Source: Chitinophagales bacterium (lineage in GTDB: Bacteria; Bacteroidota; Bacteroidia; Chitinophagales; LD1). From it: a stretch of DNA of 64,000 bases. The notes below the pieces were generated by a model. It did not search any database. It was not told where the DNA came from and saw only the letters and a program-made list of their open reading frames with translations. Of this stretch, positions 1-64,000 are shown in pieces. Numbering within the stretch: position 1 is the first letter of the stretch; every line of letters starts with the position of its first letter. The stretch lies in the NCBI GenBank assembly GCA_016786765.1, contig JAEUUZ010000003.1:372001-436000 (forward strand). The letters run 5' to 3'. The translations under genes were made by a program, and so were the position numbers.

Positions 1-3000
1 ACAGCTCCAATGGATAGTGTTTATGCTAATGTAAGCTGGATTCCTAATGTTAGCGATACAGGTTGTCACTATTTCAATATCACAACCAAAAATGACGATT
101 GCCCTATATATGGATCTTCTACAAAAGTTTATCAGATTTGTGTACTCAATAAAGTAACGGTTTCCCCCCATTTTGCAGTCTATTGTGGCACACCTATTCA
201 ATTGTCGGCAACAGGAGGTACCAATTTTTCTTGGACTCCTCCTGCAGGATTGAGTGCAACGAACACCTATTCTCCATTAGCCGCTCCACTTGTAGACACT
301 AAGTATACTTTCTCCAGCGATTGTGGATCGGATACAGCGCTCATCTTATCGCGCCCACCATTTACCATGGATGCCGGTATCGGAGGTTCAATTTGCCGAA
401 ACGGTCAAATTCAATTAAATGCATCGGTAGATAACACGTATTCCCCTTACAAAATTAAATGGGTGTCTTCATCCGGTTTATTAGATCCGGTTACCGGGTT
501 ACCTTCCGATAGTATTTTGAATCCGGTTGCAAGTCCTCCTTCTACGCAAACCTATACCGTTTATTTTACTGCATCCAACGGTTGTGTTCGAACCGATACC
601 GTTACCGTAAATGTTGCAGGAGTCGCTCCTGCTATAGTTGCCAAATCGGATGTAAACAATATTTGTCCTGGAAATCCGGTGAAACTCACTATTGTCGCAA
701 ACCCTTCTATTTGTGGTATACCTTTGGCTTTATGTGGCGGAAAGAACGTGGCTGCAACAGTAACGAATAGTCCTATCATTCAAGGAGGAGCAGGTTCTGC
801 ATATCCATCGCCTTATGGAAACTTTTTCAGAAGTGCTCGTCATCAATATTTAATTAGAGCGAGTGAGCTCGTTTCCTTAATAGGTTCAGGCGGACAAATA
901 AAAAGCATTGGTTTAAAAATAGCTGTATTGAACAGTGCCTCTACCTTACAAGGGTTTACTATACAAATGGGATGTACCAGCCAAGATAGTTTAACAGGCT
1001 ACAACAACAACCTCATCACCGTATTTAACGCGAAGAATGTTACACCGCAGTTAGGTTGGAATACCCACACGCTCGATCAGTTTTATGACTGGGACGGGGT
1101 GTCGAATGTGATTGTTGATATTTGTTTTTCTAATCCCGCGGGTAGTGCTATCAACAATAAAATGGAAATCAACTCCACTTCTTATCGATCGCAGTGGTAC
1201 ACGTGGAGTAATGCCGGAAGTCAATGTGGTGTTACAGGTTCCCAACCTTCGGTTCCGGGATATGCAACATTCTTCCAACGTCCTTCATTCCAATTCAATG
1301 TATGTGTAGCCGATTTAGCCAATGCAAACATTAATTGGACACCTAGTTCAGGGCCGAATGCGCCTAGTCCGTTAAACAACGATACAACTTTTGCCAATCC
1401 AATTAATACTACTCAATACATTGCCAATGTTATTGATCCGAATGGTTGTGTGGGTAGCGATTTTGTAACAGTTTTGGTCGACACTAGCTTGAAACTAGAT
1501 GTTACCCCCGATACCTTTATTTGTTCGCTTGTGCCTATTCAATTACGCGCTAATATGACGGGTAGTCCTGTTCCGGGGCAACAGTTTACCTACACTTGGA
1601 CTGCCTCTGTAGGAGCCGCTCCACCTTCCGGGATGGGTGCAGGTTTTGCCAATCCAATTGTGAATCCGACACAGCCAACCGTATATAAATGTGTTGTTAC
1701 CGGAGGTTCGTGTGTGAAAACCGATAGTGTAAATGTTGTAGTGGGAAGTGGTTTGCCGGTTTCCTTACAAGTAGATTCCATTACTTGCTTTAACGCAGCT
1801 AATGGTAAGCTGAAGGTTGTACTATTGGGTGGAGTTCCACCAATGACCTATAATTGGAGTCCAAACCTTTCTACAACCGATTCTTTAGTGAATGTAGGTC
1901 CTAATACATATAGTGTAACCGTTACCGATAGTAAAGGTTGTGCGGGCTCAGCTACTGCTACTTTAACACAACCAACTGCGTTAGTACTCGTTTTAGACTC
2001 AGTGAATATTAACTGTAATGCTGCAGGTAATGGTCAAGTAAACGCAACTGTTAGCGGAGGTACAACTCCATATACCTACACTTGGAATCCTGCAAATACA
2101 AACAGTGCTTCTATTACTGCATTAACGCCTGGGTTATATCGTTTAACAGTAACCGATAATAAAGGCTGTTCCGTAACAGGACAACGAAATATTATTCAAC
2201 CTACAGTACTATCAACAAGTATGGTGAGCAGCAATGCCACTTCGTTTGGAGGAACTGATGGTAAAGCCAAAGTTACAGCTTCAGGGGGTACACCTCCATA
2301 CACTTATTTATGGAGTGATGGCACTACAAAAGATTCAATTGTCAATAAGCCGAAAGGAACTTACTATGTAACTGTTTGCGATGCTAATCTATGTTGCAAA
2401 ACCGACAGTGTATTTATTGCTGATCCGCCTCCAATTATTTTAACCTTTACTCAGTCCAATAATTTATGTTTTGGCGATTCGAATGCTATAGCAACTGTTT
2501 CGGCTGTTGGTGGTATCTTGCCTTACACATTCACTTGGAACAATGGCGTTGTAAACGACAGTATTTTTGGTCTTAAGACCGGAACCTATACCGTTACCGT
2601 GGCAGATAGTGCAGGAGTTACTGTATCCGGAAATGTTACAATTACTTCACCTACTCCTATTAACATAACAATAGATAGTGTTTCGATTTTATGTTTTGGT
2701 GGAAACAACGGCTCTTTACAGGCTATTGTAAGTGGTGGTATACCAAATTATTCTTATGCTTGGACAGGAGGAACAACTGCTAATCCTAAAGCTGGCCTAT
2801 CTTCAGGAACATATATAGTAACTGTAACAGATGCTAACAGCTGTACTTCAAGCGCTTCGGCTTATTTGTCGCAGCCAGATTCACTAATTGCTACAATTAC
2901 TTCAACTGTTCCAACTACATGTTTTGGTAGTAGTGACGGACAAGCAACTGTTCAGGTAACTGGAGGCACTGCAAATTATACTTATGCATGGAGCATAGGT

Positions 3001-5448
3001 GCTTCAACATCTGCCACGGCAAACGATTTGCCTGCCGGGAATTGGACGGTAACAGTAACAGATGCCAACAATTGTACAACATCAACCAATCTTACGGTTA
3101 CAGAGCCTGCACAAATTCAACTTACTATTACACCGGTGAGTGCTAGCTGTCAAGCCAGTAATGATGGTGGTGCTCAAGCTAATATTGTTGGAGGAACACC
3201 AAACTATAACTACGAATGGGATGGCACAATTGGCGCTAATCCAACGAGTGGTTTGGCGGCCGGCAATCATAGTGTAACCGTTACCGATGCAAATGGTTGT
3301 TCTGTAAGCACAAACTATAATGTCGATACTGTTTATGTTTTACATGCCTCAGCTACACCAACGAATGCCAGTTGTGAAACGAGTAATGATGGTTCCGCTC
3401 TGGTAACTGCCAACGGAACACCCGGTTATACCTACGTTTGGGATGGAACTGCAGGCAGCAATCCACAAACAGGATTAAGTACAGGAACGCACACCGTATC
3501 TGTGACAGATTCAAAAGGTTGTGCAACAACCACAACGTTTGTAGTTGACACCGATTATGTATTACATCCTGTTGCCACACCAACAAATGCTAGCTGTGCA
3601 ACAAGTAATGATGGTTCTGCATTGGTAACTGCTAACGGAACTCCCGGCTATACCTATTCTTGGGATGGAACAGTTGGTGCAAATCCGCAATCAGGTTTAA
3701 GTGCAGGTTCACATAGCGTATCGGTAACCGATGCAAAAGGATGCGTGGCTTCCACAAGTTTTATCGTTGACACTAATTATGTTCTACATGCAACAGTTAC
3801 ACCGATTAACGCCAGTTGTGCAACAAGCGGTGATGGTTCTGCGTCTGTTGTAACCAACGGAACTCCCGGAAATACCTATGTTTGGGATGGTAATGCAGGG
3901 GCAAATCCAATTAATAATCTTGCTACTGGAACGCATGATGTTGTGGTAACAGATAGTAAAAATTGTGTTACGAACGCAACATTCGTCATCGATACAAATT
4001 ATGTTTTACGGGCTTCTTTGGCTGAAACTGATGCTACTTGTTTTGGTGCAGCTGATGGAGTAGTAACGGCAACACCTCTAAATGGTTTTGCTAGCTACGG
4101 CTATGTTTGGTCTACAGGAATCGGTACTTCGAATACCACAACTTCTGCTGCCGGAATAGTAACCGTAACGGTAACCGATGCTAAGAATTGTGAGGCAACT
4201 GTCTCTATTCAAGTGAACGAGCCTACGCCTGTTGTAGTGTCTACCGGTGGAGTTGACCCTAATTGTCCGGGCAAATCCGATGGTTACGCATGGGCTTCAG
4301 CCAGTGGAGGAACCGGAGCATTCAATTATTTATGGAGTACTTCATCTACGAAAGATTCTGTATTTCTAATTCCGGCAGGTACATACACGGTTACCGCAAC
4401 AGATGCTAACGCATGTACTGGAACCGGATCAGTTACGCTAGTTAATCCAATTTCAGTAGCTGTTGCAGTTACACAAACCGATATTACTTGTGCAAATGCC
4501 GATGATGGGAAAGCTGTTGTGATTGCTACCGGTGGAACACAACCATATTCTTATGTGTGGAGCGATAGCTACAATGGCGATGTAAGAAATAACATAGCTT
4601 CAGGTACTTATCAAATTACAGTTGCCGATGCCAAAGGTTGTGATACCGTTTTGAATTTGGTTTATGCAAACCCTACACCTATCGAAATTTTATTGGCTAA
4701 AACAGATTCGATTTCTTGTCCGCAATACAAAGACGGAAAAATCTATTTAGAAGTGCAAGGAGGAACTCCGGGGGCAACGATACCTTATACTTATTCTATT
4801 GACGGAATTTCATATCAAAACAGTTCGTTTTTTGACAGTTTAGCGAATGGTACATACACTGTCTATATTAAAGATGCCAATGGTTGCGTAAAAGACACTA
4901 CGTTGGTTGTGGAGTCTCCGGAGGAACTGGTATTCCTTCTCGAACCAATGGATTCTATAGGTTTGGGTAAGTCGGTTACGATTTCACCCATTGTCAATAA
5001 TTATCCTGCTGGTCAGATTAATGGTTATTCTTGGTCGCCATCTGATGGTTTGAGTTGCAGTGATTGTGCCAATCCTATAGCTTCTCCTTATTTTGAAACA
5101 CAATACACATTAACTATTTATTATTGGAAAAATTGTGTGTCGAAAGGAACAGTGACTGTAAAAGTTGGCGAAGAGCCAGACTTTTATATACCAAATGCAT
5201 TCTCTCCGAATGGAGATGGAAAGAACGATTTGTTGGAAGTATATGGAAGCGGATTAAAAACGGTAGGTCTTACCATATTTAACAGATGGGGAGAAAAAGT
5301 TTTTGACTCCAATAATCAATGGCAGGCTTGGGACGGCACCTACAAGGGCGTTCTGGTGAATCCGGGATTATATACTTACAACGCTGAATTGGAATATTTG
5401 AACGGAAGAAAAAAACATAAATTTGGAAGTATTACATTAATTCGATAA
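1..5448 (+). CDS. SprB-like repeat adhesin, T9SS type B sorting domain (5' partial)
   Basis: This is the 3' part of a giant cell-surface adhesin. The frame is open to base 1, so the true start lies outside the window; the first internal ATG is at position 10. About 1815 residues are visible. The first third holds Ig/PKD-like segments and a Cys-containing beta-rich domain (about residues 230-430 counted from the ATG at 10). From about residue 590 to 1690 there are many SprB-type repeats built around a CFG..DG start, GGTPPYTYxW and GTYTVTVTDAxGC. The last 90 residues (PNAFSPNGDGKND, FNRWGEKVF, WDGTYKG) match the gliding-motility-associated C-terminal domain, a type B T9SS signal. In known systems such proteins are exported by the type IX system and act in adhesion or gliding. 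A PorP/SprF gene follows after 54 bases, the usual partner arrangement. Family is clear; the ligand and any motility role are unknown. Confidence 0.9.
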   Translation, partial: TAPMDSVYANVSWIPNVSDTGCHYFNITTKNDDCPIYGSSTKVYQICVLNKVTVSPHFAVYCGTPIQLSATGGTNFSWTPPAGLSATNTYSPLAAPLVDTKYTFSSDCGSDTALILSRPPFTMDAGIGGSICRNGQIQLNASVDNTYSPYKIKWVSSSGLLDPVTGLPSDSILNPVASPPSTQTYTVYFTASNGCVRTDTVTVNVAGVAPAIVAKSDVNNICPGNPVKLTIVANPSICGIPLALCGGKNVAATVTNSPIIQGGAGSAYPSPYGNFFRSARHQYLIRASELVSLIGSGGQIKSIGLKIAVLNSASTLQGFTIQMGCTSQDSLTGYNNNLITVFNAKNVTPQLGWNTHTLDQFYDWDGVSNVIVDICFSNPAGSAINNKMEINSTSYRSQWYTWSNAGSQCGVTGSQPSVPGYATFFQRPSFQFNVCVADLANANINWTPSSGPNAPSPLNNDTTFANPINTTQYIANVIDPNGCVGSDFVTVLVDTSLKLDVTPDTFICSLVPIQLRANMTGSPVPGQQFTYTWTASVGAAPPSGMGAGFANPIVNPTQPTVYKCVVTGGSCVKTDSVNVVVGSGLPVSLQVDSITCFNAANGKLKVVLLGGVPPMTYNWSPNLSTTDSLVNVGPNTYSVTVTDSKGCAGSATATLTQPTALVLVLDSVNINCNAAGNGQVNATVSGGTTPYTYTWNPANTNSASITALTPGLYRLTVTDNKGCSVTGQRNIIQPTVLSTSMVSSNATSFGGTDGKAKVTASGGTPPYTYLWSDGTTKDSIVNKPKGTYYVTVCDANLCCKTDSVFIADPPPIILTFTQSNNLCFGDSNAIATVSAVGGILPYTFTWNNGVVNDSIFGLKTGTYTVTVADSAGVTVSGNVTITSPTPINITIDSVSILCFGGNNGSLQAIVSGGIPNYSYAWTGGTTANPKAGLSSGTYIVTVTDANSCTSSASAYLSQPDSLIATITSTVPTTCFGSSDGQATVQVTGGTANYTYAWSIGASTSATANDLPAGNWTVTVTDANNCTTSTNLTVTEPAQIQLTITPVSASCQASNDGGAQANIVGGTPNYNYEWDGTIGANPTSGLAAGNHSVTVTDANGCSVSTNYNVDTVYVLHASATPTNASCETSNDGSALVTANGTPGYTYVWDGTAGSNPQTGLSTGTHTVSVTDSKGCATTTTFVVDTDYVLHPVATPTNASCATSNDGSALVTANGTPGYTYSWDGTVGANPQSGLSAGSHSVSVTDAKGCVASTSFIVDTNYVLHATVTPINASCATSGDGSASVVTNGTPGNTYVWDGNAGANPINNLATGTHDVVVTDSKNCVTNATFVIDTNYVLRASLAETDATCFGAADGVVTATPLNGFASYGYVWSTGIGTSNTTTSAAGIVTVTVTDAKNCEATVSIQVNEPTPVVVSTGGVDPNCPGKSDGYAWASASGGTGAFNYLWSTSSTKDSVFLIPAGTYTVTATDANACTGTGSVTLVNPISVAVAVTQTDITCANADDGKAVVIATGGTQPYSYVWSDSYNGDVRNNIASGTYQITVADAKGCDTVLNLVYANPTPIEILLAKTDSISCPQYKDGKIYLEVQGGTPGATIPYTYSIDGISYQNSSFFDSLANGTYTVYIKDANGCVKDTTLVVESPEELVFLLEPMDSIGLGKSVTISPIVNNYPAGQINGYSWSPSDGLSCSDCANPIASPYFETQYTLTIYYWKNCVSKGTVTVKVGEEPDFYIPNAFSPNGDGKNDLLEVYGSGLKTVGLTIFNRWGEKVFDSNNQWQAWDGTYKGVLVNPGLYTYNAELEYLNGRKKHKFGSITLIR
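3325..3990 (+). repeat. Three tandem 222-bp coding repeats in the adhesin
   Basis: Three consecutive 74-codon units start at 3325, 3547 and 3769, each opening with Asp-Thr-x-Tyr-Val-Leu-His and containing NASC, DGSA, NGTPG, a WDG turn, GTH/GSH and VTD. A diverged fourth unit starts at 3991 with the same DTNYVL opening, and a related unit precedes 3325. The exact 222-bp period and close sequence similarity suggest recent duplication inside the SprB-repeat array. Confidence 0.9.
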
Positions 5449-5502
5449 AAAAATATAACTTTATTACCTAACTACCGTATATCAAAACTAAGTAACTTAA
5501 CC

Positions 5503-6600
5503 ATGAAACGAATTTTATATACCTTAACTGCACTCTCGTTGTTTTCAATGGGTGCTGTGGCTCAAAGTTCAGGAGGCGCTGCCGATCCGCATTTCTCACA
5601 GTTTTACGGAGCACCGTTAACGCTTAATCCTGCTATGACAGGTGCATTTGATTGCAATTATCGAATTACCGCTATTTATAGAACACAATGGGGTTCTGTG
5701 TTGAAAGAAGATGCTGTACCGATGTTCAGTACACCGGCTATTGGATTAGACTTTAGAACAAACAAGGGCTTTACACCTAGTGGTGCCTTTGGTTTTGGTT
5801 TGAGTGGTTTGAGCGACCGTGCCGGCCAATCGAAATTTATGACTAACCGTGTAGGTTTATCATTAGCCTATCACCAAGCATTGGATAGAAGAAGTGAGCA
5901 TTTTGTAAGTGTTGGTTTTCAATCAGAAATTTGGCAACGTTCTATCAGTTATGATGGATTGCAATTCCCATTACAAAACAACAATGGTTCTTTTGATGGA
6001 ACTCTACCTAATGGCGAATACTTAGTAAATAACAATTTCTTATCGTGGGATATTTCTGCGGGTTTATTGTATACGGGTCGTTTTGGAAGAAGCGGTCGTT
6101 CTAGTGGATACATTGGTGCAGCAGCACATCACTTAACGCGTCCAACAGAATCTTTCTTGGGTGATAAAAGTGTTCGCGTGCCAATGAAGTTTACATTCCA
6201 CGGAGGTTTCCGCTTCAAAGTAAAAGGACGTTTTGATGCACAACCTAAATTCATCTACATGAATCAGGGCGTGAGTCACGAGTTGAACATCGGTAACGAT
6301 TTCAGATTTATTTTTGAAGAGCGTGAACCGGAGGGCAATAACTTCCGTTTCGGAGCTATGTTCAGAATGGTAGGTGGCGATAACAAAGCGGCTTGGAAAG
6401 ATAAAGTGTTGAATCCGGAAGCTGTTATTTTAAATGCAGCAATTGAATTCTCTAAAATTACAGTGGGTGTAGCTTACGATATTAACGTATCGCAATTGGT
6501 GAATGCCTCTAAAACCTTTGGTGCATTTGAGATTCATGCGGGTTATATTGGTTGCTTCCCACGAACACGACCACAAACTATTTTCTGTCCTAAGTTTTAA
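5503..6600 (+). CDS. PorP/SprF family type IX secretion membrane protein
   Basis: A 365-residue outer-membrane protein with a signal peptide (MKRILYTLTALSLFSMGAVAQ). The mature N-terminus carries the family hallmark DPHFSQFYGAPLTLNPAMTG followed by CNYRITAIYRTQWGS; the rest is alternating beta-strand sequence rich in Gly and aromatics, as in a beta-barrel. SprF of Flavobacterium johnsoniae is required for SprB to reach the surface, and PorP/SprF genes commonly lie just downstream of genes for type B CTD adhesins. Here the gene follows the SprB-like adhesin by 54 bases on the same strand, so the two are probably co-transcribed and this protein is inferred to help secrete or anchor that adhesin. 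Length is normal for the family. A strong hairpin terminator follows at 6621. Confidence 0.92.
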   Translation: MKRILYTLTALSLFSMGAVAQSSGGAADPHFSQFYGAPLTLNPAMTGAFDCNYRITAIYRTQWGSVLKEDAVPMFSTPAIGLDFRTNKGFTPSGAFGFGLSGLSDRAGQSKFMTNRVGLSLAYHQALDRRSEHFVSVGFQSEIWQRSISYDGLQFPLQNNNGSFDGTLPNGEYLVNNNFLSWDISAGLLYTGRFGRSGRSSGYIGAAAHHLTRPTESFLGDKSVRVPMKFTFHGGFRFKVKGRFDAQPKFIYMNQGVSHELNIGNDFRFIFEEREPEGNNFRFGAMFRMVGGDNKAAWKDKVLNPEAVILNAAIEFSKITVGVAYDINVSQLVNASKTFGAFEIHAGYIGCFPRTRPQTIFCPKF

Positions 6601-6620
6601 CACAACAAACATATTCAACA

Positions 6621-6649
6621 AAAAAGGCTACCCATTGGTAGCCTTTTTT
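6621..6649. terminator. Bidirectional intrinsic terminator
   Basis: Perfect 12-bp stem AAAAAGGCTACC / GGTAGCCTTTTT with a CATT loop and T runs on both strands. It lies between the convergent PorP/SprF and TetR genes and can serve both. Confidence 0.9.
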
Positions 6650-6665
6650 GTTGGTTTAAATTCAA

Positions 6666-7247
6666 TTATTTTAAGGTTGATTTTGCCTTTGTTTCAGTTC
6701 TCGACAAAATTCTTTTGATGGAATTCTTCAAAAACGAATGATCGTTGAAAACCCTTGCGAACATTAAACTGCCTTCAATTTCAGCTACAGACCGTTCTGC
6801 TAATTCGTTCGCGATTTCTTCGCTGTATTTATCTAAGTAAATCGTTTTTACGGCATGGAAAAAATCGGTAAAAAACTGCTTCACTAAATCAGCAAATTCA
6901 GGAATCATTAAAGCCGTTTCTACCCCCACGTTACCCATTAGCGAGCCTGTTTCATCATCCATAAATATCTTCTCGGCACTTTCAAAGAGTAACTCCAAAC
7001 GTTTTGTTGGCGATTTCTTTTTATCGTAAGCATGAAAAAATACAGTGTCTTTGAAATATTGATGAACCGTGATAATTACTTTCTTCATCAACGCTTCTTT
7101 ACTCGGAAAGTAGTGGTATAAACTTCCTTTTTGTAAACCGCATGCCGATGCAATATCACTCATAGAAGTGTGATAATAACTTTGCTTCCTGAATAATTTC
7201 AAGGATTGCAAGATGATGAAGCTTTCGTCTACTTTTTGTTTCGGCAC
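6666..7247 (-). CDS. TetR/AcrR family transcriptional regulator
   Basis: A 193-residue repressor with a TetR-type helix-turn-helix at residues about 10-55 (YYHTSMSDIASACGLQKGSLYHYF, then the usual PSKEALM). The C-terminal helical ligand-binding domain has no recognisable specificity. The start codon is GTG at 7247; no nearby in-frame ATG gives a better TetR N-terminus. Upstream on the same strand lies a promoter (TTTG, 19 bases, TATTTTTG) whose -33 box falls inside a perfect 16-bp palindrome at 7310-7325, which strongly suggests autorepression. The neighbours are PorP/SprF (convergent) and clpP (divergent, about 340 bases away); neither tells what the regulon is. The effector is unknown. Confidence 0.9.
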   Translation of the reverse strand: MPKQKVDESFIILQSLKLFRKQSYYHTSMSDIASACGLQKGSLYHYFPSKEALMKKVIITVHQYFKDTVFFHAYDKKKSPTKRLELLFESAEKIFMDDETGSLMGNVGVETALMIPEFADLVKQFFTDFFHAVKTIYLDKYSEEIANELAERSVAEIEGSLMFARVFNDHSFLKNSIKRILSRTETKAKSTLK

Positions 7248-7285
7248 TGTTTTCGAGTTTAATCGGTTTCAAGCGATTTACGGCT

Positions 7286-7316
7286 CAAAAATACCGTTCT
7301 AACATGATTTACCAAA
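7286..7316 (-). promoter_or_regulatory. Promoter of the TetR gene
   Basis: Read on the minus strand: TTTG at 7316-7313, a 19-base spacer, then TATTTTTG at 7293-7286. This matches the Bacteroidota sigma-A consensus (TTTG at -33, TAnnTTTG at -7) exactly. Predicted transcription start is near 7280, leaving a leader of about 33 bases before the GTG. Confidence 0.65.
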
Positions 7317-7325
7317 CGTTTGGTA
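7310..7325. promoter_or_regulatory. Probable TetR operator, perfect 16-bp palindrome
   Basis: TACCAAACGTTTGGTA is its own reverse complement. Its right half supplies the TTTG -33 box of the TetR promoter, so a bound dimer would block RNA polymerase. Size, symmetry and position are typical of TetR-family operators. Assignment to this regulator is inference. Confidence 0.65.
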
Positions 7326-7334
7326 GAAAAGAAC

Positions 7335-7445
7335 GAGGATTAGCTTCTAGCCACTAGCTTTTAGCCACTAGAAGAAGATTAAATGTTGTGGGTTGGTTAT
7401 CCTATTCTTCTAATAGCTAGCGGCTAACATCTAGTAGCTTCCTCT
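7335..7445. repeat. Imperfect intergenic inverted repeat of TAGC/CTAG words
   Basis: In the 337-base gap between tetR and clpP, a left arm (7335-7378) with two near-identical copies of a TTAGCCACTAG-like word is followed by a right arm (7400-7445). Reversed, the right arm reads GAGGAAGCTACTAG, then TTAGCCGCTAGC, then TATTAGAAGAA, and it aligns imperfectly with the left arm. The RNA could fold into a long stem. No reading frame runs through it. The rest of the gap (7446-7584) is the AT-rich clpP upstream region, with no clear -7 box. Confidence 0.5.
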
Positions 7446-7584
7446 AAAAAATGCGCCATTCAGTCAGTTCAGAATTCGGAACAAAAATTTTGTGTAGGTT
7501 TGGCAGGTATTTACAACTCATAAAGTTTTGGAATAAGTTTTGAGTTATACATTATTGTTATTTATTTGACAAACAAATTTTAGT

Positions 7585-8292
7585 ATGAATATCAAAGAAG
7601 CGAAAGATTTTAAGAATTATGCAGTGAAGCATCATGGTATGAGCAGCATGCACTTGGAGAAATATATGGATGCGGTAGGACAAAGCGGTATTCATAATCT
7701 TACCAGAACAGTTATTGAAGAACGACCGATGCCGTTTAGAGAGGTAGACGTTTTCTCTCGTTTGATGATGGATAGAATTATCTTCTTGGGTTCAGATGTG
7801 AACGATTATATCGCGAGTATTATTCAAGCGCAATTGTTGTTTTTGGAATCGTCTGACAACCGAAGCGATGTACAGATTTATATCAACTCTCCGGGCGGTG
7901 AAGTATATTCCGGTTTAGGTATTTACGATACCATGCAGTATGTGAATATGGATGTTGCGACAATCTGTACAGGTATGGCGGCTTCAATGGCTGCGGTATT
8001 GTTATGTGCAGGCCAAAAAGGAAAACGTACGGCATTGCGTCATGCGCGAGTAATGATTCATCAACCCCTTGGTGGTATTGGTGGTAAAACCAGCGATATC
8101 ATGATTTCGTTACAAGAAATGCGTAAAATCAAAGAAGAATTGTATGTGATTTTAGAGCAACATTCCGGTCAACCGATGGACAAAATTGTGCGTGATGCCG
8201 ATCGCGATTATTGGATGCGTGCGCAGGAAGCCAAAGAATATGGTATGATTGATGAAGTATTGGTGAGAAATAAAGGTAATAAAGAAGCGTAA
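7585..8292 (+). CDS. clpP: ATP-dependent Clp protease proteolytic subunit ClpP
   Basis: Serine protease of 235 residues forming the tetradecameric barrel that degrades proteins unfolded by ClpX. The catalytic triad can be placed: Ser134 in GMAASMAA, His159 in RVMIHQPLGG, and Asp208 in DADRDYW, with the spacing seen in E. coli ClpP. The oxyanion region NSPGGEVYSG is intact. About 37 residues precede the point where E. coli ClpP begins, so the protein has an N-terminal extension; whether it is a cleaved propeptide cannot be told. clpX follows by 46 bases on the same strand, so the two form an operon. No trigger-factor gene precedes it here. Confidence 0.97.
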   Translation: MNIKEAKDFKNYAVKHHGMSSMHLEKYMDAVGQSGIHNLTRTVIEERPMPFREVDVFSRLMMDRIIFLGSDVNDYIASIIQAQLLFLESSDNRSDVQIYINSPGGEVYSGLGIYDTMQYVNMDVATICTGMAASMAAVLLCAGQKGKRTALRHARVMIHQPLGGIGGKTSDIMISLQEMRKIKEELYVILEQHSGQPMDKIVRDADRDYWMRAQEAKEYGMIDEVLVRNKGNKEA

Positions 8293-8338
8293 GGTTCGTT
8301 TGTACAACAAAAATCAACCGAATACGTAATCAAAGAAG

Positions 8339-9577
8339 ATGGCACAGAAGAAAGAAACAGAACAATCATGCTCGTTTTGCGGACGCAAAAAGAAAGAGGT
8401 GCAGTTGTTAATTACAGGCATTGATGGTCAGATATGCGATCAGTGTGTTACACAGGCGCGTCATATTATCGAGGAAGAGCTGAACGACAAGTCGAAAAAC
8501 TTTAGTTATGTATTGCCTAAAGGGGTGAAGCCAAAAGATATTTCGTCTTTCTTAGATCAATATGTGATTGGACAAGAGGATGCAAAAAAATATTTATCAG
8601 TGGCGGTTTACAATCACTACAAGCGTTTGAACCAACGTATTGATGATGAAGTAGAGATTGAAAAATCAAATATTTTAGTTGTAGGACAAACAGGCACGGG
8701 AAAAACATTATTGGCGAAAACGATTGCTAAATATTTAAATGTTCCTTTCACCATTGTAGATGCTACTGTGTTTACAGAAGCAGGTTATGTGGGCGAAGAT
8801 GTAGAAAGTATTTTGTCTCGTTTGTTGCAATCATGCGATTATAATGTGGAGGCTGCCGAGCGCGGTATCATTTATGTGGATGAAGTGGACAAAATTGCCC
8901 GAAAAAGCGATAATCCATCCATAACTAGAGATGTATCAGGCGAAGGCGTTCAACAAGGCTTATTGAAGCTATTAGAGGGGACAGATGTACTCGTTCCACC
9001 TCAAGGCGGAAGAAAGCATCCGGATGCGAAAATGGTGAAGCTCAATACTTCGAATATTCTTTTCATTTGTGGAGGGGCGTTTGAAGGTATTGATAAGATG
9101 ATTGCTTCGCGCTTGAATCAAGCCAAAATTGGATTCAAGAAAGGGCGTGACAAAGAAAAAATGGATAACGAGAATTTCTTGCAGTATGTTTCTCCGGCTG
9201 ATATTCGTTCATTCGGATTAATTCCGGAATTGATTGGTCGTTTGCCGGTATTGGTCCATTTAGATCCATTAAGTAAAGAAGCATTAATGGCGATTTTAGA
9301 AGAGCCGAAAAATGCATTGTTGAAACAGTATCAGAAACTGTTCAAGTTGGAAGGCATTAAATTGGAATTCGCGAAAGACGCCAAAGAGTTCATGGTAGAA
9401 AAAGCTATGGAATATAATCTAGGCGCACGTGGTTTGCGTTCGATTTGCGAAGCGGTAATGACAGATGCGATGTACGAATTGCCTTCGGAGGAAGGGATAG
9501 AGCGCTTTACCATTAATCGCGACTATTGCGAAGAAAAATTCAATCGTTTAAACGTAAATAAATTGATGGTGGCTTAA
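8339..9577 (+). CDS. clpX: ATP-dependent Clp protease ATP-binding subunit ClpX
   Basis: AAA+ unfoldase of 412 residues that feeds substrates, including tmRNA-tagged proteins, into ClpP. The N-terminal zinc-binding domain has Cys11, Cys14, Cys33 and Cys36. Walker A is GQTGTGKT (116-123), the pore loop GYVGED (149-154) and Walker B IIYVDEVDK (177-185). The sensor and C-terminal small domain (GARGLRS, then ICEAVMTDAMYELPS) are present and length is normal. It lies 46 bases after clpP and ends 59 bases before the mature 5' end of tmRNA. Confidence 0.98.
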   Translation: MAQKKETEQSCSFCGRKKKEVQLLITGIDGQICDQCVTQARHIIEEELNDKSKNFSYVLPKGVKPKDISSFLDQYVIGQEDAKKYLSVAVYNHYKRLNQRIDDEVEIEKSNILVVGQTGTGKTLLAKTIAKYLNVPFTIVDATVFTEAGYVGEDVESILSRLLQSCDYNVEAAERGIIYVDEVDKIARKSDNPSITRDVSGEGVQQGLLKLLEGTDVLVPPQGGRKHPDAKMVKLNTSNILFICGGAFEGIDKMIASRLNQAKIGFKKGRDKEKMDNENFLQYVSPADIRSFGLIPELIGRLPVLVHLDPLSKEALMAILEEPKNALLKQYQKLFKLEGIKLEFAKDAKEFMVEKAMEYNLGARGLRSICEAVMTDAMYELPSEEGIERFTINRDYCEEKFNRLNVNKLMVA

Positions 9578-9636
9578 GGCAGATTAAACCTTTGCGTTTA
9601 TTCGAGTCTTAGGTTCAACAATGTTCTTTTTTTATT

Positions 9637-10002
9637 GGGGCTGACAGGTATTGACGGGAGGTCATGTCGGTAAACTTGCATGCAGTGGGTGTACATAGCA
9701 CTTTAATCCATGTACAACAAACAATAACTGGCGAAGAATCTTTCGCTATGGCTGCTTAATCTAAGAGATTAACCACCATTTTCTCCTCGCTTGAGGCTAC
9801 TTACACAGCGAGCTAGAAATCAAAAACTAGTGGCTTATTTGAAAGGTGCTTCATTCACATCTTTTGAAGACATTTTCGAATGCACGGAATAGTGTGGTGG
9901 GTTTCTTAACACGCATTATTCTCGGCAATTAATAAGGAACTAAGCATGTAGTAGGTCTATCTTCATCTTGTCCGGACGCGGGTTCAAATCCCGCCAGCTC
10001 CA
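9637..10002 (+). ncRNA. ssrA: Transfer-messenger RNA (tmRNA, SsrA)
   Basis: Both tRNA-like ends are visible: GGGGCTG at 9637 pairs with CAGCTCC at 9995-10001, followed by discriminator A at 10002, and the T arm reads GCGGGTTCAAATCCCGC. CCA is not encoded. The resume reading frame is GGC GAA GAA TCT TTC GCT ATG GCT GCT TAA at 9730-9759, giving the tag (A)GEESFAMAA, very like the Bacteroidota tags I know (for example GEESYAMAA). tmRNA with SmpB rescues stalled ribosomes and the tag directs the product to ClpXP. A possible promoter (ATTG, 21 bases, AACCTTTG at 9587-9594) lies just after the clpX stop. Length about 366 bases is normal. Confidence 0.96.
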
Positions 10003-10004
10003 CT

Positions 10005-10046
10005 TGGTATTGGAATACTACTGGAAACGTAGCGTTTTCAATACCA
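10005..10046 (+). terminator. Stem-loop just after tmRNA
   Basis: TGGTATTGGAA (10005-10015) pairs with TTTCAATACCA (10036-10046) with one G-U pair, and an inner CTAC/GTAG stem (10018-10021 and 10029-10032) extends it. It begins three bases after the tmRNA end. No run of T follows, so it may be a 3' processing or stabilising structure rather than a classical terminator. The rest of the gap to 10199 shows nothing recognisable. Confidence 0.5.
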
Positions 10047-10199
10047 TATAAACAAATTCTATACAATTTTAGTGCTCTAAAGGGCTACCTTCATTCTAAA
10101 CTAAGAATGTTACTAGTTTAATTCTTATGTATAAAGATTTTTAGTAAAAAACGACCTAAAGGGTAATTCATAGTTTATTCATCAGAGAATTAGTATAAA

Positions 10200-12272
10200 T
10201 CATCTTATACTGATAATTTTACGAGATACAGTTTCTTTAGTGCTCAATTCAGCAATATATAAAGAAGAATATAGTCCAATCGGCATAACGACTTCATTGC
10301 TTTCAAAATTTGAAATAGTATAAACCAATTTACCTGCTAAGTCATAAAGACGAAATTCAATTGGTTTTATGTAACTGCCCTTCCAAGCAACAATATTTCT
10401 TCCATTATACGAACTGTAATAAGAATAAAGTACAATGCCATTTTCTTTATTCTCAATATTCGTGGGATTAATTTGTACTATGTTTGACCTAGAGGAACTA
10501 TAATCCTCAACTTTAAATGAAGGTACACAACCTTGGGGATTCACAACTTCGATTTGGTAAATATATGGAGGGGTGGAAGGGAATATGTCTGTGTAACTTA
10601 GATTTGTAGATGCAACTTGAGCAATCTGTTGCATATTCTGAATTGAAGATCCACGGAATATGTTATAGAAACCTGAATTGAATCCAATGTAGCTATTCCA
10701 AATTAGGTTGACCTCATTGTTAACTCCAAGGTTTGATGTTAGGTGTATGGTTTGGTGAGGCGGACTATATTGAGACTCTCCACAAGCATCTACCGTGGTA
10801 ATAACATATCGATTACTTTGTTGTTGTGGGTTTGAAGAATAATCAATATAGGTGCTAAAATTACCGAAAGCTTGTTTGCGTATTAATTGGAATTGATTGG
10901 CAATAGTAGATTCTTTGTATATTTTGAACGAGTCAATTCCAAGGCCAGTTGATTTTTCCCAAATAATTACATTTTTTCCGCTTGATTGGTCAACACTTAC
11001 AATACAAATCTGTTGTTCGTTGTAGCTAGTGCTTGAGTTAACAGCCTGTACATCATTATATGTGCAGCCATCAGTGCCAAGAACTGTAACACTATAGTTC
11101 CCAGTCTGATTAACGCTAATCGTCTGGGTTTGAGCTCCAGTGCTCCACAAATAGTTCACAAAACCACTGCCAGCATTTAAAATGAGAGAGCCAGGTCCGC
11201 AATATGATGTAGGCCCATTTGGTATAATTTTGTAGTTAGAAATAGTTGGAGGTGTTACAGTTATAGTTTTGTTATCTGTAAAGGTACACCCATTTTGAGA
11301 AGTTACAGTTACACTATATGTTCCACTTTGACCAACACTAATTGAAGGTGTGTTTGCTCCATTTGACCATGAATAACTAGAATAGCTAGCGCCTGCATTT
11401 AAAGTCGCCAAATTGCCTTGACAAATAGTTGTGGAACCATTAACGCTAATTTGATAACTACCACTATTAATAACATTATATGTTATAGTTGCACTTGCTG
11501 TTGTATTGTTTGCGTCTGTTACTGTTACAGAATAAGAGGAATTCTGTGTAATTATTGCCGATGGATTGGAACAATTATTACAACTTAATGTGTTACCAGT
11601 AGAACTCCATGTATATGAGTAAGGAGAATATCCGTTTGAAATAGTGGCGTTTAAGTTAGCTAATGAACCGCTGCAAACACTTTTATTGTTTCCCAATGTT
11701 ACTGAGAAATTACCAGGAGTGCATGTTGGTGAGACTCCATAAGAAACAAAGTACAATGTTTGTCCAGTATCAACTAATGGAGTATTTTGACTTGAATTTA
11801 TTAATCTTATGTAATATCGTGAACCAGTAATGGCTTCCCAATCTACTTTTGGCAAAGTTACTATATCCGTTACGGCTGTAATTTTTATTCGCAGTTTGTA
11901 TTGACCAGGAAGGCCACAAGCATTACCTGTTATTTTGATACATCCGTTTTCATTCCCCACATATGTATTGTTAGATTTATTACTAGACCAACACACCCCT
12001 GGGGGTAAATTCTCGATGCTATCGAATCTTAATGATTGAATTGTGACCAGTTGACCAGCTATCCTCATAGTATCAAAACACTTAAATTGTATTGTTGTGC
12101 TTTGTGAAGTGCCATTAATAATTGGGGCAAGGTTTTGAGATGTAGGACTAAATCCAGTTTGTGATACAATAGCAGGAGTGCAAATGCTAGTTCCAGAGTT
12201 CATGCATGATTGCGCTTCCGTATTTGTAAATAATAGTAAAGTAAATATTGTTGTTAAGTTGAGGTATTTCAT
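10200..12272 (-). CDS. Secreted Ig/PKD-like repeat protein with T9SS type A sorting domain
   Basis: A 690-residue exported protein. Residues 1-21 are a signal peptide (MKYLNLTTIFTLLLFTNTEAQ). About 190-420 hold three Ig/PKD-like repeats, each with a Cys near its start (VCSGSLANLNA, ICQGNLATLNAG, YCGPGSLILNAG) and ending YSVTVT. About 430-600 look like fibronectin-III-type beta domains. The last 80 residues (IEFRLYDLAGKLVYTISN and KIISIR at the end) fit the Por secretion-system type A C-terminal domain, which is removed on export. No enzyme domain is recognisable, so a binding or structural surface role is inferred. It stands alone between tmRNA (convergent) and the serS unit. It looks more AT-rich than its neighbours by eye; this was not computed. 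Confidence 0.85.
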   Translation of the reverse strand: MKYLNLTTIFTLLLFTNTEAQSCMNSGTSICTPAIVSQTGFSPTSQNLAPIINGTSQSTTIQFKCFDTMRIAGQLVTIQSLRFDSIENLPPGVCWSSNKSNNTYVGNENGCIKITGNACGLPGQYKLRIKITAVTDIVTLPKVDWEAITGSRYYIRLINSSQNTPLVDTGQTLYFVSYGVSPTCTPGNFSVTLGNNKSVCSGSLANLNATISNGYSPYSYTWSSTGNTLSCNNCSNPSAIITQNSSYSVTVTDANNTTASATITYNVINSGSYQISVNGSTTICQGNLATLNAGASYSSYSWSNGANTPSISVGQSGTYSVTVTSQNGCTFTDNKTITVTPPTISNYKIIPNGPTSYCGPGSLILNAGSGFVNYLWSTGAQTQTISVNQTGNYSVTVLGTDGCTYNDVQAVNSSTSYNEQQICIVSVDQSSGKNVIIWEKSTGLGIDSFKIYKESTIANQFQLIRKQAFGNFSTYIDYSSNPQQQSNRYVITTVDACGESQYSPPHQTIHLTSNLGVNNEVNLIWNSYIGFNSGFYNIFRGSSIQNMQQIAQVASTNLSYTDIFPSTPPYIYQIEVVNPQGCVPSFKVEDYSSSRSNIVQINPTNIENKENGIVLYSYYSSYNGRNIVAWKGSYIKPIEFRLYDLAGKLVYTISNFESNEVVMPIGLYSSLYIAELSTKETVSRKIISIR

Positions 12273-12362
12273 AGGTAAAAGATTTTAAATTTGAAATTGA
12301 TGGATAAAATTACATTATTAATACAATTTAAATGAGATATGTTATAGTTATGATTTAAAACA

Positions 12363-12494
12363 CTAATCTTTCAATTTTAAATAAGCTGCGGCAAATATGC
12401 CCAGCCAAATCAAACCTTTAATAAGAAAAAACAAGAATCCTGCGATTCCTATTTTTTTTAGGTATGGTGAACTATTTTTTAGAAAGTTGAACAT
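12363..12494 (-). CDS. Small single-pass membrane protein, 43 residues, downstream of serS
   Basis: An uninterrupted frame starts with ATG at 12494 and stops with TAG at 12363. It encodes a protein beginning MFNFLKNSSPYLKK, followed by a hydrophobic stretch (IGIAGFLFFLIKGLIWLG, residues 15-32) and ending AAAYLKLKD. The basic N-terminus before one membrane helix, and a start only 6 bases after the serS stop on the same strand, argue for a real gene in the serS transcript. The KKIGIAGFLFFLIKGLIWL-type core resembles short unnamed membrane proteins I associate with Bacteroidota. Function unknown. Confidence 0.7.
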   Translation of the reverse strand: MFNFLKNSSPYLKKIGIAGFLFFLIKGLIWLGIFAAAYLKLKD

Positions 12495-12500
12495 CGTTTA

Positions 12501-13772
12501 TCAAACAATTTTATCGAAGCCAGTGTATGGTTGTAAAGCTTTTGGAATGTAGATGCCATCTTCTTTCTGATGGTTTTCTAAAATACCTGCAACAATTCTT
12601 GGTAACGCCATAGCGCTACCGTTCAACGAGTGACAAAGAATTGTTTTCTTGTTTTCATCGCGGTAACGCACTTTCATTCGGTTGGTTTGAAAGGTCTCAA
12701 AGTTAGATACAGAGCTCACTTCCAGCCATCGTTGTTGTGCGGTACTATACACTTCGAAGTCATACGTAAGCGCTGAAGAGAAACTCATATCGCCTCCACA
12801 TAATCGCAAAATTCGGTAAGGTAACTCTAATGCCTGCAACAACGATTCTACGTGAGCACACATGCTATCTAGTGTTTCATACGATTTAGCAGGATGTTGA
12901 ATTTGAACAATTTCTACTTTATCGAATTGGTGAACACGATTCAAACCACGAACATCTTTTCCGTAAGAACCCGCTTCTCGTCTGAAACATGGCGAGTAGG
13001 CTGCCATTTTAATCGGCAATTGTTTTTCGTCAAAAATTTCATCTCGAACAATATTGGTAACAGGCACTTCAGCCGTTGGAATCAAATACAAGTTATCGGC
13101 AGTGGCGAAATACATTTGACCTTCTTTGTCGGGCAATTGACCCGTACCAAAAGCAGAAGCTTCATTCACCATGTGTGGCGGTATTACTTCGTTGTAGCCT
13201 GCTTCAATGGCTCTGTCCAAGAAAAAAGAGATCAAAGCGCGTTGTAGTTTTGCGCCTTTTCCTTTGTACACAGGAAACCCTGCACCTGTGATTTTTACCC
13301 CTAATTCCAAATCGAACAAATCATATTTTTTGCCTAACTCCCAGTGTGGCTGGGCATTGGCGTGTAATACAGGGATGTCGCCCACTTGTTTGGCTACGAT
13401 ATTATCTTCAGCCGTTTTTCCTTTCGGGACCAAATCGCATGGAAGGTTCGGTAGTTGTACTAACAAATCGAATTGTCTTTTTTCCGTTTCGGCAAAGCGG
13501 TTCGTTAATGTAGCGCTTTCCTCTTTCAAGCTTACTGTTTCTGCCTTTTTAGCTTCTGCTTCGTCTTTTTTTCCTTCTTTGAACAACACGCCAATTTCTT
13601 TCGCAATGGCATTTTCGCGGCTTCTGATATCGTCTAATTGTTTCTGTATGGCTCTTCGCTCTTCATCGGCTTGTAGAATTTCGTCCACCAAATGAAGATC
13701 TGAAAAGTTCTTCACGCTCAGTTTCTGTTTCACTAATTCGGGCGACTGGCGGATGATTTGAATTTCTATCAT
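12501..13772 (-). CDS. serS: Seryl-tRNA synthetase
   Basis: Class II aminoacyl-tRNA synthetase of 423 residues, charging tRNA-Ser in the cytoplasm. Residues about 1-110 form the long antiparallel coiled coil that reaches the tRNA variable arm (rich in Glu, Lys, Ala). The catalytic core shows motif 2 (PCFRREAGSYGKDVRGLNRV) and motif 3 (ALPRIVAGILENHQ), plus the TAEVP serine-site loop. Length is normal. The ATG at 13772 lies about 20 bases downstream of a -7 box (TAGCTTCG). The gene is followed at once by the 43-residue membrane protein gene. Confidence 0.98.
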   Translation of the reverse strand: MIEIQIIRQSPELVKQKLSVKNFSDLHLVDEILQADEERRAIQKQLDDIRSRENAIAKEIGVLFKEGKKDEAEAKKAETVSLKEESATLTNRFAETEKRQFDLLVQLPNLPCDLVPKGKTAEDNIVAKQVGDIPVLHANAQPHWELGKKYDLFDLELGVKITGAGFPVYKGKGAKLQRALISFFLDRAIEAGYNEVIPPHMVNEASAFGTGQLPDKEGQMYFATADNLYLIPTAEVPVTNIVRDEIFDEKQLPIKMAAYSPCFRREAGSYGKDVRGLNRVHQFDKVEIVQIQHPAKSYETLDSMCAHVESLLQALELPYRILRLCGGDMSFSSALTYDFEVYSTAQQRWLEVSSVSNFETFQTNRMKVRYRDENKKTILCHSLNGSAMALPRIVAGILENHQKEDGIYIPKALQPYTGFDKIV

Positions 13773-13792
13773 GACTTTTTAAAATTATGCTG

Positions 13793-13800
13793 CGAAGCTA
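13793..13800 (-). promoter_or_regulatory. serS -7 promoter element
   Basis: TAGCTTCG on the minus strand, a TAnnTTYG-type -7 box, 20 bases before the serS ATG. No convincing TTTG was found at the expected upstream distance. Confidence 0.4.
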
Positions 13801-13894
13801 AAAAAAAGGGAATATTCTTTGTGTATTCGCGGCTTTTCGTGTTCGATTTGTGCGTTAATATTTGGCAAATTGGCATTTTGGTCAATTAATTCCT

Positions 13895-13902
13895 TATTTT
13901 TG
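13895..13902 (+). promoter_or_regulatory. tatA -7 promoter element
   Basis: TATTTTTG, an exact TAnnTTTG match, 17 bases before the tatA ATG. The -33 region holds TTGG with a 21-base spacer (13870-13873), a weak match. Confidence 0.45.
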
Positions 13903-13919
13903 ACACAAAATTAAGAATC

Positions 13920-14132
13920 ATGTTTGGCTTAGGAACACCTGAAATTATAATTATACTCGTAGTTGTTTTGTTGTTGTTTGGTGGTAAAAAAATACCTGAA
14001 TTGATGCGTGGCCTTGGACAAGGTGTGCGTGAATTCAATGCTGCTAAAGCTAACATCAAAACAGAAATTGAAGAGGGCATGCGCGAAAAGCCTACTCCTG
14101 TTCAACCAACAGAGAAAAAGGAAGAAGCATAA
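13920..14132 (+). CDS. tatA: Sec-independent protein translocase TatA/E family
   Basis: A 70-residue inner-membrane protein of the twin-arginine export pathway, which moves folded proteins across the cytoplasmic membrane. It starts [35 protein letters not shown]: a short N-terminus, one membrane helix (about residues 7-22), the FGGKK(I/L)PEL hinge and an amphipathic helix, followed by a charged tail ending in KEEA. This is the standard TatA plan. tatC is not in the window. An exact -7 box precedes it and a hairpin terminator follows at 14154, so it appears to be transcribed alone. Confidence 0.95.
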
Positions 14133-14153
14133 TTTTTGCTTTTTTAAATCACT

Positions 14154-14181
14154 TGCCGCGAGTTGTCTCTCGGCATTTTTT
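14154..14181 (+). terminator. Intrinsic terminator after tatA
   Basis: TGCCGCGAG (14154-14162) pairs with CTCTCGGCA (14167-14175) with one mismatch and a TTGT loop, followed by TTTTTTATT. It separates tatA from gatA. Confidence 0.8.
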
Positions 14182-14214
14182 ATTGTTTCATTTTAATTTA
14201 TCTCCCTTTATTTC

Positions 14215-15633
14215 GTGAGTTCATACAACACTATACGCTCCCTTCAAACGGCTTTAACGGCAGGCGAAACCACGGTTTCAGCCATTGTTGATTTGTACAT
14301 TAAAACCATTGATGCCAAAAAGCAGCTCAATGCATTTTTGGAAGTATTTACTGAAGAAGCACAACAGCGCGCTTTGCAGTTAGATGCGAAAAGAAAATCA
14401 GGGCAGCCGTTAGGGAAGTTGCACGGTTTGGTGATTGGCATTAAGGATAACATTTGTTATGCCGGACATAAAGTTACCGGAGGTTCTAAGATTTTAGAAA
14501 ACTTCACTTCGATTTATAATGCTACAGTGGTAGAGCGATTATTGGCTGAAGATGCCATTATTATTGGGCGTTTGAACTGCGATGAATTTGCGATGGGTTC
14601 GAGTAATGAGAATTCGGCCTACGGAAATGTGAAAAATGCATTGGATGAGACCCTTGTGCCGGGCGGTTCTTCAGGTGGTTCGGCAGTGGCAGTGCAAGCC
14701 GATTTATGTCATGCTACTTTGGGCAGCGATACAGGAGGTTCAATTCGTCAGCCCGCATCGTTTTGTGGTGTGGTAGGCGTGAAACCCACGTATGGCTTGG
14801 TTTCTCGCTATGGTTTGTTGGCTTATGCTTCATCGTTCGATCAAATAGGTCCATTGACAAAGTCAGTTGAAGATTCTGCTTTGATTTTAGAAGTAATTGC
14901 CGGTGCAGATGAATTTGATAGTACAGCTTCCCAGAAACCAATCCCTGCTTATACTTCGCAAACTTTTCCGGGCAAAGCAAAAATTGCTGTTTTAAAAAAC
15001 ACAGTGGATCATCCCGGAATTCATGCCGATGTGAAACAAGCAACGGAAACCTTTATTGCCGATTTGAAAACCAAAGGACATAGTGTTGAAGAGGTAGCTT
15101 TTGATTTAATGGATTATCTGATTCCGACTTATTATGTTTTGACTACGGCTGAAGCTTCGTCAAACTTAGCGCGCTACGATGGTGTGCATTTTGGGTTCCG
15201 TTCACCGAATGCGGTGGACATGGAAACGGTGTACAAAAAATCGCGTAGTGAAGGCTTTGGAAAGGAAGTGAAGAACAGAATTATGTTGGGCACCTTTGTG
15301 TTGAGTTCGGGATATTATGATGCGTACTATTCAAGAGCACAAAAAGTGCGTAGAATTTTGAAAGAGCAGATCAGAGCTATTTTCAAGGACTACGATTTTA
15401 TTTTGATGCCCACGGCACCATCAGTCGCTTTCAAAATTGGCGAAAAAACAGACGACCCTATAGCGATGTACTTAGCCGATATCTACACGGTTTTAGCCAA
15501 TTTGGTGGCTATTCCGGGCTTGTCGATTCCCGTAGCAAATGATGCACAAGGCTTGCCGATTGGCATTCAGCTGATGTCGGATAAATTCGAAGATGGTAAG
15601 TTGATGGCTTTTGCCAAAGAGATAGGATATTAG
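14215..15633 (+). CDS. gatA: Aspartyl/glutamyl-tRNA amidotransferase subunit A
   Basis: The 472-residue amidase subunit of GatCAB, which releases ammonia from glutamine to convert Glu-tRNA(Gln) or Asp-tRNA(Asn) to the amide form. The Ser-cisSer-Lys triad is visible as Lys77 (GIKDNI), Ser152 (PGGSSGGSA) and Ser176 (GSDTGGSIRQP), each two residues below the Staphylococcus aureus numbering. Translation starts at GTG 14215; the N-terminal helix then has the usual length. The C-terminal part (IPGLSIPVANDAQGLPIGIQ) is complete. gatB and gatC are not in the window, so the complex is encoded at separate loci. Confidence 0.95.
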   Translation: MSSYNTIRSLQTALTAGETTVSAIVDLYIKTIDAKKQLNAFLEVFTEEAQQRALQLDAKRKSGQPLGKLHGLVIGIKDNICYAGHKVTGGSKILENFTSIYNATVVERLLAEDAIIIGRLNCDEFAMGSSNENSAYGNVKNALDETLVPGGSSGGSAVAVQADLCHATLGSDTGGSIRQPASFCGVVGVKPTYGLVSRYGLLAYASSFDQIGPLTKSVEDSALILEVIAGADEFDSTASQKPIPAYTSQTFPGKAKIAVLKNTVDHPGIHADVKQATETFIADLKTKGHSVEEVAFDLMDYLIPTYYVLTTAEASSNLARYDGVHFGFRSPNAVDMETVYKKSRSEGFGKEVKNRIMLGTFVLSSGYYDAYYSRAQKVRRILKEQIRAIFKDYDFILMPTAPSVAFKIGEKTDDPIAMYLADIYTVLANLVAIPGLSIPVANDAQGLPIGIQLMSDKFEDGKLMAFAKEIGY

Positions 15634-15700
15634 GGTTGGGAGTTGGGAAAAGCAAGTTGAGGGTTGTTAGTTGGGGGTTGAGAGAAGTGTAGTTGTCCTA
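15634..15700. repeat. G/T-rich short direct repeats after gatA
   Basis: Directly after the gatA stop the + strand carries repeated variants of GTTGGGAGTTGGG and AGTTGGGGGTTGAG, almost free of C. It is low-complexity DNA with no reading frame. Only a short AT-rich leader follows before the gene at 15748. Confidence 0.55.
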
Positions 15701-15747
15701 ATTAAAAAAGTGAATAGTAAATCTTAAATCAAAAAATCATAAATGTT

Positions 15748-16206
15748 ATGGCTTTACCTAACGTGTTTACCAAAGAAGTAGCCGATAGTTTAATTGCTCG
15801 TATTAATACTCTAACACCTGAAAGTAAAGCGCAATGGGGGAAAATGAGTGTTGCACAAATGTTGGCACACTGCAATGTAACTTACGAATATGTGTATGAA
15901 GACAAATACGCAAAGCCGAATGCCTTTATGCGATTTATCTTGAAAACTTTGGTAAAGAAAACGGTGGTGAGCGAAGATCCATACAAGCACAACGGAAATA
16001 CAGGTCCCGATTTCATTATCAAAAACGAACCTGAATTTACTGCGCAAAAAAATCGTTTGATTGGTTTCATCGCCAAAACGCAAGAACTTGGGGCTTCGCA
16101 TTTCGAAGGGAAAGAGTCGCATTCATTTGGTATGCTAACGGCTACCGAATGGAACAACATGTTTTACAAACATTTGAACCATCACTTGGGGCAATTTGGG
16201 GTGTAA
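15748..16206 (+). CDS. DUF1569 (DinB-like fold) protein
   Basis: A 152-residue soluble protein with no signal peptide. The N-terminal half has the family pattern of a helix followed by KAQWGKMSVAQMLAHCNVTYEY, and the end reads NNMFYKHLNHHLGQFGV. Conserved His residues (AHC, and the HLNHHL cluster) are in the positions that form a metal-binding-like site in DinB-fold proteins. DUF1569 proteins have no established function; a thiol- or metal-dependent activity is only a guess. The gene stands alone between gatA and ruvA, with over 100 bases on either side. Confidence 0.75.
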   Translation: MALPNVFTKEVADSLIARINTLTPESKAQWGKMSVAQMLAHCNVTYEYVYEDKYAKPNAFMRFILKTLVKKTVVSEDPYKHNGNTGPDFIIKNEPEFTAQKNRLIGFIAKTQELGASHFEGKESHSFGMLTATEWNNMFYKHLNHHLGQFGV

Positions 16207-16386
16207 ACCACTGATTTTATTTTATTTTTTCTGTTTTAAGATATGACGAATTTTCGGCAGAAAGTGTTTCAAGAGAGATTATCTGCTTTTGATTGAGGCC
16301 TAGTTGTTTCCCTTTTCCCTCTAAAAACCCTCCTTTTTTCACAAATTCTGCTAAAACCTTTTAAATTAGCGATTCTCAAAAAATAG

Positions 16387-16986
16387 ATGATAACGTATAT
16401 CAAAGGAAAGCTAGTTGAAAAAACCCCCACAAGTGTTATTCTTGACCGGGACGGTTTCGGCTATTTATTGAAAATTTCGCTTAATACTTACTCTGCTATT
16501 CAGTCGCTGGAGCATTGTATGCTCTACACATCACTGGTGGTAAAGAATGAAAATCAATCGGTTGTAGGTTACGATTTATATGGTTTTGCCACTGAGCAAG
16601 AACGCGATTTGTTCGAACGTATGATTTCGGTATCGGGCGTTGGGGCTGCTACTGCACGAATGATGTTGTCTTCTTTTAAACCCGATGAAGTAATACAGGC
16701 CATTCTTTCGGAGAATGAAGGCATGATTCAATCGGTAAAAGGTATTGGTCCGAAGTCGGCCAAGCGCATCATTTTAGAGTTGAAAGATAAAGTAGGAAAG
16801 CCTTTGGGAGATAATACAGAAATATCGGTTAAAGTTCACAATAATAATCGTGAAGAAGCGTTAAATGCACTCGTTACGCTTGGGTTTGGCAAGCCGGCTA
16901 TTGAGAAAGTGCTCAATCGGTTGCTGATGGCTAATCCAAGTTTAGGCGTGGAAACATTGATAAAAGAGGGGTTAAAAGTTTTATAA
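16387..16986 (+). CDS. ruvA: Holliday junction DNA helicase subunit RuvA
   Basis: A 199-residue protein that binds four-way junctions as a tetramer and loads the RuvB motor for branch migration. It begins MITYIKGKLVEKTPTSVILD, the OB-fold domain. Two helix-hairpin-helix motifs follow (MISVSGVGAATARMML and IQSVKGIGPKSAKRIILEL). A flexible linker with NNNREEA leads to domain III (ALVTLGFGKPAIEKVL), which contacts RuvB. Length is normal. It is followed 49 bases later by sprA on the same strand, an adjacency I recall from other Bacteroidota genomes. Confidence 0.97.
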   Translation: MITYIKGKLVEKTPTSVILDRDGFGYLLKISLNTYSAIQSLEHCMLYTSLVVKNENQSVVGYDLYGFATEQERDLFERMISVSGVGAATARMMLSSFKPDEVIQAILSENEGMIQSVKGIGPKSAKRIILELKDKVGKPLGDNTEISVKVHNNNREEALNALVTLGFGKPAIEKVLNRLLMANPSLGVETLIKEGLKVL

Positions 16987-17035
16987 CACAAAAATATTTG
17001 CTCATAAGCTGCGTGCTGTTTTTTGATTTTTTTAA

Positions 17036-20000
17036 ATGACGATTCGACATATTGTAATTAGTAGTTTTGCAGGTTTCACGGTGTTTACAGCGCTGATTGG
17101 CTATTCGGGTCAGCGAACACAAAAGATGCTTTACCCGGTAACTGCTGAACCTGAACTTATACCTGATTCCCCTTCCAGTACGCTGAAATACCCCATTAAA
17201 GAACATACGGGTGATCATGTTACCGACAAGCCGAAAGATCCATTTTACTTGCCCGATCCGTCCAATATCAAAAAGGATGTAGAATACGATCCAACAACCG
17301 GAAAGTATATTGTTACCGAGAAAGTTGGCGATCAAAATGTAAAAGAGCCTCTTTATCTTACCTACGAAGAATACCTGAAATATACTGAAAAGCAGGAGCG
17401 CGATGCGTATTTCAAAAGCCGTTCGAATGCCGTTCAGTTGATTGAACAGAAAGGGTTAATTCCTTCAGTAGATATGAAAAACCCGATTTTGGATCGTTTG
17501 TTTGGCGGTACCAAAATTGAAATTAAACCGCAAGGGAATTTAGAGTTAACGTTGGGTGGAAGCTCACAGAAAATTGACAACCCGAATATACCTGAACGAA
17601 ATCGAAGGACAGGAGGAATGGACTTCGACATGAATATCAACATGAATGTAATTGGTAAGATTGGCGATAAAGTGCAATTAGGTATCAAGTACAACACGCA
17701 ATCAGGTTTCGACTTCGATAACCAAGTTAAATTAGGCTGGACAGGTGACGAAGATGACATTGTAAAAGAAATCTCTATTGGAAACGTAAGTCTTCCTTTA
17801 CCTACTCGATTGATTAGTGGAAGCCAGGCGCTGTTTGGTTTGAAGACGAGATTGCAATTTGGTCGATTGACGTGGACCAGTATTATCTCACAACAAAAAT
17901 CGAAACGCGAAACGGTGGTGATTGAAAATGGTACACAGCGAACACCGTTTGAAATCAAAGCTGATCAGTATGATGAAAACCGTCACTATTTCTTGGGGCA
18001 GTATTTTTACGACCAATATGATTATGCACTTTCCAGTTTGCCGATTATCAAATCAGTAAATAATATTACCCGTATGGAGGTTTGGGTAACCAACCGAAAC
18101 GGAACAACACAGAACGTACGTGATGTAGTAGCATTAGCTGATTTGGGAGAAAAAACGCCTTATCATTATCCGGCAAACCCAATTGCTGACAATTATGCCA
18201 GCAATGATGCGAACAGCCTGTATTCCACGTTAGTTGCAAGTCCGAATACCCGATTTATCAACAACACGGTTACTGATTTAACGGCTAAAGTAGGATTAGT
18301 GAATGGTGAGGATTTCGAGAAAACATATGCTCGAAGACTCACAACAACGGAGTATACGTATAACCCACAACTTGGATTTTTATCGTTGAACAGTTCGCTA
18401 AACCCAAATGAAGTTTTGGCGGTAGCCTATCAGTATGAGGTAAACGGTAAAATCTATCAGGTAGGAGAATTTGCAGACCAAATTCCTCCTGATTCCAATA
18501 CAACCAGCAAAGTATTGTATTTGAAATTATTGAAAGGTACAACCGTTCGTGTGCGCAATCCAATATGGAATTTGATGATGAAAAACGTCTATTCCCTAGG
18601 TGCCTTTCAAGTTAGTAATGACGAGTTTCGTTTAGATATTACCTATAACGATCCGGGCGGAGGCGAGAAACGATATATGCCGAAAGGGTGTTTGAAAGGG
18701 GTTCAGTTGCTGAAAGTGTTGAATCTCGATAACGTGAACACTAACAATGACGCACAGCCGGATGGCTTGTTTGATTTTATTCCGGGGGTTACCATAATTC
18801 CAACCACCGGTCGATTAATCTTCCCCGTAAAAGAGCCATTTGGACAACGTTTGCGCGATAAATTCACAGCATGTGGCTCCGGTCAAGTGGCAGATCAATA
18901 TGTGTATGATCAACTTTACGATTCAACGAAATTTGTGGCGCAACAATATCCCGAGTATAATCGATTTGTGATTAAAGGCCAATACAAAGGCACAAACAGT
19001 AAGGAGATTTCGTTGGGTGGTTTCAATATCCCAAGGGGCTCAGTGGTGGTTACAGCCGGAGGGCAGAAGTTGAAAGAAGATGTAGACTTTTCGGTTGATT
19101 ATTCGTTAGGGAAAGTAACGATTTTGAATCAAGGGATTTTGAATTCAGGTCAGCAAATTAACATCGATTACGAGAACAATAATCAATTTGGCTTCCAAGT
19201 GAAATCTTTGATGGGTACGCGTTTAGATTATCGTATCAGTAAAAAATTCAATATTGGTGCAACCGTAATGCGATTAACGGAAAGACCGTTTACACAAAAA
19301 GTAAATATTGGTGAAGATCCAATTTCGAATACTATTTTCGGTGCCGATATTCGGTATGAAACCGATGCCCCGTGGCTAACAAAAGCCTTAGATAAATTGC
19401 CTTTATACGCTACGAAGGAAATGTCTACGATTTCGGCCTATGCCGAGTTTGCGCATTTAGCACCTAGTCACCAAAAGGCAATTAATGATGAGAATGGGAA
19501 AGGTCAAGTATATGTTGATGATTTCGAGGGCGCCAATTCTTCATATTCCATTCGGGATCCTGTTACTAACTGGAAGTTAGCCTCTACGCCTCAAGATGCT
19601 CCAGGCCCGAACGGAAAAGAGTTATTCCCGGAAGCAAAATTCTCAAATGATTTGCGTTATGGTTTTAATCGCGCAAAATTAGCTTGGTACAGGATTGATA
19701 ATACTTTCTATGCAACAGGAACATTAACCCCAAAAGTGTTTAAAGACAATCCAGGTTTGTTAAATGACCCATTTGTTCGCATCATAAAGCAAAGTGAAGT
19801 ATTCCCTAATCGCCCGAATCAAAATGCAATTGACAATAATATATATACACTTGATTTAGCATTCTATCCAAAAGAAAGAGGACCCTATAATTACGAGGAT
19901 AAAATAGGTATTACTCCCGGAGTTTCGATGGGGGTAAATACTGACGGAAGTTTGAAAGATCCGGAGACACGTTGGGGAGGGATTATGCGTTCATTGGAAA

Positions 20001-23000
20001 ACACAGATTTGGAAGCCAACAATACCGAGTTTGTTGAGTTTTGGTTGATGGATCCTTTTTCTAAAAGTCCCACAAGCTCCGGAGGTAAATTGTATTTGAA
20101 TTTAGGAAATGTATCAGAAGACATTTTGCGCGATTCGCGCATGCAATTTGAAAATGGATTAAGTAACGATAAAGCCATTACAGATTCAACCCAATGGGGC
20201 CGAGTGCCAAAGATTGCTCCGCTAGTAAATGCATTTGATAATGATCCGGCAAAAAGACCAGAGCAGGATAAAGGTTTGGATGGGATGACAAATGCAGAAG
20301 AGACCGAGCGATATACATCCACTTTTCTAGCGAATGTTGGTGGCTTTATGTTGCCGGGTGCCACTCAAAAGTTAGTGGAAGATCCATCGTCTGATAACTA
20401 TTTATACTACTTGGATCCATCTATTGAATCAGAGCCATCCATTTTACAACGCTACAAGAACTATAACAATCACGAGAGTAATTCACCAGTTCAGAACGGA
20501 AATTCGCAGTTGACCAATTCCGGTTCTTCCATTCCTGATGTAGAAGATTTAAATCGAGATAATACGTTGAACGAAACAGAAGCTTATTATCAGTATCGTG
20601 TAGATATGTTGCCGGGTATGGATGAGTCGAATAACAAGTATATTATTTCGCATGTTGATGTGCCTGCGGCATCAGGCGTTCCTGAAGGAAGGTGGTTGCA
20701 ATTTAGAATCCCTATTCGCGAATATGATAACCGTGTGGGTAATATTCCCGATTTTAAATCGATTCAGTTTTTACGAATGTTTGTGCATGGCTGGAGTGAT
20801 AGTGTAGTGCTGCGTTTTGCCACTTTAGATTTAGTGCGTAATCAATGGCGTGCTTATAATTTACCAATTGATCCGGGTTCTGATAATACACCCATAGACC
20901 CGGAAAGTCAAACCCGTTTCAGCGTTACAAAAGTAAGTATTGAAGAAAACAGTTCGAAGAGTCCTGTTAACTATGTATTACCTCCAAACATCGAACGAAC
21001 ACAAACTATCGGAACACAAACCAATCAGTTTGTTGCGCAAAACGAGCAAGCAATGGCATTAAACGTTTGCGGTTTAGAAGACGGAAAATCAAAAGCTGTT
21101 TTCAAAAATTTGACATTAGATGTTCGAAGGTACAAGCGCTTTAAAATGTTTGTGCACGCTAATCGCAAAGAGGGTACTATTCCGGTGAAAGATCGGGAAG
21201 TAACTGCATTCGTTCGCTTAGGAACTGATTTCAAAGATAATTACTATCAATACGAGATACCGTTGAGAATGACTGCTGACGGTTCTGTGTATAGTAATGA
21301 TGTAACCGCAGATAGAGATTCGGTTTGGCCATCCAGCAACACGGTAGATATTTCGTTAGAAGAGTTGGTGAACTTGAAATTGGCACGTAACGCACAAGAC
21401 GGCTATCCGAAAACAGTGCCTTACACCATAACGTCCAATGGAAGAATTTTAACTATTGTAGGTAATCCGGATTTGGGAAGTGTAAAAACGGTGATGTTGG
21501 GTATTAAGAATCCATTGCGTGGTGATGCCAATAATCCGTTATCGGATGCCGATGATGGTCAATCCAAATGTGTTGAGGTATGGTTTAATGAATTGCGTTT
21601 GAGCGATTTTGATGAACGTGGCGGATCTGCGGCTTTAGCTGAAGTTGCCATAAAGTTAGCGGATTTCGGAGTGTTGAATCTTTCCGGGAATATGCATACG
21701 AGAGGATTTGGCCAAATCGAGCAGAAAATTGACAAGCGTTTTAAAGACAATATGTATCAATATTCGGTGTCTTCGAACTTGGAACTTGGAAAGTTATTGC
21801 CGGAGAAAGCAGGTATTCGTATTCCGTTTTATGGTGGTATAAGTCAGATTTTCAGCACACCGGAGTTTGATCCGTATCAGTTGGACGTGAGTTCAAAGAC
21901 AATGATTGCGAGTTTAAAAACAAAGCACGGTGGCGATTCTGCAAAAAACTATTTACGCCAGATTCAGACCATTACAACCCGCAGAGGGTATAATTTTTCT
22001 GGGGTTCGATTTATGCCAAAGTTAAAGGCAAAGAGTCCGCAAATATGGGATCCGGGTAATTTTGCCTTTACCTATTCATTTAATGAGTTGTTGTTTACCG
22101 ATCCGTTTATCGAGAAGAATTCGAAGAAAGATTATTACGGACAAATTACATGGAATTATGCTCCACAGGCGAAAGAGTTTACGCCTTTCAAGAAATTGAT
22201 TAAATCAAAATCGAAGTGGTTAGATATCATTCGTGATTTCAATATTAATTTATTGCCTGCAACATTGAGTTTTAATACAGACATGAGTCGTCAGTTTGGT
22301 GTGATTCAACTTCGTGCATTGGGCGATAATGATTATGCTGTTCCCGCCACTTACAATAAGTTTTTCAAATGGAATCGATCATATGTATTCAAATATAATC
22401 CGTTTAAATCGCTGAGCATCGACTATGCAGCGAACAATCAATCGCGCATTGACGAACCGGATGGGGCCATCGATACGAAAGCAGAGAAGGATATTATTTG
22501 GAATAACATTGGGAAGGGAGGTCGTAATACGAATTACAACCAAACTTTCAACGTTGGTTATACTTTACCTATCAATAAAATTCCTTTGTTTGATTTTATC
22601 ACAGCCAATGTTAGTTATAACACTGGTTACGCATGGACCGCTTCTCCGCAAGTACGAGATTCAGCAACGAATGGTTTTAAAGCGAATCCGCTAGGTAATT
22701 TGATTACCAACAATCAAGCAGATAAAGCTAAGGTTGATTTCAACTTCAAGAAGATTTATGACAAAGTGCCATTCTTGAAAACATACAGTACACCGAGCCA
22801 AAATCCGGGCGATAAAAAAGAGAACCAAAAGAAAAGAGAGGCTGTTCGTAAAGCACGGGAGAAAATCAGTGAAGACATTGATAAGTTGAAAGAGAAGCGA
22901 GAAAAGTTAAAAGCAGATATTGTATCAATAAACAACGATATTAAGTTAACAGATTCTGCACGAGCAGTAAAGATCAAGCAAATTAAGAAAGACATTAAGG

Positions 23001-24508
23001 TTGTGAAGCGTCAAATTCGGCAGAAGCGAAAGGACTACAACGCTAAACAAATGCCTCCGGATCCGTTTATATCTATAGTGATGCGACCGTTACTTTCTCT
23101 AAGAAAAATTTCGTTGGAATACAGAGAAACCAAGAGTACCACGTTGCCCGGATTTATGCCTTCTAGCCAAATTCTCGGAAACGATATTAAGCAAAGTGCT
23201 CCGGGGTATGGTTTTGCTTTTGGGGCACAGCCGGGCGATAGGTTTTTCTTTGGTGCCGATAATAAAACGAGGGATCAATGGTTAGATCGTGCTGCTGATA
23301 AAGGTTGGATAACAGCCGATACATTATTGAATCAAAAATTCATTCAAACACGACAAAGCCGATTAGACGTAACTGCTAATTTCGAACCTTTCCCTGATTT
23401 GAAAGTGGACCTAAATTTGTTTAGAGAGTTCACTGATAACCATAGTGAGTTCTTTAAGAAGGTGAGTGCGAATGGCGATTGGGAGCATTTGAATCCAGTG
23501 GAAATGGGATCATACAGTATTTCATATGTACCGGTAAATACATTCTTTAAACCCATTGGTAAAGATGGGTCTTCAGAAACATACAATCAATTTTTAAAGA
23601 ATAGAGAAGTGTTTTCAGATCGTTTAGCTAGGGCAAACCCTAATGCAAATCCTAGCGATTATTATTACAATCCGAGCGACAGTACAACAAGTCAAAATTA
23701 TAAAGATGGTTATGGTCCTAAATCGCAAGAGGTATTGATTCCTGCGTTCTTGAGTGCCTATTCCGGAAAAGATCCAAATAAATACAAGCTTGGTTTGTTT
23801 AGTCAGGTGCCGTTGCCAAACTGGAGAATTTCTTACAATGGATTGTCGAAGATTAAATGGTTGCAACCTGTGTTCACCTCTATCTCTTTCACGCATGGTT
23901 ACAACTCTACGATGACTATAAACAGTTTCCAAACCAATTTGAATGCTGAAATTGATGCGAATGGAAATACCGCGAAGAAAGATTCTTTGAGCGGTAACTT
24001 CTTTGCTAATTATGCCATTCCAAGCGTTATTGTGAATGAGCAGTTTTCTCCGTTAATAGGCGTTGATATAACGTTTAAAAACAATATTCTTGTTCGTTTT
24101 GATTACAAAAAGGCGCGAACACTTACCATGAGTTTTAGCGACTACCAAATGATTGAAAATAAATCAACTACTATCACAGCCGGTTTGGGTTACACTATTC
24201 GAGGGTTAAAATTGCCCTTCAGAATTAAAGGGAAAAAGCCTCGGTTGGATAACGATTTGAAATTTAAGTGTGATGTATCTTATCGCGATGGAGTAATTAT
24301 CAACCACCGCGTTGATCAGTTTACACCACAAATAACGAGTGGTTCAACGAATATTACGGTGAGTCCTTCTATTGATTATGTTATCAATAATAGAATTAAT
24401 GTGAGGGTGTTTGTAGATTACAACAAAACTATTCCGCGTATTTCTACCGGTTTTCCTACTACCAATGTGAAAGGGGGATTGCAATTGCGATTATCGTTAG
24501 CGCAATAG
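17036..24508 (+). CDS. sprA: Cell-surface protein SprA (Sov), type IX secretion translocon
   Basis: A 2490-residue outer-membrane protein. SprA of Flavobacterium johnsoniae is the roughly 36-strand beta-barrel channel through which T9SS substrates cross the outer membrane; the Porphyromonas gingivalis orthologue is Sov. The N-terminus has a hydrophobic export signal (IVISSFAGFTVFTALIGYSG). Family-typical stretches include RDAYFKSRSNAVQLIE, the early beta-strand block GNLELTLGGSSQKIDNP with FDMNINMNVIGKIGDK, VYVDDFEGANSSYSIRD, and CVEVWFNELRLSDFDERGG. The C-terminus is repeated amphipathic strands ending LQLRLSLAQ. Around residues 1925-2003 there is an unusually charged Lys/Glu segment predicted to be coiled coil. 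It lies downstream of ruvA. It is the channel expected to export the adhesin at 1-5448 and the protein at 10200. Confidence 0.95.
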   Translation: MTIRHIVISSFAGFTVFTALIGYSGQRTQKMLYPVTAEPELIPDSPSSTLKYPIKEHTGDHVTDKPKDPFYLPDPSNIKKDVEYDPTTGKYIVTEKVGDQNVKEPLYLTYEEYLKYTEKQERDAYFKSRSNAVQLIEQKGLIPSVDMKNPILDRLFGGTKIEIKPQGNLELTLGGSSQKIDNPNIPERNRRTGGMDFDMNINMNVIGKIGDKVQLGIKYNTQSGFDFDNQVKLGWTGDEDDIVKEISIGNVSLPLPTRLISGSQALFGLKTRLQFGRLTWTSIISQQKSKRETVVIENGTQRTPFEIKADQYDENRHYFLGQYFYDQYDYALSSLPIIKSVNNITRMEVWVTNRNGTTQNVRDVVALADLGEKTPYHYPANPIADNYASNDANSLYSTLVASPNTRFINNTVTDLTAKVGLVNGEDFEKTYARRLTTTEYTYNPQLGFLSLNSSLNPNEVLAVAYQYEVNGKIYQVGEFADQIPPDSNTTSKVLYLKLLKGTTVRVRNPIWNLMMKNVYSLGAFQVSNDEFRLDITYNDPGGGEKRYMPKGCLKGVQLLKVLNLDNVNTNNDAQPDGLFDFIPGVTIIPTTGRLIFPVKEPFGQRLRDKFTACGSGQVADQYVYDQLYDSTKFVAQQYPEYNRFVIKGQYKGTNSKEISLGGFNIPRGSVVVTAGGQKLKEDVDFSVDYSLGKVTILNQGILNSGQQINIDYENNNQFGFQVKSLMGTRLDYRISKKFNIGATVMRLTERPFTQKVNIGEDPISNTIFGADIRYETDAPWLTKALDKLPLYATKEMSTISAYAEFAHLAPSHQKAINDENGKGQVYVDDFEGANSSYSIRDPVTNWKLASTPQDAPGPNGKELFPEAKFSNDLRYGFNRAKLAWYRIDNTFYATGTLTPKVFKDNPGLLNDPFVRIIKQSEVFPNRPNQNAIDNNIYTLDLAFYPKERGPYNYEDKIGITPGVSMGVNTDGSLKDPETRWGGIMRSLENTDLEANNTEFVEFWLMDPFSKSPTSSGGKLYLNLGNVSEDILRDSRMQFENGLSNDKAITDSTQWGRVPKIAPLVNAFDNDPAKRPEQDKGLDGMTNAEETERYTSTFLANVGGFMLPGATQKLVEDPSSDNYLYYLDPSIESEPSILQRYKNYNNHESNSPVQNGNSQLTNSGSSIPDVEDLNRDNTLNETEAYYQYRVDMLPGMDESNNKYIISHVDVPAASGVPEGRWLQFRIPIREYDNRVGNIPDFKSIQFLRMFVHGWSDSVVLRFATLDLVRNQWRAYNLPIDPGSDNTPIDPESQTRFSVTKVSIEENSSKSPVNYVLPPNIERTQTIGTQTNQFVAQNEQAMALNVCGLEDGKSKAVFKNLTLDVRRYKRFKMFVHANRKEGTIPVKDREVTAFVRLGTDFKDNYYQYEIPLRMTADGSVYSNDVTADRDSVWPSSNTVDISLEELVNLKLARNAQDGYPKTVPYTITSNGRILTIVGNPDLGSVKTVMLGIKNPLRGDANNPLSDADDGQSKCVEVWFNELRLSDFDERGGSAALAEVAIKLADFGVLNLSGNMHTRGFGQIEQKIDKRFKDNMYQYSVSSNLELGKLLPEKAGIRIPFYGGISQIFSTPEFDPYQLDVSSKTMIASLKTKHGGDSAKNYLRQIQTITTRRGYNFSGVRFMPKLKAKSPQIWDPGNFAFTYSFNELLFTDPFIEKNSKKDYYGQITWNYAPQAKEFTPFKKLIKSKSKWLDIIRDFNINLLPATLSFNTDMSRQFGVIQLRALGDNDYAVPATYNKFFKWNRSYVFKYNPFKSLSIDYAANNQSRIDEPDGAIDTKAEKDIIWNNIGKGGRNTNYNQTFNVGYTLPINKIPLFDFITANVSYNTGYAWTASPQVRDSATNGFKANPLGNLITNNQADKAKVDFNFKKIYDKVPFLKTYSTPSQNPGDKKENQKKREAVRKAREKISEDIDKLKEKREKLKADIVSINNDIKLTDSARAVKIKQIKKDIKVVKRQIRQKRKDYNAKQMPPDPFISIVMRPLLSLRKISLEYRETKSTTLPGFMPSSQILGNDIKQSAPGYGFAFGAQPGDRFFFGADNKTRDQWLDRAADKGWITADTLLNQKFIQTRQSRLDVTANFEPFPDLKVDLNLFREFTDNHSEFFKKVSANGDWEHLNPVEMGSYSISYVPVNTFFKPIGKDGSSETYNQFLKNREVFSDRLARANPNANPSDYYYNPSDSTTSQNYKDGYGPKSQEVLIPAFLSAYSGKDPNKYKLGLFSQVPLPNWRISYNGLSKIKWLQPVFTSISFTHGYNSTMTINSFQTNLNAEIDANGNTAKKDSLSGNFFANYAIPSVIVNEQFSPLIGVDITFKNNILVRFDYKKARTLTMSFSDYQMIENKSTTITAGLGYTIRGLKLPFRIKGKKPRLDNDLKFKCDVSYRDGVIINHRVDQFTPQITSGSTNITVSPSIDYVINNRINVRVFVDYNKTIPRISTGFPTTNVKGGLQLRLSLAQ

Positions 24509-24830
24509 ATACTTTAACCGCTTAAAAAAGTAATAGCACAGCGTTAATATTAGCTAACAGCGGGGTTACAATAGTTACACTGTTTTCTATGCGGTTCAGT
24601 TTTGCAATGTTTTTAACTGTTGCCTAAAAAGATTGTGCTACAGCCAATTCCATGGGTGTTGACTTTGGTTTTGCAGAGCGTCTGATAGCACAAGGGTTTC
24701 GTTTTCTAATGATTTAGCTATTAAATTTTTATCGATTACAAGAAGGATAACTGCAAATGGAGTGCTTTAAAACTAAGAGAAACATAATAGATGCGAGCGT
24801 TTCTCTCTTCATCAGCAAGGAAAGGTTTTT
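24509..24830. other. Long non-coding stretch with alternative pairing segments
   Basis: No plausible gene lies between sprA and the terminator at 24831. TAGCACA at 24534-24540 can pair with TGTGCTA at 24634-24640, and TTGTGCTA at 24633-24640 can instead pair with TAGCACAA at 24686-24693, so two stems exclude each other. A further 8-bp stem is AGAGAAAC (24776-24783) with GTTTCTCT (24799-24806). It could be the sprA 3' untranslated region or an independent small RNA ending at the 24831 terminator; no promoter was recognised. Confidence 0.35.
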
Positions 24831-24874
24831 ACAATAAAAAAAGCCCACTCGTTGGAGTGAGCTTTTTTTATTGT
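24831..24874. terminator. Strong bidirectional terminator
   Basis: A near-perfect 20-bp stem: ACAATAAAAAAAGC then CCACTC, a GTTG loop, GAGTGA then GCTTTTTTTATTGT, with one C-A mismatch. It has T runs on both strands and lies between the convergent sprA side and the DUF1573 gene. Confidence 0.9.
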
Positions 24875-24884
24875 AAAGGCTAAA

Positions 24885-25442
24885 TTATTTTTTAGCCGGT
24901 TGAGCTTTTGTAGATTGTCCTTTTGTAGACTTTGCTTTAGCATCAGTTTTAGCCGGTGTTGTTTTAGCAGGCTCAGATTTAGCCGGTGTAGCTGCCGGAG
25001 CTGGAGCCGGGGTAACAGTGCCAGAAGTTGGAGCTGCTTCGTCAAGAACAGTTCCTGAAATTTTCAATGTTTCGTTCGCTTGTTTTGCATTCGATGAAAC
25101 ACTTACTGTTTTAGTGAACGGACCAACACGGTTGATATCGTAGTGAACTTTGATTGTTCCTGATTTTCCAGGCAAAATTGGTTCAGTAGGACATGTTGGA
25201 ACCGTACAACCGCAACTTCCTCTACAAGAAGATAAAATTAACGGTGATTTACCAACGTTAGTGAATTTAAATTCTCGCGTTGCACTACTTTCATCACCTT
25301 TTTTCACATTACCGTAATCGATTGCAGTCGACTCCCACTTAATATCTGCTGCGTTTGGATCCGGAGCAGTAGCTGGAGCATCCTGAGCGTTCATAGCTGC
25401 TGAAAAACCAGCGAAAGCTACAATCATCATAATTTTTTTCAT
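24885..25442 (-). CDS. DUF1573 exported protein with Ala/Lys/Pro-rich tail
   Basis: A 185-residue exported protein. Residues 1-19 form a signal peptide (MKKIMMIVAFAGFSAAMNAQ). Residues about 34-132 are a DUF1573 domain, an Ig-like beta fold, with the hallmark FDYG-type start (AIDYGNVKKGD), FKFTNVGKSPL and the Cys cluster SSCRGSCGCTVPTCP, then GTIKVHYD and a closing ISGTV. The last 50 residues are a low-complexity tail of Ala, Pro, Lys and Thr, probably disordered. DUF1573 proteins are abundant in Bacteroidota envelopes without a defined function. It is transcribed alone, ending at the shared terminator. Confidence 0.85.
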   Translation of the reverse strand: MKKIMMIVAFAGFSAAMNAQDAPATAPDPNAADIKWESTAIDYGNVKKGDESSATREFKFTNVGKSPLILSSCRGSCGCTVPTCPTEPILPGKSGTIKVHYDINRVGPFTKTVSVSSNAKQANETLKISGTVLDEAAPTSGTVTPAPAPAATPAKSEPAKTTPAKTDAKAKSTKGQSTKAQPAKK

Positions 25443-25664
25443 TGTTCTTGTTGTTTAATTTTTTGATACAAATTGTTCTCGAATTGCATAAAACAAATCT
25501 AATGCCTTTTTTGATTAAGTCAATGTACCAAGCCTTTAGCTTTTACAACCTTTAACAACTAATGAACTAAAATCATACAATCGGGGAATTGCCAAAGTAA
25601 AAGGGGTTTTTGGGGTCTGCTTTTCAAAGTTATGACCTATACTGTAAATGAGCACACTAAAAAA

Positions 25665-25702
25665 ACTTTGGAAACTTTTGATCTAAAATTTGTTTCCTAA
25701 GT
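25665..25702. promoter_or_regulatory. Inverted repeat, candidate operator of the efflux operon
   Basis: ACTTTGGAAAC (25665-25675) and GTTTCCTAAGT (25692-25702) are inverted copies matching at 10 of 11 positions, separated by 16 bases. The right arm overlaps the -33 TTTG of the promoter before the TetR gene. This is a plausible operator for that TetR protein, though wider than most. Confidence 0.4.
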
Positions 25703-25721
25703 TTATTTGCCCTTATATTCG
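25689..25721 (+). promoter_or_regulatory. Promoter of the TetR/efflux operon
   Basis: TTTG (25689-25692), a 21-base spacer, and TATATTCG (25714-25721). With the usual distance to the start site, transcription would begin within a few bases of the ATG at 25730, giving a nearly leaderless transcript. Confidence 0.5.
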
Positions 25722-25729
25722 CACCGCAA

Positions 25730-26338
25730 ATGACAATCGAACAACAAATATTAGCTAAGTCTACAGAACTATTCATCAAGTATGGGTTGAAAAATCTAAC
25801 TATGGATGAAATAGCTCGTGAATTGGGCATGTCGAAAAAAACTATCTATCAATATTGCGAGAACAAAGCAGATTTGATTGAGAAATCCATGCGTGCACAC
25901 ATTAAGAAGGAGGAGTGCGATTTAGTGTTAATCGAAGGTAAAGCTAAAAATGCTATTGACGAAACCTTGCTCATGTTTGAGTATATCATGGATCATATCC
26001 GGGGAGTAAGTGGTAATATGATTTACGAAATGCAAAAGTATTATCCCAAGGCTTATGCATTGTTTAATGAGTATACCGAATGTCAGATTCAAACTAAGAT
26101 TAGCAAAAATTTAGCACGCGGAATTGAAGAAGGCTTTTACAGATCCGACATGAATCCCGATATCGTATCTAAAATATACATATCGGCAGTGGTGTTTCTT
26201 TTTGATCAAAAGTTGTTTCCCGTGAAGCAATATGCCTTTCCTGATTTGTATCGAGAGTTTATGACGTATCACTTACATGGAATACTATCGGTAAAGGGTT
26301 TGAAGTATGTAGAACAAAAAAAATTGGTAAAAAAATAA
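25730..26338 (+). CDS. TetR/AcrR family regulator of an efflux operon
   Basis: A 202-residue repressor. The N-terminal helix-turn-helix is clear (residues about 5-52: FIKYGLKNLTMDEIARELGM, then SKKTIYQYCENKADL). The rest is a helical ligand domain of unknown specificity. It is the first gene of a run with a TolC protein (10-base gap), an adaptor and an RND pump, so it most likely represses its own operon until a toxic ligand binds. A promoter and an inverted repeat directly upstream support autoregulation. An ATG start at 25730 is the only sensible one. Confidence 0.92.
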   Translation: MTIEQQILAKSTELFIKYGLKNLTMDEIARELGMSKKTIYQYCENKADLIEKSMRAHIKKEECDLVLIEGKAKNAIDETLLMFEYIMDHIRGVSGNMIYEMQKYYPKAYALFNEYTECQIQTKISKNLARGIEEGFYRSDMNPDIVSKIYISAVVFLFDQKLFPVKQYAFPDLYREFMTYHLHGILSVKGLKYVEQKKLVKK

Positions 26339-26348
26339 TCAGCGTATT

Positions 26349-27800
26349 ATGTTAGAAATAAAGAACTCATTTTTCGTGAAAAGCATTTTAGTGGCAAACC
26401 TAGCAGTGTTTGGTATCTTTTCAGCTTATGCACAACAACAGCCGCTCAAAACGTTTAGTTTAAAAGATGCCGAAGAGTATGCATTACAAAACAAAGCAGA
26501 GGCAAAAAATGCACAGTTAGGAATTGATGAAGCCAAAGCGCGTAACTGGGAAATTATAGCCACAGGTTTGCCTGTAGTGAGTGGTAGTGCAGATTACACA
26601 TATTATTTTAAACGACCGGAATCACCTGCATTATCTAAGTTTTTCTCTGATCCAAACAGTACAACCAATCGCGTATACTCAGAATTAGCAAAGAGTAATC
26701 CTACCATTGCAGGTATTTTATTTGAAGCATCACAAAATACACAGCCTATTACATTTGTTCTTCCGCACACCTTACAGGCAGGCGTTCAAGTTTCAGAATT
26801 GTTATTTGATGGACGTTACATGGTGGGTCTAAAAGCCACCAAAGATTTTATGAAAGCGGCTTTGCTTACCAAGAATGTATCTGATCAAGATATCCGCTAC
26901 AATGTTCGAAAAGCTTATTATCAGGCACAAGCAGCACAGCAAGCCATTGCACTTTTGCACGAGAATGAGCTTGTACTTGAAAAGTTGGTAGCCGATAACC
27001 GGGAAGTGTACAAGGCCGGCTTTATTGAAGAGTTGGATGTAGATCGATTGGATTTGATTTTAATCAATTTGAAGAGCCAGATCCAAACGCAAGAGCAAAT
27101 GGCAGAAGTAGCTTTAGCGAATCTTAAATTTCAAATGGGGCTTTCTGTTTCCGATCAAATTGTATTAACGGATAAGTTGGAAACATTACGCGGTAAAATT
27201 GGTCCTGTAGCGTTAACGTTCAATCCTAATCAACGACCGGAGTATGATTTGTTACAAACAGTTTTGCGCATCAAAGGGCACGATACTAAGCAACGTGCGG
27301 CAGGTTATATGCCAACCTTAGCAGCCTTCTTGAGCTATGGGGGAGGTTCACAAACCGATAAGTTTGTTGATATTTTCAGAAAAGACGCAACCACAGGAAA
27401 GAATAATTGGTTTCAACAAGGTTTAGTAGGCTTAACATTGAAAGTGCCCATTTTTGATTCCGGCCAACGTAATGCACAAGTAAAGCAAGGGAAGATAGCA
27501 GAGGATAAGGCTAAAAATGATTTTGATAATTTTCTTAAAGGGGTGGAGTTGCAGTTGCAAGTATCACAAACCAATTTTAATGCATCGTTACGTGAAGAGT
27601 TGAATGCCAAACGTTCGTTAGAATTGAGCGAAAAAATTTACAACAAAAGTCGTGTGAAATTCAAAGAAGGTGTGGGCTCTAGCTTCGAGCTTGCGCAAGC
27701 AGAGCAAGAGTTTATCACCAATCAGTTACGCAAAATCAACAATACCTTAAGTGTTCTAACTACAAAAGCAGATTTAGATAAAGCACAAGGCATCAAATAA
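26349..27800 (+). CDS. TolC family outer-membrane efflux protein
   Basis: A 483-residue outer-membrane channel subunit. A hydrophobic signal (FVKSILVANLAVFGIFSAYAQ) ends near residue 30. The mature protein has the TolC repeat plan: FSLKDAEEYALQNKAEAKNAQL at the start of the first helical hairpin, a beta-strand segment, and the second half beginning RPEYDLLQTVLRIKGHDTK, with KVPIFDSGQRNAQVKQGK and a long helix near the end. Length is typical. It lies between the TetR gene and the adaptor gene, completing a tripartite pump with the next two products. Confidence 0.92.
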   Translation: MLEIKNSFFVKSILVANLAVFGIFSAYAQQQPLKTFSLKDAEEYALQNKAEAKNAQLGIDEAKARNWEIIATGLPVVSGSADYTYYFKRPESPALSKFFSDPNSTTNRVYSELAKSNPTIAGILFEASQNTQPITFVLPHTLQAGVQVSELLFDGRYMVGLKATKDFMKAALLTKNVSDQDIRYNVRKAYYQAQAAQQAIALLHENELVLEKLVADNREVYKAGFIEELDVDRLDLILINLKSQIQTQEQMAEVALANLKFQMGLSVSDQIVLTDKLETLRGKIGPVALTFNPNQRPEYDLLQTVLRIKGHDTKQRAAGYMPTLAAFLSYGGGSQTDKFVDIFRKDATTGKNNWFQQGLVGLTLKVPIFDSGQRNAQVKQGKIAEDKAKNDFDNFLKGVELQLQVSQTNFNASLREELNAKRSLELSEKIYNKSRVKFKEGVGSSFELAQAEQEFITNQLRKINNTLSVLTTKADLDKAQGIK

Positions 27801-27814
27801 ATACTAGAATCCAA

Positions 27815-28975
27815 ATGAATATTAAAACAATCAATATGAATAAAGTAAAGTTTTTAGCATTGGCCATCATCGCAGGGGCAGTAATGGTTTCATGCGGTGG
27901 TAAAAAATACAAAGAGGATTTGTCGGGTAAACGAGAGGAACTCGAAGATTTGAAAAAAGCAAATCAAACAACACAAGCCCGTATTGTGAAGTTGGAAGCC
28001 GAAATTGCAAAATTGGATCCGGCTGCTGCTAGCCAAGGGAAAGCAAAGCGCATTGGAATTGATACTATAGCCACATCTGAGTTCAAGCATTATATAGAGA
28101 TTCAAGGGTCGGTAGATGCAATGGAGAATAATCTTGCGCTGCAACAAATACCGGGAATGGTTACTGCTATTTATGTGAGAGAGGGGGATCGTGTAGCTAA
28201 AGGTCAAGTTTTGTTTGTTACAGATGCTAGTACCTACGAAAAGCAAATGGAAGTTGTACAATCGCAATACGATTTAGCAAAAACAGCTTTTGAAAAGCAG
28301 AAAAAATTGTGGGATCAAAATATTGGAAGCGAGTTGCAGTATTTACAAGCAAAAAGCGGTAAAGAAACATTGGAAAAACAAATGGGTAATTTGCGCGCTG
28401 CTTTGGAAATGACAAAGTGTAAATCGCCAATCAATGGAACCGTAGATGAGGTGAGAGTGAAACTAGGTGATATGGCTGCCCCTAGTCAATTGATGCCCGG
28501 TATTCGTGTGGTTAATTTTTCGAACTTAGTAGTGAAAGCAAAATTATCTGATTCGCAAATCGGAAAAGTGAAAGAGGGAGATAAAGTAAAAGTAAGTTTC
28601 CCTGATATTAATAAAACAATTGATGCAACGGTGTCGCACGTTGGCCAAACAGTCGATAAACAAACGCGTACCTTTAACGTAGAGGTTCGCTTAAGCAATC
28701 CATCTAGCGAATACAAAGCTAATATGATTACCAAGTTAATGATCAATGATGATACGGAAAAGGCAGTAATCGTTATTCCTGAAAACGTTGTACAGCGGTC
28801 AGAATTGGGCGAATATGTGCTTGTTGCTGAGAACGGACGTGCTGTTAAAAAAGTAGTGAAAACCGGCAAGTCATATGACGGAAAGATTGTTGTTGAAGAA
28901 GGTTTAAATGTAGGTGATAAATTAATCACATTCGGCTATACTGAAGTAGTAGACGGGCAGAAGGTAGAATTCTAA
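27815..28975 (+). CDS. RND efflux periplasmic adaptor (membrane fusion) lipoprotein
   Basis: A 386-residue adaptor linking the RND pump to the TolC channel. It carries a lipoprotein signal ending VMVSC, so it is probably lipid-anchored. A second ATG at 27836 (MNKVKFLALAIIAG) gives a more canonical signal peptide and may be the real start. Next come a coiled coil (about 30-70: KYKEDLSGKREELEDLKKAN), a biotinyl-lipoyl half (PGMVTAIYVREGDRVAKGQVLF), a long helical hairpin, the second lipoyl half (CKSPINGTVDEVRVKLGD) and beta-barrel domains ending in EEGLNVGDKLITFGY. The coiled coil before the lipoyl domain is an addition relative to AcrA. It lies 14 bases after the TolC gene. Confidence 0.92.
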   Translation: MNIKTINMNKVKFLALAIIAGAVMVSCGGKKYKEDLSGKREELEDLKKANQTTQARIVKLEAEIAKLDPAAASQGKAKRIGIDTIATSEFKHYIEIQGSVDAMENNLALQQIPGMVTAIYVREGDRVAKGQVLFVTDASTYEKQMEVVQSQYDLAKTAFEKQKKLWDQNIGSELQYLQAKSGKETLEKQMGNLRAALEMTKCKSPINGTVDEVRVKLGDMAAPSQLMPGIRVVNFSNLVVKAKLSDSQIGKVKEGDKVKVSFPDINKTIDATVSHVGQTVDKQTRTFNVEVRLSNPSSEYKANMITKLMINDDTEKAVIVIPENVVQRSELGEYVLVAENGRAVKKVVKTGKSYDGKIVVEEGLNVGDKLITFGYTEVVDGQKVEF

Positions 28976-29025
28976 AAAAGGAAAGAGTTGCGTTCGCGCA
29001 TTGTTTCGCAAAGAAAAATTGAAGT

Positions 29026-32000
29026 ATGAATTTAGATCGATTAAAGGAATTGAAGTTTACGGCATGGTGTGTCGAAAACAGAACCAGTGTGTATATTTTT
29101 ACTATTCTGATTTCTGTTGTGGGTGCCATGATATACAAAAATTTGCCGAAAGAGTTATTCCCCGATGTGGTGGTGCCAACCATTACTGTTGCTACTATCT
29201 ATCCGGGTGCAACACCAGCAGATATTGAAAATTTGGTCACTAAACCCTTAGAGAAACAAATTAAATCTATCAATGGTATAAAGAAGATTACGAGTAATTC
29301 AATGTCTGATTTCTGTTTAATAACAGCAGAATTCAATACAGATCAGGATCCTAAGGTGTGTAAGCAAAAGGTTACAGATGCTGTCGATAAGGGTAAAAAA
29401 GATTTACCCAGTGATTTGAAGAATGATCCGCAGGTTCAGGAGTTTGATATATCTGAGTTGCCAATTATGAATATCAACCTAGCCGGGGATATCCCTTTGC
29501 AACAGTTGAAAAAATATGCCGAAGATTTACAAGATAAAATTGAATCGCAAAAGGAAATTACGCGTGTAGATATTATTGGTGGTTATGAGCGTGAAATTCA
29601 AGTGAATGTTGACTTGTATAAAATGACCGCTTCAGGCATTACTTTGATGGATATTGAAAATGCCATTTCCCGTGAAAACCTGAACGTATCGGGCGGTGAA
29701 TTACGCGTTGGTGATGTGCGCAGAAATTTGCGTGTAACCGGTGAGTTTAGTGATCCCAAAGAGATTGGAGACATAGTAGTGCGTTCATTTACAGGTAACC
29801 CTGTTTTCATCAAAGATATTGCAGAGATTCGTGATGGAGCAAAAGACAAACAAGATTTTGCTCGCTTAGATAACAAAACGGTTGTTACTTTGAATGTAAT
29901 TAAACGTAGTGGTGAAAACCTTTTGGACGCTACCGATAAAATTTATGAAACGCTGGATGACTATCAAGCCAACCGTTTCCCGAAAGGCGTAAAGGTACAG
30001 GTAACCGGTGATACTTCTGACAATACAAGAATACAATTGCACGATTTAGTCAATACAGTAATTATCGGATTTGTGTTAGTTGTTTTTGTGTTGATGTTTT
30101 TCATGGGCTTTCAAAATGCATTTTTTGTTGGATTGGCCGTTCCGTTATCGTGCTTAATTGCCTTTTTATTAATGCCGGGATTAGGCTTAACAATGAACGT
30201 GATTGTGTTGTTTGCTTTGCTTTTGGCCTTAGGAATTATTGTGGATGACGCAATTGTGGTAATCGAAAACACACACCGAATATTTCATCAACATCCCGAA
30301 TTTACAATTATACAAGCCGCTAAGTATGCAGCAGGTGAGGTGTTTATTCCTGTATTAGCAGGAACACTAACCACTCTGGCACCGTTTTTTCCATTATTGT
30401 TTTGGCCGGGTGTTGTAGGAAAGTTTATGAAAAACCTTCCGCTTACCTTGATTATAACATTAGGCGCCTCATTATTTGTAGCCTTTGTTATCAATCCTGT
30501 TTTTGCGGTTACATTTATGAAGCGAGAAGACGATACTCACGTTGTTACCCTTAAAGATGTTCGAATTTGGATTGGAATCTTTATTGCTTTTGCAGTTGGT
30601 GGCTACGCAACACATCATTTTGGTATAGCTAATTTTGCAGTGTTCTCAATTCTCATGTTGTTTTTGTATGTGTTTGTACTGCAGTTTGCAATCACATCTT
30701 TTCAAGAGAAAATATGGCCTAAATTTTTAAATGGATACCAAAGTTTCCTTAGAAAGCTGATTCATGGGAATGCACCAATCTATGTGCCTATCATAACATT
30801 TGGTTTACTTTTATTGAGTGTAGCTGTGTTAGTTTTATCGAAGCCTCAAGTAGAATTTTTCCCGAATTCAGAACCTAACTTTGCTTATGTATATTGTAAA
30901 CTGCCAATGGGTACCGATGCTGTTGTAACCGATTCGGTAACTAAAATTATTGAAAAGCGTGTTTACAAGGTGCTAGGGGCAAACAATCCTGATGTTACTT
31001 CTGTTATAACAAACGTTGGACTAGGTGCAGGTGATCCACAAAATCCAGATAAAGTGGCTACACCTTTTAAGAGTAAAGTAACCGTTGCGTTCAAACGTTT
31101 TGCCGACAGAAAAGATCCACAAACGTCTAAGTTGTTGAAGAAGTTACAAGACGAATTTAAAGATGGCGTTGCAGGAGCAGATATCTCTGTAGAAAAAGAA
31201 GCGAATGGTCCTCCTGTTGGAAAGCCTATCAATATTGAAATTACGGGTGATGACTTCGAAGTGCTTTCGGCTTTATCGCAAAAAGTGAAAAGCGAAATTG
31301 ATAAATCAGGTATAAAGGGGATAAACGAATTGAAATCTGATCTACAATTATCTAAACCTGAAATTAGTTTAGATATAGATCGCGAAAAAATGAACCGTGA
31401 AGGTATTTCGTTAGGCCAAGTGGCTGTAGAGTTGCGCTCTGCCTTGTTTGGAAAAGAAGTGTCAAAATTTCGCGATGCGAACGATGATGCGCCAATTCAA
31501 TTGCGTTTGCAAGAAAAATACAGAACGAAAGTTGACGATTTGATGAACTTGAATATTTCGTATATGGACTTCTCTACGGGGTCGTTCCGTCAGGTGCCGA
31601 TTTCGTCTATTGCAACATTGCGTTACACTACTTCTTTCAATCAAATCAACCGTAAGAATCAACGAAGAGTAGCTACGCTTGCTTCCGATTTGTCGGAAGG
31701 GTACTCTGCTAATCAAGTGGTGCCAGATGTTCAAAAAATTATCAACGATATCGATAAGCCGGAGGGCTATGATATAGTGATGACGGGAGAGCAAGAACAA
31801 CAGCAAGAAACCGGTGATTTCTTAGCTAAGGCTTTCGGAATTGCTTTAGCCTTGATGATTATGATTATGGTAACCCAATTCAACTCCTTAGCGAAACCAT
31901 TGATTATTGCAGGATCGGTGTTGTTTAGTTTGATTGGTGTATTCTTTGGTAATGCACTCTTTGGCATGAAAGTATCGGTGGTTATGACCGGTGTTGGATT

Positions 32001-32382
32001 TTTCTCCCTAGCGGGTATTGTTATTCGAAACGGTATCTTGTTGATTGAGTTCATTGATGAGTTACGTGCACGTGGCAAGAATGTAGAAGACGCCATTGTG
32101 GAAGGAGGTGCTACGCGTATTACTCCGGTGATTCTTACAGCGATGTCAGCCATCTTAGGTTTGATTCCGCTTGCCATTGGCTTAAATATCGATTTTGAGT
32201 CACTATTTAGCGAGTTTAATCCGCACTTCTACATTGGAGGCGATAACGTTTCGTTCTGGGGGCCATTGGCGTGGACAATGATTTATGGACTAATAGTGGC
32301 TACTTTCTTAACGTTGCTCGTTGTTCCATCTATTTATATGTTGGGGGTACGCGTGAAAAATAGAGTGAGAGGTTGGTTTTAG
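29026..32382 (+). CDS. RND efflux transporter permease (HAE1-like)
   Basis: An 1118-residue inner-membrane, proton-driven pump. The proton-relay aspartates are Asp407 and Asp408 in GIIVDDAIVVIEN, the same numbers as in AcrB. The lysine of the AcrB relay (K940) is replaced by Arg1001 in GIVIRNGILLIEF. Porter domains and the docking region are recognisable by order (NGIKKITSNSMSDF near 85, and ISVEKEANGPPVGKPINIEI in the second half). Between the first and second half, about residues 512-563, there are two extra hydrophobic stretches (VRIWIGIFIAFAVGG and FAVFSILMLFLYVFVLQF), so 14 rather than 12 membrane helices are likely. It is the last gene of the operon, with a terminator at 32411. Substrate not predictable. 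Confidence 0.93.
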   Translation: MNLDRLKELKFTAWCVENRTSVYIFTILISVVGAMIYKNLPKELFPDVVVPTITVATIYPGATPADIENLVTKPLEKQIKSINGIKKITSNSMSDFCLITAEFNTDQDPKVCKQKVTDAVDKGKKDLPSDLKNDPQVQEFDISELPIMNINLAGDIPLQQLKKYAEDLQDKIESQKEITRVDIIGGYEREIQVNVDLYKMTASGITLMDIENAISRENLNVSGGELRVGDVRRNLRVTGEFSDPKEIGDIVVRSFTGNPVFIKDIAEIRDGAKDKQDFARLDNKTVVTLNVIKRSGENLLDATDKIYETLDDYQANRFPKGVKVQVTGDTSDNTRIQLHDLVNTVIIGFVLVVFVLMFFMGFQNAFFVGLAVPLSCLIAFLLMPGLGLTMNVIVLFALLLALGIIVDDAIVVIENTHRIFHQHPEFTIIQAAKYAAGEVFIPVLAGTLTTLAPFFPLLFWPGVVGKFMKNLPLTLIITLGASLFVAFVINPVFAVTFMKREDDTHVVTLKDVRIWIGIFIAFAVGGYATHHFGIANFAVFSILMLFLYVFVLQFAITSFQEKIWPKFLNGYQSFLRKLIHGNAPIYVPIITFGLLLLSVAVLVLSKPQVEFFPNSEPNFAYVYCKLPMGTDAVVTDSVTKIIEKRVYKVLGANNPDVTSVITNVGLGAGDPQNPDKVATPFKSKVTVAFKRFADRKDPQTSKLLKKLQDEFKDGVAGADISVEKEANGPPVGKPINIEITGDDFEVLSALSQKVKSEIDKSGIKGINELKSDLQLSKPEISLDIDREKMNREGISLGQVAVELRSALFGKEVSKFRDANDDAPIQLRLQEKYRTKVDDLMNLNISYMDFSTGSFRQVPISSIATLRYTTSFNQINRKNQRRVATLASDLSEGYSANQVVPDVQKIINDIDKPEGYDIVMTGEQEQQQETGDFLAKAFGIALALMIMIMVTQFNSLAKPLIIAGSVLFSLIGVFFGNALFGMKVSVVMTGVGFFSLAGIVIRNGILLIEFIDELRARGKNVEDAIVEGGATRITPVILTAMSAILGLIPLAIGLNIDFESLFSEFNPHFYIGGDNVSFWGPLAWTMIYGLIVATFLTLLVVPSIYMLGVRVKNRVRGWF

Positions 32383-32410
32383 AGGAAGCTACTGGTTGTT
32401 ATAATTAATA

Positions 32411-32450
32411 AAAAGCAGAATGTACAATGTATATTCCGCTTTTCTTTTTT
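32411..32450 (+). terminator. Intrinsic terminator of the efflux operon
   Basis: AAAAGCAGAATGTA (32411-32424) pairs with TATATTCCGCTTTT (32430-32443) with one mismatch and one G-U pair, followed by CTTTTTT. Confidence 0.8.
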
Positions 32451-32491
32451 GGAAACAATCGTTAGATTCGGTTTAACTAAAAAAATTACCC

Positions 32492-33052
32492 ATGAAAAAA
32501 TTAATGCTCAGTGTTGTAACTGTTCTAAGTTTAACCATAGGCTTTGCGCAAAACGAAAATGAAATTACTTGGTTCGGATTGGATTTCTCTAAGGCAAAAA
32601 TGGTAGGTTCTGTTGGTTTTACAGACCCTTCGCAGATTCAAAGTTATTATTTAGACCAATGGAACAGTGTAATTGTTGCTGAGGCGGATAAGTACAATAT
32701 CGCGAAGTATTACAAGCGACCTACTGTGAAAAATAATTTGGATGTTGCAAAAGCCCGCAACAGCAAAGTAGCAGCTAGTACTTTAGTTACCGACAATACC
32801 TATACTTTATCTGAAGCAGATGCCCAAAGTGTAGTTAAAAGTTATAAAGGAAAAGGTACAGGCACCGGATTGTTGTTTGTGGTAGAGAGTTTTAGCAAAA
32901 CAGCAGAGCAAGCAACTGTTTATGTAATTCTATTTGATATCGCATCGGGTAAAGTAAATTCAATTAAAAAGCAAACAGGAAAGGCTTCTGGCTTTGGATT
33001 TCGTAATTATTGGCTAGGAGCAATTACGAATATCATGAAGAAAGGATTATAG
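32492..33052 (+). CDS. Small exported protein of unknown function
   Basis: A 186-residue protein with a signal peptide (MKKLMLSVVTVLSLTIGFAQ). The mature protein starts NENEITWFGLDFSKAKMVG and contains a Lys-rich middle (KRPTVKNNLDVAKARNSKV), then GTGLLFVVESFSKTAEQATVYVILFDIASGKV and a C-terminal FGFRNYWLGAITNIMKKGL. The pattern of a short periplasmic alpha/beta protein resembles uncharacterised Bacteroidota secreted proteins, but I recognise no named domain. No lipobox and no sorting domain, so it is probably periplasmic. It sits between two terminators, so it is its own transcription unit. Confidence 0.75.
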   Translation: MKKLMLSVVTVLSLTIGFAQNENEITWFGLDFSKAKMVGSVGFTDPSQIQSYYLDQWNSVIVAEADKYNIAKYYKRPTVKNNLDVAKARNSKVAASTLVTDNTYTLSEADAQSVVKSYKGKGTGTGLLFVVESFSKTAEQATVYVILFDIASGKVNSIKKQTGKASGFGFRNYWLGAITNIMKKGL

Positions 33053-33078
33053 TCGTAATTCAGATGTGTCGCTGGGTA

Positions 33079-33117
33079 TAAATCTCCGTCAGGGTTTCAA
33101 ACCCTGACGGAGATTTA
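33079..33117. terminator. 39-nt perfect palindrome between convergent genes
   Basis: A left arm starting TAAATCTCCGTCAGGG and its exact 19-base inverse flank one central C. It lies between the small exported protein and uvrA, which converge, and can fold on either strand as a terminator; T runs are modest. The CCGTCAGGGTTT core resembles intergenic hairpin repeats I recall from other Bacteroidota, so it may also be a dispersed repeat. Confidence 0.75.
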
Positions 33118-33120
33118 CTT

Positions 33121-35964
33121 TTATTTCAACTCCTCTTTCAAAAATCTTGCAGTGTGGCTTTCTTTGTTTTTTGCTACTTCTTGGGGTGTGCCTTGAGCGA
33201 TTATGTTTCCCCCTCCGTTTCCGCCTTCTAAGCCAATATCAATCACATAGTCGGACACCTTTACTACATCCATATTGTGTTCGATAATCAATACGGTATT
33301 GCCTTTGTTCACCAATCGATTGATCACACCCAATAGCACTCTGATATCATCAAAGTGCAAACCGGTAGTAGGTTCGTCTAAAATATAAAAGGTGTTGCCG
33401 GTATCTTTTTTCGATAATTCGGCTGCCAATTTCACACGTTGTGCTTCACCACCGGAAAGGGTTGTAGACGATTGTCCCAAACGGATATAGCCCAGCCCCA
33501 CATCGTTCAATGTTTTTACTTTCGGATAAATCGATGGAATGTTTTCGAAGAACGGTAATGCGTCCTCAACGGTCATGTTCAAGACATCGTTAATAGATTT
33601 GCCTTTGTAACGCACTTCCAATGTTTCGCGGTTGTAGCGTTTGCCTTGACATTTCTCGCATACCACTTCTACATCGGGCAAGAAATTCATTTCAATCATT
33701 TTCATTCCACCACCCTGACACTCCTCGCATCTACCGCCTTTCACGTTAAACGAAAATCTACCCGGCTGATAACCTCTGATTTTTGCTTCGGGTAATTGCG
33801 CAAATAGTTTTCGAATTTCATCAAACATTTTGATGTAGGTCGAAGGGTTGGAACGCGGTGTTCTCCCAATAGGTGTTTGGTCAATTTCAATCACTTTGTC
33901 GATATGCTCCAATCCTTTCACTTCCTTATAAGGCAAGGGTTTCATGTTGCTTCTGTAGAAATGTTTCGACAAAATCGGATACAGCGTTTGTGTAATCAAT
34001 GACGATTTTCCACTGCCCGAAACACCCGTTACACAAATCAATTTTCCTAAAGGAAACTTCACATGCAGATTTTTCAAGTTATGTCCTTTCGCACCTACAA
34101 TTTCTAAGAATTTACCATTGCCTTCGCGATAACTTTTTGGCACTTCAATACTCACTTTATTGTTCAAATATTTCGCAGTAGTGGTATTATTTTTTTTGAA
34201 TTCAGCAGGAGTACCTTGTGCAATAATTTTACCGCCATGTTCTCCGGCACCGGGTCCAATGTCAATGATATAGTCGCTTTCGAGCATGATGTCTTTATCG
34301 TGCTCCACCACCAAAACTGTGTTTGGCGCATCGCTCAATTTGCGAAGTGCTTTAATCAATTGATGATTATCGCGCTGATGTAAACCAATACTCGGCTCAT
34401 CTAAAATGTAGGTGATACCCGAAAGTTGTGAGCCAATTTGTGTAGCTAAACGAATACGCTGCGATTCGCCACCCGAGAGGGATTTGGCCGGTCGGTTCAA
34501 CGATAAATAATTCAAGCCCACATCCAAAATGAATTGAATACGTGAACGTATTTCTTTCAACAATTCTCTTGCAATGGTTTGTTGGCGTTCCGATAAACGA
34601 CTGTCCAATGTTTCAAACCAATTGGCCAATTGCACGATGTCCATAGACGCTAACTCACCAATATTTTTCTCGTCAATTTTGAAGAACAACGATTCTTTGC
34701 GTAAACGCGTTCCTTTACAATCTTCGCAAGGCATAGCATCCATAAATCCTTCCGCCCAATTGCGAATACCATCGCTGGAAGTTGCACGGAAACAGCGTTT
34801 CAGCATACCCACTAAGCCTCCTTTTTTGATCGTGTACCAACGATCATCAAAATCGTGAATTTCAATTTCTTCATCAATGGTTTCTTCCGTGCCGTTTCCG
34901 AAGAGAATATAATTCAACGCATCCTTCGGAATTTTTGCAATAGGTGTGGTCAATGAAAATTTATATTTCTTGGCAATTTCATTCAGTTCTTTGAAGATGA
35001 AATTATCTCTTGTTTCACCAAACGGCAACACTCCACCCTTAGCAATAGAAACGCTTTCATCGGGGATGATGGTTTCGCGATTCACTTCGTAGGTAACCCC
35101 TAAGCCGTTGCATTTCGGACAAGCACCATAAGGCGAGTTGAACGAAAATGTATTCGGTGATGGCTCTTCATACGAGATACCCGATTCAGGACACATTAAA
35201 AATTTAGAGAAGAAAAAAGTTTTATCGGTGTCGGTATCCAACAGCATGATAAGGCCTTTGCCTTGCTTCAAGCCGAGTTGTAATGAGGCGCGCAAACGAT
35301 CCTTGTTTTTTTCGTTCACCGTCATGGTGTCGATAATCAACTCAATATCGTGAATCACAAACCGGTCGAGTTGCATTTTAGGTTTAATGTCCACAATTTC
35401 GCCATCCACACGAATCTTCAAATAGCCCTGTTTTCGAACGCTTTCAAACAATTCGCGGTAGTGGCCTTTTCGTCCGCGTACCAAAGGCGCTAGCACTAAT
35501 AGCTTCTTTCCGTTTTGATGCTGTAAAAGATTTTCAAGCATTTGTTCTTCCGTGAACCGTACCATTTTTTTGCCGGTATTGTACGAAAAAGCATCAGCCG
35601 TACGCGCATATAGCAAACGCAAGAAGTCGTAAATCTCAGTAACCGTGCCCACTGTAGAGCGGGGGTTGCGGTTCGTTGATTTTTGTTCGATAGAAATAAC
35701 AGGTGATAGTCCGGTGATTTTATCTACATCGGGGCGTTCCAAACCACCGATAAACTGACGCGCATACGCAGAAAAACTCTCCAAATATCTTCGTTGTCCT
35801 TCGGCATAAATAGTGTCGAAAGCCAGCGATGATTTTCCACTACCACTCAATCCGGTAATTACCACCAGTTTGTTGCGGGGGATGCTCACGTCAATATCCT
35901 TCAGGTTATGCACCCGTGCGCCAAACACATCAATAAAATCGGGTTCTAAAACTTCTTTACTCAT
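33121..35964 (-). CDS. uvrA: Excinuclease ABC subunit A (UvrA)
   Basis: A 947-residue ATPase that finds DNA damage with UvrB in nucleotide excision repair. Two ABC modules are visible: Walker [10 protein letters not shown] (38-46) and [10 protein letters not shown] (about 641-650), signature [20 protein letters not shown] and [16 protein letters not shown], and Walker [15 protein letters not shown] and [14 protein letters not shown]. The second zinc module is complete (Cys746, Cys749, Cys769, Cys772). In the first, Cys258, Cys282 and Cys285 are present but the fourth ligand is Ser261 (CPES instead of CPxC). Length is normal. A -7 box precedes it and it converges on the 39-nt palindrome. Confidence 0.97.
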
Positions 35965-35980
35965 CTTTTTTGCGAATCTG

Positions 35981-35988
35981 CAAAGCTA
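35981..35988 (-). promoter_or_regulatory. uvrA -7 promoter element
   Basis: TAGCTTTG on the minus strand, an exact TAnnTTTG match, 16 bases before the uvrA ATG. A TTTTG lies upstream with a 14-base spacer, shorter than usual. No SOS-type operator was recognised. Confidence 0.45.
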
Positions 35989-36055
35989 ATTTTTTACTGC
36001 GTCAAAAGTTGAATGGAGCTAAATAAAAAAGATATATTTAGTTAAACTGACGAAT

Positions 36056-36898
36056 ATGAAAAACAGAAACGTATTAATAACAGGCGGAAATGCCGGTATT
36101 GGTTTGGCTACGGCTATTGCCTTGGCAAAAAAGGGAGCGAATGTGTACATCGTATCCCGAAATCAGGAAAAGGCAGAAGCAGCCGTGAAACAGATTAATA
36201 CTGAAGCGGGAAATAATACTGCCGGATATTTTATAGCGAATCTATCCTCACAGTCGTCTATTCGCCAATTGGCAGAGGCTGTTAAAGCTAAATTGCCTGT
36301 TTTGGATGTGCTGATTAACAATGCCGGTGGTGTTTTCCCAACATTTATGAAATCGGAAGATGGTTTGGAAATGACCATTGCTACCAACCACTTTGCTTAC
36401 TTTTTACTGACGAATTTGCTGTTGGATTCCATCAAAAAATCAGATTATGCGCGTATCGTGAATGTGTCGTCAAACTCGCATTATAAAGGGAAAATAGATT
36501 TCGATTCGTTTACGGCTGAGAAGGGTTACTTTATTATGAAAGCCTATGAGCAAAGCAAGTTGGCAAATGTGCTGTTCACACAAGAACTGGCGGAGCGCCT
36601 GCAAGACTCACATGTTACCGTGAATGCATTACATCCCGGTTTTGTGAAAACGGATATTGGCACCAAAGGCACACAGTGGTATGCGAGTTGGATTTGGACG
36701 ATGATGGCGCGTATTGGGGCTATTTCGGTAGAAGAAGGCGCCAAAACCTCCATTTATTTGGCTTCTTCCAATGAAGTGAAAACAGTTAGCGGAAAATATT
36801 TTGATAAATGCAAGACTCGAGAACCGAATCCTTTGGCGACAGATAAAGCGTTACAAAAGAAATTATGGGCCGAGAGTGAGCGGTGGTGCAGAATATAA
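36056..36898 (+). CDS. Short-chain dehydrogenase/reductase
   Basis: A 280-residue NAD(P)-dependent oxidoreductase of the classical SDR fold, closest by pattern to retinol-dehydrogenase-like members. The cofactor motif is TGGNAGIG (residues 9-16), followed by NNAGG near 90, the catalytic Ser in NVSSNSHY and the YEQSK catalytic Tyr/Lys pair near residue 161. NALHPGFVKTDIG closes the active-site loop. An Arg after the second beta strand (VSRNQEKAE) suggests NADPH. The substrate cannot be told. It has no signal peptide and stands alone, divergent from uvrA, with a terminator at its end. Confidence 0.88.
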   Translation: MKNRNVLITGGNAGIGLATAIALAKKGANVYIVSRNQEKAEAAVKQINTEAGNNTAGYFIANLSSQSSIRQLAEAVKAKLPVLDVLINNAGGVFPTFMKSEDGLEMTIATNHFAYFLLTNLLLDSIKKSDYARIVNVSSNSHYKGKIDFDSFTAEKGYFIMKAYEQSKLANVLFTQELAERLQDSHVTVNALHPGFVKTDIGTKGTQWYASWIWTMMARIGAISVEEGAKTSIYLASSNEVKTVSGKYFDKCKTREPNPLATDKALQKKLWAESERWCRI

Positions 36899-36902
36899 AA
36901 CA

Positions 36903-36934
36903 AAACAGGCCAACTCTTTCGAATTGGCCTGTTT
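36903..36934. terminator. Bidirectional terminator between SDR gene and rplI
   Basis: AAACAGGCCAA (36903-36913) pairs perfectly with TTGGCCTGTTT (36924-36934). Short A/T runs flank both sides and the two genes converge on it. Confidence 0.8.
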
Positions 36935-36953
36935 GCTATTTGTATTTTAGAGA

Positions 36954-37403
36954 TTATCCTGCAACTACTTCAAAAGCTACAGTTACTTTGTGTTCTTTAC
37001 CAAGACCAACTTCTGCAGTATAGTCTCCTAAGTTTTTCACTTCACCTTCAACGATAGTGATTTTTTTACGATCTACTTCGATGTTAGCTGTTTTGCGAAT
37101 CGCGTCAGCAACATGGTATCCGGTAACACTTCCGAAGATTTTTCCGCTTGTTCCGGCTTTCGCTTCGATAGTTAATTTCACGCCTTCCAATCTTGCTTTC
37201 ACATCACCGATTTGAGCAACTAATTTCGCTTCTTTTTTCTCGGCAACTTTCATTCTTTCTGCCAATAAACGTTGGTTAGTGCTGTTGTTCGCAACTGCAT
37301 AACCTTCTGGCAAAAGGTAATTCAAGGCATATCCCGGCTTCACATTTACTGTTTCGTCAGCATAACCCAATTTCTCTACGTCTTTTATTAAGATAACTTC
37401 CAT
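36954..37403 (-). CDS. rplI: 50S ribosomal protein L9
   Basis: A 149-residue large-subunit protein. It starts MEVILIKDVEKLGYADETVNVKPGYALNYLLPEG, the conserved N-terminal domain that binds 23S rRNA, followed by the long connecting helix (LLAERMKVAEKKEAKLVAQI) and the C-terminal domain (SGKIFGSVTGYHVADAI, GLGKEHKVTVAFEV). Third gene of the rpsF-rpsR-rplI operon, 16 bases after rpsR. Confidence 0.98.
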   Translation of the reverse strand: MEVILIKDVEKLGYADETVNVKPGYALNYLLPEGYAVANNSTNQRLLAERMKVAEKKEAKLVAQIGDVKARLEGVKLTIEAKAGTSGKIFGSVTGYHVADAIRKTANIEVDRKKITIVEGEVKNLGDYTAEVGLGKEHKVTVAFEVVAG

Positions 37404-37419
37404 GATTTCTTCGTTTTAA

Positions 37420-37689
37420 TTATTTCAACAAATCGGTTACGAATGGCATCAATGACAAGTGTCTAGCACGTTTAACGGCTTGTGCAATTTTTCGTTGATA
37501 CTTTAATGAGTTTCCTGTTAATCTTCTTGGAAGAATTTTTCCTTGCTCGTTTACGAACGTCAACAAGAAATCAGGATCTTTGTAGTCGATATAACGAATG
37601 TTGTTCTTTTTAAATCGACAGTATTTTTTCTTAGTGCTACCAAGCTTTGTGGCAGTTAAGTATTTGATTTGATCAGATGCTTTGCTCAT
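37420..37689 (-). CDS. rpsR: 30S ribosomal protein S18
   Basis: An 89-residue small-subunit protein with the family core [17 protein letters not shown], then [18 protein letters not shown] and [19 protein letters not shown]. It partners with S6 on the 30S platform. The gene starts at the rpsF stop (37689 is shared), which implies translational coupling, and no single-strand-binding protein gene lies between them, unlike in Bacillus. Confidence 0.98.
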
Positions 37690-38063
37690 TAGTCATTCGA
37701 TTTTTTAGGTGAACTAACTTTTCTTCCTTTAGAGCCTTTCGATTCTTTACGCGACTCGTTGTATGCAATTGCATATTTATCGAGTTTTACCGTTAAGTAA
37801 CGGAAAACGTTCTCGTCTCGTCTGTAAGCAATTTCCAAAGTGGCAATAGCTTTTGCAGGAGCTTTGAACTCGATGTGGTGATAAATACCCGTTGTTTTCT
37901 TATTAATAGGATAAACAAGGTTTTTTAATCCCCAGTGGTCCTGGCGGATTACTTCTGCTCCCTGGGCTTTCAGCAAGTCAACGTAAGCGTTGACCGTCTG
38001 TTTAGTGTCATCGTCTGATAACACAGGAGTCAGGATGAATGTAGTTTCGTACTGATTCAGCAT
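37689..38063 (-). CDS. rpsF: 30S ribosomal protein S6
   Basis: A 124-residue protein with the S6 ferredoxin-like fold: [39 protein letters not shown] and [19 protein letters not shown]. The C-terminal tail ([20 protein letters not shown]) is basic, longer than in E. coli, and probably disordered. First gene of the rpsF-rpsR-rplI operon, with a promoter at 38099-38128. Confidence 0.98.
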
Positions 38064-38098
38064 GTCTGTCTGCTTTTATTTGGTTAAAAAATGGAGTG

Positions 38099-38128
38099 CG
38101 AAGATAATAAGTTTTCCACATTTTCAAA
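38099..38128 (-). promoter_or_regulatory. Promoter of the rpsF-rpsR-rplI operon
   Basis: On the minus strand: TTTG (38128-38125), an 18-base spacer, TATCTTCG (38106-38099). The predicted start is about 30 bases before the rpsF ATG. Confidence 0.6.
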
Positions 38129-38182
38129 GTGGATGGCGAAAAAGCCTTGTTAGAAAGGCGATAATAGTGGTTTTTGGGCACA

Positions 38183-38218
38183 AAAAAACCTGTCGGTATA
38201 GAAACAGACAGGTTTTTT
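38183..38218 (-). terminator. Terminator after the HU gene
   Basis: AAAAAACCTGTC (38183-38194) pairs perfectly with GACAGGTTTTTT (38207-38218). It sits downstream of the HU gene and upstream of the rpsF promoter, insulating the two units. Confidence 0.88.
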
Positions 38219-38260
38219 CGACTCTAACAGTCAAAGAAGACTATTAAGGCTTGGTCTTTC

Positions 38261-38536
38261 TTACTTGTTTACAGTTTTAGAAAGATCAGCTCCAGCTTTA
38301 AATTTAGCTACTTTTTTAGCAGCGATTTTGATAGCTTTTCCAGTTTGTGGGTTACGTCCTGTTCTAGCAGCTCTTTTTGCTGTAGAGAAAGTTCCGAATC
38401 CTACTAGAGTTACTTTGTCACCTTTTTTAAGTGTTTTAGTGATAGCTGCCAATGTAGCATCTAAAGCTCTACCTGCATCAGCTTTTGTCAATTTAGAACC
38501 AGCTGCAATTGCATCGATTAATTCTCCTTTGTTCAT
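38261..38536 (-). CDS. hup: HU family DNA-binding protein
   Basis: A 91-residue nucleoid protein. It starts [29 protein letters not shown] (helical dimer body), continues [33 protein letters not shown], where the [10 protein letters not shown] arm inserts into the DNA minor groove, and ends [14 protein letters not shown]. The length is the HU standard. It bends DNA and helps replication initiation and repair. It has an exact -7 promoter and its own terminator, and it borders the intergenic region with DnaA-box-like sites. Confidence 0.97.
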
Positions 38537-38573
38537 TTTTTTTGAGTTTTTTTGTTTAATAATGATTAACGGC

Positions 38574-38605
38574 CAAAAATAGTAGCATTGATAGTTGTTT
38601 CCAAG
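38574..38605 (-). promoter_or_regulatory. Promoter of the HU gene
   Basis: On the minus strand: CTTG (38605-38602), a 20-base spacer, TATTTTTG (38581-38574), an exact -7 match. The leader before the ATG at 38536 is about 30 bases. Confidence 0.55.
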
Positions 38606-38991
38606 CGTTGCGTGCTCCGAAAGTGTTGATAAATGTGGGTTTCGTTATAAATAACTCAAAAATAACGACTTAATATACTGTAAATCATTTGTTTATATCA
38701 AAACAAAGATTGTTTATTTTGGATTGCCATGTGGATAATTATTGGAGTGTGATGTAATAATGATAATGGTTTCGGGTCAAATCGTGCTTGTTTACATGGA
38801 AATGCACTGCGTTTATTTGCGATTTTGGGCTGTAACAGTTTATGGATAAGCGCTGTATACTATATAAGGAGAGGAATTATATCTATATAATAGTATAAAT
38901 AGAATGCCGATTCTTCCTAAAGGGGAAAATTGAATTGAAAATCAACACAAGAATAAGAATTCCATTATCTTTCAAAACGAATCAATACAAC
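38582..38991. other. Intergenic region with DnaA-box-like sites, possible origin
   Basis: No gene is visible between the HU promoter and the small lipoprotein. TGTGGATAA at 38731-38739 is a perfect DnaA box (TTATCCACA on the minus strand). TGTTGATAA (38624-38632) and TATGGATAA (38841-38849) differ by one base each and point the same way, at spacings of 107 and 110 bases. Right after the third is an AT-rich tract (38855-38901). The arrangement resembles a small replication origin, but could be chance. Confidence 0.3.
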
Positions 38992-39189
38992 ATGAAAAAA
39001 TATTCCATCTGTTTTTTATTTGCACTTGCGGTAGCAGGGGTGCATTCATGCAATAGCAATAAAATCAGTTGTCCTACCTATGCGAATTCGCTGCCGGAAA
39101 AAAAGAAAAAAACAAAACCCGGAGCACAAAAGCCCGATATACCGCGCTATACAAAGCCGAAGAGCGATGTAATGCCGCGCAAAAAGTAA
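38992..39189 (+). CDS. Small lipoprotein, 65 residues
   Basis: A short protein with a lipoprotein signal: MKKYSICFLFALAVAGVHSC, with the acylated Cys at residue 20. The mature part starts NSNKISCPTYANSLPEKKKK and is then rich in Lys and Pro (KPDIPRYTKPKSDVMPRKK), probably disordered. The frame extends upstream to an ATG at 38935, but that would add 19 residues before a normal signal peptide, so 38992 is preferred. Unknown function; the Lys-rich tail could contact peptidoglycan or outer-membrane lipids, which is only a guess. Its stop is one base from that of recG on the other strand. Confidence 0.7.
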   Translation: MKKYSICFLFALAVAGVHSCNSNKISCPTYANSLPEKKKKTKPGAQKPDIPRYTKPKSDVMPRKK

Positions 39190-39190
39190 G

Positions 39191-41290
39191 TTAAGAGATT
39201 TTACTCCATGGATTTTTGAGCAGAATCGAATCAATATGTCTGCGCAAGGGTTGATTTTCGGGCTGTGTGAGATTCGGGTCTTTATCTATAATAGTAAATG
39301 CAATTTCGCGTGCTTGTTCCAGAATGTGAACGTCTTCAGTAATATTCGCTAATTTTAAGTTCACCGCACCGCTTTGTTGTGTGCCGTCTAAATCGCCCGG
39401 ACCACGCAGTTTCAAATCTTCTTCCGCAATCACGAAACCATCGTTAGTATTGCACATCACTTGAATACGTTTGCGCGAATCGTTGCCTATTTTCGAATGT
39501 GTCATTAAAATACAATACGATTGCTCCGCTCCACGGCCTACTCTACCGCGCAATTGATGCAGTTGCGATAGACCGAAGCGTTCTGCATTTTCAATAATCA
39601 TTACTGAAGCATTCGGAATATTTACCCCTACCTCAATAACAGTAGTGGCAATCAGAATTTGCGTTTCGTTTCGTGCGAAGCGTTGCATTTCGAAATCTTT
39701 ATCGGCAGGTTTCATCCGTCCGTGAACAATGCCAATTTGATATTGTGGACGAGGGAAAGCGCGCGAAATACTTTCATAGCCATCCTGTAAGTCTTTCAAA
39801 TCCAGCTTTTCAGACTCTTCGATAAGCGGATACACAATATAAATTTGTCGACCCGAGGCAATTTCATCACGCATAAATCCAAACACTCGCGAACGATCCG
39901 CATCGGTACGCATAACCGTTTTAATGGGTTTTCGTCCCGGAGGAAGTTCATCAATAATGGAGTTGTCTAAATCGCCATAGAGCGTCATTGCTAATGTACG
40001 TGGAATAGGTGTGGCTGACATTACCAGTACATGCGGTGGTGTTGCTCCTTTAGCCCATAACTTCGCCCGTTGTGCTACGCCAAAGCGATGTTGTTCATCT
40101 ACCACCACCATGCCTAGATTTTTGAATACCACATGGTCTTCAATCAATGCATGGGTGCCGATAATGATGTGAATATTACCTTCTGCTAAATTGTTCAGAA
40201 TGTATTTTCGTGTTTTCCCTTTCACACTTCCGGTGAGTAAAACTACTTCGATACCGAGTCCACGCACTAAGGGTTCAATGCTCTCGAAGTGTTGCTGTGC
40301 AAGAATTTCAGTAGGTGCCATCAAACAGGCTTGAAATCCATTGTCAATGCCCATCAACATGGTGAGTAGCGCTACAATTGTTTTTCCACTGCCTACATCA
40401 CCTTGCACCAAACGATTCATTTGTTTGCCTGAAAGTGTGTCTTTGCGAATCTCTTTCAACACTCTTTTTTGCGCTCCGGTAAGTTCAAAAGGCAATTTAT
40501 CTTTGTAAAATTTATCAAAAAAATGATCGATTTTTTCAAACACATACCCTCTAACCGTATTGCCCCTGTTGTGTTTCATCTTTAGCAAGCGCAATTGAAT
40601 CAGAAACAATTCTTCAAATTTGATGCGGTATTTAGCATCGTCTAATATATTTTCACTTTTTGGGAAATGAATGTTTTGATAAGCACTATAGCGCGAAATT
40701 AAATGCTGCGATTCGAGAATAGATTTTGGTAAATACTCCGGTATGTCGTTTTCTTTAATGCTATCAATCAGTTGCCGTGTAACCTTTTGAAGGGCTTTGC
40801 TATCCAGAAATTTTTTCTTTGCGCGCTCCGAAGTTGAGTATAAAGGTTGTAATCCTTTTTTTTCTTCAAGTTTTTGTTGTGTTACCAATTCAATTTCCGG
40901 GTGTGGAATAGAAAAACTGCTGTTGAACAAATTCGGTTTACCAAAAATAATGTATTCTACATTCGGTCTTAGATTTTTCAAAACCCATTCAGCCCCTTGA
41001 AACCAAACCAATTCAATACTTCCGGTGGCATCAGAAAAAGAAGCTTTTAGTCGTTTTGTTCTTCCGGCACCTTCCATTTTAAAGCTTTCCATCTCACCTT
41101 TCAACTGAATGAATTGTGTATTAGGATTAATATCGCGGATCTGAAAAATTTGCGAACGATCTACATAGCGATAAGGGAAATAATACAATAAGTCTCCAAA
41201 GGTATGAATCTCCAATTCCTTGCGCATCACTTCTGCACGTTGTGGGCCAACGCCTTTCAGGTATTCTATCGGAGAAGTGAGAAACGACAT
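39191..41290 (-). CDS. recG: ATP-dependent DNA helicase RecG
   Basis: A 699-residue superfamily 2 translocase that reverses stalled forks and processes branched DNA. The N-terminal wedge/OB region begins MSFLTSPIEYLKGVGPQRAEVM and contains FPYRYVDRS. Helicase motifs follow: VQGDVGSGKTIVALL (Walker A), VVDEQHRFGVAQRA (motif II), VMSATPIPRTLA (III), ATTVIEVGVNIPNA (V) and QLRGRVGRG (VI), then the C-terminal LKLRGPGDLDGTQQSG. Length is normal. It is the last gene of a minus-strand run with the aminotransferase and beta-propeller lipoprotein (gaps of 13 and 15 bases). Confidence 0.97.
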   Translation of the reverse strand: MSFLTSPIEYLKGVGPQRAEVMRKELEIHTFGDLLYYFPYRYVDRSQIFQIRDINPNTQFIQLKGEMESFKMEGAGRTKRLKASFSDATGSIELVWFQGAEWVLKNLRPNVEYIIFGKPNLFNSSFSIPHPEIELVTQQKLEEKKGLQPLYSTSERAKKKFLDSKALQKVTRQLIDSIKENDIPEYLPKSILESQHLISRYSAYQNIHFPKSENILDDAKYRIKFEELFLIQLRLLKMKHNRGNTVRGYVFEKIDHFFDKFYKDKLPFELTGAQKRVLKEIRKDTLSGKQMNRLVQGDVGSGKTIVALLTMLMGIDNGFQACLMAPTEILAQQHFESIEPLVRGLGIEVVLLTGSVKGKTRKYILNNLAEGNIHIIIGTHALIEDHVVFKNLGMVVVDEQHRFGVAQRAKLWAKGATPPHVLVMSATPIPRTLAMTLYGDLDNSIIDELPPGRKPIKTVMRTDADRSRVFGFMRDEIASGRQIYIVYPLIEESEKLDLKDLQDGYESISRAFPRPQYQIGIVHGRMKPADKDFEMQRFARNETQILIATTVIEVGVNIPNASVMIIENAERFGLSQLHQLRGRVGRGAEQSYCILMTHSKIGNDSRKRIQVMCNTNDGFVIAEEDLKLRGPGDLDGTQQSGAVNLKLANITEDVHILEQAREIAFTIIDKDPNLTQPENQPLRRHIDSILLKNPWSKIS

Positions 41291-41305
41291 AAATGCATCA
41301 ATTGA

Positions 41306-42280
41306 TTATTCTTTGAACAAAAAGACTTTCCCTCCTTCCGCAACAATAACGCCACTTGTAGCTGTTAGCAGTTGAACAGCACGCAGCGATTTATCGGTAA
41401 ATGTTTTCACGCGTTTCCAGCTTTCACCACCATCGGTTGTGCGCATCATGAGTCCGCTTTCGCCAACCGCATAACCATGTTGAGCATCAAAAAAGGAAAC
41501 ACCTAAGAAGTGATCTTGCGCTTCAAAAGGTTGATTGATGGATTTAACTTTCCGCCAAGAGAGACCTTTATCTGTGGTTAAAAGAATTTCTCCTTGATAC
41601 CCCACAGCCACACCTCTACTGTCGTTCATGAATTGTAGACCGGTGTAAAAATCGCCTTCTTTTTTTACAACATCAAAGTGGTCTCCTCCATCTCCGGAAT
41701 GTAATAATGTTCCATAGCCACCTACACATACATTTTGTGCATCGGCATAATCCACACAGCGGAACGAATGGATCTGCAATGATGATTCAGTCCAATGCAT
41801 TCCGCCATCGTGTGTTACTGCCCAAGAACCATCGCTGTAATTTGTTCCTGCTGCAAAAACGCCATTTTGTGTATCAAAAAACGACAAGCCGCGAATTGGG
41901 AGGTAATTCATGAATACTCTATTCAAAAATGTTTTCCCGGAATCGGATGTATAACCAACATGTGAATCAAATGCGCCAATAAATCCATTGACTACGGAAA
42001 AAAAATGTGAGGCGTAAATAGCTTTTGGACCCACAGAATCGGCCGATGACCAACTTTGCCCGCCATCATTGGTTTTGATGAGTATGCCTCGATCATATTT
42101 TGTTCCACCTGCTACAAAACCATGCAAGGCATCCACGAAGAAAACAGTATTCAAATCATCGCTCGTTGGTGTTTGAATTTCTTGTGTTTGTAGAGTGATT
42201 TTATCTTTGTTACATGCGCCTAAAATGCAGCTCAACAGCAACACCGCAATCAACAAACGATTTTTGTAGGCGATTTCCAT
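41306..42280 (-). CDS. Beta-propeller (BNR/Ycf48-like) lipoprotein
   Basis: A 324-residue lipoprotein: MEIAYKNRLLIAVLLLSCILGAC is a lipobox signal. The frame begins 11 codons earlier at 42313, but that would overlap the aminotransferase stop and precede a good signal, so 42280 is chosen. The mature protein has repeats built on TxDGGxSW (TNDGGQSWSSA, THDGGMHWTES, HSGDGGDHFDV, TTDKGLSWRKV, TTDGGESWKRV) and FxDxxxGxAxG (FVDALHGFVAGG, FFDAQHGYAVGE), as in BNR/Ycf48-type propellers. Ycf48 itself is a photosystem II assembly factor; here only the fold is shared. Role unknown, probably binding at the envelope. Confidence 0.85.
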   Translation of the reverse strand: MEIAYKNRLLIAVLLLSCILGACNKDKITLQTQEIQTPTSDDLNTVFFVDALHGFVAGGTKYDRGILIKTNDGGQSWSSADSVGPKAIYASHFFSVVNGFIGAFDSHVGYTSDSGKTFLNRVFMNYLPIRGLSFFDTQNGVFAAGTNYSDGSWAVTHDGGMHWTESSLQIHSFRCVDYADAQNVCVGGYGTLLHSGDGGDHFDVVKKEGDFYTGLQFMNDSRGVAVGYQGEILLTTDKGLSWRKVKSINQPFEAQDHFLGVSFFDAQHGYAVGESGLMMRTTDGGESWKRVKTFTDKSLRAVQLLTATSGVIVAEGGKVFLFKE

Positions 42281-42293
42281 GCTACTAATATAA

Positions 42294-43487
42294 TCAGTTT
42301 GTGATTTCTGCAATACTTTTCAAAAGTAATAGACACGCTACTTCAATTTGTGTAGATGAAATAGTGAGTGGCGGACAAATACGCAAAGAATGTGGAGCGA
42401 ATAAAAACCAATCGGTAACTAATCCGTTTTTCACGCATTGATGCACAATTTTTTGATTTAACTCAGCGGTTTCAAATTCCAATGCCATCATCAGCCCCTT
42501 TCTTCGAAACGATTTGATATGTTGGTTTTGGCTTAGTAATGATTCAAATAATTGTCCTTTCGATTCCACCGAAGCGATGAGATTTTCCTCGAACAATACA
42601 TTAAATGCCGCTAGCCCCGATGCACAGGATACAGGATGTCCGCCAAAAGTAGTGATATGGCCAAGCACAGGATTTTCAGTGAATGTTCGCATGTGTTCTT
42701 GCGAAGCAATGAACGCACCTAAAGGCATTCCGCCTCCAATCGCTTTGGCCAACATCAAAATATCCGGTTCGCAATCAAAATGCTGAAAGCCCCACAATTT
42801 GCCGGTTCTGCCAAATCCGGTTTGTGCTTCATCCATAATTAATAATGCTCCAGTTGCTGTACATCGCTCTCTCAATGATTCCATAAATTCTGATGAAGGA
42901 ACTGTGGCTCCGGATTCCGCTTGAATAGGATCGATAAGCACTGCGGCTGTTCTTTCACTAATGGCGCTGAGTTGCTCGCGGTTGTTATAGTCTAACATCA
43001 AAATATCGGGTAACAACGGACGAAAACTTTGTTTGAAATATTCATCTCCCATCACACTTAATGCGCCTTGTGTGGAGCCGTGATACGAATTTTTGAAATG
43101 CACAAATTGGGAACGACCGGTGACACGCTTGGCTAATTTCATGGCACCTTCAGTAGCTTCTGCACCCGAATTGGTGAAGTAAACGGTGTTCAGATGTTTG
43201 GGGAGATGATCAGTCAATGCCTTTGCATATACTACTTGTGGTGTTTGTACTACTTCGCCATACACCATTAAGTGCATGTATCTTTCAGTTTGTGCGCGCA
43301 CAGCTTCCAAAACTTTTGGATGCGAATGTCCGATGTTACTAACGGCAAACCCTGAAATCAAATCGATATAGGCTTTGTCTTGCGTGTCGTACAAATAAAT
43401 ACCTTCAGCGCGTACAAGTTCTAAAAGCATAGGTGCCGGACTTGTTTGGGCAATGTGCGATAAAAAGAGTTGTCGGTTTGAAAGCAT
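42294..43487 (-). CDS. Class III aminotransferase (acetylornithine/ornithine type)
   Basis: A 397-residue PLP enzyme of fold type I, subgroup III. Visible are YFTNSGAEATEGAMKLAKRVTG (phosphate-binding Ser/Gly/Ala), the DEAQTGFGRTGK motif with the PLP-contacting Asp, and the Schiff-base Lys in MLAKAIGGGMPLGAF near residue 247. An HxGHSHPKV-like segment (SNIGHSHPKVLEAV) lies near the start. Such enzymes move an omega-amino group, for example from ornithine or acetylornithine, to 2-oxoglutarate. The neighbours do not reveal the substrate. A promoter (ATTG, 18 bases, TACTTTTG) precedes it. Confidence 0.9.
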   Translation of the reverse strand: MLSNRQLFLSHIAQTSPAPMLLELVRAEGIYLYDTQDKAYIDLISGFAVSNIGHSHPKVLEAVRAQTERYMHLMVYGEVVQTPQVVYAKALTDHLPKHLNTVYFTNSGAEATEGAMKLAKRVTGRSQFVHFKNSYHGSTQGALSVMGDEYFKQSFRPLLPDILMLDYNNREQLSAISERTAAVLIDPIQAESGATVPSSEFMESLRERCTATGALLIMDEAQTGFGRTGKLWGFQHFDCEPDILMLAKAIGGGMPLGAFIASQEHMRTFTENPVLGHITTFGGHPVSCASGLAAFNVLFEENLIASVESKGQLFESLLSQNQHIKSFRRKGLMMALEFETAELNQKIVHQCVKNGLVTDWFLFAPHSLRICPPLTISSTQIEVACLLLLKSIAEITN

Positions 43488-43516
43488 AGCCGTGAAGGTA
43501 AATGATATTTTTATCG

Positions 43517-43546
43517 CAAAAGTATTTTTCCAAAATAATTCACAAT
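43517..43546 (-). promoter_or_regulatory. Promoter of the aminotransferase-lipoprotein-recG unit
   Basis: On the minus strand: ATTG (43546-43543), an 18-base spacer, TACTTTTG (43524-43517), an exact TAnnTTTG match. It faces the polA upstream region. Confidence 0.5.
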
Positions 43547-43577
43547 TACTAATTATTTTGCTCCAATAAATTCAACT

Positions 43578-46397
43578 ATGGCTGAACCGAAACTCTTTTT
43601 GCTCGATGCATTTGCGCTTATTTTCCGCTCTTACTATGCCTTTGCCAAAAATCCGCTGATCAATTCAAAAGGCATGAACGTGTCTGCCATTAACGGCTTC
43701 ACTACTACTTTGCTTGATTTGATGAATAAAGAAAAGCCAACGCATTTGGCTGTGGTTTTCGATTCGGCTGGGCCAACCGATCGTGCAACTGAACATGAGT
43801 TCTACAAAGCGAACCGACAAGAAACACCGGAAGATATCACCATTGCAGTTCCTTGGATTAAAGAGATTCTGAAAGGGTTTCATATTCCGATTTTAGAATT
43901 TTCCGGCTTCGAAGCTGATGATATTATTGGCACAATTGCAAAGAAGAAAGCGAAGGAAGGGCATATTGTATATATGGTTACGCCCGATAAAGATTTTGGA
44001 CAATTGGTGGAAGAAAACATCTACATGTATAAGCCTGCACGTATGGGCAACGAGATGGAAATTTTAGGGGTAAAAGAAATTTTGGAGAAATGGGAAATTG
44101 AACGTCCGGAGCAAGTAATCGATATTTTGGGCATGTGGGGCGATGCAGTAGATAACATTCCCGGCATTCCCGGAGTGGGCGAGAAAACGGCCAAAAAACT
44201 CATCAAGGAATATGGTTCAATGGAGAATGTAATTACCAACGCTCCAAACATCAAAGGTAAGCTTGGTGAAAATATTGCTACTTTTTCGGAGCAAGGTTTG
44301 ATTTCTAAAAAGCTCGCAACTATTATTCTTGACGTGCCTATTGACGTAACAGATGACGAATTGAAAATGGATCCGCCTAATAAAGAACGATTGACAGAAA
44401 TATTTTCGGAGTTGGAATTTAGAACGATAGGCAGACGTGTTTTAGGCAGCGATTTTTCAGTGAATACAACAACTGCAGCACCGCCAAAGCCAACAGGATC
44501 AACCGATTTGTTTGGAAATGCAGTAGAGGAGAAAATGTCGAAGAAGGAATTCGCGAACGATACGCCCGATTTGTTTTCGCAGAAAGTAGCAGGGAAAAAC
44601 ATCACAAATACAGAGCATAATTATGTTGTAATCTCTTCTGCATATGATGATTTTGTGAAGACATTATTGCAAGAAAAGGAAGTGTGTTTTGATACAGAAA
44701 CTACATCCTTAGATTATTTCGATTTAGAAATTGTTGGACTTTCTTTTTCTTTCAAAAGTGGTGAAGGTTATTATGTGCCGGTACCTGTTGAAAGAAGTGA
44801 AGCCATTGCTGTTTTGAGCCATTTTAAACCATTTTTTGAATCGACAAGCACTGTGAAAATCGGACAAAACGTGAAGTTCGATTGGCATGTATTAAAGCAA
44901 TACGATATTGAAGTTGGTTTGCCAATTTACGATACCATGTTAGCGCATTATTTGTTGGAGCCTGATATGAAACACGGTATGGATTTTCTGAGTGAATCTT
45001 ACTTGGGTTATTCTCCGGTGTCTATTGAAACGTTGATTGGCAAGAAAGGCAAGAACCAAGGCACCATGCGCGATGTAGAGTTGGAGAAGATTGCAGAATA
45101 TGCTGCGGAGGATGCAGATATTACGTTTCAACTGAAGCAAATTTTTGAGCCGAGTGTGCAAGAACGTGAAGTTGTGAATGTGTTACAAGACATTGAATTG
45201 CCGTTGATTCCTGTGTTGGGTGATATGGAGCGACAAGGAGTGAAAATCGATAAAGAATTTTTGAACGAATATTCAGCGAATCTTAAGTATGAAATTGATG
45301 TAGTAAGCGAGGAAATTTTTAGCCTTGCAGGTTTAAAGTTTAACCTCGACTCACCCAAGCAAATGGGAGAAGTGTTGTTTAAACATTTGAAACTACCGCA
45401 AGACAAAAAAACGGCTACAGGTCAGGCATCTACAAACGAAGAAGTGTTGCAACGCTTGGCTCCGGAGTATCCGATTGCCGCTAAAATTTTGGATTACCGT
45501 GAAATTGCAAAATTGAAATCAACATATGTAGATGCATTGCCCGAATTGATTCATGCAAAAACGGGTCGGGTACATACTACTTTCAATCAAACGATTGCCG
45601 CAACCGGACGTTTGAGCTCTATTAATCCAAATTTACAGAACATTCCAATCCGTTCTGAACGGGGGATGAAAATCAGAAGAGCTTTTATTCCACGCGATGA
45701 AAACCACACGTTAATATCAGCCGATTATTCGCAAATCGAATTGCGTTTAGTGGCTGAAATCAGTAACGAAGAAAATATGCTTAAAGATTTTCGCGATGGT
45801 ATAGATATTCATACGGCAACAGCCGCAAGGGTTTTCGGAGTGCCAACTACTGATGTAACAAAAGAAATGCGTTCCAAAGCCAAGATGGTGAACTTCGGAA
45901 TTATATACTCAATATCAGCGTTTGGATTGTCACAGCGCTTGGGTATTCCTCGAAAAGAAGCCGCTTCATTGATTGAAAATTATTTCATTCAATATCCGGG
46001 AATCAAAAAATACATGGACGACACATTGGTGTTTGCACGCGAAAATGGTTTCGTAAAAACGATTATGGGCAGAAGACGTTATCTAAAAGACATCAACTCA
46101 AAGAACTTTACGGTGCGAGGTTTTGCGGAACGCGAGGCGATTAACGCACCGGTACAAGGGTCTGCAGCCGACATGATTAAAATAGCTATGATTAACATTC
46201 ATAAAAAGTTCAGCGAGCAAAACATTCTGTCAAAAATGACATTGCAGGTGCATGATGAGTTGGTATTTGATGTGTTGAATAGCGAGCTCGATATTGTAAA
46301 ACCAATTATTGCCGATTGTATGGTAAATGCCATAAAACTCAATGTGCCTATTGAGGTGGAAATTGGTGTTGGGCAAAATTGGTTAGAGGCGCATTAA
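43578..46397 (+). CDS. polA: DNA polymerase I
   Basis: A 939-residue repair and primer-removal polymerase. The N-terminal 5'-3' exonuclease (about 1-290) shows LFLLDAFALIFRSYYAF, FEADDIIGTIA and the helix-hairpin-helix IPGIPGVGEKTAKKLIKEYG. The 3'-5' proofreading domain is intact: DTETT near residue 370, NVKFDWH, and the EYAAEDADIT block. The polymerase shows ISADYSQIELRL near 715, RRAFIPRD, the O-helix KAKMVNFGIIYSISAFGL and VHDELVFDV. All three activities should be present. Length is normal. The stop at 46397 lies 14 bases before the next gene. Confidence 0.98.
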   Translation: MAEPKLFLLDAFALIFRSYYAFAKNPLINSKGMNVSAINGFTTTLLDLMNKEKPTHLAVVFDSAGPTDRATEHEFYKANRQETPEDITIAVPWIKEILKGFHIPILEFSGFEADDIIGTIAKKKAKEGHIVYMVTPDKDFGQLVEENIYMYKPARMGNEMEILGVKEILEKWEIERPEQVIDILGMWGDAVDNIPGIPGVGEKTAKKLIKEYGSMENVITNAPNIKGKLGENIATFSEQGLISKKLATIILDVPIDVTDDELKMDPPNKERLTEIFSELEFRTIGRRVLGSDFSVNTTTAAPPKPTGSTDLFGNAVEEKMSKKEFANDTPDLFSQKVAGKNITNTEHNYVVISSAYDDFVKTLLQEKEVCFDTETTSLDYFDLEIVGLSFSFKSGEGYYVPVPVERSEAIAVLSHFKPFFESTSTVKIGQNVKFDWHVLKQYDIEVGLPIYDTMLAHYLLEPDMKHGMDFLSESYLGYSPVSIETLIGKKGKNQGTMRDVELEKIAEYAAEDADITFQLKQIFEPSVQEREVVNVLQDIELPLIPVLGDMERQGVKIDKEFLNEYSANLKYEIDVVSEEIFSLAGLKFNLDSPKQMGEVLFKHLKLPQDKKTATGQASTNEEVLQRLAPEYPIAAKILDYREIAKLKSTYVDALPELIHAKTGRVHTTFNQTIAATGRLSSINPNLQNIPIRSERGMKIRRAFIPRDENHTLISADYSQIELRLVAEISNEENMLKDFRDGIDIHTATAARVFGVPTTDVTKEMRSKAKMVNFGIIYSISAFGLSQRLGIPRKEAASLIENYFIQYPGIKKYMDDTLVFARENGFVKTIMGRRRYLKDINSKNFTVRGFAEREAINAPVQGSAADMIKIAMINIHKKFSEQNILSKMTLQVHDELVFDVLNSELDIVKPIIADCMVNAIKLNVPIEVEIGVGQNWLEAH

Positions 46398-46411
46398 TAA
46401 AAACATTCACT

Positions 46412-46894
46412 ATGTTGTATTTCAAAAAAGTAGTATTAGATAATACGGATAGCAATACTGTTGAGTGTGCACTTAGGAGGTATGCTGTAAAAAGATATAC
46501 TCCTTTAGATTTGAATCGGAGTCTTTATAGTGTAGGAAGTGATATGCTTTTCATGGGAAGAGAAACTCAAGAAAAGATTTATTTCACAAGGCTTCGAACA
46601 GAACTTATGATTTTTTTTCCAAAGTTAATTATAGCTTTTGAGAAAAGGGACGGCTTTAATACCTACTCCATTCGATATAACTTAATGTCAATGCTTTTTA
46701 TTGGCTTTGCAATGCTTATAATCATCTTGGGTTTGTTCCGATCGATAGAGGGAAAGCTAGATGAAAATACTGTTTTTTTTACTTGTGTGTTGTTTGTTTT
46801 TTGGGGTGTAACGCAGCTAGAAATTAAATTGTTAAAGAGACAGATCGATAAGGCCATTAACTTATATAGGTCTAAGGCAACAATGGTGCAGTAA
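46412..46894 (+). CDS. Small two-helix membrane protein of unknown function
   Basis: A 160-residue protein starting MLYFKKVVLDNTDSN. The frame extends upstream to 46379, but that start lies inside polA, so the ATG at 46412 is preferred. Residues about 1-95 are soluble; two hydrophobic helices follow (SMLFIGFAMLIIILGLF and TVFFTCVLFVFWGVTQL), then an amphipathic tail (KLLKRQIDKAINLYRSKATMVQ). The N-terminal part may be a small beta-rich domain. No family is recognised. It lies between polA and the flippase-like gene on the same strand with short gaps. Confidence 0.65.
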   Translation: MLYFKKVVLDNTDSNTVECALRRYAVKRYTPLDLNRSLYSVGSDMLFMGRETQEKIYFTRLRTELMIFFPKLIIAFEKRDGFNTYSIRYNLMSMLFIGFAMLIIILGLFRSIEGKLDENTVFFTCVLFVFWGVTQLEIKLLKRQIDKAINLYRSKATMVQ

Positions 46895-46940
46895 AACATT
46901 TTCGCAAAAGTTCACTCAACTTTTTTTACTTTCATGCGAA

Positions 46941-48005
46941 ATGCAGGAAACGAATCCCAGATCAATTTTTTCGTGGCGGAATATGCTTTTGCCTATTGGG
47001 ATAACCCTATTGGCAACCGCTTATCTTATCTATCTTTTGTCGAAAGTTGACTATGCACAAGTAGCAACAATTACACTTACAAGTCATCTGGTGTCCATTT
47101 TACTTTTAGCTGTTGGTACAGTATTTATACGCGATGCAGCTTATGTGTATCGCATGTGGGAGTTGAACGATCGTAAACTCAGCATTGCTAAGTGTGTCGA
47201 GATTATTTTTCTGTGGGAATTTGGCTCATCGGTTACGCCTGCTTCGTTTGGTGGTGTATCCATGGCGTTTTTGATTCTGTATAAAGAAGGAATAAAACCC
47301 GGTAAAGCTACATCCATTCTTATGCTTTGTTCTTATCTCGACAATATCGCTTTTGTAATTGTATTTGGCACCTTGTATTTGATATTAGGTCATCACATGT
47401 TCGATCTTTCTGCTACGTGCGGAAATTTAGATCAACTGTCGGCAGTTAAAGCGTTTCGCTCTGTTGGCGAGTATGTGTGGATTGGCTTTCTAGCCGTTGC
47501 CATGTCGGGAATGATATTGGGATTTTCGTTGTTTATTCGTCCGCAATATGCTGTTTCATTCTTGAATAAAATTGCGCAGATAAAATTCATCAATCGTTGG
47601 GAAAAGCAGATACATCACATCAGTGTAGATATCATGCACACCTCCATCGAATTTCAGAACAAGGGAACGGGTTTTGTGATTAAATTACTAATCGGCACTA
47701 CCATTTCGTGGTGTGCTCGTTACGCATTAGCGAATGTGTTGATCTATGGTTTTGCTTCGGGCTTATTCGATAATTTAGATGTATTCGCAAGACAGTATGT
47801 TCACCGTGTAATCGTTATTATTCCTGCCACTCCGGGTGGTAGTGGTATTGCAGAATTATCGTTTATGGCATTGAACTGCGAGTTTATTAAAGACGGGTTA
47901 GCCCCTATTGTAACCCTCATTTGGAGAGGATTTAATTTCTATTTTTATATCATTGTTGGAATTGTCATTCTGCCAAAATGGTTGGCAAGAGTGGGTAAAA
48001 TATAA
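46941..48005 (+). CDS. Flippase-like membrane protein (YbhN/MprF transmembrane domain)
   Basis: A 354-residue polytopic inner-membrane protein of the UPF0104/lysylphosphatidylglycerol-synthase transmembrane family. The hallmarks are WEFGSSVTPASFGGVSMAF, YKEGIKPGKATSILMLCSYLD, a run of hydrophobic segments, and the late VIIPATPGGSGIAELSFMAL motif. MprF's homologous half flips aminoacylated lipids; stand-alone proteins of this family are thought to move lipids but the substrate is unproven. There is no synthase domain. The gene is 3 bases before the HAD gene, so the two are probably co-transcribed. Confidence 0.85.
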   Translation: MQETNPRSIFSWRNMLLPIGITLLATAYLIYLLSKVDYAQVATITLTSHLVSILLLAVGTVFIRDAAYVYRMWELNDRKLSIAKCVEIIFLWEFGSSVTPASFGGVSMAFLILYKEGIKPGKATSILMLCSYLDNIAFVIVFGTLYLILGHHMFDLSATCGNLDQLSAVKAFRSVGEYVWIGFLAVAMSGMILGFSLFIRPQYAVSFLNKIAQIKFINRWEKQIHHISVDIMHTSIEFQNKGTGFVIKLLIGTTISWCARYALANVLIYGFASGLFDNLDVFARQYVHRVIVIIPATPGGSGIAELSFMALNCEFIKDGLAPIVTLIWRGFNFYFYIIVGIVILPKWLARVGKI

Positions 48006-48008
48006 GTT

Positions 48009-48569
48009 ATGCAAAAAGTATTATTTATCGATCGCGATGGAACAATTATCCTCGAAACAGACGATTTCATGATTGAAACCTACGCTAAGATTACCTTTTA
48101 CCCTAAGGTGTTTTATTGGTTAGGCAAAATTGTAGAAGAGTTCGATTATAAATTGGTGTTGGTCACTAATCAAGATGGTTTGGGTTCCGATTTTTTTCCG
48201 GATGAACCTTTTTTTACAACGCATAAATTTGTAATGAGAACCTTTGCCGATCAGGGTATTTACTTTTCTGCAGAGCATATTGATCGCACATTCCCGAATG
48301 AAGAAAAAGACACTAGAAAACCTGGTGTAGGTATGTTAAAAGAGTATTTTTCACCAGAATACGATTTGAAAAATTCTTTTGTAATAGGCGACCGGATTAC
48401 CGATGTGATGTTAGCTAAAAACCTTGGCGCTAAATGCTTTTGGCTGAACGATGGCCGTAACTTAGGCGGTGGCGAAATTGAATTGAACAGCGATGCATTG
48501 CAGGAATACGTAGCTGTTGAATCGCGCGATTGGGAACAAATCTATGAATATTTGAAATCGGTGAATTAA
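48009..48569 (+). CDS. HAD-IIIA phosphatase, stand-alone HisB N-terminal-like domain
   Basis: A 186-residue HAD-superfamily hydrolase. The nucleophile motif is FIDRDGTI (Asp8, Asp10); motif II is LVTNQDGLGS; motif III/IV is RKPGVGML, then FVIGDRITDVMLAKNLG. The sequence matches the histidinol-phosphate phosphatase half of Bacteroidota-type HisB, but it stops where the dehydratase half should begin (bifunctional HisB is about 370 residues). In E. coli HisB a zinc loop has Cys, His, Cys, Cys; here these positions are Asp92, Thr94, Lys100 and Thr102. No other his gene is nearby, so the substrate may differ. It follows the flippase-like gene by 3 bases and overlaps the pdxA stop by 4. Confidence 0.82.
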   Translation: MQKVLFIDRDGTIILETDDFMIETYAKITFYPKVFYWLGKIVEEFDYKLVLVTNQDGLGSDFFPDEPFFTTHKFVMRTFADQGIYFSAEHIDRTFPNEEKDTRKPGVGMLKEYFSPEYDLKNSFVIGDRITDVMLAKNLGAKCFWLNDGRNLGGGEIELNSDALQEYVAVESRDWEQIYEYLKSVN

Positions 48570-49624
48570 CCTTCTCGCTCTTCGTTCAAGCGTACTTTCT
48601 CTACCGGATTAGCGGTCATTTCTGCGTACACTAATCGGTTTTTGTGAATGTCGATGCCCATGAATACTGCCGCTCTCAACGAGTCGCAACTAGCTATATT
48701 TTTTCCGGCAATATCATAGCCTGTTCCATGGTCGGGTGACGTGCGAATTACTTTTAATCCGGCTGTAAAGTTCACCCCCGAGTTAAATGAAATCGTTTTA
48801 AAAGGTACTAATCCTTGATCGTGATACATCGCTAAAACGCCATCAAATTTCATGTAGTTGCCTGTGCCAAAAAAGCCGTCTGCCGCAAATGGTCCAAGCG
48901 TAATCATGCCCTTATCGCGCGCTTTTTGAACGGTTGGTGCGATAATGTCTTTCTCTTCTTTGCCAATTAAGCCGCCATCTCCGCTGTGAGGGTTAAGTCC
49001 TAGCACTGCAATACGCGGTTTATTAATCAAATAATCTTTTTGTAACGATTGATAAAACAATTCCAATTTCTGCATTAACGAAGCCGAATCAATCTTCTGC
49101 GCTACATCTTTCACAGGAACATGATTTGTTGCTAAACCAATACGTAAATTTTCATCGGCCAACAACATCAACGATTTTTCTCCACCCGTTTTTTCAGCAA
49201 TGTATTCCGTTTGTCCATGGAAGTTTGGCTCGTGTTGCGCAATCATGTTTTTGTTTACCGGACCGGTAACTAAAACATCTATTTCTTTGGCTAAAACATC
49301 AGCAATAGCTTTATCTAAGCAAATCAACGCATATTTTCCAGCCTCAGCTGATTCAACACCCGGTTCAATTTTTACCTGCTCTTCAAAGCAGTTAATCACG
49401 TTACCGATTTTTGGATTCAGCTTCTCTGTATCTTTTACTTCCTGCGTTTGAAAGTTGTGTGCTTTTAATGCTTTCGCATAAAAATTCAAAATCGGCTTTT
49501 GGCCATACACTATAATATCGCAGAATTTGAAAATACGGTCGTCTTCCAGCAATCGTACAATAATTTCAGGACCAACGCCATTATAGTCGCCAATGGTAAT
49601 TCCAACTTTTATTCTTCTTTCCAC
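48566..49624 (-). CDS. pdxA: 4-hydroxythreonine-4-phosphate dehydrogenase
   Basis: A 352-residue NAD-dependent enzyme of the deoxyxylulose-5-phosphate-dependent pyridoxal phosphate pathway. The metal-binding His residues are visible in EPNFHGQTEYIA, MYHDQGLVPFK and TSPDHGTGYDIAGK. The start reads RRIKVGITIGDYNGVGPEI, the usual N-terminus, and GTG at 49624 is the start codon. Length is slightly above the E. coli form, within the family range. It is 33 bases after the aminopeptidase gene on the same strand and may share its transcript. pdxJ is not in the window. Confidence 0.95.
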   Translation of the reverse strand: MERRIKVGITIGDYNGVGPEIIVRLLEDDRIFKFCDIIVYGQKPILNFYAKALKAHNFQTQEVKDTEKLNPKIGNVINCFEEQVKIEPGVESAEAGKYALICLDKAIADVLAKEIDVLVTGPVNKNMIAQHEPNFHGQTEYIAEKTGGEKSLMLLADENLRIGLATNHVPVKDVAQKIDSASLMQKLELFYQSLQKDYLINKPRIAVLGLNPHSGDGGLIGKEEKDIIAPTVQKARDKGMITLGPFAADGFFGTGNYMKFDGVLAMYHDQGLVPFKTISFNSGVNFTAGLKVIRTSPDHGTGYDIAGKNIASCDSLRAAVFMGIDIHKNRLVYAEMTANPVEKVRLNEEREG

Positions 49625-49657
49625 GTTTTGCTAATTATAAACTCAATTGAGTTTCGA

Positions 49658-51085
49658 TTAAATACCTTTCAAATAGTCCACTAACAAACGAACACCAACG
49701 CCTGTTCCGTATTTGCCGCGGTAGCTGTCTTCGCCCATTAAATAAGCTGTTCCGGCAATATCAAAATGCAACCAAGGGTAATCCGTGAAATGCTCCAAGA
49801 ATTTACCTGCAGTGATCATTCCTGCTTCAGGACCGCCAACATTTTTGATATCGGCAACATCTGATTTGATTAATTGTCCATACTCATCCCAGAACGGAAA
49901 CTCCACCAAACGTTCGTAAACGTTATTGCCTGATGTAGACAGTTTTTGTTTTACTTCATCTGTTGCAGTGCCCATGAAAATAGTTCCCATAGAACCAATT
50001 GCCGCTTTTGCAGCACCGGTTAAAGTGGCGAAATCCATTACCAACTCAGGTTTGTAGCGCGAAGCAAATGCTAGGGCATCGGCTAATACCATACGACCTT
50101 CCGCATCGGTATTCAAAACTTCCACGTTCATTCCGTTCATCATTGGTACTACATCGCCCGGTGTGTAAGCGTTTTCGCCCGGACGGTTATCAGTTGCAGG
50201 AATAAGTCCCACAACGTGTACCGGTAATTTCAACTTCGCGATAGCTGAAAGCGTTGCTACCACTGTAGCTGCACCCGCCATGTCGCATTTCATCATGTCC
50301 ATAGAATTTGGCGTTGGTTTCAAACTCAAACCGCCTGTATCGTACACAATTCCTTTTCCAACCAATACAATTGGTTTTTTGTTTTTCGCTTTTGGCGATT
50401 TGTATTCTAATACGTTAAATGTAGGCGGGTCTTGGCTTCCACGGTTCACCGCTAACAAACCACCCATTTTCAAGGAAGAAATTTTTTTCTTGTCCATCAC
50501 CTCAACTTTGAAGCCGGCTTCTTTTCCTGCTTTCTGAATGTCTCTTGATAACTGAACAGCAGTTAAGTACGACAATGGTTCATTCACCAACGTTCTAGCC
50601 AATAAGTTCGCTTCAATAATTACTTGCAACTCGGCTACTTTTTCTTTGCTTACTTGTTTGTCGTTCACAAATAATTCAACGAAAGTATTGGGTGTTTTTT
50701 CTTTGGTTCTGTATTTCAAAAATTGATATGAACTCAATGCAGCTCCTTCAGCAAATGCAAGTGATGCGGTAGCATAGTTCATATAAGATGTAACAACTGC
50801 CGATTTCACTTTCTGGCTATTGAAAAACTTTACTAATCCGTTTGCGGCTTTACGAATAGCTTCGTTCGTTTTATAGGCTTCTTTCGAATCATCAACGAAA
50901 ACAATAGAAAGACTTTTCGATCCGTCATAACGTTGGTATGTGGGTTGCTTTGCATCTAACGCTTTTTTTGCATTCGCTTCATCGTCTTTAGGTAAATGAA
51001 GGGTAGAAATTTTGGTTGATTTTGAGGCTAGTATGATATGATGCGAACTTGCAGAAGCATCTTTAGCAAGAGATATTTTAAGCAT
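49658..51085 (-). CDS. Leucyl aminopeptidase, M17 family
   Basis: A 475-residue cytosolic, two-metal aminopeptidase. The catalytic C-terminal domain shows the first metal-ligand block LVGKGIVYDTGGLSLKP, MKCDMAGAATVV and the family signature NTDAEGRMVLADAL with the catalytic Arg. Later motifs (DFATLTGAAKAAIG, WLHFDIAGTAYL) are intact. The N-terminal alpha/beta domain (about 1-160) is diverged, as is common, and probably mediates hexamer contacts. The role is turnover of peptides, possibly including Cys-Gly. Confidence 0.93.
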   Translation of the reverse strand: MLKISLAKDASASSHHIILASKSTKISTLHLPKDDEANAKKALDAKQPTYQRYDGSKSLSIVFVDDSKEAYKTNEAIRKAANGLVKFFNSQKVKSAVVTSYMNYATASLAFAEGAALSSYQFLKYRTKEKTPNTFVELFVNDKQVSKEKVAELQVIIEANLLARTLVNEPLSYLTAVQLSRDIQKAGKEAGFKVEVMDKKKISSLKMGGLLAVNRGSQDPPTFNVLEYKSPKAKNKKPIVLVGKGIVYDTGGLSLKPTPNSMDMMKCDMAGAATVVATLSAIAKLKLPVHVVGLIPATDNRPGENAYTPGDVVPMMNGMNVEVLNTDAEGRMVLADALAFASRYKPELVMDFATLTGAAKAAIGSMGTIFMGTATDEVKQKLSTSGNNVYERLVEFPFWDEYGQLIKSDVADIKNVGGPEAGMITAGKFLEHFTDYPWLHFDIAGTAYLMGEDSYRGKYGTGVGVRLLVDYLKGI

Positions 51086-51186
51086 GAATTGAAATTTAAG
51101 AGCGTAAAAGTATAATAATTGAAGATTTTAATTTGAATAATCAAAAAAATAAGCAACTGTATATCTTCTATACCTAATATAGAACG

Positions 51187-53085
51187 CTATTCTGCTTTCT
51201 TCAGAACAAGTGTAGGAGAGTACATGTTTTCTGCATCCAACATAAATTGCCCGAAGGCTTTATAATCCGAAGAAGGGTATATTTGTTCTTTCACGATTCC
51301 CTTTCTGAAAATAATAAGTTGGTTGGTTGTTGAATCGAATAACAACGAAAACGTTACTGATCCGAATTGTGTTGTAAGTGTCTTACGCTCATCACCTTTG
51401 AAATTTTCAGGAAAGAACTGTGATGGTAGGGAAAATGTAAGGGTGTCGAAATAGGTAACACCTTCCGTAATTTTGAAAGGGAGGGTTCTATTGTCGTTAT
51501 TGGCGGAAAAGTCTTTGAATGGGTCTAAAAAACTTGGATTAATCATAATGCGTGAAGCTGTTTTCTTTATGGTGGAATTGTCAACAATCGAGGCTTTAAT
51601 CGATATTTTAGGTGAGTTGGAGTCCATTGCAAGAATATTGAATGCCACAGATTTCGTATTAGATAAATCCATCGCACTTATTACGGCTAATTGTAAGTTT
51701 TTCTTATCGCTATCATAATACAAGGCACGTAACTGATCTTGCTTTTCCCCTTCGAAAGTAACGTTCGAAGTCAGTAAGCTGCTTCCATCCTCAGCCAACG
51801 TTAGGGCTGTAGAGCCGTGGCAAGAATTTGCTTTTTCGGTATAAGTAGGTGTACGAGCAATTGTTCCCCCATTTTCGTTAAGGATCAAAACGTTTCTACC
51901 TTCAGTAAAACTGCCTAGATAATTATAGGGGTCAATATGGCTTGTACACTCTAGCCATATTGTATCTCTGTTGTTAGGAATACAAAGTATTACATGATTA
52001 AAATCAGAGTGGACAAAATCAGATTGAGGTTCAATTCTGTTTTTTTGTGCACTCACTAAAGTCATATAAGAAGGAATTCCTGCTTTTTTGAGGAGTCCTT
52101 TCATTAAAGTAACGAGTGCCTTGCAGTCGCCAAATTTTTGTTGTAATGTGTATTTCGCTGTTTGTGCTTGCCATCCTCCAATACCTAATTGAATACTTAC
52201 ATACCGATAATTGTTTTGAAGATATCTGTACAAGAATTGGATTTTCTCTTGGTTGGTTTTTAATGTGCTTAACAACAGGTCAACTTCAGGGATATTTACA
52301 TCTTCGAGATTTTCTCTTTTTTCATTCAACTGATAAACAAATCGACCAAAATCATTCCATGTTTTTGAACTTCCTTTTACGCCATATAGCTCAAATTCAT
52401 CGGCTGTTAAGAGCACATATGGGAGAAAGTCGAAGTTGTTCGGTGAAAAGGCTTGCTTTTTAATAGCCTTAAACCCTGAAAGTTCCCAGGTGTATTCATC
52501 AGCTGAATGATTTTTTAGCGCTACTAAGTTCGATTTATTGCTTACATGTATATCACTACAAGAAAGATGAAAAGTAGCATTTTCGATACTCACACTAGAG
52601 CCGGATGCAGGCACCCAATTTTGTACATAAAAAAGCGACAATAGCTCAACTTCGTAGATGTAGTGTATTGTGTATGGGAAAGAAGAGCCTTTTAGGTTCC
52701 AAAATTTAAAACGTGTTTCAATGCCTAAATTGTCTCCTGCATTAGAATAATCTCCTGCATCGCGTTTATCGAACTGCTTTATTTTATTGCCCATGTTATC
52801 GTAGAGTTCGGCCTTAAACGATTTGATTTTTCGTAATTTATCGTAGGGTATGGTAATCTCCGATAGGTCTTCGGCCGTGCTGTTTAAAATGGTTATTGTT
52901 TTATCCTCGGTAAAAATAGCAGAACCCGGCTTAACCACAGCATTGGTATGGCTCTGACGAATAACGGCATTCGCGTTTTTTAAGAGCGAGTCGGGTATAG
53001 AAAGAGTTGTGTACGATTGTGCGCAAGCTATGCAGCTCAATAAAATTAAGACAAGTGAAAACACCTTGTTCAGTCTGTAAAACAT
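51187..53085 (-). CDS. DUF3857/transglutaminase-like exported protein
   Basis: A 632-residue exported protein with a signal peptide (FSLVLILLSCIACAQ). The N-terminal DUF3857 domain (about 25-200) has TILNSTAEDLSEITIPYDKLRKI and the strand FKFWNLKGSSFPYTIHYIYEVE. The middle is a transglutaminase-like cysteine-protease fold with the catalytic Cys321 in QKFGDCKALVTLMKGLLKKA and a His in FNHVILCIPN. The rest is beta-rich (DUF2569-like in this family). No proven substrate is known for the family. The gene starts 4 bases after its paralogue on the same strand, so the two are an operon and probably work together at the envelope. Confidence 0.85.
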   Translation of the reverse strand: MFYRLNKVFSLVLILLSCIACAQSYTTLSIPDSLLKNANAVIRQSHTNAVVKPGSAIFTEDKTITILNSTAEDLSEITIPYDKLRKIKSFKAELYDNMGNKIKQFDKRDAGDYSNAGDNLGIETRFKFWNLKGSSFPYTIHYIYEVELLSLFYVQNWVPASGSSVSIENATFHLSCSDIHVSNKSNLVALKNHSADEYTWELSGFKAIKKQAFSPNNFDFLPYVLLTADEFELYGVKGSSKTWNDFGRFVYQLNEKRENLEDVNIPEVDLLLSTLKTNQEKIQFLYRYLQNNYRYVSIQLGIGGWQAQTAKYTLQQKFGDCKALVTLMKGLLKKAGIPSYMTLVSAQKNRIEPQSDFVHSDFNHVILCIPNNRDTIWLECTSHIDPYNYLGSFTEGRNVLILNENGGTIARTPTYTEKANSCHGSTALTLAEDGSSLLTSNVTFEGEKQDQLRALYYDSDKKNLQLAVISAMDLSNTKSVAFNILAMDSNSPKISIKASIVDNSTIKKTASRIMINPSFLDPFKDFSANNDNRTLPFKITEGVTYFDTLTFSLPSQFFPENFKGDERKTLTTQFGSVTFSLLFDSTTNQLIIFRKGIVKEQIYPSSDYKAFGQFMLDAENMYSPTLVLKKAE

Positions 53086-53089
53086 ATCC

Positions 53090-55066
53090 CTATTTTTTTT
53101 CGAGTACTATAACAGAATTGTATGTATCGATGGCATTAGCGAAAATGTTTTTTATGCTTTCATATGAACCCGGATGGTATTGTTGTTGTTTAACCGATAA
53201 GATGCTGTTGATTTGAATATATTTCTCATTTTTTTCAACAACGAACAAAAAGGATGCAGATCCATCTTCGATTCTTACTTCTTTCGACTTCGGAACATCA
53301 GTTGCTGCATACCCTTCAGGAATTTCAATGGTAAGTTTTATAGACTCTTTAAACGGATACGGAAAGTCAATCGGATAAGAACGTTCATTTAGCTTAAAAG
53401 GGTTTTCTTTTCTGAATTTTACTGGAAATGGATTTAAATAAATTTGTTTATCCCCAGAAAATGTTTTCTTACTGCTCACATCAAATGTGGTTTTTGTTTT
53501 TTTGTAATTGTCATCCTTGTTGTCGATTTCAGTATTAAGCAATTCTACGTTTTCATCAATGGTTAAAAGATCGTTGAGCGCATCCTCTGATTTCTTAAGC
53601 TTAAGCTTGGTTCTGAGTGCCACGGCTTCATAGTCGTTTAAGGTAAGCATCGTTTTCGATACTATTTTGCCGTCAGGTGATAAAGTCACTTTTGCCACAA
53701 TATTGGAGAACGAATTGGCTGAAGGTCTTATGCTTAGCCATTCCGCCTTCTTTTCGTTCATACGAAGTCCATATTCGTTTAAGTCTTGAATATCTACCAA
53801 GTAATGCGGTAGATTTGGATTAGTTGCATCTAAGAAAAATTTTGCGCTATCTATTTCTGCCACAGCAATCACATGATTAAATTGACCAAGTTCAGGAAAC
53901 TCTTTTTGAACAACACCGTTATCGCTCGTTTTAATAAACAACGGATCGGCTTTAATTCCGGAAGCGCGAAGCATATCAATTAAGATCATGTTAATGTCTG
54001 CCGAATTACCTATCCCCTCTGTGTAAGATTTTGCCAAAGCCCCCTTAGGGAAGACGGTTAAAATCTCGTTCCATCTCATTTTGCTAGAAACATAGTTATA
54101 GATTAATTTCAATTTCTCTTCCTTTGATGTTAATGAAGCCGTCATCGTTTTTGCGTCTTTCACATGCACACCGTTTCCACCCAATAATAGTCCGAAATCA
54201 TTACTTTTAGTAAGTTCCGCAATTACATCTTCCCAATTCTCTGCAAAAGTTTGTTCGTTCCGATTAGGAAGGCGCGCGGTAGTTAAAATAAATTCCATTC
54301 GCGAAAAATAATCCTGAAAACAATTTACGAAACCTTCCTGATGCAGTGCAGGAACATTTTCCATTGTGTAGGAGCTTTCGTAGCATTTCACATCTGTTCT
54401 TTCTTCAGCATATCTCGAGTTGCCGAATAGAAGCGTAAACCATTTTTCAGTTGCTTCAGCATTGTTTGTTGCCGATAAGTCGCGGCTACTCTTAAGCACT
54501 GAAGCATATTGAAAGAAAAATGGTGACCGTAAAGTTACATTCGAATAAAGTGTTGGTAGCGTTGATTGGAAATACCAGTCTTTTAAAAAGCGAAGAGATG
54601 TAACACGGGTAACATACTCAAACTCGATAATTGAACCGGCTTGGATATCAGGGAATGCTATTTTTGTTGCAGAAACTCTTCGGGAAATGGCTTCATTAAA
54701 AATCAACTTCTTGTTTACTGCAGTGGTTATGACTTTGCCGTCAACACCTTTGTTTAGCGTTTGTGCTTTGATACTTTGAATGGATTCGTTTGCCCCCGTA
54801 TATATCTTCACGTTGGCATATTCGTAACCTTCTTTGTTCAGTATTTGAATGCGTTTATGCCTTTTGTAATAAGCAAATATACGATCTTCTTCAAATACAA
54901 AATTAATCAACTCTTCATCTGCAAGAATCATCGCATTGGCTGTGCTGTCGATGGCACAAACTCTTGTCTCGAATTGTTTTGGATTTACTTCTCCCCACTC
55001 TCTTTGAGCAGACAAAACAGTAAAAACGGATAATAGAATGGGCAGTAGTAATAACTTTGCTTTCAA
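53090..55066 (-). CDS. DUF3857/transglutaminase-fold protein, catalytic Cys replaced
   Basis: A 658-residue exported protein (signal LLLPILLSVFTVLSAQ). It has the same plan as its neighbour: DUF3857 (KRIQILNKEGYEYANVKIYT, IQAGSIIEFEYVTRVTSL), then the transglutaminase core. At the catalytic position the sequence is TEGIGNSADINMILIDMLRA: Ser355 where the neighbour has Cys321, with no Cys beside it. The His (QFNHVIAV) and Asp (FLDATNPN) remain. It is therefore probably not a standard cysteine enzyme. Translation starts at TTG (55066); no in-frame ATG gives a signal peptide. It is the first gene of the pair, 4 bases before the second. Confidence 0.85.
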   Translation of the reverse strand: MKAKLLLLPILLSVFTVLSAQREWGEVNPKQFETRVCAIDSTANAMILADEELINFVFEEDRIFAYYKRHKRIQILNKEGYEYANVKIYTGANESIQSIKAQTLNKGVDGKVITTAVNKKLIFNEAISRRVSATKIAFPDIQAGSIIEFEYVTRVTSLRFLKDWYFQSTLPTLYSNVTLRSPFFFQYASVLKSSRDLSATNNAEATEKWFTLLFGNSRYAEERTDVKCYESSYTMENVPALHQEGFVNCFQDYFSRMEFILTTARLPNRNEQTFAENWEDVIAELTKSNDFGLLLGGNGVHVKDAKTMTASLTSKEEKLKLIYNYVSSKMRWNEILTVFPKGALAKSYTEGIGNSADINMILIDMLRASGIKADPLFIKTSDNGVVQKEFPELGQFNHVIAVAEIDSAKFFLDATNPNLPHYLVDIQDLNEYGLRMNEKKAEWLSIRPSANSFSNIVAKVTLSPDGKIVSKTMLTLNDYEAVALRTKLKLKKSEDALNDLLTIDENVELLNTEIDNKDDNYKKTKTTFDVSSKKTFSGDKQIYLNPFPVKFRKENPFKLNERSYPIDFPYPFKESIKLTIEIPEGYAATDVPKSKEVRIEDGSASFLFVVEKNEKYIQINSILSVKQQQYHPGSYESIKNIFANAIDTYNSVIVLEKK

Positions 55067-55180
55067 TTGGGTATTGTTAGGGGATTAGGAAAAGGCGAAT
55101 TTAACAAAAATCGATTGTCTCCAAAATAGAATGCCAATATTCTTAATTACACTGAAAACGCTAGAATTGACAGATGTTTC

Positions 55181-55188
55181 TATTTTTG
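55181..55188 (+). promoter_or_regulatory. rsmA -7 promoter element
   Basis: TATTTTTG, an exact TAnnTTTG match, 33 bases before the rsmA GTG. The only TTG upstream is too near (11-base spacer), so the -33 box is unclear. Confidence 0.4.
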
Positions 55189-55221
55189 TCTAAGCGCTTT
55201 TAAATCAGCGTATCCAAAATA

Positions 55222-55977
55222 GTGGAATTAAAAAAATCTTTAGGTCAACACTTTTTGCATGATCAAAATATGCTTCAGAAAATTGCCGATGCCATTGGCG
55301 ATTTGAGTCTGTATGCATCTGTGTTAGAGATTGGCCCCGGACATGGTGCACTTACACGCTATATGCTTGGGAAAAAATTGGCCGATTTTAAGGCTGTAGA
55401 AATTGATAGACGCTGTATCGATTATCTGAAGAACGAATACCCTCAACTCACCCTAGTTAATCAAGATTTTTTAAAAACAGACTTGACGATTTTGGTTAAT
55501 ACCCCTGCATGTGTTGTTGGTAATTTCCCTTACAATATTTCTTCACAAATTGTTTTCAAAATCATTGAACATCGCGAGTTAATTTTTGAAATGGTGGGGA
55601 TGTTTCAAAAAGAAATGGCCGTGCGCATTGCCGCCAAACCCAACTCCAAAGATTACGGTGTAATTGGCATATTAGCACAAGCATATTACGACTGCGAATA
55701 TTTATTTGACGTACCACCCGGATGCTTTACACCTCCTCCAAAAGTGATGAGTGGGATTTTGCGCATGAAACGGAAAATTGAATCATTAGGTTGTGATGAA
55801 AAATTATTTCGACAGATTGTAAAACAAGCATTTACTCAAAGAAGAAAGATGCTGTCGAATAGCTTGAAATCATTTGCTTTCAAAGGCAATGTTTGGGATA
55901 CTTATGCTTCAAAGCGCCCGGAACAACTAAGTGTTCAAGAATTTGTTGTGCTCACAAATATACTTTCCAATGGCTAA
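55222..55977 (+). CDS. rsmA: 16S rRNA (adenine1518-N6/adenine1519-N6)-dimethyltransferase
   Basis: A 251-residue SAM-dependent enzyme that dimethylates two adjacent adenines near the 3' end of 16S rRNA late in 30S assembly. It begins ELKKSLGQHFLHDQNM (the GQHFL motif), followed by the SAM site VLEIGPGHGALT, DFLKTDL and the catalytic NFPYNIS (usually NLPYNI). The C-terminal end RRKMLSNSLK is present. The start codon is GTG at 55222. Its last 8 bases overlap the start of the next gene. Confidence 0.97.
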   Translation: MELKKSLGQHFLHDQNMLQKIADAIGDLSLYASVLEIGPGHGALTRYMLGKKLADFKAVEIDRRCIDYLKNEYPQLTLVNQDFLKTDLTILVNTPACVVGNFPYNISSQIVFKIIEHRELIFEMVGMFQKEMAVRIAAKPNSKDYGVIGILAQAYYDCEYLFDVPPGCFTPPPKVMSGILRMKRKIESLGCDEKLFRQIVKQAFTQRRKMLSNSLKSFAFKGNVWDTYASKRPEQLSVQEFVVLTNILSNG

Positions 55978-56920
55978 AGTATTGATTACAGATGATGTAC
56001 ATCCTTTGCTGATAAAAGGTTTGCAGGAACGGGGTTATGCAGTGGATTTTTTGCCACAAATTTCTGCCGAAGAAACACTGGCAGTCATTGCGAACTACAC
56101 AGGCTTAATCATTAACAGTAAAATTTTTTGTGGTGAAGAATTATTGCGTAAAGCCAACCAATTAAACTGGATTATTCGCTTAGGTTCCGGTATGGAGGTT
56201 ATCGATACAGGGCTGTGTCAACAACTTGGAATACACTATGCCAATACACCGGAAGGAAACTGCGATGCTGTTGCCGAACATGCTCTTGGATTGCTGTTGG
56301 CATTAATGCGTAACATAGTGAAATCGAATAGCGAGGTTGCTAATATGCAATGGATTAGAGAGGAGAACCGTGGGGAGGAGTTGAGTGGGAAAACCTTGGC
56401 TATACTGGGTTACGGACATACAGGGTCTGCTTTTGCAAAGTTGTTAGCTCCATTCCATGTGAAAATATTAGCATATGATAAGTACAGAAAGGGCTTTGCA
56501 GCATCGAGTAACTATATTGTAGAATCGACTTTAGATGATATCTTCAACGAAGCAGATATTTTAAGCCTTCACCTTCCACTTACAACCGAGACCAATCAAT
56601 GGATTGATGCGTTATTTTTGAATTCGTTTAAGAAAAATATTTATCTCCTCAACACTTCTCGAGGTAAAGTGTTAAATACTTCCGATGCATTAAAAATGAT
56701 GGAACATGGAAAAGTTAGAGCAATGGCTTTGGATGTTTTAGAAAATGAGAAGTTGAATACACTTAATGCATCAGAACAGTTGATTTTAAAGCGATTGACA
56801 GAGTACAATAAAATTATTTTAACACCCCATATAGCAGGTTGGACAACTGAGTCTAAAGAAAAAATTGCGCTATTTGCACTTGAAAAAATGGATACTTTTT
56901 CGTCATTTTCAAGCCGATGA
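55970..56920 (+). CDS. D-isomer-specific 2-hydroxyacid dehydrogenase
   Basis: A 316-residue NAD-dependent dehydrogenase. The start is the ATG at 55970 (MAKVLITDDVHPLLIKGL), which overlaps the rsmA stop by 8 bases; a longer frame to 55931 would run deep into rsmA and has no homologous look. The Rossmann motif is LAILGYGHTGSAFAK. The catalytic Arg is in LLNTSRGKVLNT, and the His is in LTPHIAGWTTESKEK. It resembles phosphoglycerate dehydrogenase catalytic and NAD domains but lacks the C-terminal ACT domain, so the substrate could be 3-phosphoglycerate or another 2-hydroxyacid. No serine-pathway gene lies nearby. Confidence 0.88.
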   Translation: MAKVLITDDVHPLLIKGLQERGYAVDFLPQISAEETLAVIANYTGLIINSKIFCGEELLRKANQLNWIIRLGSGMEVIDTGLCQQLGIHYANTPEGNCDAVAEHALGLLLALMRNIVKSNSEVANMQWIREENRGEELSGKTLAILGYGHTGSAFAKLLAPFHVKILAYDKYRKGFAASSNYIVESTLDDIFNEADILSLHLPLTTETNQWIDALFLNSFKKNIYLLNTSRGKVLNTSDALKMMEHGKVRAMALDVLENEKLNTLNASEQLILKRLTEYNKIILTPHIAGWTTESKEKIALFALEKMDTFSSFSSR

Positions 56921-56997
56921 ATTGTCATTTCTTTGCAATATCTACCTTGAGTTCTTGCTTTTTCTTTTAACACATTTTAGATTTGTTTCAGAAAAAT

Positions 56998-57005
56998 TAT
57001 ATTTG
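56998..57005 (+). promoter_or_regulatory. -7 element of the TonB-receptor unit
   Basis: TATATTTG, an exact TAnnTTTG match, 25-30 bases before the receptor start codon. The -33 position has only a TTTTAG, a weak match. Confidence 0.45.
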
Positions 57006-57036
57006 TCGGCTATTGTGAAAGAATAATAAAATGCAC

Positions 57037-60000
57037 ATGAAGAAAATATTAACACTATTAATGGTTTTTGTTGCGGTACTGCTTAAGGCTCAGAGTGGAG
57101 AGATTAGTGGTAAATTGGTAGATGAAACTGGAGAAGGATTGCCTACGGCTACCGTCATCATTGTTGATGCAACAGGCAAAGGGACATCCATTGGAACTGT
57201 TACAGATTTTGATGGTAACTATTCAATCAAACCTTTGAAGCCAGGCAGTTACTCTGTTAAGTATTCTTATACTGGTTATGCAGCACAAATTCAAAATGGT
57301 GTAGTTGTTCGAGCCGATCAAACAACTCGATTGGATATTAAATTAAAACCGTCAGATAATTCTTTAACGGAAATCGAAGTAATAGCATACAAAGTTCCTT
57401 TGATTGAAAAAGGAAGTACAACAATGAGTAGTACGCTTGATGCTAAAGATATCAAAAACTTGCCAACACAGAGTGTTTCCGACTTAGCTTCTCAAACTGC
57501 CGGTGTTTATCAAGAAGATGCCAACAAAGGAATCAGTATCCGTGGAGGTCGTGAAGATGCTACTGTGTATTATGTAAACGGAAGAAAGGTAATCGGTAAG
57601 CCGAATGTACCCGTGCAAGGCGTGGAGCAATTAACGGTTATTACAGGTGGTGTTCCTGCCCGTTACGGTGATGCAACCGGTGGTGTTATCAATATCACTA
57701 CTAAAGGACCATCGGCTGATTTTACCGGAGGTATTTCTTTTCAAACTTCACAAGGCTTAGATGCTTTTGGTTACAATCAGGCGAATGCAAACTTGATGGG
57801 GCCTATCTTTAGTAAAGGTAAAGGAAAAGACAAAAAAGTAATCTTAGGATTTTCCACTTCATTCGAGTTCTTAGGTCAGAAAGACCGCTCACCTTCCGCT
57901 TTAGGGGTATGGCAAGTGAAGAAAAGCGTATTGGATGATATCAAAGCAAATCCTTATTTCAAAAATCCAAACGGTACTAACCTAATCTTCAAGTCAGAGA
58001 ATTTGACGTTTAAAGATATGTACCTTACAGCTGCAAAACCGAATAATGCACAACAAGATTACAAAGGGGTGTTACAATTCGATTTAAGTCCATACAAAGG
58101 TATCAATTTCACTTTTGGAGGGGATATGAGTTACACTAAGTATCACAGCCAAGTTCAAGAGTATACTTTAATGAATGCCGAAAATAATCCTGAAATTAAA
58201 GAATTAAACTATAGTGTTTTCGGTCGTTTTTCCCACACAGTAGACTTGGGTGGAAAAAAAGGGAAAGACGGCAAAGAGAAAACATCTGCTGTTCAGAACT
58301 TTGTTTACTCTTTACAATTTGATTATGAAAAATTCAAAAGTGTTTATGCTGATGATAACCACAAAGACAAATTGTTCAACTATGGTTATTTAGGTCATTT
58401 CAATTCTAAAAAAGCCACTAACTATTCTTATACAACACAATCTATTGGCGGTAAAAACTACGAAGGTTGGATTCAATCAGGCGACCCAAGAGACACAAGT
58501 GTTGTGTTTACACCGGGAACGGAGAACCCACTAGGTTCTAGATTTGTAGAACAATATTATGAGTTGTTAGGCGCACAGAAAAATGCCGATGGTTCTTATG
58601 AAGTGCTAGGAAGTAATAAAGTAGGCTTCACAGAGAGTGTGGATCAAATTTTATCTGGGGCACGCTTGCCTAACCAACGTTCTGAGCCTATTTATAACAC
58701 GTGGTATAACATTGGTCGTCAGTACAACGGATATGGTGTTGGTAATCCGAACAATTCAAAAGATGGAAACATTGATCAATATCGTGCACGTATTGAGGCT
58801 TCATTTGATGTTCAAGGTAAAGGTTCATCCAATACCAATAAGCACTCTATTGAAATGGGTATCGAGTTCGATCAACGTATTCAACGAACATATAGCATTA
58901 ACCCTCTATTCTTGTGGGATGTTGCAAAAACAAATGTGAACAAACATCTTCAATTGGATACTTCAAATCCAATCTTCCGAATAAACGGAGTTGATTATAC
59001 GCAAAATGATCCAGCTCGACCACAGTTCTTCAATACAGATACCATTAAGTTTGGTTATAAGGCTGATGCTCAAAACCAGGGTTATTTCGACAAGAATCTA
59101 CGAGCACGCTTAGGTTTAGGTGCTACCGATAGAATTGACATCTATAATGTGGATGTAGATAAATTAACCATTGATTTGTTTTCTGCCAACGAGTTGATGA
59201 GTTTTTTCAGTGGGGGAAGCGAAATTGTTACTGCCCGAGGATATGATTTCACCGGCAAGGAATTGGCCAAAAACCCTACGTTGAAAGATTTCTTTAATAC
59301 CAAAAACGGTGATGGGCAATATTTAAGACAACAAGGTGCATATATGCCAATATATGCCTCCGGATATATTTCAGATAAATTCTTCTTCAAAGATTTAGGT
59401 TTCTTGGTGGGCTTACGTGTAGACCGTTTCGATGCTAATCAATATGTGTTAAGAGATCCATATTCTTTGTATGATATAAAAACTAAAAGCGAGGTAGCTA
59501 CAATAGATGGAAAAGCAGTTAACCATCCTTCGAACATTGGAGATGATTATGCTGTTTATGTATCTAAATATGGAACTGGTTCTCAAATTATTGGTTACAG
59601 AAAAGGGGATGAGTGGTATGATAAGTTCGGAAACGTATCTACCGGAAGAAATATTGCAAGCCAATCAAGTGAGGGAGCCTTGCCTTATGCTAATTTAACA
59701 GGAATTGATACAATGTCTACTTCAACTGTGAAATCTTATGCTCAAACCAATTCAGACGACTATGATCCGAATAGCTCGTTTGTAAAGTATACTGCAAAGT
59801 ACACCTTTATGCCGCGTTTACAGTTCTCATTTAATATTACCGATAAAGCCCAGTTCTTTGCACACTACGATATCTTGAGCCAAAGACCTCAATCTAGAAA
59901 TCAATTGAACTTAGCTGAGTATTTATACTGGCAAGAAAATACCGGAGTGAAAAACAATCCGAATTTAAAGCCTGAAACTACTATCGATTATGAGTTTGGT

Positions 60001-60861
60001 TTCAAACAAGTGGTAACTAAAACTTCAGCGATTACTATTTCTGCCTATTACAAAGAGTACAGAAACTTGATTCAACGTAGAAAAATGTTGTATGCATTCC
60101 CTGCTACATACACAACCTATGATAATCTTGACTTCGTTTCCACTAAAGGTTTAAACGTGATTTACGATATGCGTAGAACAGGGAACTTCAAATTTAATTT
60201 GAACTATACCTTGCAATTTGCAGAAGGAACAGGTTCTGATGACGGATCTCAACGATTCTTAGTAGACGCTGACGTTCCAAACTATAGAACTATTTTCCCA
60301 GTTAGTTTTGATGCTCGTCACCAAATTAATGCAACTATTGATTTCCACTTCGCTGAAGGAAAAGAGTATAACGGACCTGTAGTTGGAAACAAACAAATCT
60401 TAGCTAACTTCGGTATCAACTTAGTATTAAGAGCACGTTCTGGGGTGCCTTATTCTACATCAGGTGTTGTATCAGACGAAGGATCAATTGGAGGCGGTGT
60501 TCGACAAAATACATTGTCGTTGAACGGACCTCGTTTGCCTTGGACATTCCGTGCCGATTTGCGTGTAAATAAAGACTTTGCTATATCCGTTGCCCGTAAA
60601 GGGGATGATCCTAAAAAATTATATTTCAGTGTTTACTTGTGGATTCAAAACTTGTTGAACACGAAAAACATTATTAGTGTTTATCGTTATACAGGAAATG
60701 CAAACGATGATGGTTACTTAGATGCTCCGAACAGACAAATCGATATTAACAGTAAATACAATGCACAATCTTATAGAGATTTGTATCGTGCAAGAATTAA
60801 TGATCCAAATAACTTCTCTTTACCGCGTAGAATATATTTAGGAGCATCGTTCACATTTTAA
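57037..60861 (+). CDS. TonB-dependent receptor with carboxypeptidase-regulatory-like N-domain
   Basis: A protein of about 1274 residues forming a 22-strand outer-membrane barrel energised by TonB. Start taken at MKKILTLLMVFVAVLLKAQ (57037); an ATG two codons earlier is equally possible. Residues about 22-110 are the beta-sandwich domain common in Bacteroidota receptors (GEISGKLVDETGEGLPTATV, then GNYSIKPLKPGSYSVKYSYTGY). The plug follows (SDLASQTAGVYQEDANKG, then ISIRGGREDATVYYVNGR, VTGGVPARYGDATGGVIN). The barrel ends RIYLGASFTF with a C-terminal Phe, the usual outer-membrane insertion signal. No SusD gene follows, so it is not a classical polysaccharide locus. Instead a large exported protein starts 30 bases later. 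Cargo unknown. Confidence 0.93.
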   Translation: MKKILTLLMVFVAVLLKAQSGEISGKLVDETGEGLPTATVIIVDATGKGTSIGTVTDFDGNYSIKPLKPGSYSVKYSYTGYAAQIQNGVVVRADQTTRLDIKLKPSDNSLTEIEVIAYKVPLIEKGSTTMSSTLDAKDIKNLPTQSVSDLASQTAGVYQEDANKGISIRGGREDATVYYVNGRKVIGKPNVPVQGVEQLTVITGGVPARYGDATGGVINITTKGPSADFTGGISFQTSQGLDAFGYNQANANLMGPIFSKGKGKDKKVILGFSTSFEFLGQKDRSPSALGVWQVKKSVLDDIKANPYFKNPNGTNLIFKSENLTFKDMYLTAAKPNNAQQDYKGVLQFDLSPYKGINFTFGGDMSYTKYHSQVQEYTLMNAENNPEIKELNYSVFGRFSHTVDLGGKKGKDGKEKTSAVQNFVYSLQFDYEKFKSVYADDNHKDKLFNYGYLGHFNSKKATNYSYTTQSIGGKNYEGWIQSGDPRDTSVVFTPGTENPLGSRFVEQYYELLGAQKNADGSYEVLGSNKVGFTESVDQILSGARLPNQRSEPIYNTWYNIGRQYNGYGVGNPNNSKDGNIDQYRARIEASFDVQGKGSSNTNKHSIEMGIEFDQRIQRTYSINPLFLWDVAKTNVNKHLQLDTSNPIFRINGVDYTQNDPARPQFFNTDTIKFGYKADAQNQGYFDKNLRARLGLGATDRIDIYNVDVDKLTIDLFSANELMSFFSGGSEIVTARGYDFTGKELAKNPTLKDFFNTKNGDGQYLRQQGAYMPIYASGYISDKFFFKDLGFLVGLRVDRFDANQYVLRDPYSLYDIKTKSEVATIDGKAVNHPSNIGDDYAVYVSKYGTGSQIIGYRKGDEWYDKFGNVSTGRNIASQSSEGALPYANLTGIDTMSTSTVKSYAQTNSDDYDPNSSFVKYTAKYTFMPRLQFSFNITDKAQFFAHYDILSQRPQSRNQLNLAEYLYWQENTGVKNNPNLKPETTIDYEFGFKQVVTKTSAITISAYYKEYRNLIQRRKMLYAFPATYTTYDNLDFVSTKGLNVIYDMRRTGNFKFNLNYTLQFAEGTGSDDGSQRFLVDADVPNYRTIFPVSFDARHQINATIDFHFAEGKEYNGPVVGNKQILANFGINLVLRARSGVPYSTSGVVSDEGSIGGGVRQNTLSLNGPRLPWTFRADLRVNKDFAISVARKGDDPKKLYFSVYLWIQNLLNTKNIISVYRYTGNANDDGYLDAPNRQIDINSKYNAQSYRDLYRARINDPNNFSLPRRIYLGASFTF

Positions 60862-60890
60862 GAAAATTGTCCATTCATAAATAGCAGATT

Positions 60891-63800
60891 ATGCAAAAGA
60901 AATTATTAATACTGAGTTTTGTGTTTACCATATTTGGGAACACCATTTCTTACGCCATCATAGGTGGAAATGCCGGTAAGCCAACGGCACAAAAACCAAG
61001 TTATAAAGTTGAAGCAGGGGATTGTAAAGTACCCGTTTCGCAATTTAACCTCGATGTTAACAACGTCCGCGCCAGATTATTAAATGCCGGTGACCTTTGG
61101 TGGGATTTTGATAAGGCTAAGTACGAAGTTCCAAAAGGAGACGGTACATCTGTTGGTGTTCACGCCATTTTTGCCGGTGCTATTTGGATTTCCGGTTTAG
61201 ATGCAGCAGGTAACTTAAAATTGGCAGGTCAGCGTTTCCGTCAAGGTACTTCTGATTATTATTCCGGACCGTTAGATAATAGCGGAGAAGTTACACAAGC
61301 TATCTGCAACCAGTGGGATAAGCACTTCAATGTGTTAGGTACAGAAATCGGAAAAGTACAAGCTATTTGGGATGGAAATCCTGGAGTTGATATTGCAGTT
61401 GGAAATATTCCAGATAATGTACTTTATTGGCCTGGTAAAGGAAACTCTTTCCTAACTGCAAAAGGCTACGACATGAACAATAACTTAGCACCATTTTTTG
61501 ATCGTGATGCCGATGGAGTCTATAACCCAGTTAAGGGAGATTATCCAAGTGTGAAAGATGGAAGTGAAGCTTATGGTGACCAAATGGTGTATTGGGTATT
61601 CAATGATAAAGGAAATGTGCACAACGAAACCAATGGAAATCCTCTTGGCGTTCAAATCAATGCATTGGCGTTTGCATTTGCTACTGCCGATGAGATCAAT
61701 AACATGACATTCTATACTTACAATATTGTCAATAAGAGTGGAGCTGCTTTAAGCCAAACATACATGTCTCAGTTTGTAGATGCCGATTTGGGTTGTTATA
61801 GCGATGACCGTTTAGGTTGCGATATAAGCAGAAGTTTAGGTGTTGTTTACAACGGGCGAGCAAATGATCCAAATGGTTGCAATACTGGTCTTTTAGGATA
61901 CGGTTCTGACATCCCAATGTTAGGTGTCGATTTCTTTGAAGGTCCGGTTGATACAGACGGAGTAGAAAAAGGCTTATCTGCATTTAACTATTTTAATAAC
62001 GGAGCCTCTGGCCCACAAACGGATCCACAAACTGCCCGTGAGTATCGCTATTTCCAAACAGGTAAATGGAAAGATGGTAGTAACTTTACTTTTGGTGGAC
62101 AAGGATACGGAGGAACTACTCCAACAAACTACTGTTTCCCGGGCGATCCTTCTATTGCAACGCAATGGAGCGAGTGTAATCAGCAATCTGGTGCTGCTAT
62201 TCCATATGGCGACAGAAGGATGTTGTTAACCTCAGGACCGTTTACCTTCGTGCCTAACGCTGCACAGCGAATTACAGTAGGGGTTATGTTTGTTCAACCG
62301 CAGGGTGGAACTGGTCTTTGTCCTAGTTTTAATAATGTTATTGGTCAAGCCGATGATAAAGCACAAGCACTATTCAAAAGCGGATTTAAATTGATCGATG
62401 GACCTTCTGCTCCAACATTAAATATCCGTGAGATGGATCAAAAGCTCATCATTAATTTGTTGAATGAGCGTACAGGAAATAATTATGGCGAATCATACGA
62501 TCAAGAAGACGCCTCAATTACTTCTCAAACAGGATTTGTACCGGGTATGGATGCAACGTATACCTTCCAAGGCTACAAAATCTATCAGATCTTAAATGAC
62601 AAGGTATCCGCTACTGAGTTGGACAACCCGAACAAAGCTATTTTGCTTCAGCAAATGGATATCAAGGATGGCGTAGGTAGAATTATCAATTTTGAGAAAG
62701 ACGCTTTAACTCAACTTTTAGTGCCTAAAATTAAGGTAGATGGTGAAGATAAAGGGGTTAAACATTCTTTAATTGTTGAGAAGGATTTGTTTACTGACGG
62801 TCCACTTATCAATAACAAAACATACTACTATACAGCTATAGCATATGCTCACAATAACTTCAAGCAGTATGACCAACTCAATCCGGCAGCCGGAGGTCAG
62901 AAAGTGGCTTATCTTGTAGGTAGAAAGAATTTTGCGCGTTACTCTGCTATTCCGCATAATGAAGATTCAAGAAACGGTGGAACTCAATTGAATGCCTTAT
63001 ATGGTGATGGGGTTGAAGTACAACGTCTTGAAGGACAGGGCAACGGAGGAAACAATATCGATTTAACGAAGAACACAATCGAGAAAATTTTATCCGGTGC
63101 AGGTTTTACCGACACTTTAGATTATGAAAAATTGTTCGATCCAATCGGATTCCGTGTAACTGATCCATTAGCACTTAAAGAGGCTGATTTTGAATTACAA
63201 GTGTTAGATACCTTTCCTTATAACGGATATAGTGTTTCTCCTTTAGCAACATGGGTGTTGAAAGATTTGACAAATAATAGAACTATTCCTTCCGATAGAA
63301 CATTAGATAAGCCTTATGAGCAAATTATAACAACTAACATCAGTGGCGAAACTGTTGATTATGGATTCTCTTTATCGTTGGGAACACCTGTTGCCAAGTA
63401 TCAAAACCAATACAGTAAGCGCCCAGTATTTAGTGCAATTACCGGTTCTTTAATATATGAAAACGAGGGCAGAAAATGGTTGTCGTTTGTAACAGATAAC
63501 GGTCAAAATACTCCGGCTAACTGGATTCGTTCAGGTAAAGCAGTGGTAGGAACAACGGATCCGTTATATACCGTTTTCGATGACAACTGGTATACTGCAA
63601 ATGGATCAGGAACTATCAGTGTACCTAACCCTAAAATATATACAGATCCTGATAAAGGATTTGAAAATATTGCCGGTGGAACTTGGGCGCCATATTGCCT
63701 TACATCAAACTATCACTTTGTTGGAACGCCAACAAATGTTGCGCAACCGGTATCTGTGCATAATCCTGGATTTAAATGGGATGCTTGGGGTAAATTACCT

Positions 63801-64000
63801 ACTGCTACCTATATTCCTGCTCCACCACAAAATACCTTGGATAGATTACAAAGTGTAGATATCGTATTTACATCTGATAAAAGTAAGTGGTCGCAGTGTA
63901 TTGTATTCGAAACAGGAGAAGAAGATGTAAATACAGAAGGTGCTGCACTCGTTGGAAGAAATGCACGAAAAGGTCAATTAAGAATGGCTCTTTCTAAAGA
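60891..64000 (+). CDS. Large exported protein downstream of the TonB receptor (3' partial)
   Basis: The frame opens with ATG at 60891 (MQKKLLILSFVFTIFGNTISYA, a signal peptide) and stays open to the window's right edge, giving at least 1036 residues. It was easy to miss because no stop is in view. The visible part is extracellular-looking: many Gly, Asn, Asp and aromatic residues, motifs such as FFDRDADGVYNPVKGDYPS (a likely Ca-binding-type Asp loop), GAIWISGLDAAGNLKLAGQ and MLLTSGPFTFVPNAAQRITVG. It looks like the large T9SS-secreted proteins often coupled to such receptors; a sorting domain is expected beyond the edge but not seen. It lies 30 bases after the receptor gene, so they share a transcript. 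Function unknown. Confidence 0.8.
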   Translation, partial: MQKKLLILSFVFTIFGNTISYAIIGGNAGKPTAQKPSYKVEAGDCKVPVSQFNLDVNNVRARLLNAGDLWWDFDKAKYEVPKGDGTSVGVHAIFAGAIWISGLDAAGNLKLAGQRFRQGTSDYYSGPLDNSGEVTQAICNQWDKHFNVLGTEIGKVQAIWDGNPGVDIAVGNIPDNVLYWPGKGNSFLTAKGYDMNNNLAPFFDRDADGVYNPVKGDYPSVKDGSEAYGDQMVYWVFNDKGNVHNETNGNPLGVQINALAFAFATADEINNMTFYTYNIVNKSGAALSQTYMSQFVDADLGCYSDDRLGCDISRSLGVVYNGRANDPNGCNTGLLGYGSDIPMLGVDFFEGPVDTDGVEKGLSAFNYFNNGASGPQTDPQTAREYRYFQTGKWKDGSNFTFGGQGYGGTTPTNYCFPGDPSIATQWSECNQQSGAAIPYGDRRMLLTSGPFTFVPNAAQRITVGVMFVQPQGGTGLCPSFNNVIGQADDKAQALFKSGFKLIDGPSAPTLNIREMDQKLIINLLNERTGNNYGESYDQEDASITSQTGFVPGMDATYTFQGYKIYQILNDKVSATELDNPNKAILLQQMDIKDGVGRIINFEKDALTQLLVPKIKVDGEDKGVKHSLIVEKDLFTDGPLINNKTYYYTAIAYAHNNFKQYDQLNPAAGGQKVAYLVGRKNFARYSAIPHNEDSRNGGTQLNALYGDGVEVQRLEGQGNGGNNIDLTKNTIEKILSGAGFTDTLDYEKLFDPIGFRVTDPLALKEADFELQVLDTFPYNGYSVSPLATWVLKDLTNNRTIPSDRTLDKPYEQIITTNISGETVDYGFSLSLGTPVAKYQNQYSKRPVFSAITGSLIYENEGRKWLSFVTDNGQNTPANWIRSGKAVVGTTDPLYTVFDDNWYTANGSGTISVPNPKIYTDPDKGFENIAGGTWAPYCLTSNYHFVGTPTNVAQPVSVHNPGFKWDAWGKLPTATYIPAPPQNTLDRLQSVDIVFTSDKSKWSQCIVFETGEEDVNTEGAALVGRNARKGQLRMALSK

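Follow-up and report, generated by a model that had tools for sequence, protein, structure and literature searches.

The 43-residue open reading frame (ORF) directly behind serS is a genuine gene, and its product is a member of a very small inner-membrane protein family, in which a basic N-terminal stretch leads into a transmembrane helix. Strong purifying selection acts on the family. Its genes recurrently adjoin three unrelated families of heme-degrading enzymes in Bacteroidota and heme oxygenase (HO) in Planctomycetota, and HO is likewise the neighbour at one locus of an Acidobacteriota assembly. In some lineages these enzymes travel with the small protein, and the small protein does not need them. 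Judging from sequence and gene order, we tentatively suggest that the family may have an accessory role at the membrane in breaking down or trafficking heme, a reading whose chance we put slightly below even and whose mechanism we infer. The place of this particular copy behind serS looks incidental.

A conserved gene for a single-helix membrane protein

Within the window (the whole stretch of 64,000 nucleotides that was analysed), the original prediction had placed an unlisted gene at 12363-12494, with its ATG 6 bases past the serS stop. Direct reading confirmed both statements and added the strand, minus, which the prediction had not given (Table 1). The frame translates as MFNFLKNSSPYLKKIGIAGFLFFLIKGLIWLGIFAAAYLKLKD. 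The frame is closed by a stop two codons 5' of the ATG (the stop-to-stop frame begins TMFNF...), which makes this ATG its sole common start. No Shine-Dalgarno sequence was seen by eye in the spacer between the serS TGA and the ATG, and no terminator-like site was found on the minus strand between 12240 and 14000 (the junction of serS and the small gene and just beyond). The Bacteroidota-type promoter motif, TTTG/TANNTTTG, had three matches in the window, none near the small gene and not above chance. The G+C content is 30.3% in the small gene, 41.9% in serS and 39.2% in the window. A 690-aa ORF (12272..10200, minus; G+C 35.5%) starts 90 nt downstream of the small gene; by eye it has a secreted, PKD-type look, and a Pfam scan gave no match at E≤1e-3.

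Table 1. Features at the small-gene locus of the window
Feature	Coordinates	Strand	Basis
43-aa single-helix membrane protein gene	12494..12363	minus	frame, homologues, purifying selection, predicted helix
6-nt spacer TAAACG, serS stop to ATG	12495..12500	minus	direct reading
serS, seryl-tRNA synthetase, upstream neighbour	13772..12501	minus	PF02403, PF00587
Codons 16-30 (G16 to W30), with invariant residues G16, F22, F23, K26, G27, W30	12405..12449	minus	88-row alignment

ORF size alone is no evidence of a gene here, because positions 9000-16000 are overlapped by 57 ORFs that reach 30 aa or more. Evidence comes instead from relatives and from the pattern of substitution. The gene is single-copy in its own genome (G000; 3.62 Mb in 66 contigs), and matches to the small protein were found in 40 of 60 genomes at E≤10, with 33 of these at E<1e-3 (own genome counted). 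In the class sample of 295 genomes, an 88-member profile gave a match at E≤1e-3 in 86 (own genome counted), and an internal stop interrupts the aligned stretch in 12 of the 91 class-sample profile matches. The same profile matched 6 of 149 genomes in the phylum of G516 (the Acidobacteria assembly that carries locus L054) and 5 of 149 in the phylum of G517 (the Phycisphaerae assembly of locus L079), the centre genome being counted in each case. An earlier, narrower profile matched 16 of 198 genomes across the whole phylum, three of them marginally (E 0.003-0.009).

The substitution pattern is that of a protein-coding gene. G16, F23, K26 and G27 are constant in 139 distinct coding sequences and their codons vary (all four GGN forms, TTT/TTC, AAA/AAG); F22 is kept in 136 of the 139 and W30 in 137. 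Neither G16 nor W30 belongs to the peptide pattern used to collect loci, so the choice of loci does not account for their conservation. Codon positions 1, 2 and 3 had mean identities of 0.66, 0.85 and 0.39, and pN/pS was <0.5 in 62 of 62 equal-length pairs (70-95% nucleotide identity; pairs not independent), with a median of 0.15. A chance ORF, for which one could cite the short length and the many ORFs of similar size nearby, is extremely improbable in view of these values and of homologues in three phyla. The original prediction had held that an unconserved frame or start, or a ratio near 1, would speak against a real gene; frame and core proved conserved, with pN/pS well below 1. As to sampling, the peptide-pattern scan for loci kept 80 of 414 relatives, the motif pattern of the locus-orientation survey missed 10 of 172 loci, and reference set A2 comprised 71 of 74 references.

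Members of the family are ~35-60 residues long with a single helix, and share the core W/Y-L-K-[RK]-x-G-x-x-G-F-L-F-F-x-x-K-G-L-x-W within that one predicted helix; the N-terminal stretch and the C-terminus differ among members, both in length and in sequence. All six residues that are invariant over the 88 alignment rows are found in the window protein. AlphaFold2 predicted one helix for residues 9-42 (mean pLDDT 84.8), 19-residue hydropathy was >2.0 for segments beginning at residues 15-21 (maximum 2.21), and residues 1-15 carry a net charge of +3, which together bear out the basic N-terminus and one membrane helix predicted earlier. Given these three net positive charges, the N-terminus would be placed in the cytosol by the positive-inside rule. 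The conserved face of the helix (G16, G19/F20, F23, K26/G27, W30, F34) is at about 140 degrees when 100 degrees are allowed per residue, and the helix presents an invariant intramembrane lysine, then a glycine and, three residues further, a tryptophan.

Neighbours of the small gene

The close spacing had been taken to suggest translational coupling to serS, and this did not survive comparison. The core motif was found behind serS in 0 of 29 other relatives with the serS locus read (for L178, L198 and L199 the downstream sequence was just 508, 171 and 370 nt), and among the first 30 small-gene loci the window's own was the only one with a serS match. Across the family, the upstream ORF is on the same strand for 94 of 133 small genes (p=2e-6), the downstream orientation is even (67/131), and the gap to the same-strand upstream gene has a median of 27.5 nt, with <100 nt in 74 of the 94. 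Riding closely behind some upstream gene is a habit of the family, and the identity of that gene varies. A functional coupling in which the small protein serves translation or tRNA charging would fit the 6-nt spacing in the window genome; it is very improbable given the 29 other loci and the short spacing often seen behind other genes, and we rejected it. The serS position would be a lineage-specific ride on another gene's transcript, with co-transcription as our proposal.

The recurrent neighbours are heme-degrading enzymes. Using local profiles for ABM, HO and HemS on the direct neighbours of 187 distinct family sequences (from mixed sources and including related genomes), we found 30 with such an enzyme (17 ABM, 9 HO, 4 HemS) and 157 with none adjacent. 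One further enzyme-adjacent locus, L272, fell outside the script's motif pattern and is additional to the 30. Several enzyme-linked loci are closely related to one another, and the ABM-linked L209 and L213 were collected via an ABM search, both genomes being small-gene matches already. The three enzyme families (IsdG/HmoB-like ABM, HemS/ChuX and HO-1-type) are unrelated. The original prediction gave the function as unknown, and this recurrent class of neighbour sharpens that statement.

A Pfam scan of 89 of the 94 same-strand upstream neighbours (the near-duplicates L030, L065, L088, L134 and L171 were left out) returned ABM as the commonest family (10), followed by carboxyltransferase (9), HemS/ChuX (4), di-heme peroxidase (3), and TonB receptor and heme oxygenase (2 each). 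When compared with solved structures, one ABM protein matched HmoB (7.5e-14) and IsdI (1.7e-7), its best PDB match being 1iuj, an uncharacterised protein; two ABM proteins matched the NCBIfam HmuQ (heme-degrading) and IsdI models below their cut-offs. The ABM subfamily occurs in 11 of 60 genomes and stands immediately upstream of the small gene in 10 of these (the exception is G051). With the starts chosen by the script, there is a 4-nt overlap between ABM or HemS and the small gene in L003, L007, L027, L031 and L039.

A match to PF01126 confirmed HO at seven loci (L023, L066, L079, L099, L169, L170, L172). At the planctomycetal loci read (L079, L099, L169, L170, L171, L172) HO directly follows the small gene, on the same strand, in 6 of 6, where L169-L172 are assigned by the phylum of G517, L170 and L171 are nearly identical, and the L171 HO is called by local profile alone. 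The gap between small gene and HO is 32 nt in L079, 22 nt in L099 and longer in L169-L172. Hairpin-plus-T stretches (by eye) intervene in L170-L172, so that the two genes need not be co-transcribed there. The fullest cluster is at L066 (Sphingobacterium sp. SGG-5), where the small gene ends a run of TonB receptor, HmuY, an unknown gene, HmuY and HO, with genes for a FecCD permease, a binding protein and an ATPase nearby on the other strand.

Of eight genomes with two copies, seven have exactly one that is enzyme-linked, a pattern to which, with those of the planctomycetal loci and the ABM subfamily, we give the greatest weight. The linked copy lies behind an ABM gene in G272, G335, G418, G466 and G014, behind HO in G399 and ahead of HO in G519. 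Neither copy adjoins an enzyme in G021, where one is behind a TonB-receptor-like gene (by eye), as in the ABM clusters.

The association also appears in the class sample, which was drawn regardless of neighbours: 8 of 87 copies are enzyme-adjacent (6 ABM, 1 HemS, 1 HO) vs. a chance expectation of ~0.01, by a crude Poisson estimate good to an order of magnitude. This estimate assumes 3300 genes per genome, independent genomes and 93 small genes (87 examined), and takes its ABM frequency from 60 genomes. Neighbours were read for 87 of the 91 class matches, leaving out G337, G255, G505 and G442. By genome, the small gene is present in 9 of the 26 that have HO (p=0.51) and in 13 of the 29 that have HemS (p=0.056), compared with 86 of 295 overall, and such weak co-occurrence ruled out the heme enzymes as obligate genome partners. 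Among 50 solitary copies, no heme-degrading family was found in the 25 commonest of 115 neighbour Pfam families. The enzyme-linked set and the solitary set both have G16, F23, K26 and G27 without exception, and W30 is present in 30/30 and 155/157, respectively.

Clustering of the 80 loci kept from the 414 relatives yielded no general partner of the small gene. The largest clusters, of 9 loci each, were a carboxyltransferase and a protease judged HtrA-like by eye; in nine of the loci L031-L110 (e.g., L083) the carboxyltransferase is directly upstream of the small gene and the protease precedes it. On the downstream side, no family occurred in more than 3 of 55 neighbours, among the 25 listed of 72 families (the scan covered 55 of the 61 on the same strand within 250 nt, without L005, L007, L026, L027, L030 and L061). 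In several of L003, L005, L007, L011, L032 and L287, the small gene, or its pair with ABM, comes after genes that by eye resemble those for TonB receptors, HTTM proteins and imelysins, which suggests an iron or heme uptake cluster. In the Acidobacteriota sample, the small gene of L054, L164, L165 and L166 is flanked on one side by a D-Ala-D-Ala-dipeptidase-like gene in divergent orientation and on the other by a similar gene in convergent orientation (both by eye).

Further neighbours bear on a general role. Catalase is directly upstream in L286 (1444-2961) and L249 (3194-4768), from genomes of different families; like the L249 copy, the second copy of G014 is behind catalase. Di-heme peroxidase is upstream in L002, L010 and L013. 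In L135 (1177-1623), a DUF3817 membrane domain (PF12823, 6.3e-25) is fused in frame to the small protein. The other loci examined gave no DUF3817 match, and DUF3817 was set aside as a general partner on account of this single fusion.

Proposed role and alternatives

We consider a helix that holds heme or bilin the most likely explanation, followed by a general membrane protein and then by a docking site for the enzymes. As we picture the first of these, a small helix, perhaps oligomeric, would hold or pass heme or bilin in the inner membrane beside the degrading enzyme, with the lysine directed to a propionate, the phenylalanines and tryptophan to the ring, and the N-terminus in the cytosol. 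The three unrelated partner folds have only substrate and products in common, so the conserved part would more likely contact heme, the tetrapyrroles formed from it or some shared partner in the membrane than the surface of any one enzyme. For the solitary copy behind serS, the task would be the same in a more general form. In its widest form, this reading would make the one-helix family a membrane component common to different routes of bacterial heme breakdown, which binds heme or bilin via the intramembrane Lys-Gly-aromatic face and serves HO-1, IsdG/HmoB-like and HemS/ChuX enzymes in Bacteroidota, Planctomycetota and the one Acidobacteriota case, with the solitary paralogue used for general heme traffic. 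We regard that full form as unlikely.

To the best of our knowledge, the inner-membrane delivery of heme to soluble ring-opening enzymes, and the exit of bilin, are poorly understood in bacteria. The small protein, conserved and encoded next to heme-degrading enzymes of unrelated families, offers a concrete and testable candidate for this step.

As regards the window gene, a heme role is extrapolated from its relatives and should be taken as less certain, since its genome lacks all three enzyme types that were tested: local profiles at E≤1e-5 found HO, HemS and the ABM subfamily absent from G000, which has one generic ABM protein. The gene is solitary, with serS and the PKD-like ORF as its direct neighbours.

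It is possible, if somewhat unlikely, that the family is a general small membrane protein unrelated to heme (a transporter or respiratory subunit or regulator) that heme-enzyme operons have borrowed on account of iron or oxidative-stress regulation. In its favour, most copies are solitary with mixed neighbours, and the upstream catalases and di-heme peroxidases, the single DUF3817 fusion and the weak co-occurrence of HO and HemS with the small gene by genome point the same way. Taken alone, this explanation leaves three observations unaccounted for, namely the three unrelated heme-degrading neighbour families, the HO at every planctomycetal locus read, and the one enzyme-tied copy in nearly all two-copy genomes.

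Alternatively, the small protein could dock a soluble heme-degrading enzyme at the inner membrane near the heme importer, as if the membrane anchor at the C-terminus of eukaryotic HO-1 had become a separate protein. The adjacency of the enzyme genes to the small gene and the short gaps or overlaps between them are consistent with docking, as are the basic N-terminal side of the small protein and the planctomycetal HOs, which on examination by eye have no long hydrophobic C-terminal helix. Nonetheless, a docking surface would have to suit three unrelated enzyme folds, yet the presumed cytosolic N-terminus is variable and the invariant part is intramembrane, and we hold docking to be quite unlikely.

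Nearest named families and systems

The window gene lacks a name in the curated family libraries that we searched, and the family is unnamed there. Pfam and NCBIfam gave sub-cut-off matches only; the window protein had no match in PHROGs, and the family profile matched no PDB chain at E≤10. The family is probably unannotated or recorded as 'hypothetical' in many genomes, because the Pfam and NCBIfam copies searched have no model for it and yet about three in ten sampled genomes of the class have it. Among the titles and abstract openings listed from open-licence literature none described such a protein, and four family peptide strings occurred in none of its texts.

Among the weak matches, CrgA came up most often, with Pfam PF06781 in 5 of 88 members (best 1.4e-3) and NCBIfam CrgA models in up to 11 of 88 (best 3.9e-4). 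However, the window protein is absent among the listed CrgA matches of both libraries, and no CrgA match in the family exceeded the curated cut-off. CrgA, a cell-division protein, has two membrane helices, compared with one predicted by AlphaFold2 for the window protein; F-F-x-x-K is to our knowledge not part of CrgA. By match and helix count, the window protein falls outside CrgA. The heme-exporter subunits of the CcmD type are tiny single-helix proteins as well, and CcmD_alt (TIGR04391) matched the window protein weakly (E 0.5) and 4 of 88 members at best 0.12. The window protein scored 10.4 bits vs. a cut-off of 24, and its gene has serS and the PKD-like ORF beside it rather than ccm genes.

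Other systems are close by description. HemP/HmuP are very small proteins encoded among proteobacterial heme-acquisition genes, and HemP is cytoplasmic with no membrane helix. As for the Isd surface system, we know of none in Bacteroidota. IsdD, from the isd operon of Staphylococcus aureus, is reported to form a complex with IsdF (PMC12670364), and we list it among the closest known systems by description. HemP has been named as a regulator (PMC11002078); by description, the small family differs in its predicted membrane helix. The HmuS de-chelatase of Bacteroidota handles heme at the membrane to free iron (PMC12583661). This resembles our proposal in involving membrane heme handling in the same phylum as the window gene's host, and HmuS is set apart, by description, as an enzyme rather than a one-helix protein. 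A global catalogue of small proteins states that the great bulk of its families spanning several genera lack any detected Pfam domain (PMC11364881), and members of the present family may well be entered in such catalogues without a function.

With regard to mobile elements, a plasmid and phage search with one member, L063, gave no match. Seven IMG/VR contigs contain relatives of the small protein, and HO, ABM and HemS profiles gave no match on the stretches examined from these seven. Relatives on viral-classed contigs include L278, which comes from a 436-kb contig, and L280, L282 and L283, which are IMG/VR contigs. At the latter three no ATG is found ahead of the small-protein core, and the small frame opens inside the 3' end of an iron-dependent-oxygenase-like ORF (by eye).
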